Program-made: the position numbers and the translations under genes
Origin: Prosthecobacter sp.
GTDB taxonomy: Bacteria; Verrucomicrobiota; Verrucomicrobiia; Verrucomicrobiales; Verrucomicrobiaceae
Assembly (NCBI RefSeq): GCF_014879935.1
Contig: NZ_JACSRD010000098.1
Span: 1-45,004, forward strand
DNA length: 45,004 nucleotides
Reading direction: 5' to 3'
The notes under the pieces: model-generated
The model's input: only the letters and a program-made list of their open reading frames with translations
Database searches by the model: none
Told to the model about the DNA's origin: nothing
Part shown: positions 1 through 45,004 of the stretch, one piece after another
Layout: every line of letters starts with the position of its first letter
How positions within the stretch are numbered: the stretch's first letter is position 1

Positions 1-173
1 TTGGGACTGAACAGGTTGCAAACCTGTTCCACTTTCCAGCTTGGTGACGTTCGCCTTCTCATCGAGTTGCACGACTTTGCCGCTGTCGAGTGCGGCGAAG
101 ATGAGAGAGTGGGACAGGTTTTTAACCTGTCCGGGTTGGGACTGAACAGGTTGCAAACCTGTTCCACTTTCCA
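1..173. repeat. Palindromic repeat cluster inside a coding region
   Basis: Two identical 38-bp copies lie at 1-38 and 136-173. Each contains a perfect 9-bp-arm palindrome with a GCA loop (GAACAGGTT/AACCTGTTC at 9-29 and 144-164). A related palindrome, GGACAGGTT-TTT-AACCTGTCC, lies at 112-132. The copies have no stop in the frame used by the overlapping gene. Their form (short arms, 3-nt loop, close pairs) matches the pairs at 11432-11474 and 27383-27494, which suggests a dispersed repeat class. Mobility is inferred, not shown. Confidence 0.85.
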
Positions 174-1365
174 CTGCCGCATACGGCACACCTTCGAGCG
201 TCGTAAGCTTCTTCGATTTGCCGCTGGTGAAGGCGAGGCGGACGCCGTCGTGGCTTTTGAGTTCGGTGATGTTGAAGACGTTCCCGCTATCGGTGAGGTA
301 AGTGAGCGCACTGGAATCAGCGGACCACATCAAGGCGTTCACGGGCGCGGATTTGTCGCCGAGGAGCATCAGCATCTCCTTCGTGGCGATGTCCCAAACT
401 TTGAGTTCCTTGTCCGCGCTGCCGGTGGCGAGCCATTTGCCGTCGTGATTGAAAGCGAGCGACGTGATGTGGCCGACGTGGCCTTCGATCTTCGCGATTT
501 CCTTCAGCGTGGCCGCGTCCCAAACCTTCGCGAGGTTGTCCGCGCCGCCGGTGGCGATCTGTTTGCCGTCTTTGCTCAGCGTGAGGCTCAAAATGTTGTC
601 CGCATGTGCCTCGACGGTTTGCGCCGGTTTCGGCTCGCCGAGCTTCCAGCGATGCAAAACGCCCTTCACGCCTGTCGGGCCGTCCGCGAGGATCAGCGTC
701 GTTTTGTCGGCGAGGAAGGTCAGGCCCGTCACGCGGCCTTCGAGCGGCGCGGCGAGCGTGTTCGCGAGTTTCCAATCCGCTGAATTCCACACCAGCACGC
801 TGCGATAGCCTCCCGCGGCCAATCGCGTGCCATCGCCGTTCCACGCGAGCGATTGAATGACATCCTTGTGCCCTTCCAGCGTCGCGATGACCGGCAGGTC
901 CTTCGTTTTCGCATCCCGCACGACGACACGATTGCCGCTGCCTGCTGCGAGCCATTTTCCATCGGCGCTGAGCGCCAAAGTCGTCGCTGGAGCATGTCCG
1001 GGCGGCAAAGCGGCCAATTTGTCCGCCGGAGTCAGCTCGCCGAATTTCTTCAGCGCCGCCACATCCCACGCCGCACCGCCCTGAACCCACGCTTTGAGCA
1101 AATTGATCTGTTTTTCCGGCAACTGCTTCTTCGGCGGCATGTGCTCGTCTCCCGTCGCCGTGAGCGAGGAGATGATTTTGCCCGATTGGATCGCTTCGAG
1201 GGCCGATTCACGCGTTTCGAGCGAGAGATCGCCCTTTTTCCTCTCCGCATTGTGGCAGCCCATGCACTGCGTTTTCAGCAAACCCATCGCCTGGGCCGTG
1301 GGCACACGTTTTTCCTCCGCAGCGAGCGAAGTGGCGAGGAGCAATGGGAGAAGTCGGCGGATCAT
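1..1365 (-). CDS. c-type cytochrome / WD40-repeat protein, 3' end outside window
   Basis: Reading the minus strand from an ATG at 1365 gives 455 open codons to the window edge. A signal peptide (about residues 1-16) is followed by a PVC-type cytochrome c domain with heme motif CMGCH (residues 34-38) and a later HMPP motif that could give the distal Met. At least four WD40-type blades follow, with recurrent GH, DGKWLA and KVWD elements. This layout is typical of secreted PVC-group proteins predicted to be periplasmic electron-transfer or binding proteins; no substrate can be inferred. The frame passes unbroken through two identical 38-bp palindromic repeat copies (1-38, 136-173) and a third palindrome (111-132), which are translated as peptides containing TGLQPVQ and PGQVKNL. 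It lies 50 bp downstream of the DUF1624-like gene and may be co-transcribed with it. Confidence 0.85.
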   Translation of the reverse strand, partial: MIRRLLPLLLATSLAAEEKRVPTAQAMGLLKTQCMGCHNAERKKGDLSLETRESALEAIQSGKIISSLTATGDEHMPPKKQLPEKQINLLKAWVQGGAAWDVAALKKFGELTPADKLAALPPGHAPATTLALSADGKWLAAGSGNRVVVRDAKTKDLPVIATLEGHKDVIQSLAWNGDGTRLAAGGYRSVLVWNSADWKLANTLAAPLEGRVTGLTFLADKTTLILADGPTGVKGVLHRWKLGEPKPAQTVEAHADNILSLTLSKDGKQIATGGADNLAKVWDAATLKEIAKIEGHVGHITSLAFNHDGKWLATGSADKELKVWDIATKEMLMLLGDKSAPVNALMWSADSSALTYLTDSGNVFNITELKSHDGVRLAFTSGKSKKLTTLEGVPYAAVESGTGLQPVQSQPGQVKNLSHSLIFAALDSGKVVQLDEKANVTKLESGTGLQPVQSQ

Positions 1366-1415
1366 GAGCGTCGCAGACTACGGCTCAACAGCCGCTGCTC
1401 TTGCCAGACGCTCGT

Positions 1416-2381
1416 TCAGCGAGCTTTGCGCCGCTCATTCAGCCATCCGAAAGCCAGCGTCGCAGGAAACAAGGCGGCGAAGATCAAGACGACACTCCAA
1501 ACGGGCTGCGTCATGCCGATGAGATGCTGCAAGGGCTGCCGAGGCATCGGGACGGCATGAATCAGCATGAGATGAACCACGTAAAGCAGCAGCGATTCCC
1601 GGCCCGCGAGGCGCAACCAGCCAGTCACTTGCGAGATTCGATTCCCAACGCCAGCTACCAGCACCGCAGCCATCATCACCCAGCCGAGACGTTCGAGGAA
1701 GAACTCCGGTGCTCCACCGGGCCACGGAGAATTCGGCTGAACAAAGGCCAGCAGCGCACCCAGCACCCAAACCAATACAGCCCGGCCATTCGTGCCGCCA
1801 TTCCAGAGCCTTCGCGTCAAAAAGCCCGCCAGCCCAAAGCCCACCCACGGAAACAAGGCGAAGAACGAGCCCTGGTTGCGATTGAAATACTGGTCGATGA
1901 ACAAGACGCCCGTGCGCCAGCTTTCAGCCGAGGTTTGCAAGCCCACAAAGAACACGAGCAGCACTGCGGCGATCACATCACGCCAGCGCCCGAACCGTTC
2001 CGCCAACAGCATGAGCATGCCGCTGATGGCCAGGCAATGCAGCACGTTCACCGTGCAGGCGGCCCGCCACGATTTCGCATCGAAAAGCGTCTGCCACGGC
2101 ACGTGCATCAGGTAGCCGATGAGCAGCACCATGAGCAGCCTCTTCATGGCGGGCCATGCGGGCTTCGTTTTGCCCGCCGTGACGTGTGCACGCACAAATC
2201 CGGCGATCCAGAAGAACGCGGGCGCGATGAGACCGTGGTAGTAGCTCATCTCGCGATACCAGGACGTTTCCTGCAGCCTGGAATCGAGAAATGTGTTGGC
2301 CGCATGCGTCCACACCATGCCCAGCACCGCGAGTCCACGGAAGAGATCGAGCCATTCAAGACGCCGGGCGGCAGAAGTCAT
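1416..2381 (-). CDS. DUF1624 / acyltransferase-like multispanning membrane protein
   Basis: About 321 residues from ATG 2381. The N-terminus RLEWLDLFRGLAVLGM followed by a TH motif resembles the start of the DUF1624/heparan-alpha-glucosaminide N-acetyltransferase-like and acyltransferase-3 families, whose Arg and His lie in the first membrane segments. About eight to ten hydrophobic segments follow, including AFFWIAGFV, a GYLMHVPW segment and ESLLLYVVHLMLIHAVP near the C-terminus. Likely role: inner-membrane transfer of an acyl group to a sugar or envelope glycan; the substrate is unknown. The open frame extends upstream to 2627, but that part overlaps the start of the divergent gene at 2464, so the ATG just before the conserved LDLFRG motif is preferred. 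ATG 2411 is an alternative. Confidence 0.75.
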   Translation of the reverse strand: MTSAARRLEWLDLFRGLAVLGMVWTHAANTFLDSRLQETSWYREMSYYHGLIAPAFFWIAGFVRAHVTAGKTKPAWPAMKRLLMVLLIGYLMHVPWQTLFDAKSWRAACTVNVLHCLAISGMLMLLAERFGRWRDVIAAVLLVFFVGLQTSAESWRTGVLFIDQYFNRNQGSFFALFPWVGFGLAGFLTRRLWNGGTNGRAVLVWVLGALLAFVQPNSPWPGGAPEFFLERLGWVMMAAVLVAGVGNRISQVTGWLRLAGRESLLLYVVHLMLIHAVPMPRQPLQHLIGMTQPVWSVVLIFAALFPATLAFGWLNERRKAR

Positions 2382-2463
2382 GCGGCTGAGATTAACAAAG
2401 TTGTGCGCCATCACAAGATGCCTCTCCCGTGCCCGTTTGGTAAGGCTCCCCTTCCCTCCCGCC

Positions 2464-5001
2464 ATGAAATCGATCCTCCTGTCCTCCCTCCTGGTCGCGG
2501 CTTCCATGCCTGCCGCTGAAGTCTTTGAAGCCGCGCTCGGCCGCGAAACCGAGCTGCCGAAGGGCAAGGAGGCCGATGGCATCCGCGGCGACTTCGTGCT
2601 GCGCAGCGACAAGGTGGAGGCGCTCATCTCTCAAAACGCACCGAACCGCCGTGCGAACATGAGCACGTTCTACGGCGAGGACGGCGTGACCCCCGGTGCG
2701 CTGTATGATCTGACCCTGCGCGGTGCGGACAACGATCAACTCGTCATTTACAGCCCCTGCGGTCATGGACACGTCAGCTACGTGAAGATTGCGAATGTGA
2801 AGGAGGAAGGCAGCGCCGCGGTGGAATCGGTGACCACGGCGGCAAAGAACGGCGGTGTCTTCAAACGCCACGAATATCGCGTCAAAGACGGCGTGCAGGG
2901 CCTCTTCATCACCACCGTGCTGCGCAACGAATCCGACAAGCCGCAGAAGACCTTCACCAAGGATGATTTCACCCGCTTCGACAGCACCGGCACCACCGGC
3001 GACGGCATCCGCTGGGCCGACGCGATCAATCCCGCGCACAAATGCGGCTATGCCCTCACGACGCTTAGCGTCACCGGCATTGATAAGCTGGAAGACACGA
3101 TTGAGCTGAAGCCGAAGCAGGAAGTGGTGATCGCACGCTTCTTCGCCGTCGGCAACTCGCCAGCGCAGGCGGTGGGTGAACTCCGCTCGGTCAAAGGCGT
3201 GAAAGTTGGCACCGTGACGGGACAAATCGTCAGTGCGGACGGCAAAGGTGTCGCCACGGCCTCGATCCTCGTTCCCGATGGCAAAAAGACGATCACTGCC
3301 TATCCCGATGCGGATGGCAAGTTCAGCCTGAAACTGCCCACAGGGGCGGTGGAACTCGTGGTCACCGACTTGGGCCGCCCAGATGCCAAAATCAGCCTCA
3401 CCGTCGGCGAAGGGAGCACCACCGCGCCGAAGCTCACGATGCAGAACGCCTCCGCCATCCGCTTTGCCATCACGGGCGAGGACGGCAAGCCGCTGCCCTG
3501 CAAGGCCCACTTCGCGCCGCTCGATGAAAAGGCCGAAAAACTCAACCTCGGTCCGAAATGGCGGGCTCATGGCTGTGTGGATCAATATCACAGCGAGAAC
3601 GGGCACTTCACCCAGCAGCTTCCGCCGGGCAAATATCGCGTCGTCGTCGTGCGTGGGCCGGAATACGGCCACATCGCCAAGGACATCACGCTTGAAGCCG
3701 GAAACACCGTTGATTTCAAAGGCACGCTGAAGCGCCTCGTGGACACGAAGGGCTGGATCAGCGCCGACTTCCACAATCACAGCACACCGAGCGGTGACAA
3801 CGTGTGCGACACCGACGGACGTCTCATCAACATCGCCGTCGAGCATCTCGAATTCGCACCGACCACGGAGCACAACCGTCTTTTCGACTGGGAACCGACG
3901 ATCAAGGCACTCGACCTTGAGAATCACATCAAAACGGTCAAGGGCATGGAATTGACCGGCAGCCGCCAGCACTTCAATGCCTTCCCCTTCGAGCCGGAGC
4001 CGCTCAAACAGGACGGCGGCGCTCCCGTATGGAATGACGACCCACGCATCACCGCCCTCACGCTGCGCCGCTGGCAGGGCGAGCGTGCCGACCGCTGGAT
4101 CCAGTTCAATCACCCCGATCTCGCCAACATGTTTGTTGATCGCGACAGCGATGGCGTGCGCGACGGCGGCTTCGTCGGCGTGGGCGACATGATCGACGGC
4201 TCCGAGAGCGAAAACGGCCCGGGCACGAACATCCTCGCCGAATCGCCCTTCAGCCTGAGCCGCCCGGCGGGTTCATTGGCGATGAAAGTCTCCCAGGTTC
4301 GTGAATTCCTCTGGCGTCAGCTCTTGAATCAAGGTCTGCGCGTCACCGCCGTCGGCGTTGCGGACGCTCATTCGGTTTATGGCAACGGCGTCGGCTGCTG
4401 GCGCTGCTACCTGCCGTCCAGTACCGACGAACCAGCAAAGATCGACTGGGCGGAACTCTCTCCACATGCGAAAGCCGGGCACATCGTGCTCAGCACCGGT
4501 CCCTTCCTCGAAGTCACCACGCAAAACGGCAAAATCGCCGGAGATGACGATCGCGCGACCGGCGGCATCGACCTCAAAGTCCGCGTGCAATGCACCGACT
4601 GGATGGACATCGACCGCGTGCAGGTGCTGGTGAACTCACGTCCTGATCCGAAGCTCAACTTCACCCGCACCACGCATCCGAAGATGTTCAAGGACGGCGT
4701 CGTGAAATTCGACGAGAAGATCCACATCCCGCTCCAGCACGACGCCCACCTGATCGTCGTCGCCATTGACGAGGATGGGGATGAAAAAATCGGCTTTGGC
4801 ACCAGCGACTACGCGAAAATGCGCCCCTGCGCGTACAACAACCCGATCTACGTCGATGCCGACGGAAACGGTTTCAAACCGAACGGCGACACGCTTGGCT
4901 TCGACCTGCCTGTGGGTGGGATGAACGCCGACAAGGCGAAGGCGCAGCTCATTCGTGCCGGTTTGATGAAGGAGGAACCGAAAGCGGCTGACAAGCCATG
5001 A
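2464..5001 (+). CDS. CehA/McbA family metallohydrolase, secreted
   Basis: 845 residues from ATG 2464, which begins a clear signal peptide (MKSILLSSLLVAASMPAAE). A carboxypeptidase-regulatory-like beta domain lies at about residues 255-335 (GTVTGQIVSADGKGV, DADGKFSLKLPTG). The catalytic PHP-like part starts at about residue 430: DFHNHSTPSGD (metal ligands in the D-x-H-x-H motif, about 435-439), TEHNRLFDW at about 468, KGMELTG at about 493, and VADAHS at about 634. These match the metal-binding motifs of CehA/McbA proteins, named after carbaryl hydrolases, though most members have unknown substrates. It is probably a periplasmic hydrolase. The gene diverges from the DUF1624-like gene and is followed 9 bp later by the DUF559 gene. 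No strong ribosome-binding site was seen. Confidence 0.85.
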   Translation: MKSILLSSLLVAASMPAAEVFEAALGRETELPKGKEADGIRGDFVLRSDKVEALISQNAPNRRANMSTFYGEDGVTPGALYDLTLRGADNDQLVIYSPCGHGHVSYVKIANVKEEGSAAVESVTTAAKNGGVFKRHEYRVKDGVQGLFITTVLRNESDKPQKTFTKDDFTRFDSTGTTGDGIRWADAINPAHKCGYALTTLSVTGIDKLEDTIELKPKQEVVIARFFAVGNSPAQAVGELRSVKGVKVGTVTGQIVSADGKGVATASILVPDGKKTITAYPDADGKFSLKLPTGAVELVVTDLGRPDAKISLTVGEGSTTAPKLTMQNASAIRFAITGEDGKPLPCKAHFAPLDEKAEKLNLGPKWRAHGCVDQYHSENGHFTQQLPPGKYRVVVVRGPEYGHIAKDITLEAGNTVDFKGTLKRLVDTKGWISADFHNHSTPSGDNVCDTDGRLINIAVEHLEFAPTTEHNRLFDWEPTIKALDLENHIKTVKGMELTGSRQHFNAFPFEPEPLKQDGGAPVWNDDPRITALTLRRWQGERADRWIQFNHPDLANMFVDRDSDGVRDGGFVGVGDMIDGSESENGPGTNILAESPFSLSRPAGSLAMKVSQVREFLWRQLLNQGLRVTAVGVADAHSVYGNGVGCWRCYLPSSTDEPAKIDWAELSPHAKAGHIVLSTGPFLEVTTQNGKIAGDDDRATGGIDLKVRVQCTDWMDIDRVQVLVNSRPDPKLNFTRTTHPKMFKDGVVKFDEKIHIPLQHDAHLIVVAIDEDGDEKIGFGTSDYAKMRPCAYNNPIYVDADGNGFKPNGDTLGFDLPVGGMNADKAKAQLIRAGLMKEEPKAADKP

Positions 5002-5010
5002 TCTGACATC

Positions 5011-5445
5011 ATGCCCACACGCCTGGAGGAAATTCGTCACGAAATCACCGGCGAACGCCTCGAACTCATCGAGTTCGCACGCAAGCTGCGACGTGACGCC
5101 ACGGATGCCGAGGCTCTGCTGTGGTCCTGTCTTCGAGATCGTCGGGTGAATCGTCGGAAGTTCCGCCGCCAGCATCCTGTGGAACCTTATGTTCTCGATT
5201 TTTACTGCGCGGAATTGAATCTGGCGATTGAACTGGATGGCGGCCAGCACAACAGCGCTGAAGGACGCGTGCGTGATGAAAAAAGAACCGCCTTTCTGCG
5301 ATCCAAAGGCATTGAGACGCTGCGGTTCACCAATCAAGCGATGCTCGGAGACACTGACAGCGTTTTGAGCGTGATCTGGGAACGCACCCGCCGGAAAGCT
5401 GCGCCCCTCACCCAGCCTCTCCCCGCATCAAGCGATGCCAGTTGA
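5011..5445 (+). CDS. DUF559 endonuclease-like protein
   Basis: 144 residues. It matches the DUF559/Vsr-like restriction-endonuclease fold: RKLRRDATDAEALLW (residues 26-38), KFRRQHPVEPYVLDFYC (50-66), LAIELDGGQH (71-80) and IETLRFTN near 101-108. D63, E74/D76 and H80 are the likely active-site residues. Family members are small PD-(D/E)xK-like proteins of mostly unknown role. The last 14 residues (APLTQPLPASSDAS) are not domain sequence: they are encoded by the first arm of the inverted-repeat block at 5404-5564, so the gene either was fused to the repeat or has always ended in it. The position between a metallohydrolase and cytidine deaminase gives no functional link and suggests insertion. 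Confidence 0.85.
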   Translation: MPTRLEEIRHEITGERLELIEFARKLRRDATDAEALLWSCLRDRRVNRRKFRRQHPVEPYVLDFYCAELNLAIELDGGQHNSAEGRVRDEKRTAFLRSKGIETLRFTNQAMLGDTDSVLSVIWERTRRKAAPLTQPLPASSDAS

Positions 5446-5564
5446 GGATAATCTCTCGCGGGGAGAGGGGATTTGCTTTGGAAGGCTCGGAAGCGCTCCC
5501 CCTCTCCCCGCCCAAGACAACATTGCTCCCAGATCATCTTCGGGGAGAGGGCCGGGGTGAGGGG
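5404..5564. repeat. Nested inverted-repeat block after the DUF559 gene
   Basis: Four related blocks alternate in orientation. CCCCTCACCCAGCCTCTCCC plus CG lies at 5404-5425 and its near-perfect inverted partner at 5541-5564 (CGGGGAGAGGG, then CCGGGGTGAGGGG). Between them are GCGGGGAGAGGGG (ending 5470) and CCCCCTCTCCCCG (5498-5510). The transcript could fold into a large two-tier hairpin. From memory, CCCTCACCC-N-CCTCTCCC blocks occur in many unrelated bacterial genomes; this was not checked. The block supplies the stop codon of the DUF559 gene and fills the 163-bp gap before cdd. Confidence 0.85.
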
Positions 5565-5608
5565 AAGGTGAAGATTGCCTTCGGAAAGGACGCGGGTATG
5601 GCTTCCGC

Positions 5609-5992
5609 ATGAACGCCGCTGACCTGTTTGTTAAAGCCCGAACTGCCGCCGGGAAGGCGTACGCGCCTTACTCGAAGTTTCAGGTGGGTTGCGCGTTGGA
5701 AACACAAGGCGGCGGGCTTTTCACCGGCTGCAATGTGGAGAATGCGAGCTACGGGCTGACGATCTGCGCGGAGCGGAACACGATCTTCCACGCCGTGGCC
5801 GAGGAAGGGCCGGACATGAAAATCGCCACGCTGGCGGTGATCGCGCTGGGGCATGAGTTTCCGCCTTGCGGGGCCTGCCGGCAGGTGATCGCGGAATTTG
5901 CGACGCCGGAAACGGTCGTGTGGTTCCTACGGGATGGAAAACCGGTGTCGATGACGATGGCGGAGTTGCTGCCAGCGGGGTTCAGGATATGA
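5609..5992 (+). CDS. cdd: Cytidine deaminase
   Basis: 127 residues, the length of the short homotetrameric cytidine deaminase class. It hydrolyses cytidine or deoxycytidine to uridine or deoxyuridine in pyrimidine salvage. The zinc site is visible: C53-A-E55 in TICAERNTIF, and PPCGACRQ with C87 and C90; E55 is the proton shuttle. The substrate motif NVENASYG (residues 42-49) and the N-terminal AYAPYSKFQVG are both family hallmarks. It is followed 10 bp later by the mutarotase gene, so the two are probably co-transcribed. Confidence 0.95.
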   Translation: MNAADLFVKARTAAGKAYAPYSKFQVGCALETQGGGLFTGCNVENASYGLTICAERNTIFHAVAEEGPDMKIATLAVIALGHEFPPCGACRQVIAEFATPETVVWFLRDGKPVSMTMAELLPAGFRI

Positions 5993-6002
5993 ATCCGACC
6001 GC

Positions 6003-6872
6003 ATGAACCTGCCTTCCTCCGTCACTCTCATCGAAGAACCCGCCGGCTACCCGATTCTCGTGATCCAACACGCTGCGGCAAGCGGACGGATCGCCCTGAA
6101 CGGGGCGCATGTGATGGAATGGACACCCGCCGGTGAAACGCCAGTGCTTTACATGAGTCCGCAGGCCCTGCTGGAGCCGGGCAAGGCGATCCGTGGCGGC
6201 GTTCCAGTCTGCTGGCCCTGGTTTGGCCCGCATCCGACGGAAAGCGACAAGCCTGCGCATGGATTTGTCCGCAACCTCATGTGGGAAGTTGGCGAAGTGA
6301 CGGAAAACCTCGCGGGAGTGACCCTGCAACTCCATCTGCGCGACAGCGACGCTTCTCGCGCCTTCTGGCCGCATGCGTTCGAGCTGATGTTTGAAGTAAA
6401 AATGGGCGCGCAGCTCAGCATGGCGCTGCACATCAAGAACACCGGCACGGAAGCGTGGTCGATGACGGGAGCGCTGCACACCTACTTCTGTGTCACAGAC
6501 GTCACCCAAACCGCCGTGATCGGCCTGGACGACGCGTTTTATGTCGAGAGCCGCCTCTCACCGGAGCGCATCGAGCAAAGCGGACCTGTTTATTTCGACC
6601 GTGAGGTGGACCGGAACTACGAATCCAAGGAAACCGTGCGTCTGCTCGACAAGGCCGGCGGCCGGACCATCGTCGTCGAAAAATCCGGCAGCCGGGCCAC
6701 GATCGTGTGGAATCCGTGGATCGAGAAATCGAAGCGCCTCTCCGATCTACCGGACGACGCGTATCCGTATTTCGTCTGCATCGAGGCCGCCAATGCCGCG
6801 CCGGATGTCGTCGCGGTGCATCCCAGCAAGGAGCATGTGCTGTCGCAGCGCCTGCGCGTCACTCGAAACTGA
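6003..6872 (+). CDS. D-hexose-6-phosphate mutarotase (YeaD-like aldose epimerase)
   Basis: 289 residues. Family signatures include GGVPVCWPWFGPH (about residues 62-74), AHGFVRNLMWEV (about 84-95), the ALHTYFCV segment (about 157-164) that contributes the catalytic His, and WNPWIEKSKRLSDLPDDAYPYFVCIEAAN near the C-terminus. This is the YeaD/galactose-mutarotase fold, which interconverts anomers of glucose-6-phosphate-type sugars in the cytoplasm. It sits 10 bp downstream of cdd on the same strand. There is no sign of truncation. Confidence 0.9.
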   Translation: MNLPSSVTLIEEPAGYPILVIQHAAASGRIALNGAHVMEWTPAGETPVLYMSPQALLEPGKAIRGGVPVCWPWFGPHPTESDKPAHGFVRNLMWEVGEVTENLAGVTLQLHLRDSDASRAFWPHAFELMFEVKMGAQLSMALHIKNTGTEAWSMTGALHTYFCVTDVTQTAVIGLDDAFYVESRLSPERIEQSGPVYFDREVDRNYESKETVRLLDKAGGRTIVVEKSGSRATIVWNPWIEKSKRLSDLPDDAYPYFVCIEAANAAPDVVAVHPSKEHVLSQRLRVTRN

Positions 6873-6952
6873 GCGGTTTCCGGCTGCGCGGCACCTGCCG
6901 CCACAAATCACCCGTTGCGAGCGCGTTGCTTGACCCGGTAACGTGCCTCGCC

Positions 6953-8248
6953 ATGTCTAGCCGGGTGTCAGATGGGCCTCCATTGATCGACCGCGTGCGT
7001 TTGCGCTCCAACCAGTGGCGCAAACTCCGCTCCATCGTGCTCAATCTGGCCACGACGGACAGCTTCTACGGCAAGAAGATCCGCGAGTGGGAGCTAAAGG
7101 TCAGCCGCATGAACCGTATCGAGGACTTCATCGCGCAGGTGCCTTTCACAGTGAAGGCGGACATTCAGGCCGACCGGGCGGCGCATCCGCCCTTTGGCAC
7201 GATGTTGACCCGTGCAATCCATCAATACACCCGCTTCTGCCAGACCAGCGGCACCAGCACGGGCGAGCCGATGGCCTGGGTGGACACGCCGGAGAGCTGG
7301 GATGCGATGCTGAAATGCTGGCAGCGTGTGTTTGACGCCGCCGGACTGGTGAAAGGCCGTGACCGCATCTTCTTCGCCTTCTCGTTCGGCCCGTTTCTCG
7401 GTTTCTGGACGGCTTATGAAGCGGCGGCAAAGGACTACCTCGTGATCCCGACGGGTGGACTCTCCAGCCAGGCGCGTTTGGAGGCCATGGCACGTTATGG
7501 CGCGACGGTTTTGTGCTGCACACCCACGTATGCGCTCCGTCTCGGTGAACTCATCGGTGAAGCATCCGGTGTCGAACGAATGGGGCTGCGCATCAACAAG
7601 ATCATCGTCGCAGGCGAGACCGGCGGCAGCGTGCCGGAGGTGCGTGAGCGTCTCGAAAAACTCTGGGATGCACGCGTTTTCGATCATCACGGCATGACCG
7701 AGGTCGGCCCCGTGAGTTACGAGGCGGAGGACATGCCGCGTCAGCTCATCGTGATGGAGGACGCCTACCTCGCCGAGGTGGTCGATCCGAAAACGGGCCA
7801 GGAAGTGCCCGATGGCGAATGCGGCGAGCTCATTCTGACCACGCTCGACCGCACCGCCTGTCCCCTGCTCCGCTACCGCACGGGCGACTGGGTGAAAAAG
7901 AAGCTCCACCGCGGCCGCCTCATCCTCGACGGCGGCATTCTAAGCCGCGTGGACGACATGGTCGTGATCCGCGGCGTGAACATCTACCCCAGCGCCATCG
8001 ACGCCGTCGTGCGTCAGTTTCCGGAGATCTCCGAATACATGGTCGAGCAGCGCAAGGTCGATGCGATGGATGAAATCGAGCTGCTGGTCGAAATGGATGG
8101 CAACATCGCCAAGTCCGCCCTGAAAAGGCTCGAATCGAAGCTCCGGGACACCTTTTCGCTGCGTATCACCGTCAAGCTCGTCGAGCCAGACAGCCTGCCG
8201 CGTCACGAGTTCAAAGCACGACGCTGGCGGCTTGCGGCGGCGGAGTGA
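6953..8248 (+). CDS. PaaK-like phenylacetate-CoA ligase family protein
   Basis: 431 residues from ATG 6953. It is an adenylate-forming enzyme of the short PaaK type. The phosphate-binding loop is TSGTSTGEP (98-106), with HHGMTEVG about residue 245, LRYRTGD at about 305 and a hinge region SRVDDMVVIRGVNIYPS. The C-terminal HEFKAR (about 418-423) carries the likely catalytic Lys. It is predicted to activate an aryl or acyl carboxylate to its CoA thioester. No phenylacetate pathway genes are nearby, so the substrate is open. The gene is preceded by about 80 non-coding bases and followed by a short ATTCGTCATT repeat. Confidence 0.88.
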   Translation: MSSRVSDGPPLIDRVRLRSNQWRKLRSIVLNLATTDSFYGKKIREWELKVSRMNRIEDFIAQVPFTVKADIQADRAAHPPFGTMLTRAIHQYTRFCQTSGTSTGEPMAWVDTPESWDAMLKCWQRVFDAAGLVKGRDRIFFAFSFGPFLGFWTAYEAAAKDYLVIPTGGLSSQARLEAMARYGATVLCCTPTYALRLGELIGEASGVERMGLRINKIIVAGETGGSVPEVRERLEKLWDARVFDHHGMTEVGPVSYEAEDMPRQLIVMEDAYLAEVVDPKTGQEVPDGECGELILTTLDRTACPLLRYRTGDWVKKKLHRGRLILDGGILSRVDDMVVIRGVNIYPSAIDAVVRQFPEISEYMVEQRKVDAMDEIELLVEMDGNIAKSALKRLESKLRDTFSLRITVKLVEPDSLPRHEFKARRWRLAAAE

Positions 8249-8260
8249 CGCACCCGCGCC

Positions 8261-8292
8261 ATTCGTCATTCTGATTTCGTCATTCGTCATTT
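8261..8292. repeat. Short TTCGTCATT direct-repeat element
   Basis: The 9-mer TTCGTCATT occurs three times in 31 bases (8262-8270, 8276-8284, 8283-8291), filling nearly all of the 51-bp gap between the CoA ligase and the ABC ATPase. It ends just before the ATPase start codon. From memory, similar sequences read as NDEIRMTN-type peptides in annotations of unrelated bacteria, so it may be a widespread small element; this was not checked. Confidence 0.7.
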
Positions 8293-8299
8293 CCACCCC

Positions 8300-8974
8300 A
8301 TGTCCCTCATCCAGCTCACCAAAGTCACAAAGTCCTACCTCGACCCCGGCAGCGGCGCACGCGTGCCCGTGCTGCGCGGCATCACGCTCGGCATCTCGGC
8401 AGGAGAATCCGTGGCCATCGTCGGCCCGTCCGGCTGCGGGAAGAGCACGCTGCTGAACATCCTCGGCACGCTCGACTCGCCGGACGAGGGCAGCTTCGTT
8501 TTCGATGAGCAGGATCTCACGCAATGCACGCCGAAGCAGCTCGCGGCGATCCGCAGCCAGAAGATCGGCTTCATCTTCCAGCTTCATCACCTCATGCCAC
8601 AGTGCTCCGTGCTGGAGAATGTCCTGCTGCCCACGCTTGCCCTCAAATCGCCTCCTGCCGATGCGCAGGAGCGTGCGCAGTCGCTGCTCGAGCAAGTCGG
8701 CCTGAAGGACCGCATGAGCTGGAAACCAGCGCAGCTTTCCGGCGGCGAACGGCAACGCGTGGCCTTTGTGCGTGCGCTTATCAATCAGCCGCGCGTCATC
8801 CTCGCCGATGAACCAACTGGCGCCCTTGATGAGGCGAATGCGGCCACCTTGACCGACCTGCTGCTCAAACTGCAGCAAAGCAGCGGCGTCACGCTCGTCA
8901 TGGTCACGCACCACCGGGCGCAGGCGGAGCGCATGAACCGGGTGATGACGATTCACGAAGGCGTCCTGTCATGA
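8300..8974 (+). CDS. ABC transporter ATP-binding protein (LolD/MacB type)
   Basis: 224 residues, the usual size for LolD/MacB-like ATPases. Walker A GPSGCGKST (42-50), the Q-loop region IGFIFQLHHLMPQCSVLENV, signature LSGGERQR (about 147), Walker B VILADEPTGALD (about 168-179) and switch His in MVTHH are all present. The stop codon overlaps the start of the FtsX-type permease gene (8971-8974, ATGA), so the two are translationally coupled. They should form one inner-membrane machine for lipoprotein, lipid or peptide export rather than solute uptake. Confidence 0.95.
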   Translation: MSLIQLTKVTKSYLDPGSGARVPVLRGITLGISAGESVAIVGPSGCGKSTLLNILGTLDSPDEGSFVFDEQDLTQCTPKQLAAIRSQKIGFIFQLHHLMPQCSVLENVLLPTLALKSPPADAQERAQSLLEQVGLKDRMSWKPAQLSGGERQRVAFVRALINQPRVILADEPTGALDEANAATLTDLLLKLQQSSGVTLVMVTHHRAQAERMNRVMTIHEGVLS

Positions 8975-11900
8975 AGCTGAAGGATTACGTCCTGCAATCA
9001 GCCCGCCACTACTGGCGTGGCCATCTGGGCCTGCTTTTCGGCACCTTTCTCGCCGGCACGATCCTGACCGGCTCGATGCTCGTCGGCGATTCCGTGCGTG
9101 CCAGCCTCCGCCGCGTCGCGGAGCTGCGTCTGGGCAAGGTGGAAGGCGGTGTGCTCGGTGGCGATCGCTGGTTCACGGAAAATCTGGCCCGCAAGACCAA
9201 GGCCGCGCCGCTCATTCTGGCCACAGGCTCCGCCAGCGCGGCGAGTGGCAAGACGCGGGTGAACGGCACGCAGGTGCTCGGCGTGGACGAGGCCTTCTGG
9301 AAGCTCAGCACCAGCAGCAAGGTCTTCACCTTCGACAACTCGTCCGTCGCCATCAATGAATCACTCGCCCGCAAGCTCGGCGCGAAGGTGGGCGACACCG
9401 TGCTCGTGCGTCTGGAGCGCCCCAGCGCCATTTCGCGGGATGCACCGCTTTCCGGCAGCACGAACGAGGACATCTCCCTGCGCCGCAAAGTGTCCGCCAT
9501 CATCAGCGCGGAGGATTTTGGCACCTTCCAGCTCATCGCCTCGCAGATCCCGCCGGACGCGGTGTTTGTGAATCTTTCCGACCTGCAAAACCAGTTGGAG
9601 ATGGACGGACGCGTGAATGCGTTGCTGCACCCGGAGTTCAACGTGCTCCGTGCCCTGTTTGAAAACTACCGCACGCTGGCGGATTTCGCCCTGCAGCTCA
9701 AACGAGTGGCCGGTGAGACGAAGGAATGGGAGATCAGCACCAGCCGTGTGTTTCTCGACGACAGCCTGGCCACGAAGCTCTTCGAATTCAAAGGAGCACG
9801 CGGCGTGCTGACCTACCTGGTCAATGGCATCACCTCCGCGAAAGGCGGGACGCCGTATTCAATGATCACTGCCGTGGGGGAAGGCAAGGATGACGAGATC
9901 ACGATCACGCAGTGGCTCGCGGACGACCAGAAACTCGCCATCGGCGATGAAATCACGATCAAATACTTCGTGGTCGGCCTCGGACGCGATTTGAAGCAGC
10001 AGGAAGCAAAATTCAAAGTGGGGGCGATCCTGCCCATGGATCATCCCATGGTCACAAAGGCGTGGACGCCCGACTTCCCCGGCGTTTCCGACGTGGACAA
10101 CTGCCGCGATTGGGAACCCGGCATCCCGATGGACATGAAGGCCATTCGTGACAAGGACGAGGACTACTGGGATGAGTTCAAAGGCACGCCGAAAGGCTTC
10201 ATCACTCTCGCAGCAGGGCAAAAATTGTGGGCGAACCGCTTTGGCAAGCTCACTGCCGTGCGACTGCCGGATGAAGGCCAGACCGAGGAGGCGAAGGCCA
10301 ACGTGCTCGCCCTGCGACTGAATTTGTCCGACATCGGACTCGTGCCGCGAGATTTCAAAGGCGAGGCCGGTGCCGCGGCGAAGGGCAGCGTGGACTTTGG
10401 CGGCTTGTTCATCGGCTTGAGCATGTTCCTCATCGCTGCGGCGCTCGTGTTCGCGGCGCTGCTGTTTTTGTTCACTTTGGAACGCCGGGCTTCGCAGATC
10501 GGCCTGCTGATGGCCCTGGGATGGACGCGTGGCATGGTGCGCCGCGTCTGGCTGATGGAGGCTGGCGTCATCGCCCTGGCAGGGATCATTCTCGGAGTGC
10601 TCGGAGGCATCGCTTACACTCAAACGGCCCTGCATGGCCTCTCCAACGTGTGGCATGGCGCCACGCAGGGCCTGCCGCTCGTGTTCAGCGCCAGTTTTGG
10701 CACCATCTTCAATGCCGCGCTGGCCACACTGGTCGTTGTTTTGCTCACCTTGTTCTGGGCCAGCCGCAAACTCTTCAAAATCGCCACGCGAGACCTGCTG
10801 GCAGGCTCCTGGCAGGAAAGTGCCACTCCAGCCGCCCAGGCAAAACGATCGAAGGCGATGCCGATTCTGGCCGTGCTCGCCCTTGTGCTGCTCGGCAGCG
10901 GCTTTTTCGTGAAGAATCCAGAAGCCGTGGCCGGCATGTTCTTCGGCTCGGGCATGCTGCTCATGATCGCAGGTCTGCTCTGGCTGAAAGGCCGCATGTT
11001 GCACGACAGCGGCAGCCTGGCGCGCTCGCTGTGGCAGATCGGTTCGCGCAATGTCTCGCGTCGTCCCTCACGCAGCCTTGCGGTCATCGGCATGATGGCG
11101 GGCGGCATCTTCCTCGTCGTGGCGGTGAATGCGTTCCGCATGAGCGCTGGCGATGAAACACAGCGCAGCAGCGGCACCGGCGGCTTTGCCCTGGTCGGCG
11201 AGTCTTCCCTGCCCGTTTACGAAGACTTGAACGCGAAAGCCGGTTGGGAAGCCTTCGGTCTTGATGAAAAACTCATGCCTCAGGCTCGTGTGGTGCCGTT
11301 CCGCGTCCGCGAAGGCGATGATGCGAGCTGTTTGAACCTGAATCGTGCGCAGAAGCCGCTGCTGGTCGGCGTTGATCCCGCGAAACTCGCCGGATCGTTC
11401 ACGTTCGCCTCGGGATCGTGGGAGGAAGTGGTGCAACCGTCCCGGTTGCAGGAAGCGGCAAGCGGGACGCTTGCTCCACAGGCTGTTCCGGCGATTGCTG
11501 ATCAAGCGACGGCCATGTGGGGCCTGGGCAAAGGCGTGGGCGACACGATCGACTACCAGGATGCCAACGGGAACACCTTCCAGGTCAAAATCGTCGGCCT
11601 GCTGGCGGGTTCGGTGCTTCAGGGCAAAATGATCATCAGCGAGGCGGCTTTCCTCGCCAAATATCCTGATGCGGCGGGCTATCGCTTCTTCCTGATCGAT
11701 GCCAAACCGGACCAGCGCGACGAGATCGCCGCGCATTTGACGCGTCAGCTCGAACAACGCGGTCTGGCGCTCGAACCGGCCAAACAGCGTCTGGAACTCT
11801 TCCTCAGTGTGCAGAACACCTACATCGGCATTTTCACCGTGCTGGGTGGTCTGGGCGTGCTGCTTGGCACGGCGGGCATCGGTGTCTTGATCGCCCGTCA

Positions 11901-12198
11901 CGTGCTGGAGCGCCGGGGCGAGCTCGGCCTCATGCAGGCACTCGGTTTCCAGCCGGGAGCTCTGCGCTGGATGATTTTGGGCGAACACAGCGTGTTGCTG
12001 CTGCTTGGCATGATCCTGGGCGTGGTCACCGCCGCGCTGGCGGTGATCCCGCAGTTGATTGGCAGTGGTGGTGGCCTGCCGGTGGCATTTCTTGGCAAAC
12101 TGATCGCGGCGGTGTTCATCTTCGGCCTGCTAGTGTGTGTCATCGCCGTTTCGACTGCCGTCAAAGGCCGGCTGACTGAGGCGATCCGCCGCGAGTGA
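8971..12198 (+). CDS. FtsX-family ABC transporter permease, double-domain
   Basis: 1075 residues with an N-terminal membrane segment (LGLLFGTFLAGTILTGSMLV), a large MacB-like extracytoplasmic domain (about 45-465), a first FtsX domain (about 470-610), a central segment with further membrane helices (about 630-720), a second extracytoplasmic region and a second FtsX domain (about 945-1070). This duplicated layout resembles fused LolC/E-type permeases such as YbbP. With the overlapping ATPase it probably extracts or exports a hydrophobic or peptide substrate. Around codons 820-835 the sequence VQPSRLQEAASGTLAPQAV is encoded by two adjacent palindromes (11432-11474), which look like an in-frame repeat insertion. 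Confidence 0.9.
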   Translation: MKLKDYVLQSARHYWRGHLGLLFGTFLAGTILTGSMLVGDSVRASLRRVAELRLGKVEGGVLGGDRWFTENLARKTKAAPLILATGSASAASGKTRVNGTQVLGVDEAFWKLSTSSKVFTFDNSSVAINESLARKLGAKVGDTVLVRLERPSAISRDAPLSGSTNEDISLRRKVSAIISAEDFGTFQLIASQIPPDAVFVNLSDLQNQLEMDGRVNALLHPEFNVLRALFENYRTLADFALQLKRVAGETKEWEISTSRVFLDDSLATKLFEFKGARGVLTYLVNGITSAKGGTPYSMITAVGEGKDDEITITQWLADDQKLAIGDEITIKYFVVGLGRDLKQQEAKFKVGAILPMDHPMVTKAWTPDFPGVSDVDNCRDWEPGIPMDMKAIRDKDEDYWDEFKGTPKGFITLAAGQKLWANRFGKLTAVRLPDEGQTEEAKANVLALRLNLSDIGLVPRDFKGEAGAAAKGSVDFGGLFIGLSMFLIAAALVFAALLFLFTLERRASQIGLLMALGWTRGMVRRVWLMEAGVIALAGIILGVLGGIAYTQTALHGLSNVWHGATQGLPLVFSASFGTIFNAALATLVVVLLTLFWASRKLFKIATRDLLAGSWQESATPAAQAKRSKAMPILAVLALVLLGSGFFVKNPEAVAGMFFGSGMLLMIAGLLWLKGRMLHDSGSLARSLWQIGSRNVSRRPSRSLAVIGMMAGGIFLVVAVNAFRMSAGDETQRSSGTGGFALVGESSLPVYEDLNAKAGWEAFGLDEKLMPQARVVPFRVREGDDASCLNLNRAQKPLLVGVDPAKLAGSFTFASGSWEEVVQPSRLQEAASGTLAPQAVPAIADQATAMWGLGKGVGDTIDYQDANGNTFQVKIVGLLAGSVLQGKMIISEAAFLAKYPDAAGYRFFLIDAKPDQRDEIAAHLTRQLEQRGLALEPAKQRLELFLSVQNTYIGIFTVLGGLGVLLGTAGIGVLIARHVLERRGELGLMQALGFQPGALRWMILGEHSVLLLLGMILGVVTAALAVIPQLIGSGGGLPVAFLGKLIAAVFIFGLLVCVIAVSTAVKGRLTEAIRRE
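11432..11474. repeat. Pair of palindromes inside the permease gene
   Basis: TGCAACCG-TCC-CGGTTGCA (11432-11450) is followed 7 bp later by GCAAGCG-GGA-CGCTTGC (11458-11474). Read on the opposite strand the second is GCAAGCG-TCC-CGCTTGC. The two core palindromes therefore differ only by a C/G swap that is compensated in the other arm, and they face each other in inverted orientation. They are translated in frame within the permease. Confidence 0.85.
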
Positions 12199-12247
12199 GG
12201 CGTCCCGCGCCTTGCGCATCGCTGTTCGCACGCTCATATGAGCGGCA

Positions 12248-13252
12248 GTGAATCCCGCGCTCAACGATCCCGACTCTCCCTTCGATCTCGCCCTCCGTCC
12301 GGCGGATTTTTCGGAGTTTCACGGCCAGACCAAGGTGAAGGAGCAGCTCCTGGTCATGGTCGAGGCCGCGAAGATGCGCGGCGAGTCGCTGGACCACGTC
12401 CTGCTCTGCGGCCCGCCCGGTTTGGGCAAAACCACGCTCGCCAATCTGATCGCGAATGCCGTCGGCACGAAGCTGCACACGACCAGCGGCCCGCAGATCG
12501 AACGCGCAGGCGATCTGGCGGGCATTCTGACCAATCTCCAGGAGCGGGACATCCTCTTCATCGACGAGATCCATCGGCTGCATCCGAGCGTCGAAGAATA
12601 CCTGTATCCGGCCATCGAGGACTTCCGGCTCGACATCATCATCGATCAGGGTCCGAAGGCCCGCACGATCCGTCTCGATCTGCCGCCCTTCACGCTGGTG
12701 GGGGCCACCACACGCGCCGGCATGCTCACCGCGCCGATGCGCTCCCGTTTCGGCATTCCGAACCGGCTGGACTACTACACGAGCGAGGAATTGCAGCACA
12801 TCCTGATGCGCTCCGCCCGTCTCATGAACGTGGCGATGGGGGAGGCCGGAGCGCATGAGATCGCCCGTCGTTCACGCGGCACGCCACGCATCGCGAATCA
12901 CCTGCTGCGCTGGGTTCGTGACTACGCGCAGGTGAAGGCGCAGAACGTCGTGACGGAGGAAGTCGCCCATCAGGCGCTCACCATGCGTGACATCGACGAG
13001 ACCGGGCTCGATGAAATGGACAAGCGCATCCTCGAAGCGATCATCGGCAAGTTCGACGGCGGCCCCGTCGGCCTCAATTCCGTCGCGGTCGCTGTCGGTG
13101 AGGATGCCAGCACGCTCGAAGACGTACATGAGCCCTACCTCGTGATGCAAGGCTACCTCAAACGCACCCCACGCGGCCGCGTCGCCATGCCTGCGGCTTA
13201 TCGGAAGCTGGGACTCGTTCCGCCGCTCACAGGGCAGGCTGAGCTGTTTTGA
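12248..13252 (+). CDS. ruvB: Holliday junction branch-migration ATPase RuvB
   Basis: 334 residues from a GTG start, the full RuvB length. Walker [10 protein letters not shown] (about 55-63), Walker [11 protein letters not shown] (about 102-111), sensor 1 GATTRAG, the Arg finger region RSRFGI, and a C-terminal winged helix ([33 protein letters not shown]) are all visible. RuvB drives branch migration with RuvA during recombinational repair. No ruvA or ruvC lies in the window. GTG 12248 was chosen because the nearby ATG at 12238 is in another frame. It converges with the next gene at a 2-bp gap. Confidence 0.97.
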
Positions 13253-13254
13253 GA

Positions 13255-13911
13255 TCACCTTTTCCGGCTGTTGCGCCACAGTGCGACGAGGTCGCTCGGA
13301 TTGTCAGCCAATGTTTCCACCACCGGGAGGCCGATCACACTTGCGACTTCATCGGCAAGCCTGCGAACTCGTTGCGGACAGGTGTCTTGATCGTCATCAA
13401 ACCACTGCAGGTGAACTTGTTTCCCCGAGTTCTGCACCATCACGACTAACCACGAGAACCAGCCATCGGCATCCTTCCGTCGCTGGATTTGAACCTGCCG
13501 GAACTCAGTCAGCGAGTGTTTGCGCATGTAAAGCGGCACGCCCAACCAAGTCCATTGGCGCAACAAGCAGCGGCTCGCTGGTTCGATGTTCGTGTCGATG
13601 CGGGTCAGCAGAAACACAGCAGCCGCCGCGAGCGACACCGCGATGATCAGCACCACATCTTCCGTGTCATAACAGGCTGACGAGACGTTTGAGAGAGCCG
13701 CGGCCTCCCTGGCTCGTTCCTCCCCATTGAAGATGTATTCCAGTGCCGAAAGAGGTGCGGAACCTGTGCCTTGCTCAGAAGATTCATGGTTCACCGCCAG
13801 CAGCCACGCCCACAAGACAATCGCCAGCGTCCCGGCGACACACGCAGCGACCACCTGTCTGCGCCAGGAGCCATGAGTGATGCGGAGAACCACCGTTTCC
13901 GAAGAAGACAT
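13255..13911 (-). CDS. Hypothetical membrane protein with PH-like C-terminal region
   Basis: About 218 residues from ATG 13911. Two hydrophobic segments are clear (VVAACVAGTLAIVLWAWLLAV and VVLIIAVSLAAAAVFLLT), separated by about 50 residues. The C-terminal half (RIDTNIEPASRCLLRQWTWLGVP, then SLTEFRQVQIQRR) resembles bacterial membrane-anchored PH-like domains in pattern; no catalytic motif was seen. The open frame extends to 13998, but that start would leave only 22 bp to the divergent gene at 14021 and adds a poorly conserved-looking N-terminus. Function unknown. Confidence 0.65.
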   Translation of the reverse strand: MSSSETVVLRITHGSWRRQVVAACVAGTLAIVLWAWLLAVNHESSEQGTGSAPLSALEYIFNGEERAREAAALSNVSSACYDTEDVVLIIAVSLAAAAVFLLTRIDTNIEPASRCLLRQWTWLGVPLYMRKHSLTEFRQVQIQRRKDADGWFSWLVVMVQNSGKQVHLQWFDDDQDTCPQRVRRLADEVASVIGLPVVETLADNPSDLVALWRNSRKR

Positions 13912-14020
13912 GCTGGAAGGACCGTAGGCCGCCACGCAGAAAGCCAAGCTTAATTTGAAGACGCGAAACACCTTCCTTGCGCCCTTCTCAATCGTCATTC
14001 AGCATCCGTAACTCTTCGAT

Positions 14021-14509
14021 ATGTGGCAGGAACTCCTCAGTCTCTGGCAGAACGTCCGTGATCCGGAGTATCTGCATCTGCTGCTGGAGCCGCTGCCGCT
14101 CTACGGCCTGGGCATCGGGCTGACGTTTGTGATCGTCTCGTTCGTGTTCGGCGAGCTGAAAAGCCGCATGCTGGCGCTGGCGATCATCTGCGTGTCCTGC
14201 GCGAGCGTGTGGCCCTACATCGACCTGCGTGACAAGGCCACGCCGCGGATTCTTGCCACCCGTTCACCCGAGTACGCGCCACTCATTCAAGAGCAAACCC
14301 AACGGCGGAAGGACTGGTCCTGGCCCTACTACGTGCAGGCGCTGCTTAGCCTGGCCGCCCTGGCCACCACGCGGCATCCCAAGGGCCGACCGCTGCTGCT
14401 GGCCGTCGTGATCCTGGGTGCGATGCTGTTCTGGTTCAGCATCTGGATGCACAAGAAGGAGTGCGAGGTCTATCACCGCAACATCGTGCGGTTCATCCCG
14501 GTGCGCTGA
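14021..14509 (+). CDS. Small multispanning membrane protein, function unknown
   Basis: 162 residues. About four hydrophobic segments can be drawn: GLGIGLTFVIVSFVFG, MLALAIICVSCASVW, YYVQALLSLAALATT, and LLAVVILGAMLFWFSIWM. A polar loop of about 35 residues (DLRDKATPRILATRSPEYAP and on) sits between the second and third, the layout of small DUF2231-like membrane proteins, but no family can be named with confidence. It is followed by a palindrome (14524-14551) at the convergent junction with the vWA-like gene. Confidence 0.7.
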   Translation: MWQELLSLWQNVRDPEYLHLLLEPLPLYGLGIGLTFVIVSFVFGELKSRMLALAIICVSCASVWPYIDLRDKATPRILATRSPEYAPLIQEQTQRRKDWSWPYYVQALLSLAALATTRHPKGRPLLLAVVILGAMLFWFSIWMHKKECEVYHRNIVRFIPVR

Positions 14510-14523
14510 CGAGTCCGATTCGT

Positions 14524-14551
14524 GCCGAGGTTTGGCGTGGCAAACCACGGC
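14524..14551. terminator. Hairpin at convergent gene junction
   Basis: GCCG-a-GGTTTG, loop GCGTGG, CAAACC-a-CGGC forms a near-perfect stem with one A/A mismatch. It lies 14 bp after the stop at 14509 and abuts the stop of the vWA-like gene at 14551. No U-tract follows on either strand, so it may be a repeat element used as a bidirectional stop rather than a canonical intrinsic terminator. Confidence 0.5.
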
Positions 14552-16191
14552 TACTCTTCGATGTAAGAGTCGCCCTGCGTCGGTACCACGAGCTGGTTTT
14601 TGACGAACTCAAAATACTGTCCCTTCCCGTAGGAATGGATGTAGAGCCGCTGTTTGCGACGCTTGAGGTTGTCCAGCACCACGGAGGCCTGCTTGAACTC
14701 AACGGTGTCCTGGAAATCGGAGAACCAGTAGAGGCCGTCGGCGTTGCGCACCTCCTCACTCAGCAGAGCCAGCCAGGTGTAACCGAGGCCCACATTGTGG
14801 ACGAAGTAGGTTTGCGGGCGCTTCGACAGCAAGCGGAAGATGGATTCCATGGATATGGGCACCGTCGGGTCGATTTTGAACTTGGCAGCGTCCGCCTGGG
14901 TGGCCCCACCCATGCGCCAGAACTTTTCAAACTCGACTGTCGAGGTGCGATAGATGCCCGTGCCGGACAATCTCTCCTTCGGAGGTGCCTCCAGCCCGCA
15001 GCCAAAATAAAGCACGACGACACTGCCTTTCGCGACCTTGTCCACCTCGCCGACGACGCGTCCGAGATGCGGGGCCATCGACGAAGAGACATCCAGCACC
15101 ACCGCGAGCTTTTTGGCGCGGATGTTGAGCCCAAACAACGGCCCGAAGACCATGCCGTTCGCGCCGCCGATGCCGAGTCCCTTGCCAAAGCCGGCCCCGG
15201 CGCCCGCCAGCCCGAATCCGCCGTTGCTGAGCGTTCCACCACCCATCTTGTTCGTCTGCGGCAGGTCCAGCATGTCCGGCACATCGGTCGGCAGCACGAC
15301 CTGTGAGATGGCGCTCTCCACCGCCAGCTTGCGGATCGGCATCGACTGCTTGAGCCACGGGTTTTTCTTCTGCTGGATGGTGTGCTGCAGCTTTTCGGCA
15401 GCCTGCTGGCCCTGCACGGAGCCACCAGGCAGGAAATCCACATCCGGTTCCATGGTCTGATGCACCACAATGACCGCCCCGAGGATCAGCAAGGCCACAT
15501 GGATGCCCACGCTCAGCAGCAGGGAGCGTCCGCCCCACTTCTCCCAGCGCTCTTTCAAGCTGTCTTGAGGCGTGGCTTCTCCCTCTGCGGAGCCTTCCGG
15601 CTTGACGCTGCCGGGCGGTTTGAAAACGGGCCCCGGCTCGTCCTTGTCATGTTTCGCGTCCGAATCATCGGCTTCCTCGTGCTGCGGAGACGACACCTTT
15701 TCAGACTCGGTTGAAGCCTGCACCGAGGCCGATGCAGGAGCGGGGACGATGTCGCCTCTCAGCGATTCAAACTCAGTCGAAGCCGTGCTCAGCGGCACTG
15801 GCGGCGCGATGGTCAGCTTTGCAGGTTCTTGGGGTGTCGCCGGCCGCGGCACCACCTCGCGAGGGCGGCTGATCAGTTCATTTTCGGCTGCCGGTGGCGG
15901 CGACGTCTCAATGACACCGCGTTTGCGGATGGGAACGCGGGCAGTCGCGGGCGTCACGGGTGCCTCGGCGGCCTCCACAGGTTCGACGCCTGGCTCCGGG
16001 ACTGCCTCCACCGTCTCGGTGGCAGGCTCCGCATCAGGAGGGGCGTCCAGCGGGGTCTCGGCCGCATGCCAGTCCTCCGGCTGCGGCTCTGGCGAGGATT
16101 CAAGTTCCTCTGGCGGCGGAGAGCCAACAGATTCCACGGCGTCGTCATCGACAGTGGGCAGGTGTCTGAAATCGTCTGGGACGTGGCGCAT
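14551..16191 (-). CDS. vWA-like domain protein with long disordered cytoplasmic N-terminus
   Basis: About 546 residues from ATG 16191. Residues 1 to about 230 are rich in Pro, Glu, Ala and Ser and predicted disordered. A single membrane segment follows (SLLLSVGIHVALLILGAVIVV), preceded by Lys/Arg-rich sequence, as in TonB-like anchors. A Gly-rich stretch (LAGAGAGFGKGLGIGGANG) then leads to a von Willebrand A-like domain: VVLDVSSSMAPHLG carries a DxSxS metal-site motif. The C-terminal residues end in TQGDSYIEE. Such proteins are common in PVC bacteria, with unknown partners. The frame stays open to ATG 16335; 16191 is preferred because the extra 48 residues are basic and unlike the acidic disordered region. 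Confidence 0.75.
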   Translation of the reverse strand: MRHVPDDFRHLPTVDDDAVESVGSPPPEELESSPEPQPEDWHAAETPLDAPPDAEPATETVEAVPEPGVEPVEAAEAPVTPATARVPIRKRGVIETSPPPAAENELISRPREVVPRPATPQEPAKLTIAPPVPLSTASTEFESLRGDIVPAPASASVQASTESEKVSSPQHEEADDSDAKHDKDEPGPVFKPPGSVKPEGSAEGEATPQDSLKERWEKWGGRSLLLSVGIHVALLILGAVIVVHQTMEPDVDFLPGGSVQGQQAAEKLQHTIQQKKNPWLKQSMPIRKLAVESAISQVVLPTDVPDMLDLPQTNKMGGGTLSNGGFGLAGAGAGFGKGLGIGGANGMVFGPLFGLNIRAKKLAVVLDVSSSMAPHLGRVVGEVDKVAKGSVVVLYFGCGLEAPPKERLSGTGIYRTSTVEFEKFWRMGGATQADAAKFKIDPTVPISMESIFRLLSKRPQTYFVHNVGLGYTWLALLSEEVRNADGLYWFSDFQDTVEFKQASVVLDNLKRRKQRLYIHSYGKGQYFEFVKNQLVVPTQGDSYIEE

Positions 16192-16365
16192 TGGAGATGA
16201 CAGTCGAAACCGGAGAAACGACCGCCGCCGGATTTCGGCCCGCAAGCTGCCGCTGCCCGCCTCTTGCCGCAACCATTTCATGCCCGGAACAGCCTGCGTC
16301 CAACGCCCTGACCTCTCGGTTCGCTTGAATTTCACATCATCGACGGCGATGCATCCGGCCCCGCG

Positions 16366-17124
16366 ATGCTGACCCGCCTTTCCGAGCTCCCCTCACGCAA
16401 GATCAACGGCCCCAAGATCGCCGTTTTGACCGCCTACGACTATCCCACCGGTCGCATGCTGGACGACGCGGGCATTGATTTGATCCTCGTGGGCGACTCG
16501 GTGGGCATGGTGGTGCACGGGCTGCCTGACACCACGGGCGTGACGATGGAGATGATGCTCATCCACACCGCGTCCGTCTGCCGTGGTGTGAAACGGGCTC
16601 CCGTCATCGCGGACCTGCCGTTTCAGAGCTACCGCACTCCGGAGGAGGCCGTTTTCAACTCGAAGCGCCTCATGGCCTGCGGCGCGTCCGCCGTGAAGCT
16701 CGAAGGCGGCGTCGCGATGCTGCCGCAGATTCGCGCGATCATCGATGCGGGCATCCCCTTCGTCGGCCACATCGGCATGCTGCCGCAAAGCGTGAAGGAA
16801 GAGGGCGGCTACAAAAAGAAAGGCAAGACCAGCGAGCAGATCGATCACCTCATCGCTGATGCACGTGCCGTGGACGAGGCTGGAGCCGTGGCGATGGTCC
16901 TGGAAAGCATCGTGCCGGACGTGGCGACTCAGATCACCTCCCTGGTGAAGGCCAGCACCATCGGCATCGGTGCCGGGGCCGCCACCGACGGACAGGTGCT
17001 GGTCACGCCCGACCTGCTGGGCAGCTTTCCCTGGTTCCGCCCGCCATTTGCGAAAGCAAGAGCCGATGTGGCCGGCGAAACGGAGCGGGCTGTGCGGGAA
17101 TACATCGCGGATGTGCGCAATTGA
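16366..17124 (+). CDS. panB: 3-methyl-2-oxobutanoate hydroxymethyltransferase
   Basis: 252 residues, slightly shorter than E. coli PanB. It makes ketopantoate from 2-oxoisovalerate and methylene-tetrahydrofolate, the first step of pantothenate synthesis. Signatures are TAYDYPTGRMLD (22-33), ILVGDSVGMVVHG (40-52, with a Mg-binding Asp), IADLPF, AVKLEGG, GIPFVGHIGMLPQS and MVLESIVPDV, with the catalytic Glu in the last. No panC or panD is adjacent. It diverges from the vWA-like gene. Confidence 0.95.
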   Translation: MLTRLSELPSRKINGPKIAVLTAYDYPTGRMLDDAGIDLILVGDSVGMVVHGLPDTTGVTMEMMLIHTASVCRGVKRAPVIADLPFQSYRTPEEAVFNSKRLMACGASAVKLEGGVAMLPQIRAIIDAGIPFVGHIGMLPQSVKEEGGYKKKGKTSEQIDHLIADARAVDEAGAVAMVLESIVPDVATQITSLVKASTIGIGAGAATDGQVLVTPDLLGSFPWFRPPFAKARADVAGETERAVREYIADVRN

Positions 17125-17384
17125 GGAGCGGCTGACGCTGTCGGAATATAACGTGGGAGCGTCATAAGGTGCCCCGTTCTCCTACGTATTCGTCAGCCGT
17201 TTGGCTGCCAGTCTGGCGGATGGTTTGTTAGCCGACCACGCGCCAGTTCATCGCCGCTGACATTACGAGCCAGTCTCGTGGGCGGCATTGCAGCAGGCGG
17301 CGAAATGGGCTTGGGATTCAGTTCTCAGGGGGCGCCATCTGGCAATCCGTTGCAAGGAAGCTTGCCATAGGTCAGGCGGGCGGT
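17125..17384. other. Intergenic region after panB
   Basis: 260 bp between panB and the convergent NERD gene. It contains a distant inverted pair, CGGCTGACG near 17127 and CGTCAGCCG near 17209, and a GACGCT/AGCGTC pair with a long loop. Neither has a T-tract. No convincing gene, RNA or terminator was found. Confidence 0.4.
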
Positions 17385-18284
17385 TCAGTCCCTCACGTCA
17401 CGGCACAGTTCATCAAGCTTTTCAGCGATGCGTTGGATGTCTTGCTTCGAGAGAATCTCCTTTTGACCTACCATCATTCCCTCCAATGCTCCGACGACCG
17501 CACGGCCGGAGGTCACCCGAGGTTTGTAGTGCTGACCTGCATTCACGTGCCAGCCAGGAATCGCTATCATTTGAAACACGGGGGGACCCACACCACAGTG
17601 CTGACGAATCCAGGTTTGCAGCCAGTTCGCGCAGCGTTTCACCTGCTCCAGCGGCTTTCGGTCATCGGCGAAGAAAGGCCAGATGAGTTTGTCGCCGTCG
17701 AATGTCACCAGATCCTTCTTCCCCGTCTCTTTTCGTGGCTTGCTATAGGTCTTCGTTTCGACCACCACGACGCCGTACGGAGCAATGATGACATGATCGA
17801 TGTTTTCCTGATATTTCTCCTGTACTTTGGGGACATCGTGGAAAACGGCCCAGCCTTTTGCGATGAGCGGCTGGAGCTGCTCGGCAACATGGCGTTCACC
17901 TCGATAGCCCAACCGGCGGTTGGCACGCTCTTCGAGCAGCGCCGCCGTTTTTGTCACGACGACATAGATGGAGATGATGAACAGAACGAGGCAGCAGACG
18001 AGCAGTGCCAGCAGGTTCGTCCTCGGAAACAAGTCCCGAATCCAAAAGGGAACAGAGATCATGGTCAAGGAAAGCGGGGCCCAAAACATGATCATGTTGG
18101 CCAGCTCTTCCGAGACCCGGTCAATTTCGCGCTGCTGGGTTTCTCCCGGCCGGCGCAACAGCACAAACTCCTCCGGTGACATGGTTTGTCGGCGTGCTCG
18201 TTTGCGGCGGAAGATCCAGACCGACACGAGCGCATAGCCGAGAATGAACAGGACGGCGATGAGATTGGGAATGTATGGACTCAT
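17385..18284 (-). CDS. Membrane-anchored NERD nuclease-like protein
   Basis: 299 residues. Three hydrophobic segments lie at about 6-24, 64-82 and 90-110, and the NERD domain follows. GYRGERHVAEQL (126-137) carries the family's conserved Gly-Glu. NIDHVIIAPYGVVVVETK (161-178) holds D163 and the E176-x-K178 pair, the expected PD-(D/E)xK-like active site, so the domain looks catalytically intact. NERD domains are related to restriction-type nucleases. Its start overlaps the stop of the HEPN-like gene (ATGA, 18281-18284), so the two are translationally coupled. Codon use looks a little less GC-rich than in neighbouring housekeeping genes. A defence or toxin role is an inference from the pairing. 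Confidence 0.85.
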   Translation of the reverse strand: MSPYIPNLIAVLFILGYALVSVWIFRRKRARRQTMSPEEFVLLRRPGETQQREIDRVSEELANMIMFWAPLSLTMISVPFWIRDLFPRTNLLALLVCCLVLFIISIYVVVTKTAALLEERANRRLGYRGERHVAEQLQPLIAKGWAVFHDVPKVQEKYQENIDHVIIAPYGVVVVETKTYSKPRKETGKKDLVTFDGDKLIWPFFADDRKPLEQVKRCANWLQTWIRQHCGVGPPVFQMIAIPGWHVNAGQHYKPRVTSGRAVVGALEGMMVGQKEILSKQDIQRIAEKLDELCRDVRD

Positions 18285-18838
18285 GCGGACATGGTTTCCA
18301 TCATCGACTTCGGCAAGTGTGGCACGATGGCATCGACGATCTCACGTGTATGGATGATGAGCGGGAGCAGGTCGTCAAAACAGTACCCGTGGCAGTCACC
18401 GTGGAGGAGATCGTTTCGAATTGATGGAATCAGCACGGCCAGCCTGGCGGCATAGGATTTTGGAGCATCCTCGAACCGTTTGAGAAACTCCTCGGGCAAC
18501 GGCCAGATGCATTCAAAATCGCTGTCCGCGAAAAGTTCGTCTTTGATGGCTTTCTGAAGCAACTGCCCCAGGCGTTGCCCCTTTCCAGCCTGGTAGTGAA
18601 TCCGCAGCACTTTCTCCAATCCGACAACCGTCTGAGCAAACACCCACGGCAGCAGAGTGAGGTCATCGCGTGACAAACGGAGTAGCTTGGCGGCCGTCCG
18701 AAAATACAACACCAGCGCCCCCGGAAACCGTGGATGATCCCGGCCTAGCCATTCGGCCCTCGCCTCTCGTTCAGCATCCGCCCCCCCCAGGAGAAGCCAT
18801 GTGCCTGGATTGACTGAAAACACTGGAAGAGAGGCCAT
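18281..18838 (-). CDS. HEPN-like protein paired with NERD protein
   Basis: 185 residues from ATG 18838. The frame continues to 19015 but the extra N-terminus is Cys/Arg-rich and unlikely. The protein is predicted all-helical. VVGLEKVLRIHYQ (71-83) resembles the first long HEPN helix, and SIRNDLLHGD (139-148) contains the R-N-D-L-L-H spacing (R141 and H146) of the Rx4-6H catalytic motif of HEPN ribonucleases. Residues 155-175 form the likely last helix. HEPN proteins often act as RNases in toxin-antitoxin and antiviral systems, but some are inactive. It is the first gene of the operon with the NERD gene. HEPN membership rests on the motif and helical pattern only. Confidence 0.65.
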   Translation of the reverse strand: MASLPVFSVNPGTWLLLGGADAEREARAEWLGRDHPRFPGALVLYFRTAAKLLRLSRDDLTLLPWVFAQTVVGLEKVLRIHYQAGKGQRLGQLLQKAIKDELFADSDFECIWPLPEEFLKRFEDAPKSYAARLAVLIPSIRNDLLHGDCHGYCFDDLLPLIIHTREIVDAIVPHLPKSMMETMSA

Positions 18839-19069
18839 GAAGAAATCTCGACACTGATCTTCACTCTGTCTACACGCCAATTTGAGTGAACAGAGTCGTG
18901 GCTTCGAAATGGTTTTTAGTGTCCTAGTAACGGATGCGGCCGGAGCTTTGCGACACGATTCTGTTGTATGGCAGCCCCCCGGAAAGCGGCGGCACGGCTC
19001 GTCAATCACAGGCATTCAAGGACACACGCTCCCGGAAACACTCGTGCGTGTGAACAAAAGCAGGGCGAC

Positions 19070-19225
19070 TCACTTGTCCGATTCGATGTCCGGCGTCTCG
19101 AACTCGGTGCCGTGGATTTTCTCCGTCTCCTGCGGCGTGGTCAGCACCTTCCAGATGCACCAGGAGAAAAGAATGACGACGGTGCCCACGGAGAGCAGCA
19201 TGACGAGGAGGCCGGCAGAGGTCAT
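19070..19225 (-). CDS. Small single-span protein, likely NSS transporter small subunit (MetS-like)
   Basis: A 51-residue frame with ATG at 19225 and TGA at 19070-19072. It has one membrane helix (AGLLVMLLSVGTVVILFSWCIW, about residues 4-25) and a polar tail with ETEKIHGTEF and ending ESDK. It starts 27 bp after the stop of the NSS symporter on the same strand. Several bacterial NSS/SNF transporters, such as the methionine/alanine importer MetPS, need a comparable single-helix subunit encoded next to them, which is the basis for this call. Its shortness means it is easily missed. Confidence 0.7.
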   Translation of the reverse strand: MTSAGLLVMLLSVGTVVILFSWCIWKVLTTPQETEKIHGTEFETPDIESDK

Positions 19226-19252
19226 AATCGTGTTCGCGGTTGGCTGTGGGTG

Positions 19253-20986
19253 TCAGTCGTGCTTGGGGAGGCCTTTTTCCGCACGGGCATAGGCCTGGCT
19301 GCGGCCGGTCATGAGGCCAAAGAAAACGAAGATCGCCATGACGAGCGCCACACTGAGCTGCGCAGCCTTGCTCGCCTTGTCACCGAACAGATCGGTCACG
19401 TAATAAGACACCGGTCCGGCCGCGCCTGTGGCGAGGTCGAAGCCGAAGATCTCCTTCAGCAGCCACATGGCAAAGATGAACAGCAGGAAGGCGGGACAGA
19501 TCCACTTGATGATGGGGCGGAAGATCCAGGGCACGCGGATGGCCGCGCCCTGATGCAGCTCAGCGAAGCCCTTGTCGATGCCCCATTTCCAGCCGAACAC
19601 GATAATCTGGATGGTCGCGAGGACGAAGATCAAAAATGTGCCCACCCAGAAGTCGAGTGTGTCGAGCGCCTTCAAATCTCCGGTGAAATACAGCACGAAA
19701 CCGGTGCCAAAGGTTGTCAGCAGCCCCAGAATCGTCACGGAGGCACGGCGACCGACGTTCAGGGCCTCCTCGACAAAGGCGATGCCCGGCTGGAGCATCG
19801 AAATGGAGCTCGTCACGGCCGCGAGGAAAAGCATGAAGAAGAAAGCACCGCCAAAGAACGCCCCAGCCGGCATTTTTGAGAACACCAGAGGCAGGATCTT
19901 GAAGCCCAGCCCCACCCCGGCCTGCCCGGCCACGCCAGCCACGCCGAGAAACGCCACCGCGGCCGGAACGGTGATCAAACCGCCCAACGCGACCTCGCAG
20001 AACTCGTTCGCGCTGCTGGCGGTGAGACCGCTGAGCACGACGTCATCGTTCTTCTTCATGTAGCTGGCGTAAACGATGATCACTCCAAACCCGACGGACA
20101 GGCTGAAGAAGATCTGCCCTGCGGCCGCCAGCCACAGGCTGGGATTCGCGAGCTGTTCAAACACCCCCACCTCACGCAACACGAGGGTTCCACCGCTGGC
20201 GGCCACCTCGCTCTTTGCTGACTCAATTGCCGCCGCTCCGACCACTTCACGAGGCTTGTCATCCGGCCCCGGCTGCGCCTTCACCACCTGGACCTTGGTC
20301 GGATTCCATAGGTAGCCGAGGCCGTTCACCACGTTGTCATGCGGCCGACTGGCATCCGGCGCACCGAGCGTCAGCACACGCCCGAGCAGCAACAACGCCA
20401 GCACGATCAGCAGCGGCATGCCGATCTTGCACATCTTCTCAATCCCCCCGGAGAGGCCACGATAGATGAGGTAGAAATTAAACACGAAGACGCCCAGCAG
20501 CCACGGCAGGGCCACGTCTCCAGAGAACGACATCGCCGCCGCATCCCCTGTGGCACCGGTGAACTTCGCGAAATAGCCCACGGTCTCGGTGGCGTCCTTC
20601 AGGTGCAGATTGCCGCTCCAGAAATTCACCGCGTAGCCGATGCACCATGACTCGATAATCACGTAGTAAAGGTAGATCACGACGGGGACGATCACCCCGA
20701 TGATGCCGATGAACTTCGCCCAGCGGTTGCGCATGATCGCCGCGAAGGCCCCCGGAGCTGAGTTGTAGCCAAGCTGCCCGGCGTAGCGTCCCATCGCCCA
20801 CTCCGCCCAGCCGATGGGCAGGCCGATGATGAGGAAACTGATCGCGTAGGCCAGCATGAAAGCCCCGCCGCCATACTGGGCCGCCAGGCCGGGAAAGCGG
20901 AGGAAATTGCCCAATCCGACCGCGCTGCCTGCGACGGCCATGATGACTCCAAGACGTGATCCCCAGGCTTCTTTTTTCTGCGACAT
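19253..20986 (-). CDS. Sodium-dependent transporter, NSS/SNF (SLC6) family
   Basis: 577 residues from ATG 20986 (a second in-frame start at 21022 would add 12 residues). TM1 carries the NSS signature GSAVGLGNFLRFP with the unwound Na+/substrate site, and GGGAFMLAYAI forms the next helix. About 12 membrane helices can be traced, including SFGVIIVYASYMKKNDDVVLSG, typical of TM6-7, and SSISMLQPG. It is a secondary symporter for amino acids or related amines driven by sodium; the substrate is not decidable. A loop at about 210-290 between helices (residues rich in K, P and E) is longer than usual. The small partner gene follows 27 bp downstream. Confidence 0.92.
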   Translation of the reverse strand: MSQKKEAWGSRLGVIMAVAGSAVGLGNFLRFPGLAAQYGGGAFMLAYAISFLIIGLPIGWAEWAMGRYAGQLGYNSAPGAFAAIMRNRWAKFIGIIGVIVPVVIYLYYVIIESWCIGYAVNFWSGNLHLKDATETVGYFAKFTGATGDAAAMSFSGDVALPWLLGVFVFNFYLIYRGLSGGIEKMCKIGMPLLIVLALLLLGRVLTLGAPDASRPHDNVVNGLGYLWNPTKVQVVKAQPGPDDKPREVVGAAAIESAKSEVAASGGTLVLREVGVFEQLANPSLWLAAAGQIFFSLSVGFGVIIVYASYMKKNDDVVLSGLTASSANEFCEVALGGLITVPAAVAFLGVAGVAGQAGVGLGFKILPLVFSKMPAGAFFGGAFFFMLFLAAVTSSISMLQPGIAFVEEALNVGRRASVTILGLLTTFGTGFVLYFTGDLKALDTLDFWVGTFLIFVLATIQIIVFGWKWGIDKGFAELHQGAAIRVPWIFRPIIKWICPAFLLFIFAMWLLKEIFGFDLATGAAGPVSYYVTDLFGDKASKAAQLSVALVMAIFVFFGLMTGRSQAYARAEKGLPKHD

Positions 20987-21101
20987 GGTGGCGAGGTTAG
21001 GCAAAGCGTCGCGAGGCGACAAGACTGTAGTTCTGAAAACTTCCCTTCACGGGCAAAGCAGAACTCGCGCCATCACCGCTCTGTGCCATCGTTCCGCATT
21101 C

Positions 21102-22400
21102 ATGCGCCCAAGCCGTCTGCCAGCCGCTCTTTTCGCCTCTGCCCTGGTCGTGATGACCGGAGCGGTCGGCTGGCTCGTCTGGGAAAGCCAGCGCACACCA
21201 GCTCCGGCATCGCCAGCAGCAACGAAAACAGCCGCCGCTCCCAAGGTCACCAAGTCGCCGTCACGGGCGGTTTTACCCCCAGAGCCCGACGGCGAGCCCA
21301 TTGGCCATGCCGAGGCCTCACCACAGCTCGAGACGCTGAACGTTCCAGGCTCCGTCCCAAACGAAGCCCTTCTCACCTTCCGCACAGCGGAGGCGCTGGC
21401 CGCATTTCGTGATCGGGCGGCAGCCCTCGGCCTCGAAGTGCTCGGCTACGACCCGAAACTGCGCACCGCCCGCGTCCGCTTTCACGATCTCAGCGGCCTG
21501 GAACGCGATCTGCACGACTACGGCAAAGATTACAGCCACGTCGGGCCGAATTACATCGTGCGCGTGCCCGGTTTGCCGGTGCCTGCACAGACCGACACTG
21601 CCAACGCGGGCGGACGCGAACCTTTTCGCAGCCAGGGCCTCGAAATGATCGGTGCCACCGCCGATCGTTCCGCCTGGGGCCAGGGCGTGACGGTGGCCGT
21701 GATCGATTCCGGCATCGCCAGCCATCCTTCACTGCAAAACGCGCAGATCACCCACATCGACATGCTGAATGACGGCAGCACGATGAACGGCCACGGCACC
21801 GCGATGGCATCTCTCATCGCTGGAAACGACGAGACCGTCGGCGGAGTGGCCCCCGCCTCGAAGCTGATCGACATCCGCGTCACGGACGCCGACGGCATCA
21901 GCAACACAGCGCTGCTCTCCAGCGCCATCGTCAAAGCCACCGACCTCGGCGCACGCGTCATCAACATCAGTCTCGGCTCAGGCACCTCCACGCCCATGCT
22001 CGAAGAGGCCGTCCGCTACGCCCAAAGCCACAACGTGCTCATCGTGGCCGCCGCCGGAAACGAGCAGCAGACCAGTCTTGCCATGCCGGCCGGACTGCCG
22101 GGCGTGATCAGCGTCGGCGCGGTGGACGCCACTGGCACCCAGGCCTGGTTTTCAAACTCGGGAAACGGACTCACGCTCGCCGCTCCAGGTGTCGGCATCG
22201 TCTCCGGTTACACCGGCAACAAGTTCGTGATCAGCAGCGGCACCTCGCAGGCCACGGCGATCACGACCGGCGTCGTCGCCTCCCTGCTCAGCCGCGGCTA
22301 CTACGCGCAGAACATCATCCCGCTGCTCACCCGCACCGCGAAACCGCTCCAGGCGTCACCGCAGGCCGTTGGCGCAGGCTTGATCCAGATCACGAAGTAG
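21102..22400 (+). CDS. Subtilisin-like S8 serine peptidase, secreted or membrane-anchored
   Basis: 432 residues from ATG 21102. The N-terminal hydrophobic segment (AALFASALVVMTGAVGWLVW) is an uncleaved anchor or signal, followed by an Ala/Pro-rich linker. A pro-domain-like region (residues about 85-165, PNEALLTFRTAEALAAFRDR) resembles fervidolysin/I9-type propeptides. The catalytic triad is intact: D202 in VIDSGI, H231 in NGHGTAMA and S382 in SSGTSQATA, with the oxyanion Asn in AAAGNEQ. It should be an active extracytoplasmic protease. It diverges from the NSS transporter and its 3' end overlaps that of lnt by 11 bp in convergent orientation. Confidence 0.93.
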   Translation: MRPSRLPAALFASALVVMTGAVGWLVWESQRTPAPASPAATKTAAAPKVTKSPSRAVLPPEPDGEPIGHAEASPQLETLNVPGSVPNEALLTFRTAEALAAFRDRAAALGLEVLGYDPKLRTARVRFHDLSGLERDLHDYGKDYSHVGPNYIVRVPGLPVPAQTDTANAGGREPFRSQGLEMIGATADRSAWGQGVTVAVIDSGIASHPSLQNAQITHIDMLNDGSTMNGHGTAMASLIAGNDETVGGVAPASKLIDIRVTDADGISNTALLSSAIVKATDLGARVINISLGSGTSTPMLEEAVRYAQSHNVLIVAAAGNEQQTSLAMPAGLPGVISVGAVDATGTQAWFSNSGNGLTLAAPGVGIVSGYTGNKFVISSGTSQATAITTGVVASLLSRGYYAQNIIPLLTRTAKPLQASPQAVGAGLIQITK

Positions 22401-24129
22401 CAGGGCGGGCAAAACGAGCCACGGCCCACTTCACGACGCAGATCAGCAGCATCAAAATCGCGAACCAATCGCCGAATCGCGCGTAGAGCGTCAATTTGCC
22501 CTGACGCGGCACCTGCACCTCGCCAGGCAGGACGCCCTCCACAAACGATTTGCCCGTGTCCGGGTCATCCAGCCGGGACGTGACGCGACCGTGAGTGTCG
22601 ATGAAGCACGTAACGCCCGTGTTGGTCGCACGAACCATCGGCCGCCGCAGTTCGATCGCACGGAACAAGGCGTTCGCGAGGTGCACCTCCGTCTCATCGC
22701 TTTGCAGGAACCAGCCGTCGTTGCTGATGTTCACGATCATCTGCGGCGCTTCGCGTGCAAACTTACGCGCCACACGACCCACCGTGTCCTCAAAGCAGAT
22801 CAGTGGAATGATCTGTACCTCCGGTTTCATGAGTTGCAGTGGCTCCGCATTCGTCCCAGGCGTGAAATCCCCCGGAATGACGCCCCGCAGCAGCGAGAAG
22901 GGCGGATAATCCCCCAGCGGCAGATATTCCCCGAACGGCACCAGGTGAAGCTTGTGATAGTCCTGACGGTTGCGTGAATGCTCGCGGAACAACACGGCGG
23001 AGACATGGGTTCTCCCATGTTCATGCAGTTCGGTGCCGGTGAGGAGGCTGAACTCGCCCGCGTGAAGCAAATCATCGAAGTAATTCGTGTGCCAGCCTTC
23101 AGGGAGCTGGTGGAAATGGTCATTGAGGTTCACCGGCAGGGCACTCTCCGGCCAGATCACCAGATCGACGGGGTTCTTTCCATCACGCGCCCCGGCATAC
23201 ATGCGCGTGAACTTGTCCAGCCGGTCATAGATCTGTTCCGCCAGACGTCCGGTCCACGCATCCACCTGCGCCACATTCGGCTGCACCAACACCGTGCGCA
23301 CCGTGATGTCATCACCGGCTTTTTCGGTCAACTTCAACATCCCGTAACCCGCCGTGCCGAGCAGCAGCACCAAAGCCACCGTGAGATCGAGCCGCGACTT
23401 GCAGGTGCCTTCGCCGCGATAAGCGAATACAAGACGCGTCAGCGTGTTCCAGGCGGTGCAGGCCACGAACATCGGCAGGAACGACAAACCAAGCACGCCC
23501 ACGAGATCCGCCGCCTGGATCAGCACCAGATTGCGATGCATCGCCACGCCAAGGCCATTCCAGCCGAATCCGGTGAAGACCGTGGTGCTGCGCAGCCACT
23601 CGCAGGCCGCCCAGGCGGCCGCAGCCAGGAACGCACAACCCAGCGAGTGCGTGGTGCTGATCTGCCAGCTCTCTTTCGTCAGCTTTTCCACCTTCGGCCG
23701 GGCATAGCGCTGCGTGAACCAGCTCCACAGACCCAAATAGACCGCACAATAGCCAGACAGGCCGATGGCGGCCCCAAATCCCAGCAACTCCGGCCCCCAG
23801 CCAATCCAGGTGTCGTCATAGGCACCACCGATCACCCGCGACGAATGCCGCACCCACCACAGGTTTGGCAGAAAGAATGCCAGCCCTGCCAGATACCCAC
23901 GCCAGAAAGGCCGCACCTTCACCCCATCGACATTCCGCCACGGCCACAGCACGGACAGAAGCGGAAAAGGCCACAACCAGACCGCGAGATTGGAGTTCCA
24001 GCCAGGGAAAGCGAAAACCAGAATGATGCCGCTCAGCAGCGGAGCGAGGAAGAAGAACAGGCGCAGTTTTGTCAGATCAGTCACGACCCGCGATGATGCC
24101 TCGGGTGATTGGAAAAGCCAGCTTGGCAT
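22390..24129 (-). CDS. lnt: Apolipoprotein N-acyltransferase
   Basis: 579 residues from ATG 24129 (GTG 24084 is an alternative). Lnt N-acylates the N-terminal Cys of lipoproteins in the inner membrane. About six N-terminal membrane helices (FFFLAPLLSGIILVFAFPGW onward) precede the nitrilase-like domain. The triad is visible: Glu in WPESALPV, Lys in KLHLVPFGEYLP and Cys in LICFEDTVG. A final helix is FAILMLLICVVKWAVA. Two lipoprotein genes elsewhere in the window (38601 and 42821) are potential substrates. A palindrome (ACATGGG/CCCATGT, about 23003-23020) lies inside the gene. Confidence 0.95.
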   Translation of the reverse strand: MPSWLFQSPEASSRVVTDLTKLRLFFFLAPLLSGIILVFAFPGWNSNLAVWLWPFPLLSVLWPWRNVDGVKVRPFWRGYLAGLAFFLPNLWWVRHSSRVIGGAYDDTWIGWGPELLGFGAAIGLSGYCAVYLGLWSWFTQRYARPKVEKLTKESWQISTTHSLGCAFLAAAAWAACEWLRSTTVFTGFGWNGLGVAMHRNLVLIQAADLVGVLGLSFLPMFVACTAWNTLTRLVFAYRGEGTCKSRLDLTVALVLLLGTAGYGMLKLTEKAGDDITVRTVLVQPNVAQVDAWTGRLAEQIYDRLDKFTRMYAGARDGKNPVDLVIWPESALPVNLNDHFHQLPEGWHTNYFDDLLHAGEFSLLTGTELHEHGRTHVSAVLFREHSRNRQDYHKLHLVPFGEYLPLGDYPPFSLLRGVIPGDFTPGTNAEPLQLMKPEVQIIPLICFEDTVGRVARKFAREAPQMIVNISNDGWFLQSDETEVHLANALFRAIELRRPMVRATNTGVTCFIDTHGRVTSRLDDPDTGKSFVEGVLPGEVQVPRQGKLTLYARFGDWFAILMLLICVVKWAVARFARPATS

Positions 24130-24230
24130 TCCAGCATTCGACAGCGTTCACATAAGGACATCTCGCGGCCGATTTCGCCCAAAAGTTGTCCGCACAGCTT
24201 TCACGACGATCTCGTAACATCCTCACAACC

Positions 24231-26924
24231 ATGAAATCGCTGATCTTCCTGCTCACAGCTATCACAGCCGCCGCCAATCCCGTCCGCGTGCTCTACATCG
24301 ACACGCCCGGTGCCGACACCGCCCCGTTGCACACTGCGATGCGTGACCTTGGTCGTGACGCGATCTACTTTGATTACGCGAAGGACAAAGTGGACGCTAA
24401 ATATGACCTCGTCGTCAAAGCGGGCGATGATCTGAGCCGCGAAGCGATCCTCTCGAAGCTCTCCCCCGAGCGCAAAGCCGCCTACGAGGCCTTTTTGGCC
24501 CAAAGAGAGCCGGAGCGGCGTGAGAAGCATCCGCAGGTCGCGAACTACGAGAAGCGCCCGGAGCCGCTCACCTTCCAGAAGCCGTTTTCGCCCAAAGGCA
24601 GCATGGAGCGCACGCAGGTGCCGGCGGATTGCGAGCTGAAGCTCTTCGCGGCGGAGCCGGACATCGCGAAGCCGATCGCGTTCGCGTGGGATGAGCGCGG
24701 CCGCTGCTGGGTCGTCGAGACACGCGACTACCCGCATGGCATCACCGAGAACCACGAGGGCCAAGACAGCGTGAAAATCTGCGAGGACACCGATGGCGAT
24801 GGCAAAGCGGACAAGTTCATCGTCTTCGCCGACAAGCTCAATTTGCCCACCGGCATCGTGTTCGCCCGCAAAGGCATCATCGTGGCCGCGCCGCCGCAGT
24901 TCATCTATCTCGAAGACACCAACGGCGATGATAAAGCCGACAAGCGCGAGGTCATCATGGACTGCTGGGGCATCCGCGACACGCACGCGCAGGCCAGCAA
25001 CCTGCACTACGGCTTCGACAACTGGATCTACGGCTGCGTCGGTTACAGCGGCATCGAGGGCTACGTCGGCGGCAAGCAGCATCAGTTCGCGATGGGCACG
25101 TATCGCTTCAAAGCGGACGGCAGTGCGCTCGAGTTCCTGCATCAGTTCACCAACAACGCTTGGGGCCACAGCTACAACGACGCGGGCGATCAATTCGGCG
25201 GCACGGCGAATGGCGCGCCCATCTTCTTCGGCGGCATTCCCGCCACCGCTTACGCCGAAGGCAGTCGCGGCATGACCGCGAAGAAGATCAACGTGGTCGA
25301 TACCTGCCACACCATCACGCCGAACTTCCGCCAGGTGGATGTCTTCGGCGGCTACACCGCCGTCGCAGGCTCGAACTTCATCTACAGCGATGCTTTGCCA
25401 AAGCGCTTCCAAGGCATGGCCATGGTCTGCGAGCCCACGATGAAGGTCGTGTCTCTCATGGACGTGCAGCCCGACGGTGCCGGCTACAAGGCGCTCGATG
25501 CCTTCAACATCTACGCCAGCAGCGACGAATGGAACAGCCCCGTGCATGCCGAAGTCGGCCCCGATGGCGCGGTCTGGGTGGCCGACTTCGAAAACTACAT
25601 CATCCAGCACAACCCCACGCCCAGCAAAGAACGCGGCGGCTTCGTGGCGACCACCGGCGTCGGTGGTGCGCATGAGAATGACCTGCGGGATCACAGCCGC
25701 GGGCGCATCTACCGCATCGTGGCGAAAGGTGCCGCGAAGGACGCCGATACGCTTTACAGCAGGCTCACCGCCCAGCGTTTGGCCGTCGAAAGTAAGTCCT
25801 ATGTGGCCCATGCGACCTATGGGACCCATGATTTGTGGGTGCAGCAGGCTCTCGGCACGCTCGACGCCAAAACCCACCAAACCGCCCTCATCTCCAAAGA
25901 CGCCAAACTCCGCCGCAACGCCATCCGCGCCCTCGGCAGCGACAAAGCCGCGCAGGACCTCTTCTTCGGCTCCGGCGTCATTTCAGACCCGGATTTGAAC
26001 ACGCGCCTCGCCGCGTTCGTGAAGCTCTCCGATTTCCCCACCACGCCGGAAATCCAGACGCTCGTCAAAAAGCTCGCCGCTGATCCCGTCGTCAAAAACG
26101 ACGAATGGCTCGCCGAGGCCGCGAAGATGCTCGGCAAGAAGCACAAGGCCCTGAACTACAAAGAAGGCCCCAACTTGCTCCCCAACCCCGGCTTTGAAGA
26201 ACCCATCGCCAAAACGTGGCAACATCGCGACTACGGCAACCGCCCCGGCAACAAGGATGCGCAGTGGGGCTTCGTCACCGATCCCAAGATGGTCCACAGT
26301 GGCAAACGCGCCATGCGCTGCATCACCCGCGACGACGCCGACACCAGTAACTTCGCCGACGTGCCGCTCAAACCGAACACCGAATACCGTCTCAGCGCCT
26401 GGATCAAAACACACGCCTTCCGTGGCAAAGCCAGCCTCAACGACCACATCGGCCGCGCCGAGACCTCGCCCAAAATCAGCCGCAACCAGGACTGGACCGA
26501 GGTCGAGGTCATCTTCAACAGCAAGGACCGCACGAAGGCCAGCATCAACCTCCTCCACGTCGGCAAAGGCGACATCTACTTCGACGACGTGAAGCTCTGC
26601 GAACTCGTCCTCGAAAGCGAAGACGACGCCTCCAAGCTCGTCGGTGATGCCAAACGTGGCGAAAAGATCTTCTGGGAGCATCCCGTGGCCGCCTGCAAAA
26701 ACTGCCACATCCTCAAAGGCCAAGGAAGCGCCGTCGGCCCCGCCCTCGATGGCATCGCCAGCCGCAAAGACGAGGCCTACATCCTCGAAAGCCTCATCAA
26801 CCCGAACGCCAAACTCGCCGAAGGCTACACCGCCACGCCGATCAGCCCCATGCCGCCGATGAACCTCATCCTGAAGCCGCAGGAGTTCGCGGATGTGAAG
26901 GCGTTTATCTTGAGCTTGAAGTAA
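24231..26924 (+). CDS. PVC-type cytochrome c / beta-propeller / HEAT fusion protein
   Basis: 897 residues from ATG 24231. A signal peptide (about 1-15) is followed by a short ThuA-like remnant (NPVRVLYIDTPGADTAPLHT). A propeller of the PVC membrane-bound dehydrogenase type spans about 110-500 (CWVVETRDYPHGI, DTDGDGKADKFIVFADKL, GAVWVADFENYI). HEAT-like repeats follow at about 540-640, a carbohydrate-binding-like jelly-roll at about 650-790 (LLPNPGFEEP) and a C-terminal cytochrome c (CKNCH at about 822, distal PMPPM). It is predicted to be a periplasmic redox-linked sugar-processing protein; substrate unknown. The DUF1501 gene downstream is a frequent partner of such proteins. Its last 66 bp are repeated at 27316-27381. 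Confidence 0.9.
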   Translation: MKSLIFLLTAITAAANPVRVLYIDTPGADTAPLHTAMRDLGRDAIYFDYAKDKVDAKYDLVVKAGDDLSREAILSKLSPERKAAYEAFLAQREPERREKHPQVANYEKRPEPLTFQKPFSPKGSMERTQVPADCELKLFAAEPDIAKPIAFAWDERGRCWVVETRDYPHGITENHEGQDSVKICEDTDGDGKADKFIVFADKLNLPTGIVFARKGIIVAAPPQFIYLEDTNGDDKADKREVIMDCWGIRDTHAQASNLHYGFDNWIYGCVGYSGIEGYVGGKQHQFAMGTYRFKADGSALEFLHQFTNNAWGHSYNDAGDQFGGTANGAPIFFGGIPATAYAEGSRGMTAKKINVVDTCHTITPNFRQVDVFGGYTAVAGSNFIYSDALPKRFQGMAMVCEPTMKVVSLMDVQPDGAGYKALDAFNIYASSDEWNSPVHAEVGPDGAVWVADFENYIIQHNPTPSKERGGFVATTGVGGAHENDLRDHSRGRIYRIVAKGAAKDADTLYSRLTAQRLAVESKSYVAHATYGTHDLWVQQALGTLDAKTHQTALISKDAKLRRNAIRALGSDKAAQDLFFGSGVISDPDLNTRLAAFVKLSDFPTTPEIQTLVKKLAADPVVKNDEWLAEAAKMLGKKHKALNYKEGPNLLPNPGFEEPIAKTWQHRDYGNRPGNKDAQWGFVTDPKMVHSGKRAMRCITRDDADTSNFADVPLKPNTEYRLSAWIKTHAFRGKASLNDHIGRAETSPKISRNQDWTEVEVIFNSKDRTKASINLLHVGKGDIYFDDVKLCELVLESEDDASKLVGDAKRGEKIFWEHPVAACKNCHILKGQGSAVGPALDGIASRKDEAYILESLINPNAKLAEGYTATPISPMPPMNLILKPQEFADVKAFILSLK
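25796..25831. repeat. Four degenerate 9-bp tandem units inside the cytochrome gene
   Basis: The units GTCCTATGT, GGCCCATGC, GACCTATGG and GACCCATGA run back to back and fit the pattern G-N-C-C-Y-A-T-G-N. They encode SYVAHATYGTHD as a run of three-residue repeats. They lie at the boundary between the propeller and the HEAT-like region, so the insertion would be tolerated as a linker. Confidence 0.75.
26859..26924 (+). repeat. 66-bp direct repeat, copy 1 (end of cytochrome gene)
   Basis: This is the true 3' end of the cytochrome gene, from an in-frame ATG codon to the TAA. It matches 27316-27381 at 63 of 66 positions. The three differences (CCG/CCC, GAT/GAC, TAA/TGA) are all synonymous or stop-to-stop. 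Confidence 0.95.
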
Positions 26925-26960
26925 GCGCCATCCCACTTTGCTCGAGATATTCTGGAACTC

Positions 26961-27305
26961 ATGAATTGCCCAAACTGCGGACAAAAGACGGTCAGCTTCA
27001 GAGAATGGAGCAAAGCCCTCAATGCATTCAATTGGTGCTGCCGTGCTTGCAGATGCAATCTTGAAGCAAACTGGCTGGTCAAATGGACCGCATGGACTGC
27101 ATTGATCGTGGGTCTCATCCTGGGTTTGCGCCCACTTTTCAAAGGGATAGCCGAAGATCGTAAAGTTGAGGCTTTGGAGATGGCGACAGGCATCGCTCAA
27201 GGCCTTGCAGCCGTGGTCGTTCTCGGATGTATCGCCTGGTTCTTTGGAGGGTACAAAGTGATCCTATCCGACGAGCACGAGCTTGAGGAGAAACAGGACC
27301 GCTAA
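26961..27305 (+). CDS. Zinc-ribbon membrane protein between the 66-bp repeats
   Basis: 114 residues. CPNCGQK (3-9) and a second Cys pair CCRAC (about 26-30) form an N-terminal zinc ribbon; two membrane segments follow (TAWTALIVGLILGL and AAVVVLGCIAWFFGGY). The C-terminus is charged (EHELEEKQDR). Function unknown; such small proteins are usually found as isolated genes. It is bracketed by copies of the 66-bp end of the cytochrome gene, which suggests it arrived as part of a recombination or insertion event. Codon choice (for example TTG, AAA, AAT) is less GC-rich than in its neighbours. Confidence 0.75.
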   Translation: MNCPNCGQKTVSFREWSKALNAFNWCCRACRCNLEANWLVKWTAWTALIVGLILGLRPLFKGIAEDRKVEALEMATGIAQGLAAVVVLGCIAWFFGGYKVILSDEHELEEKQDR

Positions 27306-27315
27306 TGTGCCCTCA

Positions 27316-27381
27316 ATGAACCTCATCCTGAAGCCCCAGGAGTTCGCGGACGTGAAGGCGTTTATCTTGAGCTTGAAGTGA
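27316..27381 (+). repeat. 66-bp direct repeat, copy 2
   Basis: A second copy of the end of the cytochrome gene, here without the rest of that gene. It starts 10 bp after the zinc-ribbon stop. It would encode MNLILKPQEFADVKAFILSL plus K and a TGA, but it is read here as a gene-end remnant rather than a gene. The palindrome pair at 27383-27494 begins directly after it. Confidence 0.95.
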
Positions 27382-27382
27382 C

Positions 27383-27494
27383 GGAGCGCGGATTTCCAAT
27401 CCGCAGCACTCCGCCGAAGGGAAAAGCCATCTGCCAAGTGATTCGCAATCTGATCGTGCTGGCACTGCTGCTGCGGACTGAAAGTCCGCGCTCC
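27383..27494. repeat. Inverted pair of palindromes before the DUF1501 gene
   Basis: GGAGC plus GCGGATT-TCC-AATCCGC plus AGC begins at 27383 (palindrome 27388-27404). The other member, GCGGACT-GAA-AGTCCGC (27473-27489) followed by GCTCC, is the same element in opposite orientation: read on the minus strand it also gives GGAGC, palindrome, AGC. Arms are 7 bp and loops 3 nt. About 68 bp separate them. They occupy most of the 135-bp gap before the DUF1501 start. Confidence 0.85.
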
Positions 27495-27516
27495 CTCATA
27501 CGTAATTTCGCCGTCC

Positions 27517-28935
27517 ATGGCCTCCCCTTCCCCCCATTCCTGCTGCGGTCCGCTCTCACGCCGGAGTTTTCTCAGCATGGGCTCGCTCGCGCTCACGGGA
27601 TGGTCGCTGGCGGACACGCTGCGCGCGGAAAGCATCGCGAAGGCGGCTGGACGGAAGCTGAAGGACAAATCGGTGATCTTTGTGTGGCTGCCGGGTGGGA
27701 TGTCGCAGCTCGAAAGCTATGACATGAAGCCGAACGCGCCGGTGGAGTATCGCGGCGTGCTCAATCCCATCCGCACGAACGTGCCGGGCACGCACATCTG
27801 CGAGCTGTTTCCGCGGCAGGCGAAGATCGCGGACAAGTTTAACATCATCCGCAGCGTGCATCATGAGTTCTCCGACCACGGCGGCGGGCACAAGCGTTTC
27901 ATGACCGGGCGCAACCCCGCCCTTCCAGTCGGTTTTGTGAATGACGCGCCCTCGGTGCAGTCGATCATCAGCCGCAAGCTCCAACGTCCCGGACAGGCCA
28001 TGCCCACCTGTGTCGCGGGTGTGGATCGTGGTCGTAGTGGCATCGATGTGTTTTCGATGGGCGCGGCCTACCTGGGGCCTTCCGCATCCCCATTCATGGT
28101 CGTCGGCGATCCGAGCACGAAGGATTTCAAAGTGGAAAACATCGGTCTCACGCCAGACATGGAATCACGGATCGACGACCGCATGCATCTGCTAAAAGGC
28201 ATGGACAATCTGAAGCGGGAGATGGATCGCAGCGGTCTCATGGACGCCATGGATAGCTTCAGCCACAGGGCGTTTGGCATGCTGACCACGCCGCAGGTGC
28301 GCGACGCTTTCGATTTGAGCCAGGAACCCGCCAAGGTGCGCGAACGCTATGGCTACAGCACCTACGGTCAGCGCGGCCTGATGGCGCGCCGACTGGTGGA
28401 AGCTGGCTGTCGATTTGTCACCATGGTTTGGGAGAACCCATTCAGCACGCCGATACCCAAGAACTGCACCTACAATTGGGACAGCCACGCGGTGAACTGC
28501 GACATGTATGCCGATGCCCGCTGGCGCATGCCGGTTTACGACCAGGCGGCCTCAGCGTTGATCGAGGACATCCATCAACGCGGGCTCGACAAGGATGTGC
28601 TCGTCATCATCACGGGCGAATTCGGGCGCACGCCGAAGATCAACACTCAGACTGGCACCCAAACCGGTGTGAGCCAGCCCGGACGAGACCACTGGCCGAG
28701 CGCGATGTCGTTCATCGTCAGCGGAGGCGGGATGCAGACCGGCCAGGTCATCGGTGCCACCAATCCGCGGGCTGAATTTCCCATCGAACGTCCCCTGAGC
28801 CCGAACGACCTCTGGGCAACGGTTTACCAGCACCTCGGCATCGATCCAAACGACACCTTCGACGATTTCCAAGGCCGTCCGATGCCCATTTTGCCCTTCG
28901 GCGAGCCGATTCGCGAACTAATGGCCGTCGCGTAG
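27517..28935 (+). CDS. DUF1501 family protein, probably Tat-exported
   Basis: 472 residues. The N-terminal SRRSFLSMGSLALTGWSL is a twin-arginine-type signal. The body fits DUF1501, a family related to alkaline phosphatase/sulfatase folds: FVWLPGGMSQLESYDMKPNAP (about 55-75), HHEFSDHGGGHKRFMTG (about 114-130), NWDSHAVN (about 323) and ITGEFGRTPKIN (about 365), with DHWPSAMS nearby. In PVC bacteria, DUF1501 genes usually follow a DUF1549/DUF1553 or cytochrome-containing gene and are thought to act together on the outside of the cell; the cytochrome gene upstream fits this, although the zinc-ribbon gene intervenes here. Enzymatic activity is not established. Confidence 0.9.
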   Translation: MASPSPHSCCGPLSRRSFLSMGSLALTGWSLADTLRAESIAKAAGRKLKDKSVIFVWLPGGMSQLESYDMKPNAPVEYRGVLNPIRTNVPGTHICELFPRQAKIADKFNIIRSVHHEFSDHGGGHKRFMTGRNPALPVGFVNDAPSVQSIISRKLQRPGQAMPTCVAGVDRGRSGIDVFSMGAAYLGPSASPFMVVGDPSTKDFKVENIGLTPDMESRIDDRMHLLKGMDNLKREMDRSGLMDAMDSFSHRAFGMLTTPQVRDAFDLSQEPAKVRERYGYSTYGQRGLMARRLVEAGCRFVTMVWENPFSTPIPKNCTYNWDSHAVNCDMYADARWRMPVYDQAASALIEDIHQRGLDKDVLVIITGEFGRTPKINTQTGTQTGVSQPGRDHWPSAMSFIVSGGGMQTGQVIGATNPRAEFPIERPLSPNDLWATVYQHLGIDPNDTFDDFQGRPMPILPFGEPIRELMAVA

Positions 28936-29054
28936 TGGTTCCAAGCGTCCCGGGAAGGTCCCACAACGTTAGATTGACCAAGCTGGCAGTCTGGTCTTGG
29001 TAAAAGCCACTCCGGGCCGCCGGCCTGAACGCAACCCACAAACATACCACCACC

Positions 29055-29528
29055 ATGGCTCTCTCCGTTGGCTCCCAAGCCCCCAGTTTCACCCTCAAGT
29101 CGAAAACCGCCTCCGGGCTCATCGACGTCACGATTCCGGCCGCAGGAAAAGCGACCGTGCTGCTTTTCTTCCCGCTGGCTTTCACCGGCGTGTGCACCCA
29201 GGAATTTTGCGACGTCACCGCTGGCCTTGGAGCCTACAGTGAACTCAACGCCGATGTGGTCGGCGTCAGCGTGGACAGCCCGTTTGCCCAGGAGGCCTGG
29301 GCTCAGAAGGAGAAGATCGGCATCACCCTCGCCAGCGACCTCAACAAGGCTGCCACTAACGCGTACGGCGTGCTGTTTCCCGGCCTCGCCGGCATCGGCG
29401 ACACAGCCGCACGCGCCGCTTTTGTCATCGACAAGAATGGCGTGGTCCAATATGCCGAACAGACGGCGACTCCAAAGGACTTGCCGAACTTTGATGCTGT
29501 GAAGGCGGCTCTCGCGACGCTGGCCTGA
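29055..29528 (+). CDS. Peroxiredoxin (AhpE/Bcp-like)
   Basis: 157 residues, cytoplasmic. The active-site motif PxxxTxxC is FPLAFTGVC, giving peroxidatic Cys47. A second Cys lies five residues later (C52, EFC), the same spacing as in E. coli Bcp, so it may work as an atypical 2-Cys enzyme; an AhpE-like 1-Cys mode is also possible. It reduces hydrogen peroxide and organic hydroperoxides. A strong bidirectional terminator lies 22 bp downstream. The 119-bp upstream gap could hold a promoter, but none was recognised. Confidence 0.93.
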   Translation: MALSVGSQAPSFTLKSKTASGLIDVTIPAAGKATVLLFFPLAFTGVCTQEFCDVTAGLGAYSELNADVVGVSVDSPFAQEAWAQKEKIGITLASDLNKAATNAYGVLFPGLAGIGDTAARAAFVIDKNGVVQYAEQTATPKDLPNFDAVKAALATLA

Positions 29529-29550
29529 TCGATCATTCGAAGTCACAATG

Positions 29551-29582
29551 AAAAGGCTCGGGAAGCGATTCCCGAGCCTTTT
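29551..29582. terminator. Bidirectional intrinsic terminator
   Basis: A perfect 14-bp stem AAAAGGCTCGGGAA / TTCCCGAGCCTTTT with a GCGA loop. The A-tract and T-tract are part of the stem, so it can end transcription in both directions: the peroxiredoxin on the plus strand and the BY-kinase operon on the minus strand, which converge here. Confidence 0.93.
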
Positions 29583-29608
29583 CCGTCTCCAATTCTCGCG
29601 AGACTGAA

Positions 29609-31786
29609 TCAAGACTTCGCAGTTGCCGGAGCAGCCGACGGCTGCTGTGGAGACTTCGCCGGAGCGTAGTAGTAACTGGCGTAGTTGTAGTAAGTGTACT
29701 CTTTGAGGTTCGAGCTCGAGCGGTTGAGAATCACCCCGCCGATGTTCACCTGACGCTCATAAAGCAGGTCGAGCGCCTTGCCGGAAAGACGGGCCATGGT
29801 CGAGGACATGCGCACCACAAAGAGCACGGTGTCGAGCTTGGGCGCGAAGCTGGCTGTGTCGTCGGCCACCAGAACCGGAGCGCTGTCGAAAATGACGTAA
29901 TCATACTCCTCCGACATCTCGCGAAGCATTTCCTCGGCCGTTTTGGAGAGCAGCATCTCGGAAGTCTGGTCGAACACATCGCCACGAGCGAGAAGATCCA
30001 GATTACGAGTGCTGGTCTCCTGAACGGCGTCGCGCCAGTGCAGCTTGCCACGCAAGGCCTCGCTAAGGCCGGGCGACGAGGGCAGCTTGAACAATTCGCT
30101 CACGCCACCACGGCGAAGGTCGCAGTCTGCCAGCAGAACACGAGCGCCAGCCAATGCCATGGTGACTGCCAGATTGGAAGTTACGGTCGTTTTGCCTTCG
30201 TTGGGCACAGCGCTGGTGATCAAAATAGTTTTTGGAACCTTGCCTTGCCAGTTCTTGAACAGAATCGACGAACGGACATTGCGGAACGCCTCGGCATAAA
30301 GATGACGATCGTCATTGGGTCTCAAAAGCGCCACATCACCGCGATTTCTCTGCTCGGGGACCTGTCCAAGGACCGATTCCGCAGGGAACAATGCTTGGAA
30401 CTCGCTGAAGGAATTCATGCGATCGTCCAGGCGATCAAACAGCAGCAGAACCACAATGCCAGCACCAACGCCTGCGATCAGACCTACCACGATAGGCATG
30501 ACCCAATCTTCCACGTTTTCCGATGCCGCAGTCGCACGCTCCTGGATGGCGACGTAGTCCGCCTGCGAATTGAACACGCTTTGAAGCTGCTCAACCTTCT
30601 CGAACAGCTTGTCATAAGTCATCTTCGCGGTCTCCGCCGCCTTCTCCAACTTCTCGTGCTCGGCGATCTTCGCTCCGAGATCCAAGGCCTCCGCCTGTTT
30701 TTCTGCAATCTGCGCGTCCAGCACCTGCACACGTCGCTGGATGTCACCCATCTGCGAATGCATTTCCTGCTGAATCTGCTCCGCATACGAGTCCAGCAGT
30801 GCCTTCAGAGCCGCCAGTTCCTCGGTCACATCCTGGACCATGGGATGCTGCTGCTTGAATTGGACCAGCAATGAATCGAGCTTGGTCTTCAATTCTGTAA
30901 TTTTCGACTTGGTCCTGAGGTAATCCTGCTCCGCCATGGTCATCCCATAACTGCCGGGGGAAGTCTCGGGCTTGATGCCAGATGGCTGCGTTCCATCTGC
31001 CCCTTTGGGGATGGAGCCTCCCGCGTTCATCATTCGCTCACGGGCTTCCATGGCGGCGTTCACATTCGCGATTGCCAGCTTCAGTTCCTCAAGCGTTGTG
31101 CGCTGGGTTTCGCGCTGGGCTTGCAAACTGTTAAGGAACTGCGCGGCGGCGTTGTTGCCGTTGGTTATGGTGATGATGTTGTTGGCCGCGCGGAACTTGG
31201 TGAGCTTGTCGAGGCTGTCATCCATCACTTTTTGCTTGGTCACCACCTCCTGAAGGAACTGCTGCAACACCTTCCCTTGAGCCTGCTCTCGGATGCTTTG
31301 ACGGAACGAGATGAACTCATCCAGCAACGCATCCAGGAATATCTTTGTGTACTTTGGCTCCGAACCTGTCGCCAAAATGTTGAAAATGGCGGACCCTTTG
31401 GTCTGTGCCACACGAATTTCCACATCCGAATCCTTCAGGTCGGGGTTCAGGGCACGCACCCTCTCAAGTGCCCGTCGCTTCATCTCGGCGCTCTCCACCG
31501 TTTCAATGATCGTCCCATAGAAATCGGCCTGCTGCTCACGCCAAGTCACGCTGTCATTAAAAACCATTTGTCCGCCCGCGACCAGCTTTGCCAAAGACCG
31601 GAACTCTTGAGGACGTCCGGTGATCCGCAGCGCCTGAACACAGACGCCAATACTGGCAGTGAGCAGGAGAAACCACCAGCGTCGCCGCAAAAGGATCTTG
31701 TATCGCTGAAACTTCGCCGAAGCCTCGTGAATACGGCTGAGCGGATTAGCCTGGGTCGGGCCGGGAAGGTTGAGGGTCTGTTCCAT
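29609..31786 (-). CDS. Polysaccharide co-polymerase / BY-kinase (Wzc-like)
   Basis: 725 residues. A Wzz-type N-terminus (first helix WWFLLLTASIGVCVQAL, about 37-53) leads to a long coiled-coil region in the periplasm (about 150-420), a second helix (VMPIVVGLIAGVGAGIVVLLLF, about 432-453) and a cytoplasmic tyrosine kinase domain. Walker A is SAVPNEGKTTVTSNLA (about 525-540), Walker A' VLLADCDLRRGG and Walker B VIFDSAPVL. The C-terminal Tyr cluster (YTYYNYASYYY) is the expected autophosphorylation site. Together with the Wza-like and barrel proteins it controls chain length and export of an exopolysaccharide. It is the last gene of the module and ends at the shared terminator. Confidence 0.93.
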   Translation of the reverse strand: MEQTLNLPGPTQANPLSRIHEASAKFQRYKILLRRRWWFLLLTASIGVCVQALRITGRPQEFRSLAKLVAGGQMVFNDSVTWREQQADFYGTIIETVESAEMKRRALERVRALNPDLKDSDVEIRVAQTKGSAIFNILATGSEPKYTKIFLDALLDEFISFRQSIREQAQGKVLQQFLQEVVTKQKVMDDSLDKLTKFRAANNIITITNGNNAAAQFLNSLQAQRETQRTTLEELKLAIANVNAAMEARERMMNAGGSIPKGADGTQPSGIKPETSPGSYGMTMAEQDYLRTKSKITELKTKLDSLLVQFKQQHPMVQDVTEELAALKALLDSYAEQIQQEMHSQMGDIQRRVQVLDAQIAEKQAEALDLGAKIAEHEKLEKAAETAKMTYDKLFEKVEQLQSVFNSQADYVAIQERATAASENVEDWVMPIVVGLIAGVGAGIVVLLLFDRLDDRMNSFSEFQALFPAESVLGQVPEQRNRGDVALLRPNDDRHLYAEAFRNVRSSILFKNWQGKVPKTILITSAVPNEGKTTVTSNLAVTMALAGARVLLADCDLRRGGVSELFKLPSSPGLSEALRGKLHWRDAVQETSTRNLDLLARGDVFDQTSEMLLSKTAEEMLREMSEEYDYVIFDSAPVLVADDTASFAPKLDTVLFVVRMSSTMARLSGKALDLLYERQVNIGGVILNRSSSNLKEYTYYNYASYYYAPAKSPQQPSAAPATAKS

Positions 31787-31994
31787 GCGATAAGGGCGGC
31801 GGGCCTGAGGGTTTCTGAAAATTGCAGGTGATAGTACTTCAGGCGCGCAGGATCGGGCCGTGGATATAGTTCAGAAAGGATTTCAGCGCCACCAAGATAG
31901 CCTTGGATTCTCCAACTTCTGAGATGTTCGATTTAAGGCCTGGGGATGCCATTCTGCCGCCGATACCAGACGGTGCTCGTCAGACGTGGAGATT

Positions 31995-32720
31995 TCAGAA
32001 GTTCCAGTTCAGTTCCTCAATGATGATCACATCGTCCTTTCGGATAAAGATGTCCCGCTCCAAGTCTCCCTGGCGCATGATTCCGTCCACATTAACGAGG
32101 ATGGTTTTGTTCCCCTGGGGTGTCTTGCGAATCACCTTGACCTTTTCCTTGTTGGCGAACTGGGCAAATCCGCCGGCGCGGAGAATGGCCTGACTGATTG
32201 AAATGTCTTCGTTGGCAGGAAGGTCGTATTTCCCCTGACGGGCCACGATGCCGAAAACAACATAGAAATCCAGATCAACCTCCTTTTCACGAATCAAATC
32301 ATCTGGATTGATCCTGTCGATGGCGATGACCACGGTTGCGTTCTTGAAGAAGTTCTTTTCCAACTCTCTTTTGATCGTATAGGCCAGTTCCCGGCAAGTC
32401 TTTCCCTTGGCTTGAACCAAGCCGACGTAAGGGGCCTGAACTTCACCAGTGACGGCAACAACTTGCTGCAAAGCCTCTCGACGATCCTCAAGGATACGTA
32501 TGCTGATCGTGTCACCAGCCGAGATGGGCCGATTGTTATCCAAAACGTCCATCGAAGTCAGAACGGCGGCACCAGCATTAACCGACCCCGTGGAGGCCGA
32601 TGTCGACGCTTGGCGCCGTGAGGACAAAGAGGGTTCTGCCGCCCTGAAACCGGGATCCTGGGCATGCAGAAATGGCAACCCGGTCAAAACTGACAACAGG
32701 AACAAAGTAACGTTTTTCAT
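31995..32720 (-). CDS. Polysaccharide export protein (Wza-like, SLBB)
   Basis: 241 residues. A cleavable signal (MKNVTLFLLSVLTGLPFLHA) without a lipobox Cys is followed by the polysaccharide-export domain: ISAGDTISIRILEDRREALQ (about 66-85) and VVAVTGEVQAPYVGLVQAKG (about 87-107). An SLBB-type segment follows (FYVVFGIVARQGKYDL, then ISISQAILRAGGFAQFANKE). E. coli Wza is a lipoprotein of about 380 residues; this is a shorter non-lipidated form, so it may need the neighbouring barrel protein to cross the outer membrane. It lies between the barrel gene (94-bp gap) and the BY-kinase (208-bp gap). Confidence 0.88.
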   Translation of the reverse strand: MKNVTLFLLSVLTGLPFLHAQDPGFRAAEPSLSSRRQASTSASTGSVNAGAAVLTSMDVLDNNRPISAGDTISIRILEDRREALQQVVAVTGEVQAPYVGLVQAKGKTCRELAYTIKRELEKNFFKNATVVIAIDRINPDDLIREKEVDLDFYVVFGIVARQGKYDLPANEDISISQAILRAGGFAQFANKEKVKVIRKTPQGNKTILVNVDGIMRQGDLERDIFIRKDDVIIIEELNWNF

Positions 32721-32814
32721 GGATAATCAGGGATGTTCAACCAAACTCGAACGAATCACACTTTGGCCGGTTGAAGGCCACAAGAAGGGATGAGACCGAA
32801 AAGCGGCCGATTCG

Positions 32815-34509
32815 TTAGAAGTTATAATTGAAACCGATGATCACACGTGACTGTGTCGAATCGTTGTTCACGCCACGGCTGTCAGTGATAAAGTAACGAT
32901 ACCCGAGGTTGATGCCTGCTTTCGAAGAAAGCGTATAATTGAGGTCCACTGAGAAGCCGTGCTGGTCGGAATCCTGGGCAATGGCAACGGAATCAGCGCG
33001 CCCCCAGTGATAGCCAGTGCCGAGGCGAAGTTTGGAGGTCAGTTGATGCGTGTAGTAAAAGTCTAGACCATACTGCGTGATATCGAATTGAGCCCCCGGG
33101 AAGGCAGGGTTGGTGAACGAGGGCTCAGCGCGTTCGTAGTATCCCGAAAGGGAGAAACGGCCGCCTTTCCAGGCCACCATCGAAAGGCCGTAGTTGATAA
33201 AGTTTGCTGTGATATAGTTGGATGCCAGATTGATCGACGATTCATGCCCAAGGGTAAGCGTGTGGCTGAAGCGTGCGTTTAACTGATTGGTCACCGTGAA
33301 TGTGTAGTAATAACCGTTGAGGTCGGTTGTGTCCCCAGGACCGGCAGGCGCGATCACCGTGGGGTCTTCGAAGTTAAAAATCTGCAAACCGCCAGCCAGT
33401 TTCACGGAAGTCGATTTCCCGATCGGAACGCTGACAAACATGCCCCAGTTGAACATTGTCGCGTCGTTCAGGGTCGGTTCGTCATAATCCAGGAGTGAAA
33501 CGCCGCCTTCGGTGCCAAGAATCCATGTCGCAGTCGGGCTGTACGTCAGCGACGCATGAAGAGAGTTCATTGTGCGATTGAACTGGCTGTTGGCGCTGTC
33601 GAGCGCCTTGGAAATGGTGTTCGTGTAGTTAACCGCAAGAGCCCAAGCGGAGTTGATCTGCCAATTCGCAGCAATACCGAAGTCATTCTGGAAGACACCG
33701 AAGCTGCTATTATTGGCCGCCCCAATGAACGCGTTGTTCACCGCAGGGCGCACGGAGACACGATCATAAATGGTAATGTACACTGGACCTGCCTTGATAT
33801 CGAATGCCAGGGTGCTTCCAGGCAGGATGTTCAAAAGATAGTTGCCATTGCCGTAGGCCGCCAGCTCAGGGTGGTCAAAGTAGTGGTCCACTCCAATGCC
33901 AGCAGTCAAGCTGAGAACATTGTTCTGGGTGATGCGATAGTTGGCACTGACGTTCAGAAGCGTGCTGCTGATCACATCCGAAACCGCAACCGGCGTGCGC
34001 CTGACGTTGCTGTTGTATTCAAAGGCCTGATACAAACCCAATCCCACATTCACCGGACCCAGGCGCATATTTCGCTTCCCGGACATGAACGGGTCAGAGG
34101 TATAGGTCGGCGCGAAATAGCTCAATGCCTGTGAGTACTGCCCAGAGTAGCTGGTATAATCACCCACTGAACGTGCTGCGAATGCAGAACTGCCGCTTCG
34201 AACCGAAGGCTGGGAGATTTCACGATCAGATCGCAAAAGCTGCTGGAGGCTCTGGAAGCCTTCCTGGTCTTCCTGGCTCACGTAAGCACCTTTCTCGTAA
34301 TCGTAAACCACGTCGCCACTTCGAGCAGCGGGCGCGCTCTTTTTCATCTGACTGGAACGATTACGAAAGTCATTGAAGAAGTTGCTGGTTTGCGACGGCG
34401 AAACGCCATACTGGGCGTGAAGCTGCTGTGGGACCAAGCAGGCAGCCGCAACGGCCAGAAGAAGCAAGTGGAAGCTGTGGGAGGCCGAACGAGAGTGTGT
34501 GATCAGCAT
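32815..34509 (-). CDS. Outer-membrane beta-barrel protein of the exopolysaccharide module
   Basis: About 564 residues from ATG 34509, where a signal peptide begins (HLLLLAVAAACLVPQQLHAQ). From about residue 130 the sequence is made of alternating polar/aromatic strands separated by short turns (for example LNVSANYRITQNNVLSLTAG, FDITQYGLDFYYTHQL) and it ends in IIGFNYNF, the C-terminal Phe typical of Omp85-assembled barrels. Such barrels are found next to Wza-like and Wzc-like genes in PVC and other bacteria and may form the polymer exit. The frame stays open to 34554, but the later ATG gives a normal signal peptide. Confidence 0.85.
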   Translation of the reverse strand: MLITHSRSASHSFHLLLLAVAAACLVPQQLHAQYGVSPSQTSNFFNDFRNRSSQMKKSAPAARSGDVVYDYEKGAYVSQEDQEGFQSLQQLLRSDREISQPSVRSGSSAFAARSVGDYTSYSGQYSQALSYFAPTYTSDPFMSGKRNMRLGPVNVGLGLYQAFEYNSNVRRTPVAVSDVISSTLLNVSANYRITQNNVLSLTAGIGVDHYFDHPELAAYGNGNYLLNILPGSTLAFDIKAGPVYITIYDRVSVRPAVNNAFIGAANNSSFGVFQNDFGIAANWQINSAWALAVNYTNTISKALDSANSQFNRTMNSLHASLTYSPTATWILGTEGGVSLLDYDEPTLNDATMFNWGMFVSVPIGKSTSVKLAGGLQIFNFEDPTVIAPAGPGDTTDLNGYYYTFTVTNQLNARFSHTLTLGHESSINLASNYITANFINYGLSMVAWKGGRFSLSGYYERAEPSFTNPAFPGAQFDITQYGLDFYYTHQLTSKLRLGTGYHWGRADSVAIAQDSDQHGFSVDLNYTLSSKAGINLGYRYFITDSRGVNNDSTQSRVIIGFNYNF

Positions 34510-35034
34510 GACGGGAACGGGAGAGGTTGGAACTTTAAAAACCGATAGAAGCAATTTTGCGAGCCTTTGTCCATATTAAAATTGACTACTTTTTGCCACT
34601 TTCACTCGCTTCATTATCAATCAGATGGACCGCAAAAATCTCGCGTCGGGCTGAAACTCGGGCAGCAGAGCTTAGCTGGCCTCTGAAAACACCGGCCGCT
34701 CCGGCTCCGAAACTACCCCAAGCCGTTCTTCAGGAGGATGGCATCCGCTCAGAGCCGTTCCCTGCGTCGGAAATCAAATTCCAATTGCACCTCACGCACC
34801 ACGGCTTTGTCCCAACCTCGCCGGGGACGCACTTCCCCCGTCATCTGGGGTGTCAGCAAATGATGGAGCCGGGAGAGGAGCCGATGGAGAGTTGGACGCT
34901 TTGAATTCATGACAACCGGAGCAGATGGTGCGCAGAAGCGCGTTAAAGCATGTTCCATCGAACAGTTCAACAATTATGTTCACGTGAACAATTTTGGTTA
35001 TTTCGGTTTCTCGGCGCTCATTGCAGAATATTGA
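34510..35034. other. Intergenic region upstream of the exopolysaccharide module
   Basis: 525 bp between the barrel gene and the ComEB-like gene, which are divergent. The part nearest the barrel gene (34545-34620) is AT-rich for this genome and contains TAATAT on the minus strand near 34570-34580, a plausible -10 element with no good -35 at 17 bp. The rest holds one weak small frame (34749-34910, minus) and a plus-strand frame at 34557-34904 that looks non-coding. It is the most likely site of regulation for exopolysaccharide export. Confidence 0.5.
34749..34910 (-). CDS. Possible small basic protein (53 residues)
   Basis: From ATG 34910 the frame reads MNSKRPTLHRLLSRLHHLL, then TGEVRPRRGWDKAVVREVQL and EFDFRRRERL. 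It is rich in Arg and Leu and has an ordered alternation of basic and hydrophobic residues, but there is no recognisable domain, clear ribosome-binding site or partner. It lies inside a 525-bp intergenic region. Confidence 0.35.
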   Translation of the reverse strand: MNSKRPTLHRLLSRLHHLLTPQMTGEVRPRRGWDKAVVREVQLEFDFRRRERL

Positions 35035-35511
35035 ATGAGCATGCTTCCAAAAGCCCTCCCGGCGCTCACGCGTCTCTCGATTCCCGAATACGCCATGGCG
35101 CTCGCGCATGTGGCCAGCCTCCGGTCGGAGGACCCGTTTAGAAAAGTCGGTGCCGTCGCGATCGACTTCGACAATCGAGTGATCGGCACCGCTTACAACG
35201 GCCTGGCACCCGGCTATAATGCTGACACGGAGTTCTGGGCGGATCGGGACGCAAGAAGGAAATACATGCTTCATGCGGAGGTGAACCTCTGCAGCCTGTT
35301 CACCCGTGGAAACGTCAAACTCGTGGCCTGCACCACCAAGCCCTGCACCAGTTGCATGCAGATGCTCTGTGCTTACGGAGTCAAAGAAGTCTATTTCGGC
35401 GAAGACTACCCGGAATCCGAAGCAGATGCGATCGCCGCACGATACGGCATTCCACTGGTGAAACTCACCGACTTCCCTCAAGTCATCCCGGCAAGCCGCG
35501 ACATGAGCTGA
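35035..35511 (+). CDS. Deoxycytidylate-deaminase-like protein (ComEB family)
   Basis: 158 residues. The cytidine/deoxycytidylate deaminase zinc site is present: H80-A-E82 in LHAEVNLC, and C104 and C107 in KPCTSCMQML. KVGAVAID (37-44) and the GTAYNGLAPGY region match the dCMP-deaminase fold; a substrate-specific reading (dCMP, or riboflavin-like) is not possible. It converts a cytosine-containing substrate to the uracil form. It converges with the Gfo/Idh gene at a 5-bp gap. The N-terminal MSML is a double start; the first ATG was used. Confidence 0.88.
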   Translation: MSMLPKALPALTRLSIPEYAMALAHVASLRSEDPFRKVGAVAIDFDNRVIGTAYNGLAPGYNADTEFWADRDARRKYMLHAEVNLCSLFTRGNVKLVACTTKPCTSCMQMLCAYGVKEVYFGEDYPESEADAIAARYGIPLVKLTDFPQVIPASRDMS

Positions 35512-35516
35512 CTGGT

Positions 35517-36638
35517 TCAGAGAACCGTGACGCACCCCTTGGACTGTGATTCAAGGGCAGCCGCAAAGATCTCCTGCGTGGACACAGCCTCCTCGACCGT
35601 GGCACAGCCACACCTCGCGCCGAGCAGGCCTTCCCGTTCCATCAAGAACGCGGCCCACATCTGCTGAATGATGTCTGGAAAGCCCGGCTCAAAAATGCCG
35701 CCAGTCACCGTCTTGAAGGGAGTGCTGAATCCGAGGTCGGTCTGTTTCCAAAACTGCTCTTTTCCGTTCTCGAACAGCCAGAGTGTCTTCGGCTCTTTGG
35801 TGCTGTAGCGGACGCCACCCTCTGTGCCGAGCACCTCAATGAACCAGGTGTTCGTCTCGCCTGGCGCCATGCGTTTCATTTCCAGTCGCAGCGGGACTTC
35901 GTGGCCGTGGATGTCGGTCCAGCAATGCAGCAAGGCATTGTCCCAAGTGTCGCAGACCGAAAAACCGCCCTTTCCATCCGGCCGCTCCGGGTAGCCTTTC
36001 TGAAGCTGGGCGAACAACCGCCGTGGGTGCCAGCCGAGGCGTAGCGGGATGTGGCAGGCATGCATGCCCAAATCTCCCAAGACCCCGATCTCGCCGCACG
36101 TGGCCGACTTGCGCTTCCAATTCGCAGGCTTGGACGCGTCAAGATCACTGCTGTGATGAAACCCGGCCACCACCTCCAAGATGCGGCCGAGCTTTCCACT
36201 CGTGACCGCCTGCATGACGCGCTGGGCGCCAGGCATGAAGGGAAACTCCGAACTGCAACGCACGAAACGCCCCGAAGCCTCCGCCGCTGCTGCAATCCGC
36301 CGTGCCGAGGCAAGATCAATGCCAAACGGTTTTTCAGCGAAGAGGTCTTTGCCAGCCGCCAGCACATCACAGTAGATTTTTTCGTGCAGGTTGTGAGGAA
36401 CGGCGACATAAACCACCTCCACGGCCGGATTCGCCAGAAGCTCGTGGTAGTCACCTGTGATCTGGGCGCAGGATGGAATGCGTTGAAACCAATTCCTGAC
36501 ATCCTCCACCAAGTCGGCCACAGCCACCAGTTCGGGCATCACCTCCACATCCGTCAAGGCACACCAGCGGGCAAATGCGCTGGCCATTTCCCGCCCCATG
36601 AGGCCGCCACCAATGATTCCTATGCCGACTTTCTTCAT
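35517..36638 (-). CDS. Gfo/Idh/MocA family NAD(P)-dependent oxidoreductase
   Basis: 373 residues. The Rossmann GIIGGGLMGREMAS motif starts the protein, EVVYVAVPHNLHEKI follows and the family EKPFGIDLASARR segment (Lys for substrate) lies at about 99-111. The C-terminal half has the usual beta-sheet domain (LGDLGMHACHIPLRLGW, with Asp and His near the active site). It oxidises or reduces a sugar or inositol derivative; the exact substrate is unclear. It starts 21 bp after gmd on the same strand, so it is probably part of a nucleotide-sugar or surface-glycan pathway. Confidence 0.88.
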   Translation of the reverse strand: MKKVGIGIIGGGLMGREMASAFARWCALTDVEVMPELVAVADLVEDVRNWFQRIPSCAQITGDYHELLANPAVEVVYVAVPHNLHEKIYCDVLAAGKDLFAEKPFGIDLASARRIAAAAEASGRFVRCSSEFPFMPGAQRVMQAVTSGKLGRILEVVAGFHHSSDLDASKPANWKRKSATCGEIGVLGDLGMHACHIPLRLGWHPRRLFAQLQKGYPERPDGKGGFSVCDTWDNALLHCWTDIHGHEVPLRLEMKRMAPGETNTWFIEVLGTEGGVRYSTKEPKTLWLFENGKEQFWKQTDLGFSTPFKTVTGGIFEPGFPDIIQQMWAAFLMEREGLLGARCGCATVEEAVSTQEIFAAALESQSKGCVTVL

Positions 36639-36659
36639 GCGAAGTGAATGAGTGAGAGG

Positions 36660-37682
36660 TTAGAGTTCTGCTGTCGCGTTTTTCACGGCAAGTTCGTGCC
36701 CGGCCAGCTTCAAATCGGCCTCCACCATGATCTTCACGAGTTCCTTGAACTTCACCTTCGGCTCCCAGCCCAGTTTCGTGCGGGCCTTGGCAGGATCCCC
36801 GATCAGAAGATCGACCTCGGCCGGGCGCTCATAACGCGCGTCGTATTTGACGTGCTCCTCCCAATCCAGACCGAGCAGGCCAAACGTCTCCTGCACAAAT
36901 TCGCGGACGCTGTGGGTCTCGTTCGTCGCAATGACATAGTCGTCCGGTTCATCCTGCCGAAGCATCATCCACATCATCTCCACATAGTCCTTGGCGTAAC
37001 CCCAGTCACGCTTGGCGTCCATGTTGCCGAGAAACAGTTTTTCCTGCAGCCCGACTTTGATGCGGGTCGCGGCACGCGTGATTTTGCGAGTCACAAAAGT
37101 CTCGCCACGTCGTGGCGACTCGTGATTGAAAAGAATCCCGCTGCTCGCATGCAGGCCGTAGCTCTCGCGATAGTTCACCGTCAGCCAGTGCCCGTAAACC
37201 TTCGCGCAGGCATACGGTGAACGAGGCCAGAACGGCGTCGTTTCCGTCTGTGGCACCGCCTGCACCTTGCCAAACATCTCTGAGGATGAAGCCTGGTAAA
37301 AGCGCACTTTTCCCACCAGCCCTGTTTCCCGGATCGCTTCCAGGATGCGTTGTGTACCCAGGCCCACGATGTCCCCGGTCGATTCCGGCACGTCAAACGA
37401 CACCCGTACATGGCTTTGAGCCCCCAAGTTATAAACCTCGTCGGGCCGCAGTTCATAGAGCAGCTTCACCAAGGCCACGGAATCCATCAAATCCCCATAG
37501 TGAAGGTGCAGCCGGTCCGCCGGCAGATGCGACTCCGGTCGGAACAGGTGCTCCAGGCGTCCAGTGTTGAATGAGGAAGCGCGACGAATGATGCCATGCA
37601 CCTCGTACCCCTTCTCCAGGAGCAATTCAGTGAGATAGGATCCATCCTGCCCGGTGATTCCGGTGATTAGCGCTTTCTTCAT
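36660..37682 (-). CDS. gmd: GDP-mannose 4,6-dehydratase
   Basis: 340 residues from ATG 37682. It converts GDP-mannose to GDP-4-dehydro-6-deoxy-mannose, the precursor of fucose, rhamnose and perosamine-type sugars. The SDR motif [10 protein letters not shown] (8-17), [20 protein letters not shown] and [12 protein letters not shown] with the catalytic Tyr and Lys are present, as are [31 protein letters not shown] and NETHSVREF, typical of Gmd. The open frame reaches 37715, but the later ATG is in the normal position. No GDP-fucose synthase or other deoxysugar enzyme lies adjacent; the Gfo/Idh protein may act on a related product. Confidence 0.96.
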
Positions 37683-37813
37683 GGTCAAAAATGAGCGCCG
37701 ATGAGACAGTACCACCCCCGATTCCGCAAGGGGAAAAGCGGGAACATATCAGTTGCGTCATGCCCGCGTTCCCTTATTCTCCGCCCCTCCGAAAAATCAG
37801 CCCCTGCCTTCCC

Positions 37814-38014
37814 ATGAGAGCCGACCTCGTCGAACAAGCCGCGCAAATCGTCAAAGACCCGCCCATCCTGATCAACATGGTGTCCAAGCGCGTCCGTCAG
37901 ATCGCCCAGGGCCGTCCGCCGCTGGTCGAACGCCGTCCCGGTCTGCGAGAGGCGGACCTCGCTCTCCTCGAGATTATCCAGGGCAAGATCACCGTGGCCA
38001 GCACCGACGACTGA
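37814..38014 (+). CDS. rpoZ: RNA polymerase omega subunit
   Basis: 66 residues from ATG 37814, a normal omega length. MVSKRVRQIAQGRPPLVE (22-39) and ADLALLEIIQGKIT (about 47-60) match the conserved helices of omega, which binds the beta-prime C-terminus and helps assemble the enzyme. It diverges from gmd and is followed by a strong intrinsic terminator. Smaller overlapping frames at 37691 and 37753 are shadows. Confidence 0.9.
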   Translation: MRADLVEQAAQIVKDPPILINMVSKRVRQIAQGRPPLVERRPGLREADLALLEIIQGKITVASTDD

Positions 38015-38041
38015 TCTCACCGGCGGCATCGCTTTTCCCCG

Positions 38042-38074
38042 TGGGTTCCATGCGACACATGGAACCCATTTTTT
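38042..38074 (+). terminator. Intrinsic terminator after rpoZ
   Basis: A perfect 11-bp stem TGGGTTCCATG / CATGGAACCCA with a CGACA loop followed by TTTTTT. It begins 27 bp after the rpoZ stop and ends about 30 bp before the smpB start, leaving little room for an smpB promoter. Confidence 0.95.
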
Positions 38075-38104
38075 GTACTCTCCCTCCATCGACCGCCCTC
38101 GTTT

Positions 38105-38596
38105 GTGAACCGCGACCCGAAAACCACGGCTCCGTTGAAGGAGATTGCGACCAATCGCAAGGCTCCACGTGACTTTCACATCCTCGAGAAATACGAGGCG
38201 GGCGTTGAATTGCGTGGCACGGAGGTCAAATCGATCCGGTTGGGGAAGTTGAACATCTCCGATGCCTTCGCCCGCGTCGAACGCGGCCAGGTCTGGCTCT
38301 ACGGCTGCGACATTCAGCAGTATGAGAAGGCCAGCCACGAGACCCATGAGCCCCGCCGCTCCCGACGGCTCCTGCTGCACAAGAACGAGATCATGAAACT
38401 CCTGGCGGCCACCCAGCAGAAGGGCCTCGCCCTACCCGTTTTGCGGGCCTACTGGAAAGGGCCTCGAATCAAAATGGAACTCGGGGTCGGCAAAGGCAAA
38501 AACAAAGGCGACCAACGTCAGGATTTGAAGGCCAAGGCCGAAAACAGGGAGGCGGCCCGTGTGGTCGCCAGTTTCAACGACCGCCACCGGCATTGA
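38105..38596 (+). CDS. smpB: SsrA-binding protein
   Basis: 163 residues from a GTG start, normal SmpB length. It binds tmRNA and delivers it to stalled ribosomes in trans-translation. FHILEKYEAGVELRGTEVKSIR (22-43), NISDAFARVERGQVWLYGCDI (49-69) and the basic tail GKGKNKGDQRQDLKAKAENREAAR (about 128-151), which reaches the decoding site, are all present. No tmRNA gene was found beside it. Confidence 0.96.
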   Translation: MNRDPKTTAPLKEIATNRKAPRDFHILEKYEAGVELRGTEVKSIRLGKLNISDAFARVERGQVWLYGCDIQQYEKASHETHEPRRSRRLLLHKNEIMKLLAATQQKGLALPVLRAYWKGPRIKMELGVGKGKNKGDQRQDLKAKAENREAARVVASFNDRHRH

Positions 38597-38600
38597 TCGG

Positions 38601-38876
38601 TCATGGCTCAGGCGGTTGGGGAACGTTTCGAGCGGGCTCGGCCGACGGGTTGACCGGGGGCAGATCAGCCTCCTCAATGATGGCCTTTTTGAGCTCTGCT
38701 TCTCGTATGGCAGCCGCCTCTTTCAGCGCGGCGGTGCGTCGATCAGCCTCCTCCCGGAGTTGAATGGCCCGGCGCTCCTCCTCCGGGTCCATTTTTGGCG
38801 GCGGCGGTGGTTCCTTGCGGCAGGACATCGACAGGACAACGATCAGCCCCAGTCCAGAAAGAGAGAGCAGCTTCAT
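38601..38876 (-). CDS. Small Pro/Glu/Arg-rich lipoprotein
   Basis: 91 residues. A signal peptide ends in the lipobox-like LSMSC with Cys19 as lipidation site. The mature part begins RKEPPPPPKMDPEEERR and then forms a charged helix (AIQLREEADRRTAALKEAAAIREAELKKAIIEE), with a Pro-rich C-terminus. No enzymatic domain. It may be a periplasmic linker. It converges with smpB at a 4-bp gap. Lnt in this window could modify it. Confidence 0.75.
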   Translation of the reverse strand: MKLLSLSGLGLIVVLSMSCRKEPPPPPKMDPEEERRAIQLREEADRRTAALKEAAAIREAELKKAIIEEADLPPVNPSAEPARNVPQPPEP

Positions 38877-38966
38877 GGCGGCAGGTTTTGCAAGGATACG
38901 CCCTTAGCCTGCGGCCAAATGCCTCAAAATGCGCCTCAAACCATGAAAGGCGCATCATTCTGGAGG

Positions 38967-39052
38967 TGGTGCCGGTGGTCGGACTCGAACCGACACGGGG
39001 GATGCCCACAAGATTTTGAGTCTAGCGCGTCTACCAATTTCACCACACCGGC
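38967..39052 (-). tRNA. tRNA-Leu (CAA), with encoded CCA
   Basis: 86 nt on the minus strand. Acceptor GCCGGTG (rc of 39046-39052) pairs with CACCGGC (38971-38977), discriminator A and CCA follow. The D-arm holds AAATTGGTAGACGC; the anticodon loop is CTCAAAA with CAA; a long variable arm marks a type II tRNA; the T-arm is GTCGG-TTCGAGT-CCGAC. The anticodon stem CTAGA/TCTTG has one U-U mismatch at the 28:42 pair. Confidence 0.95.
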
Positions 39053-39077
39053 GTGTGCCTCGCAGAAGAAGCGGCCG

Positions 39078-39695
39078 TTAAATAGCGGGCTCATGGATGG
39101 TTTGCAAGGCTTTTGGCGGACCAAGAATCGCCTGCATCAAAATCGCCTGCCGCATCAAGGCTGGATCGCTACGCATGCCCTGCAACTTTGCCAGCATCGA
39201 GTCCCCGCTGACTGGAGGCTCGGCAGCCGGAGCAGCAATGACTGGAGCCCGTTCCCGCGGCCTGGCTGCTGCCTCCGAAACAGCCTTTGCAGAACTCGCT
39301 GCCAAGGCTCCCCGGACGGAGCGCTGCTGAGGCATGGGGGGCGGCTTGCTCACGGGTCTGGCAGGCGCCGGCCTTTCGGGACGCTGCGCTGCCTCCTTCA
39401 GCTCCTCCCAGGCCTTTCGTACTTCCGCCCACGGTGACTCAACTGGGCCGGCAGGTGCTTGTGGAACTGGCGGCGGGCCTTCCTGGCCGGTTTGCCGACG
39501 CCAGGCGGCTTCCCGCATGCGTCGCTCTTCAGGATCGATGTCTTCAGCAGGGGGCGCGGAGGCACGCTTCTGCTGCCAGTTTTCCCACAGCCATTTGATG
39601 AAGCCAAAAATGACCGCCATGACGATGATCGCCACCTGCACGGGATCAAAGTCACTTCGCATCATCAGCGGGGGCATGGCAGCCGTCGGGATCAT
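39078..39695 (-). CDS. FloA-linked membrane protein, Pro/Ala-rich, function unknown
   Basis: 205 residues. A single membrane helix ([19 protein letters not shown], about 19-37) is followed by a Glu/Arg-rich region and a long Pro/Ala-rich stretch (about 75-170), with a compact C-terminal helix ([32 protein letters not shown]). No known domain. Its ATG overlaps the floA stop (ATGA, 39692-39695), so it is translationally coupled to floA and probably works at the same membrane platform. Confidence 0.7.
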
Positions 39696-40711
39696 GGCGT
39701 CTTGCTTGCCGCAGGTGAGTCGCCTGCGATTTTCGCCCGCATGTCGGTGTCTGCGAGCACATTCTTATAGCGGGCGAAGTCCATGACGCCGATCTGGCCG
39801 TTGCGGAAGGCGTCGGAAATGGCCAGCGGCACCTGCGCCTCGGCCTCCACGACCTTGGCCCGCATCTCCTGGGTGCGTGCGGCCATTTCCTGTTCGAGGG
39901 CCACGGCTGCGGCACGGCGCATTTCGGCATTCGCCTGGGCGATCTTCTTGTCCGCCTCGGCCTGCTCCGTCTGCAGCTTCGCTCCGACGTTTTCCCCCAC
40001 ATCGACGTCGGCGATGTCGATGGAGAGAATTTCAAACGCCGTGCCGGCGTCGACGCCCTTGGCGAGCACAAGTTTCGAGATGCTGTCCGGGTTTTCGAGC
40101 ACGTCTTTGTAGGAACTGGCGGAGCCGATGCAGGTCACGATGCCTTCACCCACACGAGCGACGACCGTTTCCTCCGTGGCACCACCCACGAAGCGATCCA
40201 GGTTCGTGCGCACCGTCACACGGGCACGCACACGCAACGAGATGCCATCCTTGGCCACTGCGTCGATTTTTCCGCCCCGGCCCATGTCGGGATGCGGGCA
40301 GTCGATCACCTTCGGGTTGATGCTGGTGCGCACGGCCTCGAGCACGGTCTTGCCAGTGCCTTTGCACGCCAGGTCGATGGCGCAGGCGCGGTCAAAGTTC
40401 AGCGGGATGCCAGCCTTGTCCGAAGCGATCAGCGAGAGCACCACATGTGTCACATCCCCCCCTGCCAGGAAGTGCGCCTCAAGCTGGTCCGTCTCAATCG
40501 GGATGCCCGCCTTCGCCGCCGTGATGCGCGTATCGACGATGAGAGCGTTCGGCACACCGCGCAGCCACATGGCGAGCAGCGTGGTGAAACTCACCGGCGC
40601 ATTGGCGATGCGTGCCCGCAGCCATAGGTTGAAGAATTTCGCGACGATCAGGAACAGCACGAGGCCGACGATGATCGCGGCGCCGGCAATGAAAATCTCA
40701 AGGGTGGACAT
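39692..40711 (-). CDS. floA: Flotillin-like membrane-microdomain protein
   Basis: 339 residues. An N-terminal membrane hairpin ([26 protein letters not shown]) anchors it in the inner face of the membrane; the SPFH-like domain ([56 protein letters not shown]) and the coiled C-terminal part ([18 protein letters not shown]) match FloA/YqfA. FloA scaffolds membrane microdomains with NfeD-family partners. NfeD-like lies 39 bp upstream and the unknown membrane protein overlaps downstream. Confidence 0.93.
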
Positions 40712-40750
40712 GATGAGTATGGGTGGAGGGTTGAGAATCTAAAACAGCAC

Positions 40751-41227
40751 TCAGACAGTGCGCACAAGCAAGTTTCCCGGCTCGGAGGCGATCACTTCAA
40801 CGCGGGTGCCCGCGGCGGCAATTCCACTTTGGCAGCGGACTTCGTAACGCCGCCCGCCGATCTCCGCACGGCCCAGCGGACGCAGTTCGCTGATCGCCAC
40901 GCCTTGCTGGCCGATCACGGCCGCGTTCGATCCGCCCACAGTCGAACCGACTGCTGCGGAGAGGGTGAACGTGCGCTGAAAGAACTTCACGGCAAACCAG
41001 CGCAGCCACGCCAGCATGATCGCCCCTGAACCCACGACAATCGCCAGCGCCAGAGCCAGCCGTGCACCGGAACTCCAGCCCGCCAGCTCCTCCGAGGCCA
41101 TGGTGAGCCATACAGCGGCCAGGATGGAGAGCGTCCCCAGAATTCCCGCCACCCATCCCGGGAGGAATGTCTCCAAGATCAGCAGGAAGATGCCGAACAA
41201 CGTGAGGATGGCGATGCTGGCGAGCAT
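40751..41227 (-). CDS. NfeD-family membrane protein
   Basis: 158 residues, the short NfeD form. Two to three N-terminal helices (IAILTLFGIFLLILETFLPGW, LGTLSILAAVWLTMAS, ALALAIVVGSGAIMLAWLRWF) are followed by an OB-fold domain (IGQQGVAISELRPLGRAEIGGRRYEV, then GTRVEVIASEPGNLLVRTV). Short NfeD proteins act with flotillins; the gene order nfeD-floA here supports that. The transglutaminase gene ends 59 bp upstream on the same strand. Confidence 0.9.
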   Translation of the reverse strand: MLASIAILTLFGIFLLILETFLPGWVAGILGTLSILAAVWLTMASEELAGWSSGARLALALAIVVGSGAIMLAWLRWFAVKFFQRTFTLSAAVGSTVGGSNAAVIGQQGVAISELRPLGRAEIGGRRYEVRCQSGIAAAGTRVEVIASEPGNLLVRTV

Positions 41228-41286
41228 GATCGCCCATGCTGAACGCTGGATCCCGGAGCGTCAACCTGTGATCCACCACCGCCTGC

Positions 41287-42714
41287 TCACGGCTCATGCG
41301 TCGGGAGCAGCGACTGCCGCCACTCGCGGGCACCCGCCGGAATGTCCCCCAGATTCAGATGCAAGGGAGACGCCGGATTTGTGAAACTGGTGCGCGCGAG
41401 GCGTGTGGAGTCAGCCGTCGCCGTCGCTTCCAGCAGATTCTTCGCTCCCGCCCGGATCATCGGCCCGATGGGAGCACGGGTCAGAATCGGATCACCGCCG
41501 AGTTCCGTGCGCGGCTCGATACGCGTCCACACGTTGGCAGACCAGTAATCGCCTTTCCAGGTGCGGTTCGGGCTTGAGGGCACGTAAATCGCAAACCGGT
41601 CAAACAACACCTCCGGGACGTAACGGCTGCCCACACGGCTCGCGAGGGGCGGATCGGTCGGATCGGGGCGGCTTTCGGTCGATTCGATCACATACTCTTT
41701 GTCATCCACCTTCACCACACACCAGGCATGTCCGCCGAGATCGCCGTAGCGCCCGAGCGCCACACGCACCTGGAAGCCGCGCGACATCAGCCAGTCCGCC
41801 AGGAAGATCGAGGAGTCCTCACAATCCCCCCGTTGCAGACGCTGCGTCTCGTCGGCGAACTGCCAGGAGTCGGTCTGCTCCTTTTTGGCGTAGTTGGTCC
41901 CCTGCTTCGCCCCGGGATCATTCGCATAGAGACAATGGCTGTGGACGGCCGACCAGATCGTGAACAGCTGCTGAACCCGCGACTGGTTCTTCGCAAACAT
42001 CGCCGGCGGCGCATAGCCGGTGAGGAACTCGTTCACATAGCGGAAACGTCCTTGGCTGTCCGCGGCGATCACCGCGTACTTCCGTCGGCACTTCGGGCAC
42101 TCCAGGGCCATGCTGCGCTGGGCACGGGACAGCTTCATGAAGTGCGGCTGCTTGCAGTGCACGCAACTGCTGAAAAACGGCTCGTCGCCGGACTTCGACA
42201 GCGCCTCCGGTGTGAAGTCCTGCAGGCGCTGCCCCAGCACCAGCAGCGCCTCATGCATCAGGCCGCTGGCACGGGGCCGCACAGACACGGCCATGTGCGT
42301 CATCTCCGGCTGCGCTCGGTGCGCATACTCGTGGAAGCGCTGCACCAGCTCGCGCAGGCTCGGACTGCTGGCGGCACACACGGAAACCCGGTAGTAGCGC
42401 GGCATCGCCTCCTGCACCAGCTCGGTCACCTGGTTGAGGTTCGTCGTGTCGATCTTGGCGAATTCCTTGTCCAGCCAGGCCTCCATCTCCGGGTCAACCC
42501 GCAACGTGGGCGTTTTGGATGCCAGGCGCGAGTAGTTGAACTGATCCACCAGATCAATCCGGAACTTGGCCGCGCTGTACTGAGTTCCCGGGCTCGCCAT
42601 GAGCTCTCCGAACCGCATTTTCCAGCCATTGAGCCATCCTTCCTTCACAGCGGCAATGCCTCCCGCCAGCAGCACGGCGGAAGTCACAGACCAGAGGATG
42701 AGACGGCTGTTCAT
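41287..42714 (-). CDS. Transglutaminase-like domain protein with internal zinc ribbon
   Basis: 475 residues. An N-terminal membrane anchor (LILWSVTSAVLLAGGIAAV) exposes the rest outside the cytoplasm. A zinc-ribbon-like motif lies at about 182-213 (CVHCKQPHF and LECPKCRRKY). The papain-like transglutaminase core has Cys in RGDCEDSS (about 293), His in GGHAWC (about 329) and an acidic residue in YVIESTE (about 343), so the triad is complete. The reaction could be amide hydrolysis or crosslinking of a surface protein or peptide. The zinc ribbon inside a presumably exported protein is unusual. It precedes nfeD by 59 bp. Confidence 0.82.
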   Translation of the reverse strand: MNSRLILWSVTSAVLLAGGIAAVKEGWLNGWKMRFGELMASPGTQYSAAKFRIDLVDQFNYSRLASKTPTLRVDPEMEAWLDKEFAKIDTTNLNQVTELVQEAMPRYYRVSVCAASSPSLRELVQRFHEYAHRAQPEMTHMAVSVRPRASGLMHEALLVLGQRLQDFTPEALSKSGDEPFFSSCVHCKQPHFMKLSRAQRSMALECPKCRRKYAVIAADSQGRFRYVNEFLTGYAPPAMFAKNQSRVQQLFTIWSAVHSHCLYANDPGAKQGTNYAKKEQTDSWQFADETQRLQRGDCEDSSIFLADWLMSRGFQVRVALGRYGDLGGHAWCVVKVDDKEYVIESTESRPDPTDPPLASRVGSRYVPEVLFDRFAIYVPSSPNRTWKGDYWSANVWTRIEPRTELGGDPILTRAPIGPMIRAGAKNLLEATATADSTRLARTSFTNPASPLHLNLGDIPAGAREWRQSLLPTHEP

Positions 42715-42820
42715 GAGCCTCGATTATAGTTTTTATAAGAATCGACGCAACGAAAACCCTGCTCGTCACAAAGTCCTTACGTCTTAGCACCGACTCAGAC
42801 TCTTCCGAGGCTCGCCAGCC

Positions 42821-43240
42821 CTACTTCTTCACCGAATAGCCGATTCGCGGCGTGTACGGCCACAGTTTGGGAGCACTCCAGCCGATGGCCCCAAACAGCG
42901 TGCCCGGGCTCTCGTCCACGTTGTCCTTCGGATCGCCAAACCACGCCGCCTGTGGATTCCCGGCCCCCTTCGAGACAAAGATGCCCCCCTCCTCGGAACG
43001 CCCGATCAGCACCCCCAGCGTGCGGATTCGTTTCGGTGCCTTGTAATAAATGCCCGATTCCGACTTCACCTCGGCCTTGTACTCGCCTGCCGGAAAGACG
43101 ATCTGCCCCTGGCCGCACTCCCGGGTTTCCTCCTGCGCCAGAAGGATGGGTGGCGCGTCAGCCGGGGCCAGCTCGACCGAGCTGCAGGACGCGAGCAACG
43201 AAAGGGATGCCAGAAGGCAGGAGAAGGAGAGGGATTTCAT
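42821..43240 (-). CDS. Hypothetical lipoprotein
   Basis: 139 residues from ATG 43240; the two codons upstream start with TTG. Signal peptide with lipobox LLASC (Cys19). The mature protein contains IVFPAGEYKAEVKSESGIYYKAP, VLIGRSEEGGIFVS and the C-terminal APKLWPYTPRIGYSVKK. No family was recognised. It lies between the sulfatase and transglutaminase genes on the same strand but separated from each by about 65 to 106 bp. Confidence 0.75.
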   Translation of the reverse strand: MKSLSFSCLLASLSLLASCSSVELAPADAPPILLAQEETRECGQGQIVFPAGEYKAEVKSESGIYYKAPKRIRTLGVLIGRSEEGGIFVSKGAGNPQAAWFGDPKDNVDESPGTLFGAIGWSAPKLWPYTPRIGYSVKK

Positions 43241-43304
43241 GGACAAAGAGGCCGTCGGAATAACAGGCCTGTTCCGGTTAGGGAATCACAAAATGTGCCA
43301 TGAA

Positions 43305-45004
43305 TCAGTTTGTCTTCAGTGTCAGCGTCACGCGCCGCAGCTCCATCACCGTCTGTCCGGGGATCTCCAGAGCCCGCAAGATCAGCAGGCCCCGCCCGGC
43401 GGCCAGTCGGATCGTTCCCAGGCTCAGCGGCCGGAAATCACGCATGTAGCTCTCCCCCTTTCGCGAGGCACGATCCTGATCGTCCAGCAGCCGGGGAAAC
43501 CAGCCCGGCTTTACCTCACCGGTCGTTTTCTCACCGCGAAAGCTCAATTCCACCTTTGACCCGGCATCGCTCTCCGGGCAGGCGTAGTCGAGGCTCACCT
43601 CATACTCGCCAGCCGTGTGGACATCGATATCCCAGGTCATGAAATCGTCCTTTGTCTTCCAATTCACGAAGTACGAGCAGTTCGGAGCGCCGGAACTGCG
43701 CTGCACGCCCCCATGCGGCTCCCCATCCCGCGCAGGCAGCAGGGTGACGGGAAATTCGGTGTAGCCCACCGGGTAGGGCCGATCGTCCACCGGCTTCGCC
43801 GCCGGCCTGCCCTTGCCTTTCCCTTTTCCTTTCCCTGCTGCGGCTGGAGCCGCCACATAAGGCTTTCCAAACACCTCCTGGTGCCAGTTTGAACCCACTG
43901 CGGCCAGCTTGGTGGCCAGATCCGGCCGCTCCTTCGCGATGTCCTTCGTCTGGTTCGGATCAGCCACCATGTCGAAAAGCCCGCCCGCCGCATCCAGCCG
44001 GTGCGTCTGCGTCCGCACGCTCAAACGCCCGCCGTTGTAGTTCATCAGCTCACGTCCGCCGCGCTTCCACTCCCCTCCGAGCAGCAGCGGGGAAAAATCC
44101 CAGCCATCCAGCGGTTTCGCGTCCGCGTGCTTCACGCCCGCCAGCGCCGTCAGGGTCGGCAGCAGGTCGATCGCCCCGGCGATGGGAGTGATGCTGCTGC
44201 CCGGCTTGATTTTGCCCGGCCAGCGCACGTAGCACACGCTGCGCACGCCGCCTTCATCAGTCACGCCCTTCTTGCCCTTCATCCCGGCGTTCCATCGCGT
44301 GCTGTTCGGGCCGTTGTCGCTGAAATACAGCACAATCGTGTTCTCGCTCAGTTTCAGCTCGTCCAGCCGCCGCAGCACCCGGCCCACGTTCAAGTCAATG
44401 TTGTCCATCATTGCAAGCACGGTGCGCGTCACCGCCAGATCCTCCTGTTCGCCGTCCACTCCGCGCATCGCGACCGGCGCGTCCTTGAACTTGCCCCAGT
44501 GCGCGTCCGGCACGCTGAACGGCGAGTGCGGCGTCGTCAGCGGGATGTAGCAGAGGAACGGCTTGTTCTGGTGCGTCTCGATGAACTCCACCGCCTTCCC
44601 CACCAGCACATCCACGATGAATCCCTTCGCCCGGAACATCCGGCCGTTGTGCTCCAGCGGCGGGTCAAAGTACTCGCCCCAATGGCCGCTCGTGTAGCCC
44701 ACATACTCCTGGAAACCGCGGGCGTTCGGGTGGTAGGGCCACTGGCTGCCATTGTGCCACTTGCCGAACGCCCCCGTCGCATAACCCGCCTTCAAAAAAT
44801 GGTCCGCCACCGTCTTCACATCCGTGTTCAGCCTCTCCTGCCCGGTCGAAACCCCCAGCACGCCGCCGCGCGAATGATAGCGCCCCGTCAGAAACTCCGC
44901 CCGTGTCGGCGCACACAGCGCGCACACGAAAAACCGGTCGAAACTCGCCCCCGCCTTCGCCAAGCGGGTCGCCGCGGCCGGCTGAGGCGCGGCCGGCAAG
45001 GGCG
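43305..45004 (-). CDS. Formylglycine sulfatase with C-terminal accessory domain, 5' end outside window
   Basis: 566 codons are visible. The sulfatase signature C-A-P-T-R is intact (Cys codon at 44913-44915, converted to formylglycine), followed by FLTGRYHSRGG. GYATGAFGKWHNG, FLCYIPLTTPHSPF and YFSDNGPN carry further active-site residues. Likely substrate: sulfated polysaccharide or glycan ester, matching the lifestyle of many PVC bacteria. A low-complexity linker (GKGKGKGKG with Ala/Pro) precedes a C-terminal beta-rich module (WDIDVHTAGEYEVSLDYACP). The residues just before RLAKAGASFDRF are PLPAAPQPAAAT rather than the usual TPNLD-type sequence, which is odd. Confidence 0.88.
   Translation of the reverse strand, partial: PLPAAPQPAAATRLAKAGASFDRFFVCALCAPTRAEFLTGRYHSRGGVLGVSTGQERLNTDVKTVADHFLKAGYATGAFGKWHNGSQWPYHPNARGFQEYVGYTSGHWGEYFDPPLEHNGRMFRAKGFIVDVLVGKAVEFIETHQNKPFLCYIPLTTPHSPFSVPDAHWGKFKDAPVAMRGVDGEQEDLAVTRTVLAMMDNIDLNVGRVLRRLDELKLSENTIVLYFSDNGPNSTRWNAGMKGKKGVTDEGGVRSVCYVRWPGKIKPGSSITPIAGAIDLLPTLTALAGVKHADAKPLDGWDFSPLLLGGEWKRGGRELMNYNGGRLSVRTQTHRLDAAGGLFDMVADPNQTKDIAKERPDLATKLAAVGSNWHQEVFGKPYVAAPAAAGKGKGKGKGRPAAKPVDDRPYPVGYTEFPVTLLPARDGEPHGGVQRSSGAPNCSYFVNWKTKDDFMTWDIDVHTAGEYEVSLDYACPESDAGSKVELSFRGEKTTGEVKPGWFPRLLDDQDRASRKGESYMRDFRPLSLGTIRLAAGRGLLILRALEIPGQTVMELRRVTLTLKTN

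Follow-up and report, generated by a model that had tools for sequence, protein, structure and literature searches.

A repeated gene end at a probable import of a cytochrome gene and its zinc-ribbon cargo in Prosthecobacter sp.

Organization of the cytochrome locus

We analyzed a window of 45,004 nt from Prosthecobacter sp. (genome G000; RefSeq assembly GCF_014879935.1, contig NZ_JACSRD010000098.1; 286 contigs, 97.3% complete), in which a PVC-type cytochrome gene, here called cyt, precedes a short zinc-ribbon gene and the end of cyt recurs behind the latter. The features are listed by position, strand and description.

22390..24129, minus strand: lnt, encoding apolipoprotein N-acyltransferase (Pfam LNT_N, CN_hydrolase); native left flank
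24130..24166, no strand: left junction, the last stretch before donor-like similarity, placed by divergence from G028
24167..24191, plus strand: conserved box before cyt and candidate left crossover (16 upstream regions aligned, read by eye)
24231..26924, plus strand: cyt, encoding a PVC-type heme-binding CxxCH protein (TIGR02604, DUF7133, cytochrome c); apparently foreign to its flanks
26859..26924, plus strand: gene end, copy 1 (CCG, GAT, TAA)
26925..26960, plus strand: leader from the cyt stop to the zinc-ribbon start, common to G028 (1 of 36 positions differs)
26961..27305, plus strand: zinc-ribbon gene, the cargo, 114 aa; CPNCG and CCRAC cysteines followed by two hydrophobic stretches (by eye)
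27306..27315, plus strand: 10-nt spacer from the zinc-ribbon stop to copy 2, equal in length in G065 and 7/10 identical
27316..27381, plus strand: gene end, copy 2 (CCC, GAC, TGA); right junction
27379..27498, no strand: inverted REP-like repeat pair directly behind copy 2 (arms 27379-27408 and 27469-27498)
27517..28935, plus strand: DUF1501 gene (PF07394); native right flank

The start of cyt was placed at the first ATG, 24231, within a longest ORF that runs from 24186. The REP-like repeat pattern occurs twice in the window against an expectation of 0.

The cyt gene end is present in two copies

The last 66 bases of cyt (26859-26924) equal those at 27316-27381 at 63 positions, and on recheck the three differences (CCG/CCC, GAT/GAC and TAA/TGA) were all silent, exactly as the original prediction had stated; both copies translate as MNLILKPQEFADVKAFILSLK followed by a stop. 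A repeat search returned copies of 72 nt (26851-26922 and 27308-27379, 93%, 457 bp apart), and 3 of the 8 bases preceding the 66-bp match are mismatched between the copies. Because the copy 2 stretch matched other cyt gene ends with E values as low as 6e-21 in a scan of 58 family genomes, in which reversed sequences produced no DNA match at E 0.01, the repeat is not a chance likeness.

That only silent changes separate the copies had been considered unexpected for a plain duplication. Given silent fractions of 0.19-0.32, three silent changes out of three would arise without constraint with a probability of about 0.7-3.4%, which is suggestive of constraint but not decisive alone.

A paralogous cytochrome gene in the same genome had been named as a possible source of copy 2. 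The gene-end peptide had three matches in its own genome, namely the two copies and one that is only 44% identical, in an 832-residue open frame, so a paralogue is ruled out as the source within the 97.3%-complete assembly, in which no third gene-end copy was found. An orthologue of another lineage likely supplied the second gene end.

The zinc-ribbon gene differs from cyt in base use and distribution

The G+C content of the zinc-ribbon gene is 52.3% and its GC3 0.59, compared to 61.6% and 0.83 for cyt, bearing out the predicted difference in base use. Its protein scored below the cut-offs of both Pfam Zn_Ribbon_Prim (0.0024; 18.6 bits, cut-off 23) and the NCBIfam Lar family (20.5, cut-off 39.6), and its predicted model (pLDDT 49.6) was too poor for a structure search. 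Among 48 genomes of the genus, three, its own included, have the gene, always behind cyt, and a species-wide scan returned two matches, those of G065 and G028. No relatives of the protein were found in phage, plasmid and viral contig collections, and among the 387 phylum genomes drawn the window alone matched. G050 contains a weak match to the protein.

Compared with G028, dS was 0.034 for the zinc-ribbon gene and 0.29 for the whole of cyt; compared with G065, the values were 0.175 and 0.446. The zinc-ribbon gene looks younger than the whole cyt, a hint that it moved separately. However, against the tail of cyt alone the difference was weak for G065 (p 0.04) and lost significance for G028 (p 0.15); for the latter reason we do not take its youth as proof of separate mobility.

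cyt and its flanks differ in ancestry

The flanking genes lnt and DUF1501 match one set of congeners (the lnt-side set), whereas cyt matches another (the cyt-side set). The nearest relatives of lnt are those of G014, G008, G057, G004, G016 and G031 (79-82% aa identity), and lnt is 64-67% identical to the genes of G028, G013, G064, G015 and G007; cyt is 92% identical in DNA to G015 and G028 and 84.5% to G004. When the best match was taken at 250-bp steps, the lnt-side set was best in 11/11 windows from 21300 to 23800 (the other set also aligning in 6), the cyt-side set in 12/12 from 24050 to 26800, and the lnt-side set again in 10/10 from 27550, where the cyt-side set had no aligned sequence.

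Tree tests gave similar results for both genomes that carry the whole bracket, G000 and G065. In the cyt tree G000 grouped with G007 and G065 with G015; constraining G000 to group with its lnt-side genomes, either three or seven of them, was rejected (p 0.0004 and 0.0003), as was constraining G065 to group with three of its own (p 0.0001). In an lnt tree, joining G000 with G007 (p 3e-154), G065 with G015 (p 1e-73) or G000 with six cyt-side genomes (p 2e-8) was rejected. On the contrary side, a first lnt tree of 33 rows did not reject G000 joined with G028, G013, G064 and G061 (p 0.47). As judged from the profile and the trees, the ancestry of the cyt block is different from that of both flanks.

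The switch points can be placed narrowly. On the left, differences from G028 fall from 35 of 67 positions in 24100-24166 to 6 of 64 in 24167-24230, and BLAST matches to G028, G064 and G015 begin at 24167, the first base of the conserved box, which is also recognizable before cyt in genomes where cyt does not adjoin lnt. On the right, seven genomes without the block have the undisturbed order, with cyt directly before DUF1501; in these seven relatives the DUF1501 match starts 36-86 nt past the last cyt codon, and in the window it follows copy 2, so that copy 2 occupies the native place of the cyt end. Both breakpoints, as these alignments place them, are in sequence shared by putative donor and recipient: the box at 24167 and the gene end.

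The letters of copy 2 do not mark it clearly as the native end, since it is nearer to the cyt-side genomes G015 and G028 (1 and 2 differences) than to the native-side G004 (3), other native-side genomes having 6-12. Choosing the native copy by its letters is impossible; the three differing sites vary in both sets of relatives.

The bracket recurs with the same and with a different cargo

Scanning 58 family genomes revealed a repeat of the gene end downstream of cyt in three (G000, G065 and G078) and, for reversed DNA, in none. G065 has the order cyt, zinc-ribbon gene and gene end, with the 10-nt spacing of G000 and a cyt that likewise conflicts with its lnt; it supplies the second instance, sought since the original prediction, of the gene lying between similar duplications. 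Its cyt is split over two contigs, and its right flank, on the aspartokinase side, matched none of the other cyt loci compared. Aspartokinase is present in 47/48 genomes, elsewhere on a different contig from cyt wherever both were listed.

In G078, from another genus, cyt is followed by a xylanase gene and a decayed gene end without a stop. This remnant has 10/63 differences to the best genomes and 13 to its own gene end, and is similar to other gene ends over about 90-130 bp. A duplication unrelated to the zinc-ribbon gene had been raised as a counter-case; no third copy in the genome of the window speaks for it, yet the G078 bracket holds another cargo, and the bracket pattern is therefore not tied to the zinc-ribbon gene.

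The other counter-case, a zinc-ribbon gene present without copy 2, fits G028. However, the gene there is cut off after 52 codons and contains a stop; the absent copy is explicable by a later loss. Among the nearest genomes compared, G028 showed no such clear conflict between lnt and cyt, and its zinc-ribbon gene may thus sit behind a resident cyt. In an order-level scan 123 of 386 genomes matched at E 1e-5; by listed coordinates none of the 386 had a further short copy beside cyt, a statement that leaves aside short frames at contig ends (e.g. G577).

Discussion

We propose that the block from 24167 to about 27381 was probably acquired horizontally, as a congeneric cyt with its zinc-ribbon cargo and a second gene end, by homologous recombination. 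The incoming DNA would have consisted of the cyt of another congeneric lineage, the zinc-ribbon gene and a second cyt gene end, and would have replaced the native cyt. On the left, crossing-over would have taken place at the conserved box or close to it; on the right, the second gene end of the incoming DNA would have recombined with that of the native cyt, of which only the part that may now form the right portion of copy 2 would be left. Both copies would then derive from gene ends functional in different lineages, which would account for differences that are silent only. Observed directly are the mosaic, its two switch points, the native place of copy 2, the recurrence in G065 and the other cargo in G078; that homologous recombination was the mechanism, acting in a single event rather than two, we infer. 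Copy 2 was probably already part of the incoming DNA, as the 10-nt spacer common to G065 suggests.

The original view that one copy came by recombination from a homologous gene under selection thus gains support from the conflict in ancestry between block and flanks, the native place of copy 2, and the recurrence in G065 and G078. The zinc-ribbon gene remains cargo, as first described, but the foreign piece appears to be the whole cyt plus this gene rather than the gene alone. A bolder version, which we regard as doubtful, makes the cyt gene end a portable homology arm: with a cargo gene in place between cyt and a second gene end, the cyt of any congener could acquire the complete unit via its own end, a functional copy being renewed each time, and cyt would offer single-gene cassettes such as zinc-ribbon and xylanase a natural place to dock without an integrase.

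It is unlikely that the zinc-ribbon gene and gene-end copy instead entered the end of cyt by site-specific insertion, with an integrase acting in trans and the gene being rebuilt, cyt having acquired its foreign ancestry separately. Such an insertion would give the outcome known from e14 in icd and would suit the exact ends, the equal spacing in G000 and G065 and a zinc-ribbon gene that looks younger than cyt and in G028 may follow a resident one. However, no integrase was found in the 457-bp unit, which has one long frame, or by a Pfam scan of 20 further proteins of the window (38 long ORFs listed). The body of cyt conflicts with lnt in both whole-bracket genomes, and relatives of the zinc-ribbon protein are absent from the phage, plasmid and viral collections. 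As for a fixed strand-exchange core, the junction is equal in G000 and G065, but the similarity is longer in G078, where the cargo differs.

A gene-end duplication within the genome, its copies kept alike by gene conversion or by translation of copy 2, appears improbable. The frame of copy 2 (21 codons, ATG to TGA) is open in G000 and G065, all six differences between their copies 2 are silent, and differences within genomes (3/66 in G000, 4/66 in G065) are not above those between them (copy 1, 4/66; copy 2, 6/66). Against this, copy 1 of G065 carries a changed residue (V) that is missing from copy 2, indicating that the copies are not fully homogenized; the second copy in G078 has decayed and lost its stop, and the mosaic and the native place of copy 2 are left unexplained. 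An assembly artefact joining the gene ends of two strains would suit the 286 contigs and the metagenomic origin of both relatives with the zinc-ribbon gene, but is highly improbable given the same order and spacer in a separate genome, G065, and the same pattern with other cargo in G078.

Under the proposed import, the block records a known type of DNA exchange with unusual clarity, the repeated gene end being the seam between new and old DNA. Where related bacteria recombine, the likeness of the joined sequences usually hides the junction; in this case the second gene end that was kept, the silent differences and the foreign cargo narrow it to a span of tens of bases, and it recurs in two more genomes, in one of them with other cargo. 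It becomes testable whether short homologous gene ends suffice for integrase-free gene entry and whether some conserved genes serve as repeated entry points.

Comparison with known systems

We found no report of a gene-end bracket in Verrucomicrobiota in the literature, including the available excerpts of PMC10111431, PMC11148124 and PMC5615132, which is not proof of absence. The locus resembles homology-facilitated illegitimate recombination, as outlined in the accessible part of PMC3240628, in that foreign DNA is anchored by one-sided homology; unlike the process described there, the right end here also apparently lies in homologous sequence.

It also resembles the e14 prophage in icd of Escherichia coli K-12, where, according to the available excerpts of PMC11148124 and PMC10111431, the target gene end is on both sides of the insert, the gene is rebuilt and the differences are nearly all silent; in PMC11148124 the duplicated end is 165 bp, and its 12 base changes alter just two amino acids, both conservatively. 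A gene-end duplication flanking an insert beside an intact gene is likewise present here. In contrast to e14, the insert spans 457 bp, no integrase was found in it and the cargo varies between genomes; the upstream gene body, expected to be the host's own, conflicts with lnt and is apparently foreign throughout.

In xenologous or orthologous displacement in situ, a gene is replaced by the orthologue of another lineage through homologous recombination. The locus is like this in that cyt and the flanking gene give conflicting trees, the two breakpoints appear to lie in conserved sequence, and cyt seems often to be so replaced in the genus. It differs in its extra cargo gene and in the second gene end, left behind as a visible seam.

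Duplicated gene end and its recurrence

Comparison of 26859-26924, the final 66 bases of the gene for a PVC-type heme-binding cytochrome (TIGR02604; cyt), with 27316-27381 bore out the gene-end repeat of the original prediction, with 63 of 66 positions identical and all three differences silent (CCG/CCC, GAT/GAC and TAA/TGA). The gene lies between lnt on the left and a DUF1501 gene on the right:

22390-24129 (-), lnt, apolipoprotein N-acyltransferase gene
24231-26924 (+), cyt, ending in copy 1 (26859-26924)
36-nt leader, between copy 1 and the zinc-ribbon gene
26961-27305, zinc-ribbon gene, 114-residue product
10-nt spacer, between the zinc-ribbon gene and copy 2
27316-27381, copy 2 of the gene end
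27517-28935 (+), DUF1501 gene

The predicted deviation in base use of the zinc-ribbon gene also held, its G+C being 52.3% (GC3 0.59) and that of cyt 61.6% (GC3 0.83). The window is one contig (C228) of a 7.7-Mb genome (G000) assembled in 286 contigs, in which no third copy of the gene end was found; the third match of the gene-end peptide was 44% identical. Two inverted REP-like units stand immediately 3' of copy 2 (27379-27498), and among 251 fetched loci their strict core occurred in six, of which four are copies of the window site and two are a single site in genome G027.

Among 48 genomes of the genus the zinc-ribbon protein turned up in three, our own included, and each time behind cyt; the only two named loci found with it are from metagenome-assembled Verrucomicrobiaceae. 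Of the three genomes, G065 has the same order of gene end, zinc-ribbon gene and gene end, with 10 nt from the zinc-ribbon stop to copy 2, as in the window (7 of 10 bases identical). Congener G028 retains the leader and 52 zinc-ribbon codons, one being a stop, and no copy 2 behind them; other sequence takes up about 760 bp behind this truncated pseudogene (L112, after 6375), before the flank resumes that in G064 starts 25 nt after the cyt stop.

Of 58 genomes scanned 3' of cyt (stretches from 285 nt to a maximum of 5 kb; a 59th locus offered no sequence), three have a second gene end: G000, G065 and G078. G078, of another genus, shows the same kind of bracket with a different cargo (L190 2795-3931): cyt and a second, decayed gene end enclose a gene for a xylanase (match to NCBIfam NF041944 at 256 bits, under the family cut-off). 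The G078 cyt shares 62% identity with its counterpart in the congener G100 and reaches no more than about 67% with any of those compared. A search for additional gene-end pairs in 386 genomes of the order, judged by coordinates, found none. In G079, a stretch (L191 2194-2439) matches the last 82 cyt residues at 60%, with the rest of cyt unmatched within the 5 kb fetched.

Mosaic ancestry around cyt

The window's lnt is closest to those of G014, G008, G057, G004, G016 and G031 (79–82%) and 65–67% identical to those of G015, G007 and G028, whereas cyt shows the opposite pattern, being 93% identical to G015, G007 and G028 and 81–86% to G014, G008 and G004. A profile in 250-bp steps (six genomes per set, matches <150 bp excluded) favoured the congeners nearest the window's lnt (lnt-side) in 11 of 11 windows left of 24050, where those nearest its cyt (cyt-side) were alignable in six, and the cyt-side set in 12 of 12 from 24050 to 26800. 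Windows 27050 and 27300 had too few aligned positions for either set; from 27550 onward the lnt-side set was favoured in all 10, the cyt-side set having no aligned sequence there and some of its loci ending shortly past cyt.

DNA similarity to G028, G064 and G015 begins at 24167; against G028, 35 of 67 positions differ immediately 5' of this point and 6 of 64 immediately 3'. The same position starts a box, GGCCGATTTCGCCCAAAAGTTGTCC (24167-24191), recognisable 5' of cyt in all 16 aligned upstream regions, even in genomes without an adjoining lnt and whatever stands to the left. The box may be a promoter element of a kind resembling ECF sigma promoters.

The cyt tree (35 genomes) joined the window's gene to G007 with a support of 94 and the G065 gene to G015 with 87, and rejected forcing the former with G014, G008 and G057 (p 0.0004) or seven lnt-side genomes (p 0.0003), and the latter with G010, G056 and G005 (p 0.0001). 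The lnt tree (41 genomes) rejected G000 joined to G007 (p 3e-154) or to six cyt-side genomes (p 2e-8), and likewise G065 joined to G015 (p 1e-73). An earlier lnt tree (33 genomes) did not reject G000 with G028, G013, G064 and G061 (p 0.47); the deep position of this long-branched group is unsure, but its distance from G000 is not. Since cyt and lnt placements conflict in G031, G006 and G007 too, as they do in G065, cyt seems to have been exchanged often among these genomes; it also sits in differing chromosomal surroundings among congeners (window 24231-26924, loci L108-L159).

Of the 58 genomes with sequence 3' of cyt, seven (G004, G008, G011, G014, G016 (a 402-nt stretch), G032 and G057) have a DUF1501 match that starts 36–86 nt past the final codon of cyt. 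Because DUF1501 follows cyt directly in these relatives and follows copy 2 here, after the REP-like pair, copy 2 occupies the former end position of the native cyt. Six genomes (G075, G003, G058, G060, G056 and G023) have a distant (28–37%), opposite-strand DUF1501 relative. In G029, G001 and G002 (L205, L158 and L159) the match starts at 995 nt, space enough for one more gene, and an esterase-like gene, named by eye, lies between; thus other genes have entered this gap with no second gene end detected.

Proposed mechanism

Among 40 gene ends from 38 genomes (G009, whose stretch has no initial methionine, left out), 22 share the window's exact 21 residues and 14 more differ by one, while at the DNA level as many as 20 of the 66 positions differ; gene ends functional in different lineages will therefore mostly differ silently. 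Copy 2 of G000 and copy 2 of G065 differ at six positions, all silent; for a relic without function such an outcome would be improbable (about 5e-5 to 1.2e-3 under silent fractions of 0.19–0.33). The same pattern would be expected if copy 2 were translated or subject to gene conversion.

We favour a transfer in which cyt, cargo and an already present second gene end would have come as incoming DNA and been exchanged with the native gene, on the left via the box at 24167 and on the right via the gene end. That copy 2 arrived within the incoming DNA is suggested by the spacer common to the window and G065, and the letters of this copy, nearest to G015 and G028, agree; the adjoining native flank places the right crossover inside copy 2 or directly after it. 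Cyt and the zinc-ribbon gene may have come in one step or separately: the latter has fewer silent differences than the whole of cyt, though a local test, against the neighbouring cyt tail, was weak (p 0.15 for G028 and 0.04 for G065), and in G028 it may stand behind a resident cyt.

The bracket has the look of the e14 insertion in icd of Escherichia coli K-12, where a gene end of 165 bp was duplicated, the copies differing by 12 bases and two conservative residue substitutions (PMC11148124); where an integrase cuts within a gene, the element brings replacement sequence and the gene stays functional (PMC10111431). The present case departs from an insertion of that kind in two of the features tested: no integrase was found in the 457-bp unit or among 20 further window proteins scanned with Pfam, and the cyt gene body was exchanged as well. 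It behaves like a replacement through homologous recombination, with a passenger brought along.
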